Assembly: GCA_027449865.1 (NCBI GenBank)
Contig: DAIDKV010000027.1
Coordinates: forward strand, 1 to 42,116
Direction of reading: 5' to 3'
Source: Planctomycetales bacterium
GTDB taxonomy: Bacteria; Planctomycetota; Planctomycetia; Isosphaerales; Isosphaeraceae
Length of the DNA stretch: 42,116 bases
The notes beneath the pieces are model-generated. The model saw nothing but the letters and a program-made list of their open reading frames with translations, made no database searches and was not told where the DNA came from. Position 1 is the first letter of the stretch; each line of letters opens with the position of its first letter. Of the stretch, positions 1-42,116 are shown piece after piece. A program made the position numbers and the translations under genes.

Positions 1-1
1 A

Positions 2-2446
2 ACGGGTCCCGGCACGGCTCCGCCCCGACGCCCGGGCGACGAGTCCGGCGATGGCGGGCGTCGAGACCGGGACCGTGAGGCCCCCAGCGGCCCACGCCGG
101 CCCCTTCCGCCGGTCGCTGCGTCCGCCCCGTCGGCCATGCGTCCCGGTGGCCCGGCCCGGCCCGCCGCACCCCCCGCGGGCCCGAAGGCCCAGCGGCCCG
201 AACACCGGATGACCCGCGACGAGATGATGGCCCTGATGAAATCGGGCGGACTCTCCGCGCTTCAGGAGCAGACCAGGACCACGCCCACAGCTCCGCGCGG
301 TCCCGGGGCGCCTCGGACACCCGGGCAAGTCGGTCGGACGGGCCCGACCACAGGCCCGCCGACCCGGCCCACGGGCCAACCCCCGACCGGACCCGCCAGG
401 CGCCCCACCGCCGCGCCAGGCGCCCCACCGCCTCCCCAGGAAGAAGAAGACGATCGCAAGGGCCGCAGTGGCGACCACAACAAGGGCAGCCGACTCGGCT
501 CGGCCACCGATCGCGCCGGCCGCCGCGCCCGGCGGAACGAGCGAGCCACGGACCGCCGCGTGACCTCGCCAGTGGCGGCCTCCGTCCTGCTTTCCGAGGA
601 GGAGGAGTCGCGACGATCCCGCGGCGGACGCAAACCCCGCGGCCATCACCGCGCCGCCCTGGCCCCCACCCGCAAGTCACAGGCCGAGATTGAGCCGCCC
701 GTCACCGTTCGCGCCCTCTCCGAGACCATCGGAGTCAAGGCCGGCGACTTGCTCCGCAAGTTGATGGGTATGAACCAGATGGTGACCATCAACTCCACAC
801 TCGACGAGGAACTCGCCGTCCTCCTCTCGATGGAGTTCGGTATCGAGTTGCGGGTGGTCCACGAGCGCTCGACCGAGGAAGACTTCTACGACGTCTACAA
901 CGCCGAGAGTTCGCCGGAGGATCTGCGTTCCCGGCCGCCGGTTATCACGATCCTTGGTCATGTCGACCACGGGAAAACCTCGCTGCTGGACCGCATCCGC
1001 AAGTCCAACGTGGTCGACTCGGAGAGTGGCGGGATCACCCAGCACATCGGGGCGTATCAGGTCGAACACGAGGGGCGGAAGATCACCTTCGTGGACACCC
1101 CCGGCCACGAGGCGTTCACGGCGATGCGGGCCCGCGGGGCCAACGTCACCGACATCGTCGTTCTGGTGGTCGCTGCCGACGACGGCGTGATGCCGCAGAC
1201 CACCGAGGCCATCGCCCACGCCAAGGCGGCCGAGGTTCCCATCGTCGTCGCCCTCAACAAGATCGACCTCCCGAATGTTGATAGTGCCTCGAATCTCAGC
1301 AAGATCTACGGTGAACTCTCGCAGCAGGGCCTCCACCCGGTGGAGTGGGGCGGCGACATTGAGGTCGTGAAGACCTCGGCGACGACCGGCCTGGGGATCA
1401 CCGAACTGCTCATGACCCTGGAGACGATCGCCGAACTGCACGAACTCAAAGCGAACCCCTCCCGACCAGCAACCGGCACCTGCCTGGAGTCCTCGCTCTC
1501 CGAGGGTCGGGGCGTCGTCGCCAGCATGCTCGTGCAGGAAGGGACGCTCCGTGTCGGCGACGTGGTCGTCTGCGGCGACGGTTACGGTCGCGTCCGCGCC
1601 CTCTTTGACGACAAGGGACGATCGGTCGAGGAGGCCGGCCCTTCGACGCCCGTCGAGGTCTCCGGGCTCGACATCGTCCCCTCCGCTGGCGAGGCGTTCG
1701 TGGTGGTCGACGACATCACCCGCGCCCGCGAGGTCGCCGAGGAACGGCGTGCCCGCGCCCGCGACGCCGCCCACGGCGACCGTCAGGCCATCACGCTCGA
1801 AAACCTGTACGACAAGATGGCGGAGAAGAAGGTCAAGAGCCTCAACTTGATCCTCAAGGCCGACGTACAGGGGTCGCTCGAGGCTCTTATCAAAGAACTC
1901 GACAAGCTTCAGAACGTGGAGGTTCCGCTCCGAATCCTCCACAAGGGGGTCGGAGGAATCAGCGAAAGCGACATCATCCTGGCCGACGCCTCGCAGGCGA
2001 TCGTCGTCGGCTTCCGCGTCGCTCCCGAGGACCGAGCCGTCACGCTGGCCGACGAAAAGAATATCGAGATCCGCCGCTACGACATCATTTACCAGGTCAC
2101 CGACGACGTGAAAAAGGCCGTCGAGGGGATGCTGGTTCCCGAGGTCAAGGAGGTTCACCTCGGTCGTGCCGTCGTCCGGCAGGTCTTCAAGATCTCCAAG
2201 GTGGGCGCAGTGGCTGGCTGCTTCGTCACCCAGGGAACGATCGAACGTTCGGCGAAGGTCCGGATCATTCGCGACGGCCGAGAAGTGTACAAGGGGGCGA
2301 TCGAGGCCCTCAAGCGGTTCAAGGACGACGTCAAGGAAGTTCCTCAGAACTTCGAGTGCGGTATCAAGGTCGGCAACTTCGACGATATCAAGGCCGGCGA
2401 CGTCATCGAGGCGTACCGGATCGATATCATTCGGAGGACGCTCTAA
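2..2446 (+). CDS. infB: Translation initiation factor IF-2, 5'-truncated by the window edge
   Basis: This GTPase delivers fMet-tRNA to the 30S subunit during translation initiation. The frame is open without a stop from base 2, so the ATG at 137 is probably internal and the true start lies outside the window. The visible N-terminal ~250 residues are Pro/Arg/Gly-rich and low in complexity, as in the long IF-2 forms of high-GC bacteria, with a short conserved stretch ([14 protein letters not shown]). An IF2_N-like segment ([20 protein letters not shown]) precedes the G domain. G1 GHVDHGKTS starts at nt 956, G3 is DTPGHEAF and G4 is NKIDLP. Domains II, III and IV follow and the C-terminus is complete. 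rbfA follows 113 nt downstream, the usual infB-rbfA order. Confidence 0.97.
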
Positions 2447-2559
2447 CCGCTGACTAAGTTCAGGGGCCGTCGTCCCGGGGTCGGGACGGCGGCCCACCCG
2501 TCGTCGACGGCCGCGGCCGGCGATCCGAACTTTGAGCCCTTCTCCCCGAGTCGCGATCG

Positions 2560-3009
2560 ATGCCTTCACACCGAAGTCAGCGCATGGCTGAGGCGATCCG
2601 AGAAGTGGTGGCCACCTCAATCCTCTTTGAGGTGGCCGACCCACGGATACAATCTGTTACTGTCCTCCGCGTCGAAGTCTCTGGCGACCTTCGCGAAGCG
2701 AAAGCCTACGTCTCGATCATGGGGACCGACTCCGAGCGAAGGCGGGCCCTCACCGGGCTTAACCACGCGACGGGGTTCATCCAGGCACGCGTCGCCGCCC
2801 GGCTCCAGACCCGATTCACCCCGGTCCTCAGCTTCGAGCTCGACGAGGGACCGCGAAAATCGGTCGAGATTGGCCGATTGATCGACGAGGCGGTCGCCTC
2901 CGACCGTCGCCCAGGCGGTCCAGTGGCCTCCAGGCCTCGTGGAGAGTCGGAAGAGTCGGACAATGAGGATGAGGATCGCGAGAGAGCCGAGGACGAGATC
3001 GAGGACTAA
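2560..3009 (+). CDS. rbfA: 30S ribosome-binding factor A
   Basis: RbfA is a small KH-type RNA-binding protein for 30S maturation, late 16S rRNA processing and cold adaptation. The first ~115 residues of this 149-aa protein carry the family pattern: RMAEAIREVVATSILFEVADPRI, then VTVLRVEVSGDLREAKAYVS in the second strand, and a final R..P.L.FELDEG..KS.EI..LI stretch. The last ~35 residues are an acidic Glu/Asp/Arg tail absent from E. coli RbfA. It sits directly behind infB, so the two probably act in the same translation operon. The ATG at 2560 is the only start that preserves the conserved N-terminus. Confidence 0.95.
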   Translation: MPSHRSQRMAEAIREVVATSILFEVADPRIQSVTVLRVEVSGDLREAKAYVSIMGTDSERRRALTGLNHATGFIQARVAARLQTRFTPVLSFELDEGPRKSVEIGRLIDEAVASDRRPGGPVASRPRGESEESDNEDEDRERAEDEIED

Positions 3010-3308
3010 CGACTCGAGATCCTGGTCGAGAGGGCGTCGGGACAGGCTGTTCGATCCCATCGTCCCTTCCTTCATTCCGGGCCGTTTCTTGAATCTTCCG
3101 TATTCCATCCTGAAGCCGTAATTTAAAGTTTCCTCGCGGTCTCTGATTATCGATCGACGCCCCAGGACTGGCCCCGGGTCTCAGGGGGCGCAGCCGAGGG
3201 GAGCGATGCCGCCCGGGACGTCAACGATGCTGGCGGGCTGGCCGGGCCGGCCCTCCACCTGACCGAGAGACCCGCCAACGACCCCAAGCAAGCGAACCGA
3301 TCAGCCCC
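3010..3308. other. Intergenic stretch, no gene seen
   Basis: About 300 bases between rbfA and the HhH protein. Short open frames here show no codon bias or family similarity. The middle (about 3085-3150) is noticeably more A+T-rich than the flanks and may hold the promoter of the downstream gene. I could not find a convincing -35/-10 pair or a hairpin followed by a T run. Confidence 0.4.
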
Positions 3309-4184
3309 ATGGCAACACAGAGCAAGGCCCAGTTCCTTACCGACGTCTACACCCTCCTTCGCCGGCGATACAAGCCGAAGGGGGAGCAAGACTCCGCCCG
3401 GCTCTCGGTCTTGAAGGCCGTCGTCTACGGGATCTGCCACGAGGACACGACCCGGGAGAACGCCAACCAGGCCCTCTCTCGATTCAAGGACGGCTACTTC
3501 GACTGGAATGAGGTGAGGGTCAGCGACATCGACGAGATCCGCGAGAGCCTCGCCGGTATCCCCGATCCCGAGGAACGAGCGAAGCGAATCCGTAAGTTCC
3601 TCCGGCAGCTCTTCAACCGAACTTACGGCTTCAATCTCGATGCACTGGTCAAAAAACCATTGAAAGAGGCGCTCAAGGTCCTTCAGACCTACGAGGCCTT
3701 TGCCTCGGACTATGTGACAGCCACCGTGATCCAGCAGGCCCTTGGCGGCCATGCCATTCCAGTAGACCACGAGACGCATCGCGCTCTCGAAAGGTTGGGA
3801 ATCACCGAGGCCACAATCCCCGAGCTGCGTGCTGTCCTGGAACGAGCCGTCCCCAAAAACCGGGGCGCCGAATTCCTCGACCTGATCGAGGACCTGGCGA
3901 ACGACACGTGCGTCGCGGTCGATCCAGATTGCCCACGTTGCGAACTACGGAAGATTTGCCCCTACGCCCTCGCCCGGAAAGAGCAGGATGCGGCAGCCCG
4001 ATCGGCGGCCAAGACGCGTCCTTCCAAGGAGAGAGAGAAAGAAATCGAGCCACCCAGTCCGGCTCATGCTCACGAGCCCGGGCCATCGCCCACAGCGTCG
4101 CCGAAAAAATCCTCGCCCCCCCGGACCGCCAAGGAACCGCCGCCAGTCAAGCCATCGCCTCGCGGCAAGCAGGGCTCAAAATAA
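3309..4184 (+). CDS. Endonuclease III-like HhH-GPD protein with [4Fe-4S] loop, catalytic Lys missing
   Basis: This 291-aa protein has the overall layout of the Nth/MutY base-excision family. The C-terminal iron-sulfur loop is exact: C201-x6-C208-x2-C211-x5-C217. The conserved Asp of the GPD region is present as D153 (IPVDHETH). The helix-hairpin-helix segment is degenerate: the LPGVGRKTA block of Nth corresponds to something like YEAFASDYVTA (residues 128-138). The Gly-x-Gly hairpin is lost and Val or Tyr stands where the Schiff-base Lys should be. It may therefore be a monofunctional glycosylase like MutY, a DNA-binding paralogue, or inactive. Residues ~225-291 are a Pro/Lys/Ser-rich tail. 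It stands alone, about 300 nt behind rbfA and on the same strand. Confidence 0.8.
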   Translation: MATQSKAQFLTDVYTLLRRRYKPKGEQDSARLSVLKAVVYGICHEDTTRENANQALSRFKDGYFDWNEVRVSDIDEIRESLAGIPDPEERAKRIRKFLRQLFNRTYGFNLDALVKKPLKEALKVLQTYEAFASDYVTATVIQQALGGHAIPVDHETHRALERLGITEATIPELRAVLERAVPKNRGAEFLDLIEDLANDTCVAVDPDCPRCELRKICPYALARKEQDAAARSAAKTRPSKEREKEIEPPSPAHAHEPGPSPTASPKKSSPPRTAKEPPPVKPSPRGKQGSK

Positions 4185-4548
4185 GAACGACCGCTGGCGG
4201 CGTCCTCACCTCCCCATCGTTCAAGCGACCACGGGGTCGGTTCGAACTTCGAGGATCGAAAAAAAAACCTGGACGCCCGCCAGGCTTCGACTATAACACC
4301 TTCGCGAGGCATCCGACGGATTTGATCATGTGTCAGATCACCCGTGTCGGACCGTCCGTGGACCGTTCGTCCTCGGCCCTTACTCGTCTCGCCCATCCCG
4401 CCTGCAATCGGCGGTGGACATAGCTCGATGACCTCGCCGGCGCCATGCCGGCCCCTGTCGAGATTCCCGCATCGCGACCCGTGCGCGGATTATCCGTTGC
4501 GCCAGCGACGTCCGCGTCTCGGAGCACTACGTATTGAGGAGTTTTCAC
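4185..4548. other. Intergenic stretch before the fasciclin gene
   Basis: About 360 bases without a supported gene. It contains an A9 run followed by a CCTGG...CCAGG hairpin (listed separately), a TATAAC box at about 4292, and a short TGATC/GATCA dyad near 4323-4343. A ribosome binding site (gaggag) lies just before the ATG at 4549. No clear -35/-10 pair could be fixed for the fasciclin gene. Confidence 0.4.
4259..4284 (-). terminator. Possible intrinsic terminator, minus strand
   Basis: Read on the minus strand, CCTGG, a 7-nt loop and CCAGG are followed by nine T residues. This is the form of an intrinsic terminator, though the stem is only 5 bp. It could stop transcripts that run on from the VanZ-like gene across the oppositely oriented fasciclin gene. 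It could also be fortuitous. Confidence 0.35.
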
Positions 4549-5037
4549 ATGAGCAAAACATTTGGACTTCTGGCTCTTGTTGCCCTCGCCCTTCCCGCCT
4601 TCGCTGGTGAGAAGAAGGATATCGTGGACACAGCCGTCGGAGCCGGCGACTTCAAGACCCTCGTCGCCGCCGTGAAGGCAGCGGGTCTTGTCGAGACGCT
4701 CAAGAGCGAAGGACCCTTCACGGTGATGGCCCCCACCGACGAGGCCTTCGCCAAGCTCCCCGCCGGTACGGTCGAAAGCCTGCTCAAGCCCGAGAACAAG
4801 GAGAAACTCGTCGCCATCCTGAAGTATCACGTCATCCCGACAAGGGCAATGGCGGCCGACGTTGTCGGTCTCGACGGCAAGGAGGTCAAGACGGCCGAGG
4901 GGAGCTCGGCCCGTATCTCCGTCAAGGACGGCGCGGTTATGATCGATAACGCCAAGGTCATCAAGACGGACATTGAGTGCAGCAACGGCGTGGTCCACGT
5001 CATCGACACGGTGATTTTGCCGCCGAACGTCAAGTAA
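4549..5037 (+). CDS. Secreted fasciclin (FAS1) domain protein
   Basis: This is a 162-aa protein with one FAS1 domain, a fold used in extracellular adhesion and matrix proteins. The start chosen is the ATG at 4549, preceded by gaggag; a TTG 15 nt earlier is possible but has no better site. Residues 1-19 form a signal peptide ending in AFA before Gly20. The domain shows both FAS1 boxes: [15 protein letters not shown] (H1 region) and the YHVI plus [14 protein letters not shown] end (H2 region). There is no lipobox or membrane anchor, so it is probably periplasmic or secreted. It ends tail-to-tail, 14 nt from the VanZ-like gene, and appears to be a single-gene unit. Confidence 0.9.
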
Positions 5038-5051
5038 TCATAAGACCGATC

Positions 5052-5537
5052 TCAGAGGGGGCCGTCGGAGATACTGGTACTTTTCTCCACGGCTCCCTTC
5101 ATCAGACCGACGCGTCGAGTGAACGTGAATGGCTGCCAGAGAAGGAGATATCCCAGTGAACCACCTACAGTGTTCAACAGGATATCGTCCACGTCAGCAA
5201 ACCGCCGTCCTATCGCATACTGCACCGCCTCGATCAGGCAACTCAGCGTCAGGCAGAACAGCACCGAATCCCGAAGTCGGGCGGATTGAGGCCAGATGGC
5301 TACAGGGAGCAGGCCGATCGGCAAAAAGGCCACGATGTTCCCCAGGAAATTCACGAACCACTCGCGTCCGCCTTCTCGCCAGTCGGCGATCATGGACCGG
5401 AAAGGTATCGCATTGTACCCCGACCCTTGCGAAGGATACTGGAGCCAGGTTAGGTTCAAAAGGAACAATAGATAGGCGATGAGAAGTCCCACTCCGAGCG
5501 CCCGCAGGACGCCTCGGTGACCGGCCGTCATTATCAT
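5052..5537 (-). CDS. VanZ-like family membrane protein
   Basis: The ATG at 5537 (Met-Ile-Met) is chosen because GGGAGG lies 10 nt upstream. That gives 161 aa; a longer frame to 5585 lacks a ribosome site. Four membrane segments are visible: near the N-terminus (LGVGLLIAYLLFLLNLTW), in the middle (FLGNIVAFLPIGLLPVAIW), after it (SVLFCLTLSCLIEAVQY) and at the end (ILLNTVGGSLGYLLLW). The pattern N-x2-LF-P-x-G, then E-x2-Q, then D-x-DD-x2-LN-x2-G matches the VanZ/RDD-like family. The family is named after the teicoplanin-resistance accessory protein, but most members have no known function. There is no vancomycin gene cluster here, so no resistance role is implied. Confidence 0.85.
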   Translation of the reverse strand: MIMTAGHRGVLRALGVGLLIAYLLFLLNLTWLQYPSQGSGYNAIPFRSMIADWREGGREWFVNFLGNIVAFLPIGLLPVAIWPQSARLRDSVLFCLTLSCLIEAVQYAIGRRFADVDDILLNTVGGSLGYLLLWQPFTFTRRVGLMKGAVEKSTSISDGPL

Positions 5538-5836
5538 CGTGTGACACCTCCCAGGCTCCTCGATCGGACCTTCCAGACGCGACAACCGTCACTCTCCCGC
5601 GCAGCCGCCCATCCTGTTCTTCGCTCGTTAACGGTGCAAGTCGGCTTTCTACACGTCAGGGTCTCAACACCCGCCAACGTGTTCTTTTGAATACAAGGCG
5701 TTCCCTGCTTTCCAGGAATTGTTCTTTCTCCTGGAGAAACTCTTCCCCTCACCTCCCCTGAATGTTGTATTCTGTTGGCATTCCCCGGATTGATCGCGGG
5801 ATCGACAGGACACCTTTTTCGACGGGAGATGCAACC
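5538..5836. other. Divergent intergenic region
   Basis: About 300 bases separate the VanZ-like gene (minus) from the AT-hook-like protein gene (plus), so promoters for both should lie here. The block 5680-5790 is A+T-richer than the rest and holds TATTCT near 5768, but I could not pair it with a good -35. No hairpin, RNA gene or small coding frame is convincing. Confidence 0.4.
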
Positions 5837-6301
5837 ATGGCGGCTACCGGAACACGAAATCAAGGAAAGACGCAATTCATCCGCGAGATACTCGCGAGAG
5901 ATCCGCAAGCCAATGCAAGGAAGATTCGCGAAGCCTGGGAGGAAGAGGGCTACGAAGGAACGATCAGCCAGACTCTGGTGAACAAGCAGCGGTCGCTGCT
6001 AGGCCTGGCGGGAAATATCAAGGGGGGGCGTCCGAAGGGCTCGGGGGCTCCTGTCACCAACGAAACGTACACCGGGAAGAAGCGGGGACGGAAGCCAAAG
6101 TCGGAGGGTTTCTACGCCTCGGCCGCGGTCGAAAGGCGAGGCACATCAGGTCGGCGATCCGGCCAGTTGTCGCAAATTGAGGCCGAGATCGATCGGCTCC
6201 TGTTCCGAGTAATGGACCTTGGCGGGTTGGAGACGATCGAAGACAGTCTGCGGCAGGCTCGTCGGCTGCTGTACAAGGCCCTGGATGGCGATCGATCGTG
6301 A
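5837..6301 (+). CDS. Basic DNA-binding-like protein with AT-hook-type motifs
   Basis: A 154-aa protein I cannot assign to a named family. The ATG at 5837 is chosen because gggag lies upstream and the first 25 codons of the longer frame look non-coding. Residues ~12-56 are predicted helical and could be a helix-turn-helix (TQFIREILARDPQANARKIR...). Two AT-hook-like motifs follow, GGRPKGSG at ~63-70 and KKRGRKPKSEG at ~81-91. A long amphipathic helix covers ~109-150 and could mediate self-association. This HTH, basic linker and helix layout suggests a small nucleoid or regulatory protein. It converges with the lipoprotein gene, with 31 nt between them. Confidence 0.65.
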   Translation: MAATGTRNQGKTQFIREILARDPQANARKIREAWEEEGYEGTISQTLVNKQRSLLGLAGNIKGGRPKGSGAPVTNETYTGKKRGRKPKSEGFYASAAVERRGTSGRRSGQLSQIEAEIDRLLFRVMDLGGLETIEDSLRQARRLLYKALDGDRS

Positions 6302-6332
6302 AGTTCGTTATTGCACGAAGTGTCAGGCTCCT

Positions 6333-7535
6333 TCAGCGGATGAGGGTCATCGGAATCTCGCGCGACGCTGCGCGGTTCCCCAGGAGATCGGTCTGCACCA
6401 GCCGGAGGCGGTACGGACCGGGCTCCATTGAGGCAGGCAGCTCGATGAGATAGCTGACGTAATAATCGCGCCGGGGACGTCGACAAACGTCGCGGGCGAT
6501 TTCAGGAGTCTGCTCCCAGACGATCGGACCGTCGGCCCCGGATCGTAGCTCGAGATGGGTGGCAAGCCGAGAGACGAAGGTATCTCCCTCCGATCGATAT
6601 TCCAGTCCGGCCATCTCGCAGTAAATCCGGACACGCTGCCCGGGCCGGATCGCATCCGGGTCGACCAACTCAACCTCTCCAAAGCCGCGGACCTTCGAGC
6701 AGAGTTGAATCGCGACGATCTCCAGGATCGGGCGAGCCTCGTCGGCCGCCGCCGCCGAAGATGTAGCGGCCGTGGACGTATTCGCCTCGGCATCGATTCT
6801 GTCTCGCTCCTCGGTCGATTCGGGCTCACGCTCCACCTGGGCGGGAGGGTCCGCGATTGACGGGGCCGGCTGAACCGGCACCTGGAGAGCGGTCTCGGGT
6901 GAGACGGTCAACGCGGGGGGCGAGCCCGTGCCTGTTGAGGGCGAGTCGATCGGAATCAAGGCCGGAACCTCGACCGAGGTAGGGGCGAGGGCAGGGGGCG
7001 GCATGGAATCGTTCTTCGGCGTCGAGGCTGGCGAATCGGCCGACGTGGCCCTGGGCGCAGCCGGCGGCGTTGCGGGAGCCTCCGGCGCAGGCGACGCCGC
7101 TGTCGACGAGGGGGAGTCCGCAGGCGTCTCGACCGGTTGGACAGCATTCAGCGAAGCAATGTATTCGCGGTTCACCGACTCGGCGCGCCGGATCTCCGCG
7201 TCAAGCAACGGCGTGGGCCGGCTCGCGGGCGAGGTTGATGGCGCAGGTTCGGAGGTTGGCGGATCGGCGATCGTGGGGGTGACGACGTTCGAGGGTACCG
7301 GCAAGGTCCCGGGAACCGTCGTCGACGGCGGTGCGGGAGACGCCGACGAGCCCGATACTTTCGCGGCCGGTGCGACTGGGGCCGGGCGCAGCTCACCAGC
7401 CGGATGAAGGTCGGGCGGCAGCGCCTCGGCTGAGGGCCGAAGGTTCGCCGATCGCGTGCAGCCGGCCGTGAACGCCACGCCGACCATCCCCGCCATGGCC
7501 AGGAGCAATCTTCCGGTCCAGCGATCGTACGGCAT
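6333..7535 (-). CDS. Proline/serine-rich lipoprotein with conserved C-terminal domain
   Basis: The 400-aa product starts at the ATG at 7535; the longer open frame upstream looks non-coding. Residues 1-26 are a lipoprotein signal: two Arg, a hydrophobic core (LLLAMAGMVGVAF) and Cys26 in T-A-G-C. Residues ~30-280 are a low-complexity Pro/Ala/Ser/Thr linker likely to span the periplasm. The last ~110 residues are a compact beta-rich domain (ILEIVAIQLCSKVRGFGEVE ... YRLRLVQTDLLGNRAASREIP) of a type I do recall seeing as an uncharacterised planctomycete domain, though I cannot name it. It lies downstream of lptG on the same strand, but a strong hairpin separates them, so it is probably transcribed on its own. 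Confidence 0.75.
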   Translation of the reverse strand: MPYDRWTGRLLLAMAGMVGVAFTAGCTRSANLRPSAEALPPDLHPAGELRPAPVAPAAKVSGSSASPAPPSTTVPGTLPVPSNVVTPTIADPPTSEPAPSTSPASRPTPLLDAEIRRAESVNREYIASLNAVQPVETPADSPSSTAASPAPEAPATPPAAPRATSADSPASTPKNDSMPPPALAPTSVEVPALIPIDSPSTGTGSPPALTVSPETALQVPVQPAPSIADPPAQVEREPESTEERDRIDAEANTSTAATSSAAAADEARPILEIVAIQLCSKVRGFGEVELVDPDAIRPGQRVRIYCEMAGLEYRSEGDTFVSRLATHLELRSGADGPIVWEQTPEIARDVCRRPRRDYYVSYLIELPASMEPGPYRLRLVQTDLLGNRAASREIPMTLIR

Positions 7536-7704
7536 CGGGCGATCCTGATGGGCTGAGCCGGGGAATACTTCCCCGCGGCCGGTTCGATGGATGCGATGGA
7601 GAAACTGTTCCGCAGGGCAATCGAGCGTACCCCGCCGATGAGAATGTCTTGTGGGTTTACTCCAAGTCGGCCCATCGAGCAAGCCCAACCGGCGCGTGAA
7701 ACGA

Positions 7705-7728
7705 GCCCGAAGGGATCGCCCTTCGGGC
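7705..7728 (-). terminator. Perfect 10-bp hairpin downstream of lptG
   Basis: A perfect inverted repeat, GCCCGAAGGG and CCCTTCGGGC around a 4-nt loop, lies 32 nt past the lptG stop. On the minus strand it is followed by TCGTTTC, a weak T tract. It is the likely terminator of the lptF-lptG transcript and separates that operon from the lipoprotein gene. Confidence 0.65.
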
Positions 7729-7759
7729 CCGTTGCGAGTCCAACATCTCGGCGATCGGG

Positions 7760-9199
7760 TCAGGTGCGAATCTGGCCCCATCGCAGGGTCGCGAGCATGC
7801 CGAAGCCCATCAAGGGGGCCCAGGCGGACATCGGCGGATTGATCATCTCGAATGAACTGAGATAGCCAAAGAACAGCAGTCCACCGTAAAAGATCGCCGA
7901 GTTCCCCAGTGCCAGACCAAGGTTTATAAACATATTTCGGCCGTAACCACCAAGGACCAGTGGCAGGGTCATGAAGAGCAAGGCCATGCTCAGCACGGGA
8001 CGGAGGATTCGCTGGTGGAGAAAAATCTCGACATCCATCCGCTGGGTCCCCTCGAGCGTCGGGCCGGCGAGGCTTCGAACGAGGTCGATGGTGTTGGCGT
8101 ACTGATACCAGTTCGGCTTTCGGATCATCGCCTGGAAGGTGAGGCTTGATCGCAGGAAGTAGGCGCCTCGGGCGAGGTCGAGACGGCGGTCAAGCATGAC
8201 GTGGGCCCTCCAGGGCACGAGGCCGACAACCATCGGCATCGGCGGAGCCGAGGCAAAGCAGGCGATCTCGGAATGCGGTAGGATCGCGTCGTCGGACGAG
8301 CCTGGATCGGCCTCGCCAGCGGGATTGACTGCGTTCGCGGGTGTTTCGGGCTTCCTGGATGCGGTGGTTGGCACCTCCAGTGGGGGCGGGTAATGATCCA
8401 GGTCCACAACCCGGGTCAACAGCCCCTCGCTGTCGCGCATCATCTGCTCGTCCATTGGCGGGTCCATCCTCGCCTCGCGGATCAACCATCCGCCCTTCAA
8501 GGGGGCCGTCGGGTGGTCGGGCGGGATGTAGGTCGCTTGAGTCCCGACGATCACATAAAACCGGCCCAGGACTTCGGGTGGAATGGTCACGTCAAACTTC
8601 GTGATGGTCCGCGTGGCCCGGTCGGCTGACTTGCCAAGCAACATGATCTTCCGCTCGTCGTACCGGGTGGAGACGACGTTGACGCGTTGAAGACCATCGT
8701 CCTGGTGAGACCGCGAAAGTTCCTCACCAAGGTACGGCATCACAACTTCCTGGTTGCCGATCGCGAACGTGCTGACGACCACCGACGAAATGAGCACCGG
8801 AACAATCGCCCGATGCGTACTGATCCCCGCCGCGAGCATCGCCAGGTGCTCGTTGTTCCGCTGCATCCAGGTTACGGTGAAGATCGCCGCCATCATCCCA
8901 ATCACGCCGCAGAGTCGGTCGAAAATCTCACTCTGGTGGACGAGATAGTACCGGCTCATGATCCGGAAGAGTTCGACCGATGTGTCGGCGCGCTTGGCGA
9001 ACTCGTCGAGGTTCGAGAAGGCGTCGATGATGATGTAGAGACCGACCAGCGAGACGTAACAGATCACATAGGCCTTGATGAAGGCCCAGTATCGCTGACG
9101 GTCGAGGATACGCATCCGCGCCACGACCCCCCAGGACACCGCCACGACAGCGATCGTTGCCGCGATCGCCCACGGCCCGCTCGCACGCAGGATTTCCAC
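7760..9199 (-). CDS. lptG: LptF/LptG-family permease, second gene of the pair
   Basis: A 479-aa YjgP/YjgQ-type permease. In the LptBFGC machine the two permeases extract lipopolysaccharide from the inner membrane and pass it to the periplasmic bridge. Three hydrophobic segments lie in the first ~150 residues. A large periplasmic beta-jellyroll-like part follows (~160-370) with a Pro-rich insertion (about residues 268-300). Three further helices make up the C-terminus (RPVLSMALLFMTLPLVLGGYG..., SAIFYGGLLFFGYLSSF). The 6-TM arrangement with a central soluble domain fits the family; the sequence is longer than E. coli LptG (360 aa). It starts 15 nt after the lptF stop, so the two are one operon. 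Which paralogue is LptF and which is LptG is assigned by gene order only. Confidence 0.85.
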   Translation of the reverse strand: MEILRASGPWAIAATIAVVAVSWGVVARMRILDRQRYWAFIKAYVICYVSLVGLYIIIDAFSNLDEFAKRADTSVELFRIMSRYYLVHQSEIFDRLCGVIGMMAAIFTVTWMQRNNEHLAMLAAGISTHRAIVPVLISSVVVSTFAIGNQEVVMPYLGEELSRSHQDDGLQRVNVVSTRYDERKIMLLGKSADRATRTITKFDVTIPPEVLGRFYVIVGTQATYIPPDHPTAPLKGGWLIREARMDPPMDEQMMRDSEGLLTRVVDLDHYPPPLEVPTTASRKPETPANAVNPAGEADPGSSDDAILPHSEIACFASAPPMPMVVGLVPWRAHVMLDRRLDLARGAYFLRSSLTFQAMIRKPNWYQYANTIDLVRSLAGPTLEGTQRMDVEIFLHQRILRPVLSMALLFMTLPLVLGGYGRNMFINLGLALGNSAIFYGGLLFFGYLSSFEMINPPMSAWAPLMGFGMLATLRWGQIRT

Positions 9200-9214
9200 G
9201 ATCGTCCCCCCGTA

Positions 9215-10423
9215 TCAATGCCGGATGATCGGCGGCAGTACCACCCAGGCGAGAATCGCCAGCAGAGCATTGCCGATCGAGAGCGACCAGTAAGGCGGCA
9301 GCATTCCCTCATTGCCCAGGTTCTTGCCGACGAGCATGAGCGGGTAATACAGGGTGATAATCGGCACGAAGCAGGTGATGAAGGCACTCAGGAAGTCGCG
9401 CCGGGCAAAGCGGATGCCCACCGGCGCCCCAAGCACGACAAACAGCAGACTCCCGCAGGCCATCGAAAGCCGGAGCCACCATTCGGTCTCCAGTTCGTTC
9501 CTTTGTCGGACGGCATATCCATGGCCGACGAAGGCGGCATCGACGTCGAACCAGTTCATCCGGTCGAACCGCCCCGAGCCGAAGTGAAAACCAGCGGCCA
9601 TCGCTTGTCGTAGCCGCTCGGTCTTGATGACGTACTCTTGCTGCTTCATCTCGGCGCGAAGAGTGCGGCTGCTCTTTTCCTGGATCTTGATTTCGGGGTC
9701 GAACTTGCTGTCCTTGGGGATCGGGATGTCGAGCTGACGGTCGTGGATCAGGGCGATGTCGGCGTCCTTGCGGTGCAGTAGCTCCGCGTTGTCGAAGTAG
9801 ATTCGCACCACCTTGTCTACCTCGACATCGAAGTGCAGGACGGCCTTCTTCGACTGGATCACCATGTCGAACTCGTCCTTGCCAGGGGCCACCCGATGCT
9901 TGAACGTCGGGTTGATCATCTCCTTCCCCTGGACATCGCTCACCTTGATCAAAAACGGCCAGTGCGGATTATTGAATTCGTGGTCCCTCTTCAGCAGCTT
10001 GTAAAAGGTTTCCTCAAGATCCCGGAACAGGACCATCTTGGCGGCGTGAGTGTAATAGGGAATCCAGGTGGCGCTCAGGTAGAGCAGCAGGAAGCTCAGA
10101 CCGATAGCAAGATAGTACGTCGGCATGAGGATCTTCATGACACTCACGCCGGCCGTCTTGATGGCGATGATCTCGTTGTCGCCGGCGAGGCGGCCGTAGA
10201 CCACGGTGACGGCGAAGAGGAGCGAGACGGGAATCGTGTAGGGGAGGGTGCTCGGCAGGACGTACGGCACCAACTCGGCGATGTCCTGCGGCGAGAGCCC
10301 AATGTCTCGCGCCTGGGCCGCGACCATGAACAGCACGAAGATCGCGGACATGGTCAACAGCGCCAGGGAGAAGGCGCGGAAGACCTCGAAGATCACGTAC
10401 CGCTGGAGGATGCTCAAGGCCAC
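9215..10423 (-). CDS. lptF: LptF/LptG-family permease, first gene of the pair
   Basis: A 402-aa permease of the lipopolysaccharide export complex. The N-terminus is typical (ILQRYVIFEVFRAFSLALLTMSAIF), followed by the TIPVSLLFAVTVVYGRLAGDNEIIAIKTAGVS block that forms helix 2 and the coupling region facing the LptB ATPase. The middle (~135-310) is the soluble periplasmic domain. The C-terminal helices include LGAPVGIRFARRD.. and SLSIGNALLAILAWVVLPP. It is the promoter-proximal gene of the lptF-lptG pair. The neighbouring aminotransferase ends about 130 nt downstream in plus coordinates, on the same strand and transcriptionally upstream. Confidence 0.88.
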   Translation of the reverse strand: MALSILQRYVIFEVFRAFSLALLTMSAIFVLFMVAAQARDIGLSPQDIAELVPYVLPSTLPYTIPVSLLFAVTVVYGRLAGDNEIIAIKTAGVSVMKILMPTYYLAIGLSFLLLYLSATWIPYYTHAAKMVLFRDLEETFYKLLKRDHEFNNPHWPFLIKVSDVQGKEMINPTFKHRVAPGKDEFDMVIQSKKAVLHFDVEVDKVVRIYFDNAELLHRKDADIALIHDRQLDIPIPKDSKFDPEIKIQEKSSRTLRAEMKQQEYVIKTERLRQAMAAGFHFGSGRFDRMNWFDVDAAFVGHGYAVRQRNELETEWWLRLSMACGSLLFVVLGAPVGIRFARRDFLSAFITCFVPIITLYYPLMLVGKNLGNEGMLPPYWSLSIGNALLAILAWVVLPPIIRH

Positions 10424-10556
10424 GACCCCCGTATTCGCTTCCGTGCTAACGGGATATTTGTCATTCGTCCTTAGCTCTTGGCCATGGGAAGGCCGGCCAC
10501 TGCGCGCCGAGCTGGTCCTCGGACCGCGACGAAGCCAGGAAACCCACTCTCAGGAA

Positions 10557-11837
10557 CTATTTACCAAGAACAAATCGAAGAGCGGCAGCGAGTCGCCGCG
10601 TCCCCTCGACAAGCTCATCCTCGCGGGGAACGCCGAAGGTCAGTCGAATATGGTTCTTCGGCCGAGGGGCGGGCTCGGGTGCGAAGGCGAATTCGCCCGG
10701 CACGTAGAGAACTCCCTCGCGGACACTCCTCGGAAAAAGCGGCCCGTCGAGGCCCGTATCCACCCCCTCGGGCAAGGTCATCCAGACGAAGAGCCCTCCT
10801 TGAGGGCGGGTCCACGAGATCCCGGGATCAAGACCGCCCAGCGAGTCGTCGAGCGCGGCGAGGAAAACCTCACTCTTGCGCCGGTAAAGTTCGTTGAGCC
10901 GGGCGACATGGCGGTCGTAGCCGCCGCCGGCCAGGGCCCGCTCGACCAGGCGCTGGTTGAAGTGCGCCGAGCCGAAGTCATGATTCCCCTTCGTGTAAAG
11001 GATCGGATCGATCAGGGACTCCGGTACAATTCCGTATCCAAGCTTGATGCCGGGGCTGAAGGTCTTGCTGAACGTCCGGGCGAGGATGACCGTATCGCCT
11101 TCGCGGTCGTGGCTCCAGACGCTCGGCGGCTCGCTGGCCCCAAACGAAAGACCGCGATAGGCCGCGTCCTCCAGAATGAAGATCCGGTGAGACCTTGACC
11201 ACCGCCGCGCCAGTTCCACCAGGGGCCCGCGACGGTCCGCCGCCAGGCTGATCCCAGACGGATTGGAGTGCTCGGGGATCGTGTAGATCAGCTTGACGCG
11301 ATCGAGTTGCCCTTCGGCCTCAATTCCGGCAAGCGTCGCCTCCAGGGCATCGAGCCGAAGCCCACCCTCATCGACCGGGATGCCGATGACCCGCGCCCCT
11401 CGCGTCTCCATCGGGCCCAGGAAGACAAAGTAGGTCGGCGACTCGACCAGAACGATATCCCCCTGGTCTACGAGCGCCTCGCCGACGAGGTAGATCAACT
11501 GCGCTGATCCGGTGGTGACAACGGTCCTCGGGATCACCTCCTTGCAAGAGCCCGCCGGGCGTCCGTCCTCGCGTTCGAGCCGGGCGACCAGCCGTTCCCT
11601 TAGCGCGTGGTCGCCGATGGTCGTCCCATACTGGAGCGACCGGCGCGCCTCGAAAGGCTCGGCGGCCAGCCCGGCGACGATCTCCCCCACCAGCTCGACT
11701 GGCAAGGTCTCTTGATCCACGAAGCCAGCCGCCAGCGAGACGATCTCCGGATTCTCCAGGGCCGTCTGCATCAGGTGGCTGATCGATGGAGGCTGTGTTC
11801 GACGTGCGGACGCGCTGAGGGACACTGGGATCGTCAT
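10557..11837 (-). CDS. PLP-dependent aminotransferase, fold type I (class I/II, LysN/MocR-like)
   Basis: The 426-aa enzyme should transfer amino groups using pyridoxal phosphate in the cytoplasm. Visible family marks are the GSAQLIYLVGEAL helix, the ESPTYF strand, the substrate/PLP loop E-H-SNPSG, the Asp of EDAAYRGL that pairs with the PLP ring nitrogen, and the PLP lysine in TFSKTFSPGIKLGY. The C-terminal Arg region (HIRLTFGVP) that binds the substrate carboxylate is also present. The overall pattern is closest to 2-aminoadipate/aromatic aminotransferases of the LysN group; the substrate cannot be read from the sequence. No HTH domain is attached, so it is not a MocR regulator. The start is uncertain: ATG at 11837 or 11876, neither with a clear ribosome site. 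agmatine deiminase is divergent upstream. Confidence 0.88.
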   Translation of the reverse strand: MTIPVSLSASARRTQPPSISHLMQTALENPEIVSLAAGFVDQETLPVELVGEIVAGLAAEPFEARRSLQYGTTIGDHALRERLVARLEREDGRPAGSCKEVIPRTVVTTGSAQLIYLVGEALVDQGDIVLVESPTYFVFLGPMETRGARVIGIPVDEGGLRLDALEATLAGIEAEGQLDRVKLIYTIPEHSNPSGISLAADRRGPLVELARRWSRSHRIFILEDAAYRGLSFGASEPPSVWSHDREGDTVILARTFSKTFSPGIKLGYGIVPESLIDPILYTKGNHDFGSAHFNQRLVERALAGGGYDRHVARLNELYRRKSEVFLAALDDSLGGLDPGISWTRPQGGLFVWMTLPEGVDTGLDGPLFPRSVREGVLYVPGEFAFAPEPAPRPKNHIRLTFGVPREDELVEGTRRLAAALRFVLGK

Positions 11838-12095
11838 CGTGGGCGAAGGGCCGATTCGAGGATGGAGCGGAGCCATGCGAAGCCGGTGAAACTTTAGCGA
11901 CGTCGGCGTGGGTGTCAAGCACGCTTCCGCGGGCGCACCGAGACGCCTCTCACCCCAGACACCAATCCCACAGTCCTGGTTCGCAACGAACCCTGGCGGC
12001 ACGGGCATGGAATGGGTAGCCTTGGACGCGTCCCCCCGACGCAAGGGCACGGGCCCCGGGTCCGGCGGGATCCCCGATCCGAGGCCCCGGCGATC

Positions 12096-13190
12096 ATGGA
12101 ACAAACCCCTACCCAGCTTGGATTTCGGATGCCCGCCGAGTGGGAGCCGCACGCGGCCACCTGGATCGCCTGGCCCCATAATCGCGACGACTGGCCCGGC
12201 AAGTTCGCGCCCGTCCCCTGGGTCTATGTCGAGATCGTCCGCCTGCTCTCCCGCTCCGAGCCGGTCCACATCATCGTCCGTGACGGAGAGATGCGTCGAC
12301 GCGCTTCCGACCGCCTCGATCGCGGCGGCGTCGACCTCGGTCGCCTTCGCTTCTTCAAGGCGGCGACCGATCGCGTCTGGGTTCGCGACTCGGGCCCCAC
12401 CTTCGTCGTCCGCGACCGGAAAATCGACGAGACCGACGCCCTCCCGCCCGTCGGTCTCGTCGGCTGGAAGTTCAACGCCTGGGCCAAGTATCCCAACCAC
12501 CTCCACGACCGCCGGCTCCCCCGCCGGGTCGCGAGATGGCTCGACCGGCCCCGATGGGTTCCCCGGACCGAGCAGGGCAAGCGAATCGTTCTGGAAGGCG
12601 GCGCCATCGACGTCAACGGCAGGGGCACCCTCCTAACCACTGAGGAATGCTTGCTCGACGACGTACAGGCCCGCAATCCCGGCCTCGGACGGGAGGCGAC
12701 CGAGCGAGCACTCGCCGATTACCTGGGCGTTCGTCACGTGATCTGGCTGGGCCGAGGCATCCACGGTGACGATACCCACGGGCACGTCGACGACCTGGCG
12801 CGGTTCGTCGGGCCAAGAACGGTGGTCACCGTGGTCGAGCCCAACGCCGACGACCCGAACCACGAGCCGCTGCGTGAGAATCTCGACCGCCTCCAGGCGG
12901 CCCGCGACCAGGACGGCGAGCCATTGGAGGTGGTCGAGCTGCCGATGCCGCGCCTGGTCGTCTTCGAGGGGCAGCGGCTCCCGGCGAGCTACGCCAACTT
13001 CTACATCGCCAATTCCGCGGTGCTGGTCCCGACATTCCACGACCCGGCCGACCGCCAGGCGCTCGACATCCTTGCCCGACTCTTCCCCGATCGCGAGGTC
13101 GTGGGGGTGCATTGCGTGGACCTCGTTCTCGGCCTGGGAACGCTCCACTGCCTCACACAGCAGCAGCCGGCTGGCCCGGTCGATGGTTGA
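12096..13190 (+). CDS. aguA: Agmatine deiminase / Porphyromonas-type peptidyl-arginine deiminase
   Basis: The 364-aa enzyme should hydrolyse agmatine to N-carbamoylputrescine and ammonia, a step from arginine to putrescine in the cytoplasm. It has the full pentein pattern: N-terminal MPAEWEPHAATWIAWPHN, the RVWVRDSGPTF segment with the substrate Asp, ..LEGGAIDVNG.., GDDTHGHVDDLARF with the catalytic His, and the nucleophile Cys352 in GTLHCLTQQQP. The ATG at 12096 is chosen because it gives the standard N-terminus; longer open frame upstream looks non-coding. No carbamoylputrescine amidase or arginine decarboxylase is adjacent, so the rest of the route must be elsewhere. Confidence 0.93.
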   Translation: MEQTPTQLGFRMPAEWEPHAATWIAWPHNRDDWPGKFAPVPWVYVEIVRLLSRSEPVHIIVRDGEMRRRASDRLDRGGVDLGRLRFFKAATDRVWVRDSGPTFVVRDRKIDETDALPPVGLVGWKFNAWAKYPNHLHDRRLPRRVARWLDRPRWVPRTEQGKRIVLEGGAIDVNGRGTLLTTEECLLDDVQARNPGLGREATERALADYLGVRHVIWLGRGIHGDDTHGHVDDLARFVGPRTVVTVVEPNADDPNHEPLRENLDRLQAARDQDGEPLEVVELPMPRLVVFEGQRLPASYANFYIANSAVLVPTFHDPADRQALDILARLFPDREVVGVHCVDLVLGLGTLHCLTQQQPAGPVDG

Positions 13191-13259
13191 TCCGCCAGCC
13201 TTTCTAGCCGCATGATGGGAGGACCTGTCGAGATCAACACCCCATCGGAGGAGCGGGCT

Positions 13260-14822
13260 ATGAATCCCGAGGATCCTCGAACTGAATATGGAGATGAGCC
13301 TGATACGGCGACTCCAGCCGCTCCCGTACGGTTTCGGACCGACATTCGCGGACTGATGGCGCTGGTCGCCTGCTGCGCCCTGCTGGTCTGGATCGCGATG
13401 ACCTTCCACGAGAGACTCGACCCGACGCGTTCCGTGGCGGTCGGCCTCCGGTCATCAAGCTGGCTCCGCCGCATGGAGACGGCGGAAAACTTGAGAACGA
13501 TGATCGACCGCGATGACCGAGTGGCGATCTTCGCGCTGGCCTCGTCGGCGAACGATGAGGTCCTTAGGGCCAGGCTATCGATCCTCGAAGTCCTGGGCCG
13601 CGTCACCTCCGAGGGGATCCGAAACGGTCAGCCCGAAGACGCTATCCATGCCGGAGTAGCCGGGCTGTTGCGGGCGTTGGTGGACCCGGAGCCGATGGCC
13701 CAGCAGACAGCGCTTCACGGCCTCGGCTTGATCGCTCGGACTCCCGGTCCCCACCCGATCGACCGGCGCGCCCTCGCCACGGCGGTCGCCGACCTACTGA
13801 ACGACCCAAAGCCTTCGGTCCGCGTATCCGCTCTCTTTACAATCATGGCCTGCGGAGACAAAAACACCCAGACTCCGCCGCTCCTGGTGGCGAAGCTGGA
13901 GGACCCCGACGTCGAGGTTCGGGCAACAGCGTTCTTGGCCCTCCGCGATTTCCCCCGGGACCTTGACCGGCACCTCCCCCTGTTGCTCTGTGGTCTGGAC
14001 GATCTGCAGGTCCGTTCTTCGTGCCTGGGGTACTTCCAGCCCGACCGTCCCGCTGGATTCACGACCAAGGTGATCCCCGTGCTGGTCACGGCCCTGGAGA
14101 GCCGATCGCGAATGGTCCGCCGGGCCGCCGCTGGCGCCCTCTGTCAACTGGCAACCGACTCTCGGACCGCCGTCGCGATTCCGGCACTCATGGCGGTTCT
14201 CCGCGAGCCGACAACCGTCGAGCCGCCCCTGGAGCCTCCGGGCGACCTCGCGGACCCCGACCCAGTCCCGGTCGCAGCCCTCGCCCTCGGCCGAATGGCA
14301 CCCGACACACCGATGGCTGGCAAGGTCCTGACCGCCCTCGCCGAGATCGCCCAATCCAGGAATCACCGGAGACAGTCCGCGGCCATCGAGGCCATCGGCC
14401 AGTTCGGACCGGCTGCCGAGCCGGTCGTCCCCCTTTTGATCCAGGCTTTTCACGACGGGATCGCAAGGGCAAATTGGATTTCTTACCATTCCCCCTACGT
14501 GATTCCCGGAGCCCTGGCGCGGATCGCGCCGGGCACGAGATCGGCTAAGGCTTCGGTGAAGGCACTGATCGAGTCGCTGGAGCCGGGTATCGATGTAGAC
14601 GACAATATCCAATCATCGACTCTCCAGGCACTCGTCGCCTTCGGAGCCGAGGCCGTGCCGGCGCTTCCTCGCATCCGCGAGTTGCAGAAAGGAGTGTCGC
14701 AGGCCGTTCAGAGGTCCGCCGAGCTTACGGCAAGCTCGATCGAGGCCGCCGTGATTGCCTCGAAGGAGACCGGCACGGTTGTCGGGGGCAAGCCCCAGGC
14801 ATCGAACCGTCCGCCCGGTTAG
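13260..14822 (+). CDS. Membrane-anchored HEAT-repeat protein
   Basis: A 520-aa protein starting at the ATG at 13260, with ggagg 10 nt upstream. One membrane segment lies at ~32-50 (GLMALVACCALLVWIAMTF) after a short acidic cytoplasmic N-terminus. The rest is built of repeated ~35-40-residue helical pairs of HEAT type, for example VSALFTIMACGD, VRATAFLALRDF, VRRAAAGALCQLA, SAAIEAIGQFG and LQALVAFGAEAVPAL. Such arrays serve as protein-binding scaffolds and are common in planctomycetes. The function is not known. It follows aguA by 69 nt on the same strand and may share its transcript; the cupin gene follows 63 nt later. Confidence 0.85.
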   Translation: MNPEDPRTEYGDEPDTATPAAPVRFRTDIRGLMALVACCALLVWIAMTFHERLDPTRSVAVGLRSSSWLRRMETAENLRTMIDRDDRVAIFALASSANDEVLRARLSILEVLGRVTSEGIRNGQPEDAIHAGVAGLLRALVDPEPMAQQTALHGLGLIARTPGPHPIDRRALATAVADLLNDPKPSVRVSALFTIMACGDKNTQTPPLLVAKLEDPDVEVRATAFLALRDFPRDLDRHLPLLLCGLDDLQVRSSCLGYFQPDRPAGFTTKVIPVLVTALESRSRMVRRAAAGALCQLATDSRTAVAIPALMAVLREPTTVEPPLEPPGDLADPDPVPVAALALGRMAPDTPMAGKVLTALAEIAQSRNHRRQSAAIEAIGQFGPAAEPVVPLLIQAFHDGIARANWISYHSPYVIPGALARIAPGTRSAKASVKALIESLEPGIDVDDNIQSSTLQALVAFGAEAVPALPRIRELQKGVSQAVQRSAELTASSIEAAVIASKETGTVVGGKPQASNRPPG

Positions 14823-14885
14823 AATGGCCGCGACTCGGGCCGACGGCCCGGATTCACATGGAGATCAGCCTGGGAGGTCATTCGA

Positions 14886-15344
14886 ATGAGCATCCTGAAG
14901 CGATGGGGTTTCGCCGGATTGGCGATGGTGCTGGCGGCGGGGTGGTCTTATCGCGAGGTCGCCTTCGCGCGAGAGCGGGCCAACGAGGTCCACTCCGGGA
15001 CGATTGGCGTGGAACAGGTCGAGATGAAGACAGCCACCTATAACGGCCAGCCCGTGGGTCAAAATGGCGTCTACGTGGCCGGCGAGACGCCAGCCTCGAC
15101 GAAGTTTGTGACTGGCCGGTTCGTTCTGCCGCCGGGCAAGACCCCGCATGCGCCTCATACCCACGCCGAGGAAGAGGTGATGATCGTCGAGAGTGGCCAC
15201 GGCGAGATCTTCTGCGACGGCAAGACGACAAAGGTTGGTCCCGGCTCGGTGATGTTCACCGTCCCGAACGCCTCTCACGGCATCACCAACACCGGCGACA
15301 AGCCGATCGTCTTCTACTATGTGAAGTGGGAAGCCAAGAAGTAA
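14886..15344 (+). CDS. Exported cupin-domain protein
   Basis: A 152-aa protein with an N-terminal signal sequence (ILKRWGFAGLAMVLAAGWSY) and a single conserved-barrel cupin domain. Cupin motif 1 is GKTPHAPHTHAEEEVMIVESGHG, with the metal-binding His-x-His and Glu. Motif 2 is PGSVMFTVPNASHGITN, with the last metal His. All metal ligands are present, so it probably binds Fe, Mn or another divalent ion. It may be a small dioxygenase, isomerase or storage-type cupin; nothing in the neighbourhood fixes the substrate. gggaggtc before the ATG supports the start. It ends 19 nt from the convergent TPR gene. Confidence 0.87.
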   Translation: MSILKRWGFAGLAMVLAAGWSYREVAFARERANEVHSGTIGVEQVEMKTATYNGQPVGQNGVYVAGETPASTKFVTGRFVLPPGKTPHAPHTHAEEEVMIVESGHGEIFCDGKTTKVGPGSVMFTVPNASHGITNTGDKPIVFYYVKWEAKK

Positions 15345-15363
15345 GCCCGGCCGTTAGAGCGAC

Positions 15364-16506
15364 TTACCCCCGAGAGCCGGCCGTGGCGGGAATCTCCACC
15401 ACACGAGTGGTGCGATCCGGCCGCTCGCGCAAGGGGAGATGCTGACGGTATCGATACAGGCCGTTGCTCATCCGGGCGTCACGGCCCTTGTTGACGGAAA
15501 GTCGGCGGTCAACCCGGTCGAGACTCGCCTGGAAGAGCTGCATCGCGCGAGTCTGCCAGCCGACTGCACTCTCAAAGTCGCCCACCTCCGCGCAGGCGGC
15601 GGCGATCGCCTCCAGACAGGAGGGGTCCGACCACCGTGTCAGCTTGCAGGCGACGGTCGCCTCCGCAAGGGCGCGGCGACCGTCGCGGAATCCGTCCAGG
15701 TCGCAGGTGGCGAGCAGCCAGGCCACCTCGCGATGCCCGACTGGGTTCTCGGGCGCCATCCGGGACAGCTCCTCGTAATTCTCCAGCAACCGGCCGAAAT
15801 CCCGGGTCATTTTCCAGATGCGCCCTCGGCCAACGTAGGCCGCGGTCGCCTGGGAATCCAGGGCGATCGCGGACTGATAGTCAGCCAGCGCCTGATCCGG
15901 TTTCAGGTCCTTTTCCCACTCCATCGCGCGGAGGAGGTAGCCTTCGATCCGATGGGGGGCCAGTCGGATGGCCTCGCTGAGATCCGCGATCGTTCGGGCG
16001 TGATCGCCTCGACGAGCCGAGAGGGCACCTCGTCCAAGGTAATACGCTGGCTCCTTCGGGTCGATGGTGATGGCCAGGTCGTAATCGTCTATGGCCTCGG
16101 CGTAATCGTGCCGCCGGACCCGGAGCGAGGCCCGGGACGCGAAAAGCCACGCATCCCTTGAATTCTCCGTGATCGCCCGGTCAAAATACTCCAGCGCCCG
16201 ATCGACCGGGATCACCTGATCGGCGTCGACCCAGCCGCGAGACCGGCCGTCGGGAAGTCCGACGAGCAACCGTCCGTCCTGGATTCGCTCGACCTTCAAA
16301 GCGGCACCCGGCGCCGGCGAAATCTCGCGATCACCGGTCCGAAGCTTCAGGCCCCGACTTGCCGGAACGACCTCGGAGCCCACCTCGAGTCCGACCGCCG
16401 ACACGTCTCCGCTGGCCGCGGTCCCGGCCGCGAACGTCGCGGCCATCCAGATTCGCATCCAGGCCCGGCGACGCATCTGGACCGGCGGATCGGATCGTCT
16501 CATCAC
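15364..16506 (-). CDS. Exported TPR-repeat protein with N-terminal SH3-like segment
   Basis: A 380-aa protein. The N-terminus has several Arg and then a hydrophobic stretch (AWMRIWMAATFAAGTAASG) that looks like a signal peptide. Residues ~35-105 resemble an SH3b-like beta domain ending in GLPDGRSRGWVDADQVIPVDRAL. Four or more tetratricopeptide units follow: ALEYFDRAITENSRDAWLFAS, YAEAIDDYDLAITIDPKEPAYYL, HARTIADLSEAIRLAP and QALADYQSAIALDSQATAAYVG. After a break come helices with CDLDGFRDGRRALAEAT, again TPR-like. It is probably a periplasmic protein-interaction module. The methyltransferase gene ends 42 nt upstream on the same strand, but the two functions are not obviously linked. Confidence 0.82.
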   Translation of the reverse strand: MMRRSDPPVQMRRRAWMRIWMAATFAAGTAASGDVSAVGLEVGSEVVPASRGLKLRTGDREISPAPGAALKVERIQDGRLLVGLPDGRSRGWVDADQVIPVDRALEYFDRAITENSRDAWLFASRASLRVRRHDYAEAIDDYDLAITIDPKEPAYYLGRGALSARRGDHARTIADLSEAIRLAPHRIEGYLLRAMEWEKDLKPDQALADYQSAIALDSQATAAYVGRGRIWKMTRDFGRLLENYEELSRMAPENPVGHREVAWLLATCDLDGFRDGRRALAEATVACKLTRWSDPSCLEAIAAACAEVGDFESAVGWQTRAMQLFQASLDRVDRRLSVNKGRDARMSNGLYRYRQHLPLRERPDRTTRVVEIPATAGSRG

Positions 16507-16548
16507 GCAACTCCTGGAATGCTGGCGGGAAGGCGAGGCGGGGCGGGC

Positions 16549-17409
16549 TTATTCGTCGACGGTATCGAGGTTCCGATGTCCCTGCAATTCGCCGCCGGTG
16601 AGGCGTTCGATGATCGCATCTGTGGAGACGATCTCGATCCCGATCCATCGACGGTTCTTCCGCTCGCAGACGGCGAAGGTGGTGCCGCTGCCTCCGAACG
16701 GGTCGAGAACAATCTCCCCTTCGCGGGTGGTCATTTCCACAACGCGATCGAGGATCTTGGTCGAAACGGCGTTGGCTTTTCGACCCGCCGACTTGAACTT
16801 GCTGTGACGGACCGGTGGAACGTCGGTCCAGACATCCATGAGGTTCACGCCCTTCTCGTTCATGGCGTCGCGATGGCCGCCGTAGTCCCGCAATTCTCCC
16901 CCGCAATGCCGGCAGGTTTCGATCGGTGTCCGGATCTTGCGGAAGGTCTTCGGCTTCCCCTTCGTGTAGTAGAGCAAGCTGTAGTGTGCAGGATAGAGCC
17001 GACCGGGAATCGGCAGACCGAACTTCAGGCTCACCGTGATCCAGTGGCGGAACTGCATCCCGAGCGAGCCCAGGTGGTGCCCTAGCTCGACATTCCATCG
17101 CGGGATGTTGAAAACGAAGATGGCCCCGCCCGGCTTGAGGATGCGACAGCACTCGCCGAGCCAGAGCCGGCACCAATCGACGTATTCGGAATCGCCGCGA
17201 CAGTCATCGACCCCGGTCCCATATTCCTTCCCCAGGTTGAACGGAGGATCGGCGAAAATGGTGTCGACACAGGAGTCGGGGAACCTCGGCAGCATCGCCG
17301 TGCAATCGGCGCGGTAGAGGATCCCCAATTCGGTCCGAAACGCGGGGGCCTCATCGATCAGTTCGGGGGGGCTCAACGTCAGGAATTCCCGAGGTAGTGG
17401 ACGAACCAT
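16549..17409 (-). CDS. Orphan beta-class N4-cytosine/N6-adenine DNA methyltransferase
   Basis: A 286-aa methyltransferase. The catalytic motif IV is DPPF in TIFADPPFNLGKEY (near residue 53), and the AdoMet motif I is DPFGGSGTT near residue 243. Motif IV before motif I is the beta-class order, as in CcrM. Between them lies the target-recognition region, including a Cys-x2-Cys pair (CRHCGG) that might bind zinc. The C-terminus has the usual E..RRWIGIEI strand. No endonuclease or specificity gene is next to it, so it looks like an orphan regulator or protector. Its annotated start overlaps the upstream fusion gene by 31 nt; a TTG inside (FLTLSP) would remove most of the overlap. Confidence 0.88.
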   Translation of the reverse strand: MVRPLPREFLTLSPPELIDEAPAFRTELGILYRADCTAMLPRFPDSCVDTIFADPPFNLGKEYGTGVDDCRGDSEYVDWCRLWLGECCRILKPGGAIFVFNIPRWNVELGHHLGSLGMQFRHWITVSLKFGLPIPGRLYPAHYSLLYYTKGKPKTFRKIRTPIETCRHCGGELRDYGGHRDAMNEKGVNLMDVWTDVPPVRHSKFKSAGRKANAVSTKILDRVVEMTTREGEIVLDPFGGSGTTFAVCERKNRRWIGIEIVSTDAIIERLTGGELQGHRNLDTVDE

Positions 17410-18731
17410 TGGCGGGCGAGCCGGGCGACCTCTTCCAGGGCGCCTGGTTCCTCGAAAAGGTGAGTGGCACCCGCGACGATATCGAGCTGCCGGTCGCCGC
17501 CGAGCATGTCGAAGGCCTCGCGGTTCAGTTCCAGGACGATCTCGTCGGCCCCGCCGACAATCAGGAGCGTCGGGGCCTGGACGTAGGGGAGGGCATCTCG
17601 GGCGAGGTCGGGACGTCCGCCCCGGGAGACGACGGCGCCAATCCGATCCGGATCTCGACTCGCGGCCAGAAGTGCGGCGCCGGCTCCGGTACTGGCGCCG
17701 AAGTAGCCCAGGCGAAGGCTGGCGGTTTCGGGCTGACAGGCCAGCCAGCCGGCCGCGGCGTCGAGCCGGTCGGCCAGGAGGGCAATATCGAAGACCTTCG
17801 AGCGGTCGTTGGCCTCCTCGGGCTCAAGCAGGTCGAGCAGGAGTGTCGCGAGCCCGACCTGCTGGAGGAACTCGGCGACGTACTGATTCCGGGGACTGTA
17901 CCGGCCGCTGCCGCTCCCGTGAGCGAAGACAACCACTGCGCGGGCGGCTCTTGGCAAGGCGAGCGTGCCGTGGAGGGTCCGACGACCGGCCGGGATGGCG
18001 ACCTCCCTCGCGGCGATCTCGGGCGATTGAGGCGAGTTCATGGCGGGTCCTCCGGCAGTCAAACGGAGTTCGGGACGGGAGCTTGCGCAATGACCGGCGC
18101 GGGCGAGCAACCGAGCGACCTCGTCGTCCTGGGTCTGCGAGAAGTCCTCGTACCAGAGCCCAACGGCCCGGAAGGGCTCGGGCGTGAACGCGCAGACGCA
18201 CTCGTCGGCGATCTCTCCGAGTTCGGCACAGGTGGAGGCGGCACCGATCGGAACGGCGACGACGATCCTCGACGGCCCCATCTTCCGAAGAGCGGTGACG
18301 GCGGCCTTCATCGTCGAGCCGGTCGCCAGGCCGTCATCGACCAGGATCACGACCTTGCCGGCGACGTCGGCCGGCGGGCGGCCGTCGCGATAGGCCAGTT
18401 CGCGACGGGCGAGTTCGCGGCGTTCGTCGGCGATGGCGTCGAGGATGTCATCGGCCTTGACTTTCATGGCCTTGACGACCTCGTCGTTCATCACGACGAC
18501 ACCGCCCGAGGCCATCGCGCCCATCGCGAGTTCCGCGTGTCCCGGGGCGCCGAGCTTTCGGACGACGAAAACATCGAGCGGTGCCCCGATCGCCTGGGCG
18601 ACCTCGAACGCGACCGGAACGCCGCCACGGGGGAGGGCCAGGACGATCCGGTCGTCGTGCCCGGCGTGTTCGCCGAGCAGGGCGGCCAGCGCCTGACCTG
18701 CCTCGGTCCGATCCCGGAATGGCCTCCGCAT
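17379..18731 (-). CDS. Phosphoribosyltransferase-dienelactone hydrolase fusion
   Basis: A 450-aa two-domain protein. Residues 1-~215 are a type I PRTase: LALPRGGVPVAFEVA at the start and the PRPP loop VVILVDDGLATGSTM. Residues ~231-450 are an alpha/beta hydrolase of dienelactone-hydrolase type: the HGSGSG oxyanion loop, nucleophile Ser in GASTGAG, Asp in GGADEIV and His in GATHLFEEPGAL, so the triad is complete. Fusions of this kind are known in bacteria but their role is not. At the junction a second ATG (18041) has a good GGAGG 7 nt before it in the same frame, so the hydrolase may also be made separately. The ATG at 18731 gives the standard PRTase start; a longer form to 18761 is possible. 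Confidence 0.88.
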   Translation of the reverse strand: MRRPFRDRTEAGQALAALLGEHAGHDDRIVLALPRGGVPVAFEVAQAIGAPLDVFVVRKLGAPGHAELAMGAMASGGVVVMNDEVVKAMKVKADDILDAIADERRELARRELAYRDGRPPADVAGKVVILVDDGLATGSTMKAAVTALRKMGPSRIVVAVPIGAASTCAELGEIADECVCAFTPEPFRAVGLWYEDFSQTQDDEVARLLARAGHCASSRPELRLTAGGPAMNSPQSPEIAAREVAIPAGRRTLHGTLALPRAARAVVVFAHGSGSGRYSPRNQYVAEFLQQVGLATLLLDLLEPEEANDRSKVFDIALLADRLDAAAGWLACQPETASLRLGYFGASTGAGAALLAASRDPDRIGAVVSRGGRPDLARDALPYVQAPTLLIVGGADEIVLELNREAFDMLGGDRQLDIVAGATHLFEEPGALEEVARLARQWFVHYLGNS

Positions 18732-18900
18732 GATCGCGCCTCGCCCGACCTGACCCCTCAACGAAAACGCCCCGCCCGCCTCGCCGTCATCCGACGAAAC
18801 CGGGTGGGGCCGCCCTGGCCGCCGTTCCTCGCCGCCCCATGCACGAGCGGCCTTCTAGTCGTTTAGGTTAAGTCCGATGTGAGGCGGGCGTCAAGCATCG

Positions 18901-19221
18901 TCACGCCTTTCGGGTCTTCCGCGCCCGTGTCTTCGGCTGCGGCTTCTCCGGCTCGCTCGGCGCGGGAGGCTCGGCCTCGACCTGCTTGCAGAACTCTTCG
19001 TGAGGGATGCCCTCACCGGCCTTGATCCACTGATGGGCATCGTCGAGGATGGCCCTGAGCCTCTTCGAGCGACTCATGATCAGCCGCTCCACCTCGTCGT
19101 CATCCTGCACGCCGAGCAGGACCGCGACCGGCTTCCTGTTCCGAGTGACGACGACCGGGCCCTCCTCGCTCTCCTTTATAAGGGAGCTAAATTTGGCCTT
19201 CACGTCCCCACGCCAAGGCAT
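18901..19221 (-). CDS. Phd/YefM-like antitoxin, no adjacent toxin
   Basis: A 106-aa protein. The core AKFSSLIKESEEGPVVVTRNRKPVAVLLG is the DNA-binding and dimer part of the Phd/YefM fold. The ERLIMSRSKRLRAILDDAHQWIKAGEGIPHEEFCKQVEAE tail is the kind found in chromosomal prevent-host-death family members. The usual N-terminal strand (I.SA.EAR...F) is cut short: only MPWRGDVK precedes the core, and an in-frame TGA lies just upstream. The last ~20 residues are a Lys/Pro/Arg tail. No RelE, Doc or PIN toxin gene lies on either side, so it is an orphan or a solo regulator. The shortened start could also reflect decay. Confidence 0.75.
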   Translation of the reverse strand: MPWRGDVKAKFSSLIKESEEGPVVVTRNRKPVAVLLGVQDDDEVERLIMSRSKRLRAILDDAHQWIKAGEGIPHEEFCKQVEAEPPAPSEPEKPQPKTRARKTRKA

Positions 19222-19429
19222 CGCTACATGACATCAGGAGTGCAGTCGAAAATCTGCCTGACCTGACCCCGGCGACTCCGACCCCCGCCGAGCTCCTGGC
19301 GATGACCGGAACCGACCCGGTTGTGACACCCATCGGAGAACGCCTTGCCCACCGGAGGGGACGTTTCGAGGCGGGATGAGTCGCTTCCTGGCGTAATGAC
19401 CCGATCCGATGTTCCGGCGTTGACCAATG

Positions 19430-19450
19430 AAAAACCCCTGTTTCCAGGGG
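19430..19450 (-). terminator. Intrinsic terminator downstream of tRNA-Lys
   Basis: On the minus strand CCCCTG, a GAAA tetraloop and CAGGGG are followed by TTTTT. This is a compact GNRA-loop intrinsic terminator 43 nt past the tRNA 3' end. It probably ends the tRNA transcript and any read-through from the formate dehydrogenase operon. Confidence 0.8.
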
Positions 19451-19492
19451 GTTAGATGGCACTGGCCGGCCTGAGCCGGCTTCTGTCGGAAG

Positions 19493-19565
<73 letters not shown>

Positions 19566-19593
19566 GGCGGGATGAAGCCTGAAATCCAGGAAT

Positions 19594-19854
19594 TCACCGT
19601 GAGGCTTGCGTCGCAGGTGCGATCGTGGAAATGATTCTACGCGATCGCTCGCTCGATTTCCAGCCCATCTCCGGCCCGGTCCGTCGGGTTTTTGGGATCG
19701 GCCCGAGTTCCCTGCGTGCGGGGACTGTTGCCGATAAGAGAGCCAGCGATTTGCGCACAGTTTGCGAAACCCCCCAGGTCAGAGGTATCGCGACAACGAT
19801 CCACGCCGCGGCGAGTCGCAGCGTCGCGGCCATTCCCCGATGTCCGGGGCTCAT
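19594..19854 (-). CDS. Small single-membrane-segment partner of the OFA-type MFS carrier
   Basis: An 86-aa protein whose ATG overlaps the TGA of the upstream MFS gene as ATGA, so it should be translated by coupling. Residues ~11-36 hold the conserved part: LRLAAAWIVVAIPLTWGVSQTVRKSLALL, one membrane helix with a Trp-Gly-Val and a short basic exit. This resembles the very small proteins annotated as 'MFS transporter small subunit' next to oxalate:formate-antiporter-type carriers, usually ~40-60 aa. Here ~45 extra Arg/Ser/Pro-rich residues follow. The start could also be the ATG at 19833 (MAATLR). I am confident it is a gene because of the overlap and the helix; the partner role is inferred from position and family memory. 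Confidence 0.72.
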   Translation of the reverse strand: MSPGHRGMAATLRLAAAWIVVAIPLTWGVSQTVRKSLALLSATVPARRELGPIPKTRRTGPEMGWKSSERSRRIISTIAPATQASR

Positions 19855-21206
19855 TCCGCCTCCCCTTTGTGATGGTACGACTCGGCGACGGGGCGGATCA
19901 GAAGATTGCAGCCGAAGCCCAGCAGCAGGAGGACCGCCATTAGCGTCATCGTAAGATTGTACGACGAGGCTCGCGGCACACCCCGGCGGATCTGAAGGTC
20001 CGACAGATACGTCACCAACTGCGGGCCCAGCACGGCCGCCATCGACCAGGCCGTGATCAACCGGCCGTGAATCGCGCCCAGGTGCATCGTGCCGAACAGG
20101 TCGCGAAGATACGCCGGGATCGTCGCGAACCCGCCGCCGTACATCGAGATGATCACGGCCGTGAACGCCACGAATCCCAGCACGTGTCCGCCTCGCTGGA
20201 TCGGCAAAATCATCGCATACAGCACAGCACCGCCCATGAGATAGATCCCATAGATCGGTTTGCGGCCGGTCAGGTCCGAAATTGAGGCCCAGGCAAACCG
20301 GCCGGCCATGTTCGCGAGGCTGAGCAAACCCGCGAAACCGGCCCCCGCCGCCGCGGAAACCCCAAACATGTCCTGACACATCGGCGAAGCCTGTCCCAGA
20401 ATCCCAATTCCGGCCGTCACGTTCAGGCAAAGCACCACCCATAACAGCCAGAACTGCGGCGTCTTCCAGGCAAGCTCGACCGCGACGTGGGCCTCTGTCA
20501 TCATCCGTCCGGGCCGAGAGCTGGGTACGTAGCCGGCCGGCTTCCACGTCGGGTGCGGGACGCGCACGATTACCGCTCCGAAGAGCATCAACACGAAGTA
20601 GAGAGCGGCCATCGCCACGAACGCTTCGGCAACCCCCACCGAGGCCGCCGTCCGGAAGCGGTCCATCAACTCGACACCCAGCGGCGCGCCGACCAGAGCC
20701 CCGCCTCCGAACCCCATGATCGCCAGCCCCGTCGCCATTCCGGGTCGGTCGGGGAACCACTTCACCAACGTCGAAACCGGCGCGATGTAGCCCAGGCCCA
20801 GCCCTATGCCCCCAATGAAGCCATAACCCAGGTAGACCACCGCGAGACTGTGGAGCCGAACCCCCAAAGCCGCGATCAGAAGTCCACCGCAGAAGCAGCC
20901 AGCACTTGCGACCATCGCCTTCCGCGGGCCCGATCGCTCCACCCATCGGCCAAGCAGCGCCGAGGAAATGCCTAGCACCATCAACGCGATCGAATAGATC
21001 CAGCCGACCTGTGGTCGCGTCCAGTCCTCGCCCGGGACCGATTCCGAGATCCCGACCAGCCGAGTCAACGGCCCGTTGAACACGCTGAAGCCATACACCT
21101 CGCCAATACACAGATGCACTGCCAGGGCCGCTGGCGGAATCAGCCAGCGGTCGAAGTCAGGTCCGGCGATGATCTGTTCGCGATCGAGTCGGCTCAGAAG
21201 ACTCAT
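19851..21206 (-). CDS. MFS transporter, oxalate/formate antiporter (OFA) type
   Basis: A 451-aa carrier with about 12 membrane segments in two halves. The first half has the OFA-style start (LAVHLCIGEVYGFSVFNGPLTRLVG) and a large substrate-side extension before GWIYSIALMVLGISSALLGRWVERSGPRKAM, the loop 2-3 MFS motif. YGFIGGIGLGLGYIAPVSTLVKWFPDRPGMATGLAIMGFGGGALVGAPLG is the strongly conserved OFA block. The second half repeats it (FAWASISDLTGRKPIYG). Known members exchange oxalate for formate, but other monocarboxylate carriers share the family. It is the fourth gene of the formate dehydrogenase operon, with ATGA overlaps on both sides, which favours formate or oxalate as the cargo. Confidence 0.87.
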   Translation of the reverse strand: MSLLSRLDREQIIAGPDFDRWLIPPAALAVHLCIGEVYGFSVFNGPLTRLVGISESVPGEDWTRPQVGWIYSIALMVLGISSALLGRWVERSGPRKAMVASAGCFCGGLLIAALGVRLHSLAVVYLGYGFIGGIGLGLGYIAPVSTLVKWFPDRPGMATGLAIMGFGGGALVGAPLGVELMDRFRTAASVGVAEAFVAMAALYFVLMLFGAVIVRVPHPTWKPAGYVPSSRPGRMMTEAHVAVELAWKTPQFWLLWVVLCLNVTAGIGILGQASPMCQDMFGVSAAAGAGFAGLLSLANMAGRFAWASISDLTGRKPIYGIYLMGGAVLYAMILPIQRGGHVLGFVAFTAVIISMYGGGFATIPAYLRDLFGTMHLGAIHGRLITAWSMAAVLGPQLVTYLSDLQIRRGVPRASSYNLTMTLMAVLLLLGFGCNLLIRPVAESYHHKGEAE

Positions 21207-22147
21207 GATCCCCCGTCCCAGCGCGCGACGATCCCGTCGTCGTTTTCGTGATGGGGTAGCATAACAATCGATCGGCGAACCAGGAAGTTCCCCGCGAGAA
21301 CCAAAACCATGCCAATCCCGTCGATGATCGCCGAGGCGATCGTCGGCATGGTCCCGGAAACCAAAATCAGTATCGCTGGCACCCACACCCCGAGCGCCGC
21401 GCCCAGCGTGAGCATCAAATCCAGTCGATGCCCCCCCTTGAGCGTCCGGATCGCCGGGCGAAGCTCGACAATCAACGTCGCCAGGAAGCCGAGGTTGATC
21501 GCCAGCAGGGCCAGCAGCGATGTTCGGATCGCCCGAACCGGCCCCTGACCGGCGAGGTCCGCGATCGCGAGCAGTTCGGCGCACCCGATCGCGATCGCTG
21601 AGTTCGTCAGGTAGCCGCCCAGCCAGCGCGAGTCCTTCCAACCGGGTTGAGACGTCGTGCTGAAGAGGACCCCCTTGTACATCGCCGCCCCCATCGCAAA
21701 GGGAATTCCTGTCGTGATCGAGGCCAATCGCATCCAGGCGGGGATCTCGCGGATCCCTGCCATTTCCAGAACCTCGATCGTCGAAAGCAGGCCCAGCGGG
21801 ATCGAATACGCGGTCAGACACCAGGTCCCCAGCGACATCGGCGAACTCGGCTTGAAGACCCGGAGCATGTGGTGGAACCGGAACCGGTGCCCGAGGTCGA
21901 GGACCAGGCACGCCAGGTCGATTGTCAGGAAGAGCAGGGCCATCGGATAGGCCAGCCGGGTCAGAGGACCAAACGCCGGCCTCGACACCAGGTCGCCGGC
22001 CGCCGCGACCACGAAGAGGCCGGTCGTCATGTTGTTGAAGAGCATGTCGAACGCAACCAGCTCGTGCCAGTTTGGCGGCTTCGTCACCCGTCGCGACGCG
22101 TAGCCGGCCGCGTTCATCGGCGAGGCAGGATCGGTGCAGGTCGGCAT
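21203..22147 (-). CDS. NrfD/PsrC-like membrane anchor subunit
   Basis: A 314-aa integral membrane protein of the NrfD family, the quinone-side subunit of many molybdenum and iron-sulfur oxidoreductases. It begins with NWHELVAFDMLFNNMTTGLFVVAAAGDLV, then LAYPMALLFLTIDLACLVLDLGHRFRFHHMLRVFKPSSPMSLGTWCLT, the conserved D-LG-x4-HHxLR-x-F-x3-SPMSxG block of the family. About eight membrane helices are visible. It replaces the cytochrome b subunit (FdnI) of E. coli formate dehydrogenase N, so no haem b ligands are expected. The start lies 1 nt after the fdnH-like stop, and the gene overlaps the MFS start by 4 nt. It should pass electrons from the Fe-S subunit to menaquinone. Confidence 0.88.
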   Translation of the reverse strand: MPTCTDPASPMNAAGYASRRVTKPPNWHELVAFDMLFNNMTTGLFVVAAAGDLVSRPAFGPLTRLAYPMALLFLTIDLACLVLDLGHRFRFHHMLRVFKPSSPMSLGTWCLTAYSIPLGLLSTIEVLEMAGIREIPAWMRLASITTGIPFAMGAAMYKGVLFSTTSQPGWKDSRWLGGYLTNSAIAIGCAELLAIADLAGQGPVRAIRTSLLALLAINLGFLATLIVELRPAIRTLKGGHRLDLMLTLGAALGVWVPAILILVSGTMPTIASAIIDGIGMVLVLAGNFLVRRSIVMLPHHENDDGIVARWDGGS

Positions 22148-22148
22148 C

Positions 22149-23030
22149 TCAGGGCATCCGCAGGGTCCAGACCAGGATCATCGCGACGATCGCCGCCAGA
22201 CCGCCGAGCAACGATCGCAGGTAGTCGCCCCGCATCCGCAGCCAGGGATTGAACGGCGACTCCGGCAGCCCGTACGTCGAGGGGCGATCCACCAGCAAGT
22301 AGAACGAATGCAGTTCGGAATAGGTCGCGGTCGGTGCCTCGCCGTAGAGGTAGGCACTCGGCGTCCCCCGCGAATTCAGCTCCTCGATCCGCCGATGCGC
22401 CCGGTCTCGCAGCTCGTCGATCGGGCCAAACTGAATCGAGGCCGTCGGGCACGCCTTGGCACACGCCGGGATCAGCCCGTCGCGCTGGCGGTCGTAGCAG
22501 AGCGTACACTTGTGGGCGTGGCCGTCGAGGTCGCTCCGCGTGATCACTCCGAACGGACAGGCCGCGATGCAGTAGGCACAGCCGTTGCAAATGTCCGGCT
22601 GGATATACACGTTCGAGAACTCGTTGTAAATGATCGCGCCGGTTGGACAGGCGTGCTGGCAGGGGGCGGCAGAGCAGTGCTTGCAGACGTCGCTCATCAT
22701 CAGCCAGCGAGAGGGAGCATCGGCGCCGGCCGAGGCGAATTGCTCGATGAACTTGACATGCCGCCACGAGGTCGCCGAAAGCGCCTGGGTGTTGTCGTAG
22801 CTATCGCCGGACCAGTTCAGTCCGTCTGATGGAAGCTGGTTCCACTGTTTGCAGGCCACCTCGCAGGCCTTGCAGCCGATGCAGACCGTGGTGTCGGTGT
22901 AGAAGCCGGTCGGGGTACGCGGTTCGGGACGAACGACTGGGAGGAACGGACCGAGGATCGTCGCGACCGGCCCCGAAGGCGTTTCGGCCGGCTCCGGGAT
23001 CGCGGAGATTTCCAGCTCTCGGGCGTTCAT
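22149..23030 (-). CDS. fdnH: Formate dehydrogenase iron-sulfur (beta) subunit
   Basis: A 293-aa electron-transfer subunit with four 4Fe-4S clusters. The Cys groups are CIGCKACEVACKQWN, CKHCSAAPCQHACP, CNGCAYCIAACPFG and CTLCYDRQRDGLIPACAKACP. The last ~25 residues (YLRSLLGGLAAIVAMILVWTLRMP) are one membrane helix that would anchor it to the NrfD-like protein, as in FdnH. The first 38 residues have no Tat or Sec signal. It overlaps the catalytic gene by ATGA and is followed after 1 nt by the anchor gene. In the complex it relays electrons from the molybdopterin site to the membrane. Confidence 0.94.
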   Translation of the reverse strand: MNARELEISAIPEPAETPSGPVATILGPFLPVVRPEPRTPTGFYTDTTVCIGCKACEVACKQWNQLPSDGLNWSGDSYDNTQALSATSWRHVKFIEQFASAGADAPSRWLMMSDVCKHCSAAPCQHACPTGAIIYNEFSNVYIQPDICNGCAYCIAACPFGVITRSDLDGHAHKCTLCYDRQRDGLIPACAKACPTASIQFGPIDELRDRAHRRIEELNSRGTPSAYLYGEAPTATYSELHSFYLLVDRPSTYGLPESPFNPWLRMRGDYLRSLLGGLAAIVAMILVWTLRMP

Positions 23031-26000
23031 CGTGGCGGCTCCGATCGCACAAACTTCCCCTCGGGCTGCGAGGCCCTCGGCGTTTCAGGAATGGGCCGGG
23101 TGTCGGGCCATGCGGTCGGCACAACCGTCGGACGGGCGACCGGGCCGGCCAGGCGGCCGGGCTCCACCTGACAGGTGAACGCCTTCGCCTCGTGCATACT
23201 GACGTTCGGGTCGGCAAGGACCGAGGTGAGGTCGTTGGCATTGCCTCCGACGCTGGCACCGGCGTAGCTCCAGTGGAAAGGCAGGCCGATCTGGTGAATG
23301 GTCCGACCCTCGACGATCAGCGGGCGGATTCGGCGCGTGACCATGGCTCGGGCCTCGATTCTGCCGCGCGGGGACCGAACCGTCAGCCATCCTCCGTGCT
23401 GGATTCGACGCTCCTCGGCCAGCTCGGGACTCAGCTCGACGAACATCTCGGGCTGCAATTCGTTGAGCCAGCCGTTGAACCGACTCATCGGGCCGCTGAG
23501 GTAGTGCTCGGTCAGGCGGAAGGTGAAGGCGACCACGGGGAACTCGGGCGAGGGCGACTCGGCCAGAGGGTTCAGCGGACCACGCAGAGTCCGGACCGTC
23601 GGCGAATGCGTCATGCGAGGGTAGATCAGATTTCCGACCGGCGACTCGACTGGCTCGTAATGGGCGGGGAGCGGACCGTCCTTGATCGCGCCGGCAGCAA
23701 AGAGCCAGGCGATCCCGTCGGGCTTCATGATGAACGGCTCGTCGCCGGCGATGGCGTCCATTCCTCTGGCATCGGGCGCGGGACGGTAGCCCGGCGGCTT
23801 CTCTGGCTCGAAGTCGGGCTCATCGTCGCCGACCCATCGCCGCTGCGCCTCGTCCCACCAGATGAGCTTCTTCCGCTCGGACCAGGGCCGTCCCTCGGGG
23901 TCGGCCGAGGCTCGGTTGTACATGATCCGGCGGTTGTGCGGCCAGGCAAATCCCCAGTCAGGCTGGAGACCCGGGCCCTCGTCTACCTTTCGATCGGCAG
24001 CGCGGTTGTGCTCTGGGTCGGGATAGACGCCGCCGTAGAGCCAGCAACCGGAGTCGGTCGATCCGTCGTCCTTCAGTTCGGAGAAGCCGGAGAGCAGGCG
24101 TGGGCGGCCAGTTCTGGGGTCGATCTCGTCGAGCTTCCGGCCGTTGATCTCCTGAAGAATACGGTCGACGTCCGGCTCCCCCGCGATTCGGCTAAATGAG
24201 CCATCGGGCAGGCGATGGGGGCGTTCGTGGTCGTAGTCCCAGGTAAGGTTGAGCAGCGGCTGATCCTTCAGGGCGGTTGAGCCGGAGTAGAGGGCGCGCA
24301 GACGCTTGCCGAGGTTGTAAACAAACCAGGCGTCGGACCGGCAGTCGCCGGGAGGGTCGAGCGCCTTGCTGTGCCATTGCAGGAGGCGCTGGGTGTTGGT
24401 GAGGGTTCCCTCCTTTTCAGAGCTTGAAGCCGCCGGGATCAGGAAGACCTCGGTCTTGATTTGGTCAGGCGGCGGAGCGTCGGGGTCGTTTTTCCAGAAG
24501 GTCGCGGTCTCGGTCGGGAACCAGTCGACCACGACCAGCCAGTCGAGCTGGCGCAGGCCAGCGCGATGCAGGCCGGCATTCGGGCCGCCGCCGGCGGGGT
24601 TCTGACCGAGGACGAAGTAGCCGGTCATCTCGCCGCGAGACATACGCTCGAAGGTGAGAAGCTGCGAGTAATCGCCGTCGATCCTGGGGAGCCAGTCGTA
24701 TCGGAAATCGTTCTCGGGTTGAGCGGCGTCGCCGTAGTAGGCCTTGAGCAGGCTGACGACGAACTTGCGGAGGTTGACCCAGTAACCGGTCGGCAGTCCC
24801 TCGTGCTGGACGTAGTCGTCGAGGGTGTCGTGGCCGGGGTCGGCGGCAGGCTGGGGCAGGTAGCCGGGAAGGAGGTCGTAGAGGGTGGGGACGTCGGACG
24901 AGCCCTGAATACTGGAATGGCCTCGCATCGCCATGATCCCGCCGCCGGGTCGACCGATGTTACCGAGCAGCAGTTGGAGGATGCTGGCGGCCCGTATCAT
25001 CTGGACGCCAGTGGTGTGCTGGGTCCAGCCAACCGCGTAGACGATCATGCTCGTCCGGTCGCGGCCCGAGTTTTCGCAGAGGGATTCGGCGACGCGGGTG
25101 AACTCCTCGACCGTGCAGCCGCAGACCGCGGCGACGACCTCGGGGGTGTATCGGGCGAAGTGTCGCCGAAGGATCTGCATCACGCAACGTGGGTGTTTCA
25201 GGGTCGGGTCGCGGGGCGGCTCGCCGGCTGGCGCGTCGGTCATCACGGAGCGGGGCTGGCCGTGCGAGGTCGCGCCGCCCATCAGACCGTAGCCGTGGAT
25301 GCCCTGGCCACCGCGCCCGGCGGCCTCTCCGGTTTCCTCGGCGTCGTCGGGCCGGTCGCTCGGCGAGCCCTCGTAGCCCCAGTGCCCCTCGCTCGCGTCG
25401 TAGGCCCGGGCCTCCGGCTTGAATCCGCTGAAGAGGCCGTCGAGATCCTCGGTGTCCTCGTAACCCTCTTCAATGAGGACGGAGGCGTTCGTATAGGCCA
25501 GCACGTATTCCTGGAACCACCGCTCATGCTTCAGGACGTAGTGAATCAATCCGCCCAGGAAGGCAATGTCGCTGCCGGTCCGGATGCCGACGAAGAGGTC
25601 GCAATGGGCCGAGGTGCGCGAATATCGAGGATCGACGTGGATGAGTGTCGCGCCTCGCGCCTTCGCCCTCATCGGCCAGCGGAAGCCGACCGGATGGGCC
25701 TCGGCCATGTTCGAACCCATGATGAGGATGCAGTCGCTGTTGATGAAGTCCTGCTGCGAATTGGTGGCCGCGCCGCGGCCGAACGAGGCGCCCAGACCGG
25801 GCACCGAGGCGGAGTGTCAGATCCGCGCCTGGTTCTCGACCGAGACCACACCCAGCCCGGCCGTGAAAAGCTTCTTGATGAGATAGTTTTCCTCGACGTC
25901 AAGCGTGGCGCCGCCAAGAGTGCCGATGTTCCGGACCGAGTTCAGGCGACGGCCATCAGGATCGGTCGCGGTGAAGTCCGCCTCGCGCGCGGCCTTCACG

Positions 26001-26362
26001 CGGAGGGCGATCTGGTCCATCGCCCAGTCGAGGTCCTTGATCTCCCATCGGTCGGAATTTGGAGCGCGATAGTGGACCTTCGTCAGACGATTCGGATTGA
26101 CGGCCAGCTCGAAAGCATTGGCGCCCTTCGGACAGAGAGTCCCCTCGTTGATTGGGCTGCGGGGATCACCCTCGATATCGATGAGCCGGCCGGCCTTCGT
26201 GTAGATAAGCTGGCCACACCCGACAGCGCAATACGGGCAAACGCTCGGCGTAACCGTGGCGCCTCGGAGCCGAGACGCCCTGGCGACCGATTGCGGACTG
26301 AAGGGCTGAGGCGTGCGGCGCGGCCAATGGGCGCGGCCGAGGATCGGCAGCTCGAAGATCAT
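23027..26362 (-). CDS. fdnG: Selenocysteine formate dehydrogenase, molybdopterin catalytic subunit
   Basis: The 1111-aa enzyme should oxidise formate to CO2 at a Mo or W bis-MGD site. Residues 42-77 bind a 4Fe-4S cluster (C42, C45, C49, C77). The chain then runs VSVENQARI, in-frame UGA (codon 182, 25819-25817), HSASVPGLGASFGRGAATNS, the exact setting of Sec in E. coli FdnG (ARxUHG..ASLAPTFGRGAMTN). The same frame continues through the molybdopterin and C-terminal dinucleotide-binding domains, e.g. MGSNMAEAHPVGFRW and the final AFTCQVEP. ATG 26362 is chosen for AGGAG 7 nt upstream. There is no twin-arginine signal, unlike FdnG, so the site may face the cytoplasm. An extra Gly/Asp-rich insertion lies around residues 300-365. 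A reading as two genes split by a stop is rejected. Confidence 0.93.
25787..25819 (-). promoter_or_regulatory. Selenocysteine UGA codon and bacterial SECIS hairpin
   Basis: On the minus strand the UGA at 25819-25817 is followed by 11 nt and then by GGTGCCCGGTCTGGGCGCC (25805-25787). This folds as a 7-bp stem (one G-U pair) closed by the loop GGUCU. E. coli fdhF and fdnG SECIS elements have the same 11-nt spacing and the same GGUCU core bound by SelB. The hairpin lies inside the coding sequence, as bacterial SECIS elements do. No selA, selB, selC or selD is in the window. Confidence 0.9.
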
Positions 26363-26409
26363 CGAAGGCTCCTGAAGCATCAGGGTCCGGGAATCGTGGC
26401 CAATTTGCC

Positions 26410-26423
26410 GCAAGAGTTGTGCC
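26410..26423 (-). promoter_or_regulatory. Candidate sigma-54 (-24/-12) promoter of the formate dehydrogenase operon
   Basis: The minus strand reads GGCACAACTCTTGC, matching the sigma-54 core GGCAC-N5-TTGC at every specified base, with GG and GC ten bases apart. It lies about 48 nt before the chosen start, leaving a short leader with AGGAG. E. coli fdhF is known to be sigma-54 dependent through FhlA, which makes the match more meaningful, but no activator gene or binding site is visible here. Confidence 0.5.
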
Positions 26424-26530
26424 GCGCCGATCGGGCTTCTCCGCGCGAGTCGCTGGGTATTATAAAAGGTGCCCCGCCGTCGCGTGCCGGCCGGATCGAT
26501 GGATCGCAGCAGGAGAGGATATTCAGGCCG

Positions 26531-27598
26531 ATGAATCGACGAGCACGCGCGATCCTCGCTCTGGTCGCGACGACGTCGCTGTGGGGCCTCTCGTTCCCGC
26601 TCATGCGGATGATCAACGTCCTGATGGTCCGAGCAGTGCCCGAGGCGCCAGGGGGCGGGTCCACCGCCTCGATCATCGTCGACCAGTTGACGCGGGCCTC
26701 GTTCTACATGGCCGTCCGGTTCGCGATGGCGATGGCGTTCCTGGGCCTGGCGGCGCCCGGGCTCTTTCGGGGGCTCACGGCGGCCGAGTGGGGCATGGGA
26801 ATCGGCGTCGGCCTTCCCTTCGCGGCCGGGTTCCTGCTCCAGGTTGCCGGCCTCAACGAGATCCCCTCGTCGCGAAGCGGGTTCCTGACGAGCCTCTGCG
26901 TGGCGTTCACGCCGATCGTGATGATTGCCGTCGAACGCCGACGTCCGAGAATCGCCGCAATGATCGGCGCCTCGATCGCGATCCTCGGAACAGCCTTCCT
27001 CACCGGCCTGCTGGTCACCGGCGGCCCGCTCGTTGTGCGACCGTCGGCCGAAGCCGCGGCACGGGTCGGCCTCGGCGACATTTTGACGCTCGCCACCGCG
27101 TTCATCTTCGCCTTCCAGGTCGTCGCGGTCGACCTCTTCGCCCGTCGGATGCCGTCGGAACGCTTGACGGCCGGGATGTTCCTCGGCGTGGTCCTGGTGG
27201 CTGTGGTCTCAGGCTCGTTCGGGGTCGTCTTCCGTCCCTCGACGACGGGGATCTCAGGATGGACTTCGCTGCTGGCCGACGTTCCTTTCCTCGCCCTCAC
27301 GGCAGTCACGGCCGCGCTCTGCTCGACACTCGCCTTCTGGCTCATGAACCTGTTCCAGCCCGAAGTCTCGCCGGTGCAGGCGTCGTCAATCTACACGATG
27401 GAGCCCATCTTCGCGACGCTTTGGGCCCTCTGGCTGCCGGGCCTGCTCGGACCCCTGATCGGCGTCAATGAGCCCTCCGAACACTTCCACGCCTCGCTCC
27501 TGATCGGCGGTGCGCTGATCGTCGTCGGCAACATCGTCGGACTCGCCGGGCCTTCCGACGGCATCCACCCAGACGGACCCAACTCGTCCTCCCGTTAA
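26531..27598 (+). CDS. DMT superfamily (EamA-like) transporter
   Basis: A 355-aa membrane protein with ten hydrophobic segments arranged as two EamA halves: LALVATTSLWGLSFPLMR... near the start and ILTLATAFIFAFQVVAVDLFARR... starting the second. Such carriers export metabolites such as amino acids, or are of unknown cargo. The insertion VLMVRAVPEAPGGGSTASIIVDQ after the first helix is an unusual loop, and another (FRPSTTGISGWTS) lies in the second half. The ATG at 26531 gives a normal first helix; much longer open frame upstream is antisense to the dehydrogenase gene and not real. It is divergent from the formate dehydrogenase operon. A TATTAT at 26458 is a weak -10 candidate. Confidence 0.87.
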   Translation: MNRRARAILALVATTSLWGLSFPLMRMINVLMVRAVPEAPGGGSTASIIVDQLTRASFYMAVRFAMAMAFLGLAAPGLFRGLTAAEWGMGIGVGLPFAAGFLLQVAGLNEIPSSRSGFLTSLCVAFTPIVMIAVERRRPRIAAMIGASIAILGTAFLTGLLVTGGPLVVRPSAEAAARVGLGDILTLATAFIFAFQVVAVDLFARRMPSERLTAGMFLGVVLVAVVSGSFGVVFRPSTTGISGWTSLLADVPFLALTAVTAALCSTLAFWLMNLFQPEVSPVQASSIYTMEPIFATLWALWLPGLLGPLIGVNEPSEHFHASLLIGGALIVVGNIVGLAGPSDGIHPDGPNSSSR

Positions 27599-27616
27599 AA
27601 TATTCACGGAAGACGG

Positions 27617-27645
27617 TTGACGCGGCCCGCGGGCGAGACTATTGT
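27617..27645 (+). promoter_or_regulatory. Candidate sigma-70-type promoter for the blaI-like operon
   Basis: TTGACG (27617-27622), a 17-bp spacer and TATTGT (27640-27645) lie 37 nt before the blaI-like start. The -35 matches five of six consensus bases and the -10 four of six. BlaI-type repressors usually bind over such a promoter to control their own operon, but I see no clear TACAnnTGTA-type dyad here. Confidence 0.5.
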
Positions 27646-27681
27646 GTCGGTATCTGTTAAGGAATTCACGGGAGACTGGCG

Positions 27682-28068
27682 ATGGTTCGACCGCAGGAAG
27701 AGGCGCTGACGGCCCGCGAGGCGCAGATCATGGAGGTGGTCTGGCGGCTGGGCGAGGCATCGGCCGAGCAGGTGCGTGAGGCGATGCCCGAGGCGCCTCA
27801 CGATTCGACGGTCCGGACGCTGCTTCGGGTACTGGAGTCGAAGGGATACCTGGAGCACGAAACGCGGGGGAAGGCGTACGTCTACCGGGCGCGTGTCGAA
27901 CGCGAGAAGGCGCAGCGGCGGGCGGTGGGTAGTTTGCTTTCCCGGCTCTTCGGCGGCTCGGCCGAGGATCTCGTGCTCCGGCTCATTGAGGACGAGCAGC
28001 TCACCCCGGAACAACTCACGGCGCTCCGTCGACGGGCCGGAGGTAAGCGAAAAGGAGGGACTCCATGA
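27682..28068 (+). CDS. blaI: BlaI/MecI/CopY-family repressor
   Basis: A 128-aa winged-helix regulator. The N-terminal ~75 residues match the family: LTAREAQIMEVVWRLGEASAEQVREAMPE, then HDSTVRTLLRVLESKGYLEHETRGKAYVYRARV, where the recognition helix is STVRTLLRVLESKG. The rest (RAVGSLLSRLFGGSAEDLVLRLIEDEQLTPEQL) is the dimerisation helix region. In the known systems a partner membrane protease cleaves the repressor when a signal is sensed. Here the gene overlaps the M56 protease gene by ATGA, which fits that partnership. The TTAAG/GGGAG upstream of the ATG supports the start. The inducing signal is unknown. Confidence 0.92.
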   Translation: MVRPQEEALTAREAQIMEVVWRLGEASAEQVREAMPEAPHDSTVRTLLRVLESKGYLEHETRGKAYVYRARVEREKAQRRAVGSLLSRLFGGSAEDLVLRLIEDEQLTPEQLTALRRRAGGKRKGGTP

Positions 28069-30620
28069 GCGTCGAATTCGGCTCGGTGATCTCGCTGGCG
28101 CGGGACCAGGCGATCGGCTCAACGGCGATCCTCGCAATGGCGATCGGCGGGCATCTCGCGCTGGGACGCAAGCGGGCGACGGTTCGATCGTCCCTCTGGG
28201 ACGCCTGCCTCGTCGGCCTCCTGATCCTGCCGGTGGCGTCGATCGCTCTGCCCCGACTCCGGGTTGAGATCCCGGCGGCGCCCCTCGCGATCGATCCCGT
28301 CCGCGAGGTGATCCCCTTCCGCGTGGAGGCTCCGCCGCCCGAACCGGTGTCCATAGTTGTCGCGAGGCCGACTCCTGCCGCCTCGCACGCGGAGCCCATC
28401 GAGGCGCCGGTGGTGGCCTGGCGGCCTGACTGGATCGAACTGGCCCTGGGCGTGTATCTGATCGCCGCGGCCTTGCGAGGGATTGGGCTGGCGGTCGCGA
28501 TGTCGGGGCTCGGACGTCTCCGACGCCGATGCCGATCGATCGACGATCCGCGATGGGTCGAGGCGCTCGATCGGTGGGGAGGGCGGCTTGGGATCGGTCG
28601 TCGGGTGGATTTGCTGGCGACGAATCAAATCTCGGTCCCGATCGCCGCGGGATGGCTCCGTCCCTCGATCGTCATCCCGGAGGGGCTGGTCGGCACGTTC
28701 GACCCCGAGGCGATCGACGCCGTCTTGCTTCATGAGCTGGCACACGTGCGCCGTGGGGATTTCGGCTGGAATCTCGCCTTGAAGCTCGTGCAGATTCTTT
28801 ACTGGCCGCATCCGATGGTCTGGATGGCCGGGCGGATGATGGCTGGGGTCCGCGAGCAGGTTTGCGACGACCTTTGCGTCCACGTCCTTGGCGGCTCCGA
28901 AGCGTATCGCGCCACGCTGATCGAGGTCGCCTCGGGGTTGGTCCGGCGACCGGGTCCGTCGATCGGGATGGCGATGGCGAGGGGGCCGGGCCTCGTCCGT
29001 CGGCTGGACTGGATCGACCGGACCCGAGGCGCCTCGCGGTGTCTCTCGCGATGGCAGGCGCGGCTCGCAATCGCGATGGTGATGATCGTAGCGGCCGGGC
29101 TGCTGGGAACGGTCGAGGTCTCGCGGGGGTCGGCGCAGTCCGATGAGCCGCCCGCAAAACCGAAAGAGGCAACCACCCCGCGAACAATTGATGTCATCGT
29201 TCGCGACAGGGTAACGGGCAAGCCGATCGTGGGAGCCAGGGTCCGACCCACGATTAACCTGGAAGAATCGATCCGCCAGACCGATCGAGAAGGGCGATCT
29301 CGTATCGTTCTGTTCCGACACGGGCCGACGGAGCGACTCAATCTCGACGTCTGGGCCGAGGGCTACGTTCAGCAGCGGCACTACTTTACCCAGACCGGTT
29401 CGCGATATCCGAGGATCCCCGACCACCTGATCGTCGAGTTACTCCCGGGAGAGCAGACGCTCGGCGGGACGGTCCGCGACGAGGAGGGCCGGCCGATCCC
29501 GGGCGTGAAGGTTGTGGTCTGGGGCTACCTTGGCGAGAAGAAGCAGAAGGAGGAACTGGCCTACATGGTCGACGCCACGACCGACGATCAGGGCCAATGG
29601 CGATGCCGTTGCTTCCGGTCCATGAAGTTCGGTTATCTGTACCTAACGCATCCGGAATACGTCTCGGATGACGACCTTCATCCTCGTGCGCATGGGAGCC
29701 CCGATCCGAATGGGCCGGTGCGACCGGACGATCTGCCCTTGCAATCGCTCCTTGATTTCAGCGACGTGCAGATCATGATGCGGGGTGTTACGGTCTCGGG
29801 CGAGGTCCGGGATGAAGCGGGAAATCCGATCGAGGGTGCCGAGGTCGAATGGATCGACGCCGCCATGAAACAGATGTTTCACTCGAAGGTCGCGAGGACG
29901 ACCACCGACCGGAATGGGCAATTCCGTTTTGAGCACGTGCGGCCCGGGGGCGTGGCGCTCCAGTTCAGGGCCAGGGGACACGCACCCGACGTGAAAACGA
30001 TCGAGGTCAGGCGAGTCGCGCGGCCGATCGGGATCACCCTGGGGCCTGCGCAGCGACTGGAGGGCCGCGTCGTCGACACGGCCGGCCGGCCGATCCCGGG
30101 GGCGACGGTCAAGGTCGATACGCCACACGTACTCCGGACAATGGGCTCCCGGCACTTCGAGACCGACGCCGACGGGTGGTTCCGCTGGGAGGATGCCCCC
30201 GCGGATGGAATCCTTCTCGACGTGGGATGTCGTGGCTTCGTGGGCGTCTCGGAGAAGGTGGTCCGGGCGGGCGAGGACATCACCGTGACGCTCTCTCGGG
30301 CAGTCTCGGTCTCGGGCAAGATCCAGGATGCCCTCACGAAGAAGCTCATCGATCGCGCCGAGGTCGAGGTCGGATTCAACGACCCAAAGACCGGGAAGCT
30401 GACCTGGGAGCGGACTACTGGGGGCTTCGCGATGCAGGGTGAATTCCGGGCGGAAATCGCCGTCGAACGCCTCGCAGAATTCCGGCTCCGTGTCACGGCA
30501 AAAGGTTACGAGCCGGCCGAATCGCGCGTCTTCAAGGCTGACGAGGTGCAGGTCGAGTACGACTTCTCTCTGAAGCCGGCCGAAAAATCGGCGGCGCGGG
30601 AGGTCTTGGGGACCGGGTAA
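28065..30620 (+). CDS. BlaR1-like M56 membrane peptidase fused to carboxypeptidase-regulatory repeats
   Basis: An 851-aa protein. Membrane segments lie at ~18-36, ~46-64, ~124-146 and ~327-345. The zinc protease motif HELAH is at 223-227 in VLLHELAHVRRGDFGW, with the following Glu site in VREQVCDDLC. This half is the M56 (BlaR1/MecR1) protease. The C-terminal part lacks the penicillin-binding domain of BlaR1. It has about five CarboxypepD_reg-type beta-sandwich units, marked by DVIVRDRVTGKPIVGARV, GGTVRDEEGRPIPGVKV, GEVRDEAGNPIEGAEV, GRVVDTAGRPIPGATV and GKIQDALTKKLIDRAEV. These are likely extracytoplasmic sensing or adhesion modules. It is coupled to the BlaI-like gene by ATGA, so together they look like a repressor plus protease sensor for a non-beta-lactam signal. 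Confidence 0.9.
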   Translation: MSVEFGSVISLARDQAIGSTAILAMAIGGHLALGRKRATVRSSLWDACLVGLLILPVASIALPRLRVEIPAAPLAIDPVREVIPFRVEAPPPEPVSIVVARPTPAASHAEPIEAPVVAWRPDWIELALGVYLIAAALRGIGLAVAMSGLGRLRRRCRSIDDPRWVEALDRWGGRLGIGRRVDLLATNQISVPIAAGWLRPSIVIPEGLVGTFDPEAIDAVLLHELAHVRRGDFGWNLALKLVQILYWPHPMVWMAGRMMAGVREQVCDDLCVHVLGGSEAYRATLIEVASGLVRRPGPSIGMAMARGPGLVRRLDWIDRTRGASRCLSRWQARLAIAMVMIVAAGLLGTVEVSRGSAQSDEPPAKPKEATTPRTIDVIVRDRVTGKPIVGARVRPTINLEESIRQTDREGRSRIVLFRHGPTERLNLDVWAEGYVQQRHYFTQTGSRYPRIPDHLIVELLPGEQTLGGTVRDEEGRPIPGVKVVVWGYLGEKKQKEELAYMVDATTDDQGQWRCRCFRSMKFGYLYLTHPEYVSDDDLHPRAHGSPDPNGPVRPDDLPLQSLLDFSDVQIMMRGVTVSGEVRDEAGNPIEGAEVEWIDAAMKQMFHSKVARTTTDRNGQFRFEHVRPGGVALQFRARGHAPDVKTIEVRRVARPIGITLGPAQRLEGRVVDTAGRPIPGATVKVDTPHVLRTMGSRHFETDADGWFRWEDAPADGILLDVGCRGFVGVSEKVVRAGEDITVTLSRAVSVSGKIQDALTKKLIDRAEVEVGFNDPKTGKLTWERTTGGFAMQGEFRAEIAVERLAEFRLRVTAKGYEPAESRVFKADEVQVEYDFSLKPAEKSAAREVLGTG

Positions 30621-30621
30621 A

Positions 30622-30692
30622 TATACCAAGTTATAGCGGAGATCGCGTATAGCCGAGTATAATCCGCTATAAGGCGCGATAACTCCCTATAG
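30622..30692. repeat. Four-copy TATAG motif array before the AAA ATPase
   Basis: This A+T-rich 70-bp stretch in a GC-rich genome holds four copies of TATAGnGGAG: 30632-30641 and 30648-30657 on the plus strand, 30662-30671 and 30682-30691 on the minus strand. They form two direct copies facing two inverted ones. TTATAGCGGA and TCCGCTATAA are exact 10-bp inverted repeats. The array ends 15 nt before the ATPase start. It may be an operator for that gene, an iteron-like site for the ATPase itself, or both. Confidence 0.6.
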
Positions 30693-30706
30693 ACCAGTGA
30701 CCACGC

Positions 30707-31891
30707 ATGGACCCGATCAAGAACCCATTCTCGCCTGGCGCGGGCTCTCCACCTCCGGAACTCGTCGGACGCGACCCCGTGCTTGAGCAATCACGCATCC
30801 TGCTGGGGCGGGTCAAGGAGAGGCGCCCCGAGAAGAGTCTTCTGCTGACGGGACTGCGGGGGGTCGGCAAGACGGTTTTGCTCAACGAGATCGAGCGGAT
30901 GGCGAAGGCCGACGGCTATCGCACCGTCTCGATCGAGGCCCACGAGGACAAGCCCCTGGGCAAGCTGATCGCCCCCTATCTGCGCACGTTGCTCTTCGAG
31001 TTGGACCGGATCGCGGGTGCGGGAGACAAGGTCAAGCGGGGGCTGGCCGTCCTGCGGAGCTTCATCGGGTCGCTCAAGTTCACCGTGAATGACATGGCCA
31101 TCGGCCTGGACATCGAGCCCGAGAAGGGGGCGGCCGATAGCGGCGACCTCGAGATCGACCTGCCCAACCTGTTCGTCGCGATTGGTGAGGCGGCCGAGGA
31201 CCGCAAGAGCGCCGTGGCCCTCTTCATCGACGAGATCCAGTATTTCAACCAGAAGGAACTCGGCTCGCTAATCATGGCGATGCACCGGGTGCAGCAACTC
31301 CGGCTCCCGCTGGTCCTCCTCGGCGCGGGCCTGCCCATCCTCCCGGGGCTCGCCGGGGAATCGAAGTCCTATGCCGAGCGGCTGTTCAACTTCCCGGATA
31401 TCGGGGCCCTCTCGGCCGAGGATGCCGCGAAGGCCCTGCGGGACCCGGCGGAGGCGGCATCCGTTCGGTTCGATCCGGCGGCGCTCGAAGAGAGCTATCG
31501 ACAGACAAGGGGATATCCCTACTTCGTCCAGGAATGGGGCTATCAGGTGTGGAACCTCGCGACGGCCAGCCCGATCACGGAGCGGGTCGTCCTTGATGCG
31601 ACGTCGGCTGTGATCCGCCGGCTCGACGAGAACTTCTTCCGCGTGCGCTTCGATCGCCTGACCCCGAGCGAGAAGAACTTCCTGCGCGCGATGGCCGCAC
31701 TCGGGCCGGGCGCCCATCGCACCGGCGACATCGCTGTCAAGCTGGGCGTCAAGGTGACCAGTCTCGGCCCCGTACGGTCCAAGCTCATCAAGAAGGGGAT
31801 GATCTACAGCCCGGCGCATGGGGACCTCGAGTTCACCGTGCCCCTGTTCGATGAGTTCATGATCCGGGCGATCCCGTATTTCAAGGCTTAA
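30707..31891 (+). CDS. AAA ATPase with Orc1/Cdc6-like layout
   Basis: A 394-aa cytoplasmic ATPase. The P-loop is GLRGVGKT (49-56) and Walker B is ALFIDEIQYF at ~170. A Sensor-1-like LPLVLLGAGLP segment follows, then LFNFPDIGALSAEDAAKAL, the start of the lid, and the conserved GYPYFVQEWGYQVW helix. The last ~85 residues form a winged-helix module (AVKLGVKVTSLGPVRSKLIKKGMIYSP..G.LEFTVPLFDEF). This domain order is that of archaeal-type ATPases related to Orc1/Cdc6, which occur widely but sparsely in bacteria. Their cellular role in bacteria is not established. It is the only gene behind the TATAG array. Start by ATG 30707; no strong ribosome site is visible. Confidence 0.82.
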   Translation: MDPIKNPFSPGAGSPPPELVGRDPVLEQSRILLGRVKERRPEKSLLLTGLRGVGKTVLLNEIERMAKADGYRTVSIEAHEDKPLGKLIAPYLRTLLFELDRIAGAGDKVKRGLAVLRSFIGSLKFTVNDMAIGLDIEPEKGAADSGDLEIDLPNLFVAIGEAAEDRKSAVALFIDEIQYFNQKELGSLIMAMHRVQQLRLPLVLLGAGLPILPGLAGESKSYAERLFNFPDIGALSAEDAAKALRDPAEAASVRFDPAALEESYRQTRGYPYFVQEWGYQVWNLATASPITERVVLDATSAVIRRLDENFFRVRFDRLTPSEKNFLRAMAALGPGAHRTGDIAVKLGVKVTSLGPVRSKLIKKGMIYSPAHGDLEFTVPLFDEFMIRAIPYFKA

Positions 31892-31958
31892 AGACCCGGA
31901 TCGGCCGCCTCGCCCACGGCGGATCACGAACGCCGCGCCGAACGTCCCGACGGGAGGG

Positions 31959-31986
31959 TTGTGATCGGCCCCCGCTCGACTACACT
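31959..31986 (+). promoter_or_regulatory. Weak promoter candidate for the creatininase-MFS pair
   Basis: TTGTGA and TACACT are 16 bp apart and sit about 55 nt before the TTG start. Match to consensus is only partial (-10 four of six), so this is a modest candidate. Confidence 0.3.
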
Positions 31987-32039
31987 GGAGGCCGGGCGCG
32001 TCGTGGGCGCGCCGGCATCCACGACGAGGGGAGGCGGCC

Positions 32040-32795
32040 TTGCAACTTCAGGAGATGACCTGGCCGGCGATCATGTCGGTCTCGAAGAACCTGCCGGTAG
32101 TGGTCCCGATCGCGGCCGTCGAGCAGCACGGATGGCATCTCCCCGTCGCAACGGATAGCCTCCTGCTGGCCGAGGTCCTCCGGCGCGCCGGTGAAACCCT
32201 CGGCGATCGCGCCATCTGGACGCCCTTGCTCTGGCTAGGCAACTCGCACCATCACATGGACTTCCCCGGCACGATCTCGGCAGCGCCACGGACCTATCTC
32301 GACGTGCTGGGCGACCTGCTCGACGGCCTGGTGGCGCACGGCTTCCGCCGGATTGTCCTGCTCAACGGCCACGGCGGGAACATCGTCCCGGGGAGCCAGG
32401 CCGTCTTCGAGGCCCGCCAGCGCCACCGTCGCGAGGGATTGCTCCTGCTCTCGGCCACCTACTGGCAACTCGGCAGCCGGCCGAACGAGATCGAGCCCTC
32501 GCTCGTGCAGTCGGAGATGGGCCACGCCTGCGAGTGGGAAACCTCAATGATCCTCCGGATCGCGCCTCATCTCGTCGGCGAGATTGCGAAGATCGAGCCG
32601 GTCTCGCAATCGCCTTCGTTCGCACCAGCCTCCCGGGGCTGGATCACCCGCGAACGGAGCGAGGTCGGCCACATCGGCAACCCCCGCGCCGCGACCGCCG
32701 AGAAGGGCGAGGCACTCCTCTCGATCTTCGCCCGAGATGTCGTCGCCTTCCTGGAGCGGGTCGGCGCCTGGGACGGCCGCTCCTGGGAAGGATGA
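32040..32795 (+). CDS. Creatininase-family amidohydrolase, TTG start
   Basis: A 251-aa enzyme of the creatininase/MftE fold. Metal ligands and active-site positions are visible: Glu in PIAAVEQHG, Asp in ATDSLLLAE, NSHHHMDFPGTIS, NGHGGN (metal His) and EMGHACEWETS (last Glu). Known members hydrolyse creatinine or cleave peptides and amides in cofactor routes; the substrate cannot be read. The start is TTG at 32040 with GAGGGGAGG just before it; the first ATG downstream would remove the N-terminal strand. The ORF ends in ATGA, with the MFS gene starting inside, so the enzyme and the carrier are translationally coupled and probably act on the same compound. Confidence 0.88.
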   Translation: MQLQEMTWPAIMSVSKNLPVVVPIAAVEQHGWHLPVATDSLLLAEVLRRAGETLGDRAIWTPLLWLGNSHHHMDFPGTISAAPRTYLDVLGDLLDGLVAHGFRRIVLLNGHGGNIVPGSQAVFEARQRHRREGLLLLSATYWQLGSRPNEIEPSLVQSEMGHACEWETSMILRIAPHLVGEIAKIEPVSQSPSFAPASRGWITRERSEVGHIGNPRAATAEKGEALLSIFARDVVAFLERVGAWDGRSWEG

Positions 32796-34078
32796 ACATG
32801 CTCACGAACGAGGCCGCCGCGACGATCGCGAATCCCGATGACCGGAAGGCGACCACTCGCACCTGGGGCATCTGCCTGATGATGCTCCTGGCGACGATGC
32901 TCAACTACATGGATCGCCAGACCCTCTCGCAACAGGCCACCGAGATCGGCCGAGCGCTCCAGATCGAGAACGAGCAGGACGGCCTGCTCGAGTCCGGCTT
33001 CGGGCTCGCGTTCGCGATCGGAGGGGTCGTCGCCGGGATCGCCGTCGACCGGATGGGCCCGCGATGGCTCTACCCGATCGTTCTGCTCGGTTGGTCGACG
33101 GCCGGCTTCGCGACCGGATGGGCGTCAACCTACCGACAACTCTGGTTCGGCCGGGTCGTGCTCGGCTTTTTCGAGGCCGGGCAGTGGCCCTGCGCCCTGG
33201 TCACCGCCCAGCGCCTGCTTTCGCGACGCGATCGCGCCCTCGGCAACAGCCTGATCCAGAGCGGTGCCTCGCTCGGCGCGATCGCGACGCCGATGGTCGT
33301 CCTGGCGATCAGCACGGGCGGCCCCGACGACTGGCGTCTACCGTTTCGCGTGATCGGGGCAATCGGCCTGGTCTGGGTGGTCGCCTGGCTGATCCTTGTC
33401 CGACCGGGCGATCTGGCGTTACGCGAAGAGACCAATCCGATCGAGCCAACCCCGCGCCCTCGCCTGCAATGGTCGATCGTCCGGCGATTGCTGATCCTTA
33501 TCGTCGTCGTGACGGTCATCAACCTCTGTTTTCACTTCTTCCGGGCGTGGATGCCGAAGATGCTCCGAGAGGAATACGGCTTCAGCAATCGGACGGTCCA
33601 GCAGTTCTCTGTCGCCTATTACCTCGCCACCGACGCCGGCTGCCTGGCGATCGGCTTCCTGGTCCGATGGCTGGCCCACCGCGGGTGGTCGATCCACGGG
33701 TCGCGGATCTCGGCGTTCGCTGTCTGTTGCCTGCTGACGGCGCTATCAACGGTCGCCGCAATGGTGCCGGGCTCGTGGATGCTGATGGCCCTGCTGCTGG
33801 TGATCGGGTTCGGCTCGCTCGGCCAGTTCCCGGTCTATTATGCGTTCACCCAGGAGCTTTCAGCGCGTCGGATGGGGAATGTCACCGGCATCCTCGGGTT
33901 TGCGTTCTGGATGATTTATTCGATGGTCGGCGGCCCCATCGGGCGCTGGATCGACCGCACCGGCGCATTCTCGCAGGTGATGTTCGGGGCCGGGTTGCTC
34001 CCGCTGGTCGGCCTGCTCGCCGTCGGCCTCTTGTGGGGCCGCGAGCAGTCCGAGAAGGCAGATGGCGCTGAGTCTTGA
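32792..34078 (+). CDS. MFS transporter, anion:cation symporter (ExuT-like) family
   Basis: A 428-aa carrier with ~12 membrane segments. The first is TWGICLMMLLATMLNYMDRQTLS, the sequence typical of the ACS family (NYxDR). The loop 2-3 motif is GIAVDRMGPRW. FGRVVLGFFEAGQWPCALVTAQRLLSRRDRALGNSLIQSGASLGAI is the conserved central block. Known relatives import hexuronates, glucarate and other organic acids. Its ATG lies inside the stop of the creatininase-like gene (ATGA), implying co-translation and a shared substrate. The frame is open upstream, but that part overlaps the creatininase gene and is not used. Confidence 0.9.
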   Translation: MNMLTNEAAATIANPDDRKATTRTWGICLMMLLATMLNYMDRQTLSQQATEIGRALQIENEQDGLLESGFGLAFAIGGVVAGIAVDRMGPRWLYPIVLLGWSTAGFATGWASTYRQLWFGRVVLGFFEAGQWPCALVTAQRLLSRRDRALGNSLIQSGASLGAIATPMVVLAISTGGPDDWRLPFRVIGAIGLVWVVAWLILVRPGDLALREETNPIEPTPRPRLQWSIVRRLLILIVVVTVINLCFHFFRAWMPKMLREEYGFSNRTVQQFSVAYYLATDAGCLAIGFLVRWLAHRGWSIHGSRISAFAVCCLLTALSTVAAMVPGSWMLMALLLVIGFGSLGQFPVYYAFTQELSARRMGNVTGILGFAFWMIYSMVGGPIGRWIDRTGAFSQVMFGAGLLPLVGLLAVGLLWGREQSEKADGAES

Positions 34079-34092
34079 TCGACGCCGATCTG

Positions 34093-34163
34093 CCGGGAAG
34101 GCGAGGCTCCTGCCGAGCCACGGATGAGGCGCAAACGGCTCGCCAGGAGGCTCGCCCTTCCGG
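34093..34163. repeat. Large imperfect palindrome between convergent genes
   Basis: Two 27-nt arms (34093-34119 and 34137-34163) around a 17-nt loop pair at 23 of 27 positions; the left arm has GGCGAGGCTCCTGCCGAGCC. It lies between two convergent genes (the MFS carrier and the EEP phosphatase). It could be a bidirectional terminator, though no T runs flank it, or a dispersed REP/MITE-like palindrome. A genome-wide copy count would decide. Confidence 0.6.
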
Positions 34164-34311
34164 ATGCCTTGTTCCTAGCGAAGATGTCACGATATCGCGA
34201 ATATCTTGCTCCTGACCTGGACGGCACGCCTCGAGGCTCGACATCGCGAGGTGAACCACGTCCCTGGCGGTGGCTACGTACTTCGACGGCGACACCTGCT
34301 TCAACCGAGCG

Positions 34312-35040
34312 TCAGCCCGTGCCGGTGTCATTCAGGTGGAAATCGATGACGAGCGGCAGGTGGTCGGAGGCATCACGCGCGAGCCGGGAGTGGGCGATGT
34401 GCGCGTGCCGGATCGCGACCGGACCGCGGACGAACGCCTTGTCGAGCGAGGCGACCGGCCAGTACGCCGGGAACGATCGGAACCGCGATCGAGGCGATGT
34501 CACCTGTTCGAAGCCGTGTCGCGCGAACGGACCGCGGGCGAGGGTGTTGAGCCAGTCGTTAAAATCCCCGACCACCAGCGTCGGCAGTTCCTCGGCCGCT
34601 CGAAACACCTCATGCCCAAGTAAATGCCGGACCTGCCAGTGTCGCTCGCGCTCGGCCAGGCCGAGGTGCCAGTGGACCAGATGAAGCGGCCCCTCCGGCG
34701 TCTCGACGATCGCCAGTTGAGCGCCCCTCGGCTTCCGCCGTTTCATCCGGAGCGAGACCTGATGCGCTCCACGGAACGCCCATCGCGAGAGGATCAGGTT
34801 GCCGTATCCGCCGTCCTTCACCCGGACGTTGAGCTGGTACAGATGCTCCTCGGCCCGAAGCGCCTCGGCCAGCTCCCTCGGCTGATCGTGGTGGTGCGAC
34901 CGCAGAACGTTCCGATCCACCTCTTGCAGGCAGATCAGGTCGGGATGGAGGTCTTCCAGCACGCGGACGATCCGGTCGAGGCGGTAGCGTCGATCCCGGC
35001 CGCCAATCCCCTTGTGGATGTTGTAGCTAACGATTCTCAT
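34312..35040 (-). CDS. Endonuclease/exonuclease/phosphatase (EEP) family protein
   Basis: A 242-aa protein of the DNase I-like metallo-hydrolase superfamily. Core residues are in place: Asn in IVSYNIHKG, Glu in LICLQEVD, the His of HLVHWHLG, Asp and Asn in VVGDFND, and Asp-His in SDHLPLVIDFH. These form the Mg2+ site used to cut phosphodiester or phosphoester bonds; substrates range from DNA to phospholipids and inositol phosphates. No signal peptide is seen, so it is cytoplasmic. It begins inside the stop of the Mit_KHE1-like gene (ATGA), so the two are one transcriptional and translational unit. Confidence 0.92.
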   Translation of the reverse strand: MRIVSYNIHKGIGGRDRRYRLDRIVRVLEDLHPDLICLQEVDRNVLRSHHHDQPRELAEALRAEEHLYQLNVRVKDGGYGNLILSRWAFRGAHQVSLRMKRRKPRGAQLAIVETPEGPLHLVHWHLGLAERERHWQVRHLLGHEVFRAAEELPTLVVGDFNDWLNTLARGPFARHGFEQVTSPRSRFRSFPAYWPVASLDKAFVRGPVAIRHAHIAHSRLARDASDHLPLVIDFHLNDTGTG

Positions 35041-35831
35041 GGCTTTAAAGGTTTTTCAGGTTCATCGGAATGCGGTTGGATCGCGGCGGTCTCGGCCTCG
35101 GTCCGGGCGACATGCTCGTTCAGAAGGAGCGCGGGACCGTCGATGGCCGGGTGAGCGGCGCGACCCTCGCCGTCGCGCTCGATCGGGAAGTCGAGGGCCG
35201 GCGAGGCCCGAAATTCCAGGGGCAACCCGCCCCACCGGGCCCGTCGGATACCCCGGACAATCAGCGCGTGATGGATTGCTCGATAGGCAAACCAGTATCC
35301 GATGACGTTCGGACCGGGAAGGACCCAGAGCGTCATCACGGCCGGCGGCGCCACGATCACGTTGACGGATAGCCACAGCAGGTGCCGCCACCATCGCTGG
35401 GAGAGATAGCGTGACCAGAGGCCACGCACCTCCTCGGGATCGCGAGCGGCCGGATGGTGAAGCTCGATCCGGGAGGCCGAACGCAGCCGCCGGAGCATCG
35501 TCTCGTCGGGATGAGCCCAGGAGTGCATCCACTCCCAGGCATGGCGGCTCCAGCGGACGAGCCGCGTGTCGGATTGCTCCCAGAACGATCGAAGCTGCTC
35601 GCGATGTTCTCGTATCTGGCCTCGCCAGCCGGATTCCTCGCCGCGTGGGATGTCGCCGTCGGGACTGTCGTCGGGCGGCTCGGATTCGTCCGCGTAGAAG
35701 AAGCTCCGCCGCTTATCGAGCGATAGCAGATAAATTTTCACGGGTCGATCACGATCCCCGGCCGGTCGCTCGCGGGGGCATTTTCCTGTTACGCATTTCG
35801 TGTTGATGCTGGCGTGTGGCGCGGCCGTCAT
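35037..35831 (-). CDS. Mitochondrial K+/H+ exchange-related (Mit_KHE1-like) protein
   Basis: A 264-aa protein. The part VKIYLLSLDKRRSFFYADE (starting near residue 31) and the middle WSRHAWEWMHSWAHPDETMLRRLRSASRIELHHP resemble Pfam Mit_KHE1, whose members occur in mitochondria, plants and some planctomycetes. Two adjacent membrane segments follow (LLWLSVNVIVAPPAVMTLWVLPGPNVIGYWFAYRAIHHAL). The tail is acidic. The role in bacteria is unknown. The start is uncertain: ATG at 35831 or the GTG that begins VKIYLL about 30 residues later, which would give the usual N-terminus. It precedes the EEP gene with ATGA overlap. The family assignment is from memory and should be tested with a domain search. 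Confidence 0.55.
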   Translation of the reverse strand: MTAAPHASINTKCVTGKCPRERPAGDRDRPVKIYLLSLDKRRSFFYADESEPPDDSPDGDIPRGEESGWRGQIREHREQLRSFWEQSDTRLVRWSRHAWEWMHSWAHPDETMLRRLRSASRIELHHPAARDPEEVRGLWSRYLSQRWWRHLLWLSVNVIVAPPAVMTLWVLPGPNVIGYWFAYRAIHHALIVRGIRRARWGGLPLEFRASPALDFPIERDGEGRAAHPAIDGPALLLNEHVARTEAETAAIQPHSDEPEKPLKP

Positions 35832-35902
35832 CGCATTGTACCAGCCCGGGCCGGATTGCTCAGCGCCGGCGGACACGCTCCAGGCGGCCTCGAACTGACA
35901 TC

Positions 35903-36163
35903 CTCAGCCCTTTTTCGTGCCCTTCGTGATTTTCGTGGTTCCTCTCGCCTGAGATCCCTGGGACGATGGGAAAATCGATTCCAGATTCCAAACTCCAGAT
36001 GGGTGCCAATCTCAGAGCGGCAAGGCATTCCCTTTCTGGAATCTGGAATATCGAATCTTGCATCCGATTCTTTCGCAAATCCTGACTCGTCCCCTCATCT
36101 CCAGAGAGGCCGAACCTCAGCCTTTTTTCGTGCCCTTCGTGATTTTCGTGGTTCCTCCGGATC
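35903..36163 (+). repeat. Inverted repeat, left copy (261 bp)
   Basis: This block matches the reverse complement of 39657-39919 at high-eighties percent by eye. A 53-nt stretch (36022-36074) is identical to the reverse complement of 39745-39797. Each end of the block holds a run of TTCGTG units spaced by three bases (35913-35937 and 36127-36151). The inner part contains tandem TGGAATC/GATTCCA words. Its right end lies 11 bp from the stop of the ABC permease gene. Confidence 0.85.
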
Positions 36164-36173
36164 TTCATTCCGA

Positions 36174-37289
36174 TCACGTCAGCCGCTTCCGGAAGAGGAC
36201 CGCGCTGATCGCCAGCAGGACGACCGCTTGCGCCGTGAGAACCATGGCGTGCATCCAGAGGTCGGCCCAGCCGGCGCCCCGAAGGATCACCCCGCGTGCC
36301 ACGTCGATCATCCAGGTCGTGGGAATCGCCTGCGCCAGTAGCCAGAACGGCCTCGGCATCGAGTCGAGCGGAAAGACGTAGCCGGAGAGGAACATCGAGG
36401 GCAAAATCGTGGCGATCGTCATTTGCATCGAGGCGTCGCGGGTCTGGGCTCGGGTTGAGATCGCCAGGCCAAGCCCGATCATCGAGAGGTAAAACGGCAG
36501 CGCGATGATCAGGAGCGTGAAGAAATTCCCGTGGACCGGCACACCGAAGCCAATCACCATCAGCAGACCGATCATGCAGAACTCGGCCAGGACCAGCCCG
36601 AGATACGGCAGCATCTTGCCGAGGATCAACTCGCCGGCCCGAACCGGAGTCATGAAGAGTTGTTCGAGCGTCCCGCGCTCCTTCTCGCGGACGACCGCGT
36701 TGGCCGAGAGCATCGTCGCCATCATCTGGCAAAGGACGACCATCAGGCCCGGGATGAAGAAGTTGGCCGATCTCGTGTCGGGATTGAAGAGGACGCGAGG
36801 CCGGGCCTCCACAGGCATCCGTCGACCTTCGAGCAGACGTTCAAGCGATTCAGAAAGCGCGATCGCGCCGCCGACGTTCACCGCCTCGGCCGCGACACTG
36901 GATTCCGATCCGTCGACGAGGATCAAAACCTGTCCCGTGCGGCCCGATTGCACGCGTCGCGAATAAGCCTCGGGAATCTTGATCCCGACCCGTGCCCGAC
37001 CGGAGACCAGCGCCTGGGCGAGGTCGCGGTCGGTGAAGACCTCGCCGACGATCCGGAAGTCTTCCGAGTTCGTGAACCGGAGCAGGAGCGACCGGCTCTC
37101 CTGCGTTCGGGCCTCGTCGAAAACGATCGTCCGAACATGCCGGACATTGGTGTCGATCGCGTAGCCGAGCATGAACAGTTCGAGCACCGGCAGGAAAACG
37201 GCGAAGAAGAGCGTCGACGGGTCGCGGACGATGTGCAGCCGCTCCTTGCGCGCGATCGCCCGGAGCCGACGGAAGCCCCCACCGTTCAT
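36174..37289 (-). CDS. ABC-2 type exporter permease (YbhR/YhhJ-like)
   Basis: A 371-aa permease. One helix lies near the N-terminus (PSTLFFAVFLPVLELFMLGYAI). A large extracytoplasmic domain spans ~45-170. A C-terminal block of five helices follows, starting with FFIPGLMVVLCQMMATMLSANAVVREKERGTLEQLFMTPV, the classic ABC-2 motif. It probably forms a dimer with itself, since only one permease gene is present. Relatives export drugs or hydrophobic compounds with an HlyD-type partner. Its ATG lies in the stop of the ATPase gene (ATGA). The gene ends 11 bp before the left inverted repeat. Confidence 0.92.
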   Translation of the reverse strand: MNGGGFRRLRAIARKERLHIVRDPSTLFFAVFLPVLELFMLGYAIDTNVRHVRTIVFDEARTQESRSLLLRFTNSEDFRIVGEVFTDRDLAQALVSGRARVGIKIPEAYSRRVQSGRTGQVLILVDGSESSVAAEAVNVGGAIALSESLERLLEGRRMPVEARPRVLFNPDTRSANFFIPGLMVVLCQMMATMLSANAVVREKERGTLEQLFMTPVRAGELILGKMLPYLGLVLAEFCMIGLLMVIGFGVPVHGNFFTLLIIALPFYLSMIGLGLAISTRAQTRDASMQMTIATILPSMFLSGYVFPLDSMPRPFWLLAQAIPTTWMIDVARGVILRGAGWADLWMHAMVLTAQAVVLLAISAVLFRKRLT

Positions 37290-38239
37290 GACGACCCTCC
37301 CGCCTCTCGGGCACGGGCGAGGGTCACAAAAACGTCCTCCAGCGTCGGCCAGGTCGGACGAACCTCGGCCCCGTGCAACTCGTCGGAAAGCGATCGATCC
37401 GAGATCCCGGCGTCGACCACGGCGCGCACCGATCGGCCGAAGATCGTCACCTGCCCGATGCCCGCGCGATCGCGGAGCCGCTCGAAAATCGCGGCCGGAT
37501 CGTCGCCGAGGATCTCCACCCTGCGCGAGCCGGCGGGCGTCACGCCGGGCCATCGCGTCAGGTCGTCGGGCGTGCCCATCGCCAGCAGACGGCCGAGATA
37601 AAGGTACGCAACCCGCCCACACCGCTCGGCCTCGTCCATGTAGTGCGTCGTGACGAAGAGCGTCACGTCCTGCGCGGAAAGGCGGAAGAGCAGGTCCCAG
37701 AGGTCTCGGCGGGCGACCGGATCAATGCCCGCAGTCGGCTCGTCCAGAAAGACCAGCCGGGGCCGATGCAGAAGCGCACAGGCCAGGGCCAGCCGCTGCT
37801 TCCAGCCACCCGAGAGGTGCGCTCCACGCTTATTCAGATGAGGCGCCAGCCCGACCTCCTCGACCAGCTCGGCCTGGCGTTCTCGCGCCTGCGAGGCGTT
37901 CAAACCGTAGATGCCCGAGTAAAAATCGAGGTTCTCCTGCGCCGTCAGATCCTCATACAAAGCGAATTTCTGCGACATGTAGCCGATCCCCGCTCGGACG
38001 GCGTCGGACTCTCGCATGGCGTCGCGGCCGAGCACCCGCGCCGATCCTCCGGCGAGCGGGATCAGGCCGCAGAGGGCGCGGATCAGCGTCGTCTTGCCCG
38101 ATCCGTTGGGCCCGAGCAGGCCGAAGACCTCGCCGTGACCGACAGCGAGATTCACGCCGTCGACGGCCGTCAGCCGTCCGAACCGGATCGTCACGTCGCG
38201 GGCGTCGATGACGGGAGCGGCCGGCGCCTCGGCGATCAT
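37286..38239 (-). CDS. ABC exporter ATP-binding protein (YbhF-like)
   Basis: A 317-aa ATPase with one nucleotide-binding domain: Walker A GPNGSGKTT (43-51), signature LSGGWKQ, Walker B LVFLDEPTAGIDP and the His switch in VTTHYMDEAE. The C-terminal ~80 residues are the accessory domain of ABC-2 drug exporters. E. coli YbhF is a fusion of two such domains; this is the single form. It is coupled by ATGA both to the HlyD-like gene before it and to the permease gene after it. It should power the exporter from the cytoplasm. Confidence 0.94.
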   Translation of the reverse strand: MIAEAPAAPVIDARDVTIRFGRLTAVDGVNLAVGHGEVFGLLGPNGSGKTTLIRALCGLIPLAGGSARVLGRDAMRESDAVRAGIGYMSQKFALYEDLTAQENLDFYSGIYGLNASQARERQAELVEEVGLAPHLNKRGAHLSGGWKQRLALACALLHRPRLVFLDEPTAGIDPVARRDLWDLLFRLSAQDVTLFVTTHYMDEAERCGRVAYLYLGRLLAMGTPDDLTRWPGVTPAGSRRVEILGDDPAAIFERLRDRAGIGQVTIFGRSVRAVVDAGISDRSLSDELHGAEVRPTWPTLEDVFVTLARAREAGGSS

Positions 38240-39513
38240 CGATTCCCCTCCGATCGCGTCGGAGCGGGTCCCGAGGGGGCGGGAAGATGGACCTCGGCGG
38301 CCATCCCGGATTTGAAGATGCCGTCGGGCTCGGTGACGCGAACCTTGGCCGCGAAGACCTGATGCCGGCGCTCGTCGAGGCTCTGAATATTCCGCGGAGT
38401 GAACTCGCTCTCGTGCGCGATCTGCACGACCCGCCCCTCGAACCGGACGCCCGGATGCGAGTCGATGGTGACCTCGGCCGGCTGGCCGACGACCACACGC
38501 CCGAGATCGGTTTCGGGAATGAAGACCTTCACCCAGAGGTCATCCGCGGCCAGTATGCGGACGACCGCCTGACCCGGCGCGACGAGGTCGCCCTTGCGGA
38601 CGGAGATCACATCGACCAGCGCTCGCCCCGGCGATCGGACGACGGCCTCGGCGAGGTTGGCGTCGACCTCGCGGAGTCGGGCGCGGGTCTGCTCGACCTG
38701 GGCCTCCATCGCGGCGATGTCCTCGGCGCGGGTGCCGGCCCTGAGCAGATCGAGATTGGCGCGGGCCTGGTCGAGCAGTGCGGCGGACTCGGCGATCTCC
38801 TCGGGCCGGTTGCCTCGGGTGACGAGGTCGAAATGAGCCTTCGACGCCGAGGCCCGACCGCGGGCGCGGTCGAGGTCAGCCTGGGCAGCGTCCACCTGTG
38901 CTTTTGTGGTGCTATTCTTGCGCAGGAGAGCGTCGTATCGGCCGAGGTTCTCCTCGGCGAGCTTCAGGTCGGCCTCAGCGCTGAGCCAGTCATTGCGGGC
39001 CTCTCGGATTTCCTCCTCACGGAAACCTTCCTTGATGCGGTCGTGACGGGCCGAAGCAGCAGCGACGGCGGCCGAGGCGGCGGCGATCTCCTCTCGCCGG
39101 GCGCCGTTGCGTGCCTTTTCGAGCTCGGCCAGATCGGCCTTCAACTGGGCCTGCCACCGTGCGTGCTGGGCCTCCAGTTCAGGCACTTCGAGCGTGACCA
39201 GCGGCGCCCCGAAGGCGATCCGGTCGCCCTCTCGCACGTGAACTTCGCTGACTCGCCCGCCGACCTTCGAGCCGAGGCGGATCTCCTGCGCCTCGACGAC
39301 GCCCGGGAAGACGAGGCGGGGAGGTTGAGGAGCCGTGATCGAATGCCAGAGCGGCGGGCCAAACACCGCTCCTGCCCCGGCCAGTGTCAGCAGGACGATG
39401 AGACCGGTCGCGATGGCGATCGGTCGTCGCGATCGTCGCGGCGGCTCGGCTCCCGCAACGATTTCCGGGCCCGTCCGGGTCTGGGCCTTCGTCATGATCG
39501 CGCCCACGGGCAT
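38236..39513 (-). CDS. HlyD/YbhG-like membrane fusion protein
   Basis: A 425-aa periplasmic adaptor. One membrane anchor lies at ~31-53 (PIAIATGLIVLLTLAGAGAVFG). Next is the first half of the lipoyl domain (GVVEAQEIRLGSKVGGRVSEVHVREGDRI...LVTLEVPELEAQ). A long Ala/Arg/Glu-rich coiled coil follows (~115-285) and then the second half (VRSPGRALVDVISVRKGDLVAPGQAVVRILAADDLWVKVFIPE). The beta-barrel and end domain close the chain. It is the first gene of the three-gene exporter; GGAGG lies 6 nt before the ATG. No regulator gene (TetR type) stands upstream; instead the right inverted repeat begins 144 bp away. Confidence 0.92.
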   Translation of the reverse strand: MPVGAIMTKAQTRTGPEIVAGAEPPRRSRRPIAIATGLIVLLTLAGAGAVFGPPLWHSITAPQPPRLVFPGVVEAQEIRLGSKVGGRVSEVHVREGDRIAFGAPLVTLEVPELEAQHARWQAQLKADLAELEKARNGARREEIAAASAAVAAASARHDRIKEGFREEEIREARNDWLSAEADLKLAEENLGRYDALLRKNSTTKAQVDAAQADLDRARGRASASKAHFDLVTRGNRPEEIAESAALLDQARANLDLLRAGTRAEDIAAMEAQVEQTRARLREVDANLAEAVVRSPGRALVDVISVRKGDLVAPGQAVVRILAADDLWVKVFIPETDLGRVVVGQPAEVTIDSHPGVRFEGRVVQIAHESEFTPRNIQSLDERRHQVFAAKVRVTEPDGIFKSGMAAEVHLPAPSGPAPTRSEGNR

Positions 39514-39656
39514 CGTGAGCCTCCGCGTCCTCTCGATACCGCGCCGGCTCCTCCGGGCGGTCCTTTTGCTCCACGATATCCGCGATCAGTCGGACCGGCA
39601 ATTCCGGCTGTGCCGACCGCAAGGCCGTTGCCTTCTCGGACCTAACTCCGGTCGAA

Positions 39657-39919
39657 GATCCGGAGGAACCACGAAAATCACGAAGGGCACGAAAAGGGCA
39701 GAGGATCAGACTCTCTGGAGATGGGGGGACGAGTCAGGATTTGTGAAAGAATCGGATGCAAGATTCGATATTCCAGATTCCAGAAAGGGAATGCCTTACC
39801 GCCCTGAGACTGACATCCAGATGGAATCTGGAATCTGGAATCGATTTTCCCAGGCTCCCAGGGATCTCAGGAGAAAGGAGGAACCACGAAAATCACGAAG
39901 GGCACGAAAAGGGCAGAGA
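39657..39919 (-). repeat. Inverted repeat, right copy (263 bp)
   Basis: This is the mirror copy of 35903-36163, so the two face each other around the ABC exporter operon. As in the left copy, GGAACCACGAAAATCACGA-type arrays bound it at both ends (39663-39697 and 39879-39917). The innermost bases GATCCGGAGG are shared with the left copy. No coding frame inside it is convincing. Confidence 0.85.
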
Positions 39920-40138
39920 ATCGAAAACTTTTCTGATGGGGGCGGTCAGAGGTGCCTGTCACCATTCCGTGGGTGAAACACTACTGGCCCTGGTTGAGCA
40001 GGCCAAAAGGTTGCGGGACGGGGGAACAGGCACCGGTCCAGGACGACCGAAGCCAATCCCCGTTGACTCGACCAGGGTGAGAACAAAACAGCCCTGAGCC
40101 AACCACCCATTCTCCTGGTGAGCCATCAGAGGCGCATC
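39920..40138. other. Gene-free stretch with a REP-like palindrome
   Basis: No gene is seen between the right inverted repeat and the amidohydrolase. GGTGCCTGT (39951) and ACAGGCACC (40026) are inverted. The segment 40021-40064 forms an imperfect palindrome, GGGGAACAGGCACCGGTC at one end and GACCGAAGCCAATCCCC at the other. I recall similar words as dispersed repeats in planctomycetes, but cannot check. Confidence 0.4.
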
Positions 40139-41698
40139 TCACCCTCTACGCAGGGCCCGGCCTGGCGTGGCGCCGGTCGGTTCGCCGTCTTGCAGGACGA
40201 TCGTCCCGTTCACGATCACGTGGTCGACGCCCTCCGCCAACGCCCGGCCGTTGGCATAAGTGGATCGGTCGATCACGGTGGCCGGATCGAAGATGGCGAT
40301 GTCGGCGACGTAGCCCGTCCGGATCAGACCGCGGTCGGTTAGACGGTATCGACGCGCTGCGTGCGTGGAAAGGTGCGTCACCGCTTCCGACCAGTCGTAA
40401 TCGCCCAGCTCCCGCGTGTGGTGGCCAAGCAGCCGGGCGAAGGCGCCCCATCCGCGTGGGTGCGGGAAGCCGCCGCGGAAGATCCCGTCGGAGCCCGCCA
40501 TGTGCGCTGGGTGTCGGAGGATCGCGCGGACGTCGGCCTCGGTCCGGCTCCCGGGCCGGACGACCACCACGCCGACCGCCATCCCCGACGCACACAAGAT
40601 CTCGCAGACGAAATCGCCCGGGTCGAGCTTCGCCCGCGCGGCGGCCTCGGCGACGCTCAGCCCCTCGGCCCACTGCCATTCCTCGTTCGCCACCATCGCG
40701 ATCGTCACGTGGTCGAGCGGCTGTCGAAGTCCGCCCGAGAACCACTCGTTGCGAAGCCGGGCGCGGATCGCCGGGTCGGCCAGGCGCTCCAGAGTCGGGT
40801 CGATCCCACCGGCCTGGACCCACCCCGGCAGCGCGATCATCCCCAGAATCGTGTTGCCCGCGAGATACGGATAACTGTCAAACGTGAGGTCGAGGCCCCG
40901 GGCGCGGCCCTGGTCGATCAGGGGCAAAAGCAGGTCGGCCGGGCCGTTGTAGTGCGAGATGTGCGAGGCGACACCTGACGCCTCCGCGATCCGGTAGACC
41001 TCCTGCATGCCGATCGTCGCGTCGGCGCCATAGCCGCGCATGTGGGTGACATAAACGCCGTCATCCGGCACGATCGCCTCGCAAAGTGCGGCGATCTCGC
41101 GGGCGTCGGCGTAGAGGCTGGGGATGTAGTCGAGCCCGGTCGAGAGCCCGACCGCGCCGGCGTCCATCCCCTCGCGGAAGAGCCGCTTCATTGCTTTCAG
41201 CTCGTCGTCGGTCGCGGGACGATGGTCGAGGCCCATCACCTCCATCCGGACGTTCCCATTCGGGACCAGGAACGCGACGTTGAGCGCCGTCGATCGGTCG
41301 AACCGCGCGAGGTACTCCTCGACCGTCCGCCAGTTGTAGTCGAGGTCGGGCGGGTTGCCGTTGAAGCCGGCGGTGTATCGCCTCATGTACGAGAGCGTTT
41401 CGGGCGAGGCCGGGGCGAAGGCGCTGCCGTCCTGGCCGATGATATAGGTCGTCACGCCCTGTTTGAGCGCGGGGAGGTGGATCGGGTCGGCGAGCAGCAT
41501 CAGATCGCCGTGGACGTGGGCGTCGATGAAGCCGGGAACGATGTATCGACCGGTCGCGTCGAGAACCTTCGCTGCCTCGGCCGCTTCAAGCCGACCGACA
41601 TCGGCGATCATCGATTCGAGCAGCCCGACATCGGCACGGAACGGCGGGCCGCCGGTGCCGTCGATCACCCAGCCGCCCCGGATCAGTAGGTCGAACAT
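40139..41698 (-). CDS. D-aminoacylase / N-acyl-D-amino-acid deacylase family amidohydrolase
   Basis: A 519-aa metal-dependent amidohydrolase. The frame begins with the usual DLLIRGGWVIDGTGGPPFRADVGL and the first metal site DAHVHGD. Others are THMRGYG, SHISHYNGPAD, FDSYPY and the Asp of MAGSDGIFRGG. The C-terminus closes the beta-sandwich (GYVADIAIFDPATVIDR...VIVNGTIVLQDGEPTG). Family members hydrolyse N-acyl-D-amino acids or related D-peptides; the exact substrate is not fixed. No signal peptide. AGGAG lies upstream of the ATG. It follows the alkA remnant by 12 nt, so the original transcript may have been cut by the insertion in alkA. Confidence 0.9.
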   Translation of the reverse strand: MFDLLIRGGWVIDGTGGPPFRADVGLLESMIADVGRLEAAEAAKVLDATGRYIVPGFIDAHVHGDLMLLADPIHLPALKQGVTTYIIGQDGSAFAPASPETLSYMRRYTAGFNGNPPDLDYNWRTVEEYLARFDRSTALNVAFLVPNGNVRMEVMGLDHRPATDDELKAMKRLFREGMDAGAVGLSTGLDYIPSLYADAREIAALCEAIVPDDGVYVTHMRGYGADATIGMQEVYRIAEASGVASHISHYNGPADLLLPLIDQGRARGLDLTFDSYPYLAGNTILGMIALPGWVQAGGIDPTLERLADPAIRARLRNEWFSGGLRQPLDHVTIAMVANEEWQWAEGLSVAEAAARAKLDPGDFVCEILCASGMAVGVVVVRPGSRTEADVRAILRHPAHMAGSDGIFRGGFPHPRGWGAFARLLGHHTRELGDYDWSEAVTHLSTHAARRYRLTDRGLIRTGYVADIAIFDPATVIDRSTYANGRALAEGVDHVIVNGTIVLQDGEPTGATPGRALRRG

Positions 41699-41710
41699 GT
41701 CGCGGTCTCC

Positions 41711-41977
41711 TCAGCGAGATGGACTGGGATCGGTCTCGGGATCGTGATTGGGAACGGTCTCGGAGGCCGCGATAACGGGTCCCTGCCCGAGTCGCGTGTC
41801 GGCCCCTCGCCAGAGGTACCAGCTCGCGATCGAGCGATAGGGCCGCCAGATCTCCGCGAGCGCAGGGCATTCGCCCGGGCGCGGCAGCTCGGCCAGCGCG
41901 TACCGGTCGCGAATACCGGCACGCACGCCAAGGTCGCCTGACGGCAGAACGTCCGGCCGATTCAGGGCGAAAATTAA
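41711..41977 (-). pseudogene. alkA: 3' remnant of an AlkA-like DNA glycosylase interrupted by an insertion
   Basis: The last ~88 codons read ALIFALNRPDVLPSGDLGVR, then LAEIWRPYRSIASWYLWR, the C-terminal end of DNA-3-methyladenine glycosylase II proteins, including the Asp (SGDLG) that acts in catalysis. The similarity begins abruptly at ALIFALN; upstream residues (MSQDAILSFKGRPRFHRF) do not fit the family. At this break the DNA changes to what looks like an insertion-sequence end. The N-terminal part, if it remains, lies beyond the window. The last ~32 residues are a disordered tail. The fragment cannot form a working enzyme alone. Confidence 0.75.
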
Positions 41978-42116
41978 GGCTCTCCCGCAGAATCTGTGGA
42001 AGCGGGGACGGCCTTTGAAGGAAAGGATCGCATCCTGGGACATCCCTGGGACATGATGGAGTTACCACACTTCATCAAGACCGGGAGTGCCCCAGGATGC
42101 GTATCCAGACGATCCT
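41978..42116 (+). mobile_element. Left end of an ISL3-like insertion sequence (runs past the window)
   Basis: The segment begins GGCTCTCCCGCAGAATCTG, like the GGCTCTT-type ends of ISL3-family elements as I remember them. The 8 bases just before it, AAAATTAA (41970-41977), would be the A+T-rich target duplicate typical of this family, here inside alkA codons. A transposase-like start follows at 42097. An internal repeat (CCTGGGACAT twice, 42030-42054) lies between. The other end is outside the window, so the call rests on one end. Confidence 0.55.
42097..42116 (+). CDS. Start of a probable ISL3-like transposase (cut by the window edge)
   Basis: Only six full codons are visible: M-R-I-Q-T-I, then a partial Leu codon. 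I recall transposases of the ISL3 group in planctomycetes that begin MRIQTILN or MRVQTILN. The ATG is 120 bases from the proposed element end and has gggag about 10 nt upstream. With so few residues this is a pointer, not a firm call. Confidence 0.45.

Follow-up and report, generated by a model that had tools for sequence, protein, structure and literature searches.

The short repeats in front of an AAA+ ATPase gene in this Planctomycetales bacterium are a real and widely conserved DNA control site. Their best explanation, and in our judgement a probable one, is that they form the self-operator of a mobile AAA+/winged-helix ATPase; the ATPase most likely binds the array that precedes its own gene. 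The site and the gene move together between bacteria as a one-gene unit. In the window, by which we mean the whole stretch of 42,116 nucleotides that was analysed, the features are as follows.

28065 to 30620: the M56-peptidase open reading frame (ORF), which ends at the gap that holds the array.
30584 to 31941, forward strand: an extra unit of about 1.36 kb, made up of a short left flank, the array, the ATPase gene and a right flank of about 50 bp, absent in genome G003; its ends are placed to within about 10 bp.
30621 to 30635, no strand assigned: left arm of the array, from the sequence and the register of 81 homologous regions, with the cores ATATA at 30621-30625 (degenerate) and TTATA at 30631-30635.
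30648 to 30692, no strand assigned: right arm of the array, from the sequence, the 81-region register and the genome-unique phased pairs, with the cores TATAG at 30648, TATAA at 30658, TATAA at 30668, GATAA at 30678 (degenerate) and TATAG at 30688.
30631 to 30640 and 30663 to 30672, no strand assigned: the exact 10-bp inverted pair TTATAGCGGA / TCCGCTATAA, from the sequence.
30707 to 31891, forward strand: AAA+ ATPase of 394 aa with a C-terminal winged helix, the predicted reader of the array (Pfam AAA_16, AlphaFold2 model, fold matches).
31721 to 31834, forward strand: winged helix-turn-helix, residues 339-376, with the recognition helix at about 350-362 (model; association of residues 351 and 349 with the array type).

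The sequence and the ORF list place the gap at 30621-30706, between the stop of the M56-peptidase ORF and the ATG of the 394-aa ORF. The array (30621-30692) lies in it ahead of the ATPase gene and consists of two facing arms of 5-bp cores, TTATA on the left and TATAA on the right. Within each arm the cores stand on a 10-bp grid, and the starts of the two innermost cores, TTATA and TATAG, are 17 bp apart. The initial annotation had described a symmetric, repeated TATA-type array filling the gap before the ATPase start codon, and both this array and the exact 10-bp inverted pair were found there. It had also counted four copies of TATAGnGGAG. One copy is exact (30632-30641, forward strand) and two have one mismatch (30648, forward; 30662, reverse), but the fourth, TATAGGGAGT (30683-30692, reverse), has three mismatches, and the consensus was wrong in detail. 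With at most one mismatch this motif occurs 8 times in the window (2.45 expected). When the same 85 bp were dinucleotide-shuffled 5000 times, 5 of the shuffles reached the phased-pair score of the array. It was comparison with relatives that revealed the true register, a 10-bp grid in facing arms.

Orthologues of the ATPase at 71-87% identity occur in Planctomycetota, Pseudomonadota, Verrucomicrobiota, Chlamydiota, Nitrospirota, Acidobacteriota, Chloroflexota and others. The array is kept before orthologues from about ten phyla; many of the sources are metagenome bins, in which single taxon labels may be wrong. Its layout is visible by eye in nearly all orthologues with enough upstream sequence, and a strict regular expression (at least 4 phased cores) was satisfied by 41 of 79 loci. 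Over 81 upstream regions, TA[TG]AA cores were spaced by 10 bp 85 times and by 20 bp 40 times, while left-to-right core steps of 17, 27 and 37 bp occurred 40, 60 and 65 times. Same-orientation core pairs 10 bp apart numbered 110 in these regions versus 0.77 ± 0.83 in 200 dinucleotide shuffles. A periodicity test that does not depend on the cores gave z = 30.4 at lag 10 and 19.7 at lag 20, and the palindrome score was above all 20 shuffles in 45 of the 81 loci (3.9 expected). The control region 300 bp further upstream had codon periodicity only and no 10-bp periodicity. Retention of the array beside orthologues, proposed earlier as a check, supports a functional site.

A symmetric phased array, built on cores of other sequence, is also present in distant relatives (49-57% protein identity) and plasmid homologues; locus L149, for instance, has GTTTAGCGAGTTTATC-TTTTTTT-GGTAAACTCGCTAAAC. 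The distant-relative arrays gave z = 5-7 at lags 9-11. Since the same architecture is built from other cores in these relatives, the site and the protein diverge together. Paralogous ATPases with NPFRPGAGH N-termini were also seen in other genomes of the host's family (L020, L021 and L022); upstream of these, a TTGACA-like box and TAAATTTA-type sequences replace the TATA array.

In the DNA searched, the array is confined to the promoter of its own gene. The pattern STATAR-N4-STATAR occurs in the whole 8.48-Mb host genome at two overlapping places only, both inside the array, and across 731 kb of loci strict arrays occur at the ATPase gene's own promoter only, bar one extra copy. The motifs could have turned out to be scattered over random sites, which the initial annotation had named as grounds for doubt; instead the phased pattern is unique in the genome and confined in the loci. 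A conserved, binding-site-like array confined to the promoter region of its own gene is what is expected of an autoregulatory operator, and an operator, one of the possibilities raised initially, is the reading that the evidence favours. The extra copy, in L063, is a second complete array about 174-184 bp upstream of the ATPase start, beyond the usual array, and is perhaps a trace of a lost tandem copy. A regulon of single motif copies was also considered and found unsupported: copies with one mismatch are common in the host genome, yet fewer than those of the reversed control.

The protein belongs to AAA_16 (PF13191), with 60.6 bits against the Pfam gathering cut-off of 32.6, and carries the Walker A motif GLRGVGKT and the Walker B motif DEIQ. 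Its AlphaFold2 model (pLDDT 84) places the helices of the winged helix at residues 339-346 and 350-362. The best full-length fold matches were the archaeal AAA+ ATPases PABY2304 (Z 22.9) and SSO1545 (Z 21.9), next came STAND proteins and Orc2/Orc1/Cdc6 (Z about 15-18), and further matches included TnsC (Z 15.1), MuB (Z 13.1) and 8bob (Z 13.5). The archaeal ATPase family PF01637, though closest by fold, gave 19.1 bits against a gathering cut-off of 33.2. Among the PADLOC-DB 2023 defence models there was no convincing match, the best being mads_8 (18.6 bits) besides P-loop-only matches. The protein had been called an Orc1/Cdc6-like ATPase. This name holds for the fold, an AAA+ core followed by a C-terminal winged helix, which matches 1w5t (Z 17.7) and 2qby (Z 16.9) over more than 300 residues, after PABY2304 and SSO1545, but it does not hold for the family, as the orc1/cdc6 model TIGR02928 gave 17.7 bits against a curated cut-off of 181.3.

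Among relatives, the arrays are of a TATA or a TAGA/TCTA type. In a naive ranking the best predictor of the type was residue 351 (rank 1 of 193 variable columns), which lies where the recognition helix starts: T goes with TATA, K with TAGA and N with mixed arrays. Correction for relatedness, on a tree from which the winged helix had been left out, placed residues 351 and 349 second and third of 210 columns, and the recognition helix as a whole was enriched for the association (p = 0.004); no single column survives correction for 210 tests, and the association stems from few independent changes. These correlations are suggestive of recognition of the array cores by the winged helix. For the majority of the far relatives (L145-L155), the best -10-like box is situated 11-14 bp ahead of the ATG, with its -35 within the right arm, and few genes have a Shine-Dalgarno-like sequence (2 of 23, and 19 of 81 for the main group). 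This would agree with transcription that starts at or near the ATG, inside an operator. The promoter of the window gene was not located because promoter-scan scores in the main group were close to those of shuffles and the -10 position was not fixed. Alternatively, the ATPase may not bind the array, which would then be the operator of a different host regulator or have a mostly structural or promoter role. The resemblance of the TATAA cores to -10 boxes would agree with this, and the association at the recognition helix, being suggestive, leaves room for it. We consider it unlikely, since a host regulator would need to be present in all these phyla and to track the diverging cores, no further phased array exists elsewhere in the host genome, and promoters need no facing 10-bp-phased arms.

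The unit is absent from G003, a genome of the same genus, where the site is empty (locus L120): the end of the M56 gene (window up to 30583) is joined to the counterpart of window 31944 onwards, with no array or ATPase, and runs into the sequence upstream of a creatininase gene. About 8 bp of G003 are replaced at the unit site, and no duplicated target was found at this one clean empty site compared. Insertion in the window is the simpler reading because the gene is missing from most relatives, being present in 6 of 45 genomes of the family and 24 of 392 of the phylum. At 30584-30620, the extra unit lengthens the C-terminus of the M56-peptidase ORF and gives it a new stop codon relative to G003. 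A second empty site was sought by comparing G022 with G034, but the only outcome was that their homology stops close to the upstream gene's stop codon. The gene is carried by 118 plasmid records (the whole family counted, down to about 40% identity), and one copy lies on a Vibrio plasmid, in a stretch that resembles an integron cassette array in its gene content. The units occupy unrelated chromosomal, plasmid and cassette-like sites with varying neighbours, and phyla are intermixed at several well-supported places in the ATPase tree. The viral contigs searched held no relative, one unverified 5.9-kb contig among the phage records held one, and E. coli genomes gave no DNA match to the Pantoea member.

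These positions bear on the archaeal-type replication origin that the initial annotation had suggested, in which the Orc-like ATPase would act as initiator and open the DNA or load a helicase at the A+T-rich array, at the host origin or at an ectopic site. The A+T-rich iterated sites do adjoin the gene as at archaeal origins, and the fold similarity to Orc1/Cdc6 includes the winged helix. However, the unit cannot be the host origin because it stands at unrelated positions and is absent from most relatives; it also occurs on plasmids and moves with its gene, the orc1/cdc6 family score is far under the cut-off, and the GC skew has no change centred on the array (a weak test in the 42-kb window). 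The evidence does not support this idea, and we regard an initiation site of any kind as very unlikely. Movement as one gene, together with TnsC and MuB among the fold matches, could instead point to a recombination or transposition site, with the ATPase as a TnsC/MuB-like helper that moves the unit. Against this, the array is inside the unit at one side rather than at both ends, target duplication is missing at the single clean empty site, no transposase or integrase recurs as a neighbour, and the unit ends vary, with mod and helicase scraps of different lengths. We regard this reading as very unlikely, too.

Around the unit, remains of a restriction operon recur. In L039, L090, L042, L056 and L096, a type III mod gene stands before the array and the ATPase gene, and a UvrD helicase gene stands behind; in intact operons the array thus lies between mod and the ATPase and helicase genes. 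The same order is found in L158 (49% identity). The helicase of L039 has a weak RelE/HigB-like N-terminus, and upstream of its mod lies the C-terminal part of a BPTD_3080-type restriction enzyme. L090 has a Fic-domain gene upstream of the operon and, downstream at 8376-11174, a gene matching NCBIfam YjiT_fam and PADLOC DruH. Profile searches of the neighbours (E < 0.001, 79 loci), which replaced an all-against-all comparison of raw ORFs that were mostly frames overlapping the ATPase, showed that 26 of the 79 loci, spread over the tree, have mod and/or helicase sequence next to the gene. These remnants are mostly scraps of about 30-230 bp. The left flank in the window (ending in REVLGTG before the stop) was likened to the end of mod (ending in MKVFRVG), and this was dropped as no profile match was obtained. 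The ATPase and array are an optional member of the operon because L046 has a mod-helicase junction without the ATPase. Pairs of closely related ATPases gave dN/dS of 0.02-0.10, which means strong purifying selection. Some of these pairs, L068/L070 and L051/L062 among them, come from loci in which no piece of mod or helicase was detected. Selection thus maintains the ATPase in its own right, and the unit often outlives the restriction operon that it came with.

Some loci depart from this pattern. L013 (genome G026) has a full-length mod and a clear array before an ATPase frame that matches residues 1-114 only and is perhaps a broken copy. In L031 and L050, a helicase 5' scrap and a mod 3' scrap are joined directly in the order opposite to that of the operon, an arrangement that partial deletion of tandem unit copies might leave behind.

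We propose that the array is at once self-operator and promoter region for the ATPase gene, and that its 5-bp cores are bound by the winged helix at the C-terminus of the AAA+ protein. The 10-bp spacing puts the cores on the same side of the double helix, and several protomers can therefore align along each arm; on the two arms the protomers would have opposite orientations. The array extends almost to the start codon and overlaps promoter-like sequence in many relatives, and for this reason the bound protein would most likely block RNA polymerase (autorepression); the switch is likely to be ATP-dependent oligomerisation. On this model, the array and gene ancestrally belonged to an operon of type III mod and UvrD-type helicase genes, between the two, where they would set the expression of the ATPase and the helicase. 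The unit is also transferred and maintained on its own, so some function of the ATPase must be under selection even where these neighbours are missing.

SSO1545/PABY2304-type ATPases (PF01637 type, related to STAND proteins) share the AAA+ core and the C-terminal winged helix (Z 21.9-22.9), whereas the window ATPase scores below their family cut-off (19.1 versus 33.2 bits), and to our knowledge no self-array is known for them. Archaeal and eukaryotic Orc1/Cdc6 proteins have the same order of AAA+ core and winged helix (Z about 15-18); the system described here, in contrast, is bacterial and mobile, with one gene per unit and an array at its own promoter only. As described in PMC9738581, archaeal Orc1-2 is a non-initiator regulator, and an Orc-type protein can thus regulate transcription. 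PMC3115060 and PMC4041747 describe the C proteins of type II restriction-modification systems as DNA-binding regulators that are encoded inside the operon and have an operator before their own gene. By analogy, the ATPase is encoded inside a restriction-modification operon and would act on an operator before its own gene. However, C proteins are small helix-turn-helix proteins of type II systems; here the protein is a 394-aa AAA+ ATPase, the linked genes encode a type III Mod and a UvrD helicase, the array has multiple 10-bp-phased cores, and the unit frequently survives without the operon. The likeness to the TnsC/MuB/IstB group of transposition ATPases is one of fold, with no recurrent transposase neighbour and no target duplication at the one empty site. 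MalT and other STAND transcription regulators are ATP-switched oligomeric activators on short repeated sites. They may illustrate how an ATPase works on repeated sites (8bob, Z 13.5), but MalT-type regulators are much larger and have sensor domains, and here the sites face each other before the protein's own gene. We found no report of such a gene-and-array unit in the open-access literature.

It is possible, and we put it forward tentatively, that this is a one-gene module of a new kind, in which an AAA+/winged-helix switch protein would assemble on the symmetric, 10-bp-phased array in its own promoter. It may have arisen as the control gene of a type III mod/helicase operon and survived the decay of that operon through an activity of its own. 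The cellular role of the ATPase might, for example, be the sensing of invading DNA with release of self-repression, or the restraint of a helicase with a RelE-like domain. The unit is found across phyla and pairs an Orc-like AAA+ ATPase with a very regular DNA target of its own. This array lends itself directly to binding assays of the ATP switch in AAA+ proteins of this type, and because the unit has repeatedly outlasted its restriction operon, attention turns to the activity of the ATPase itself.
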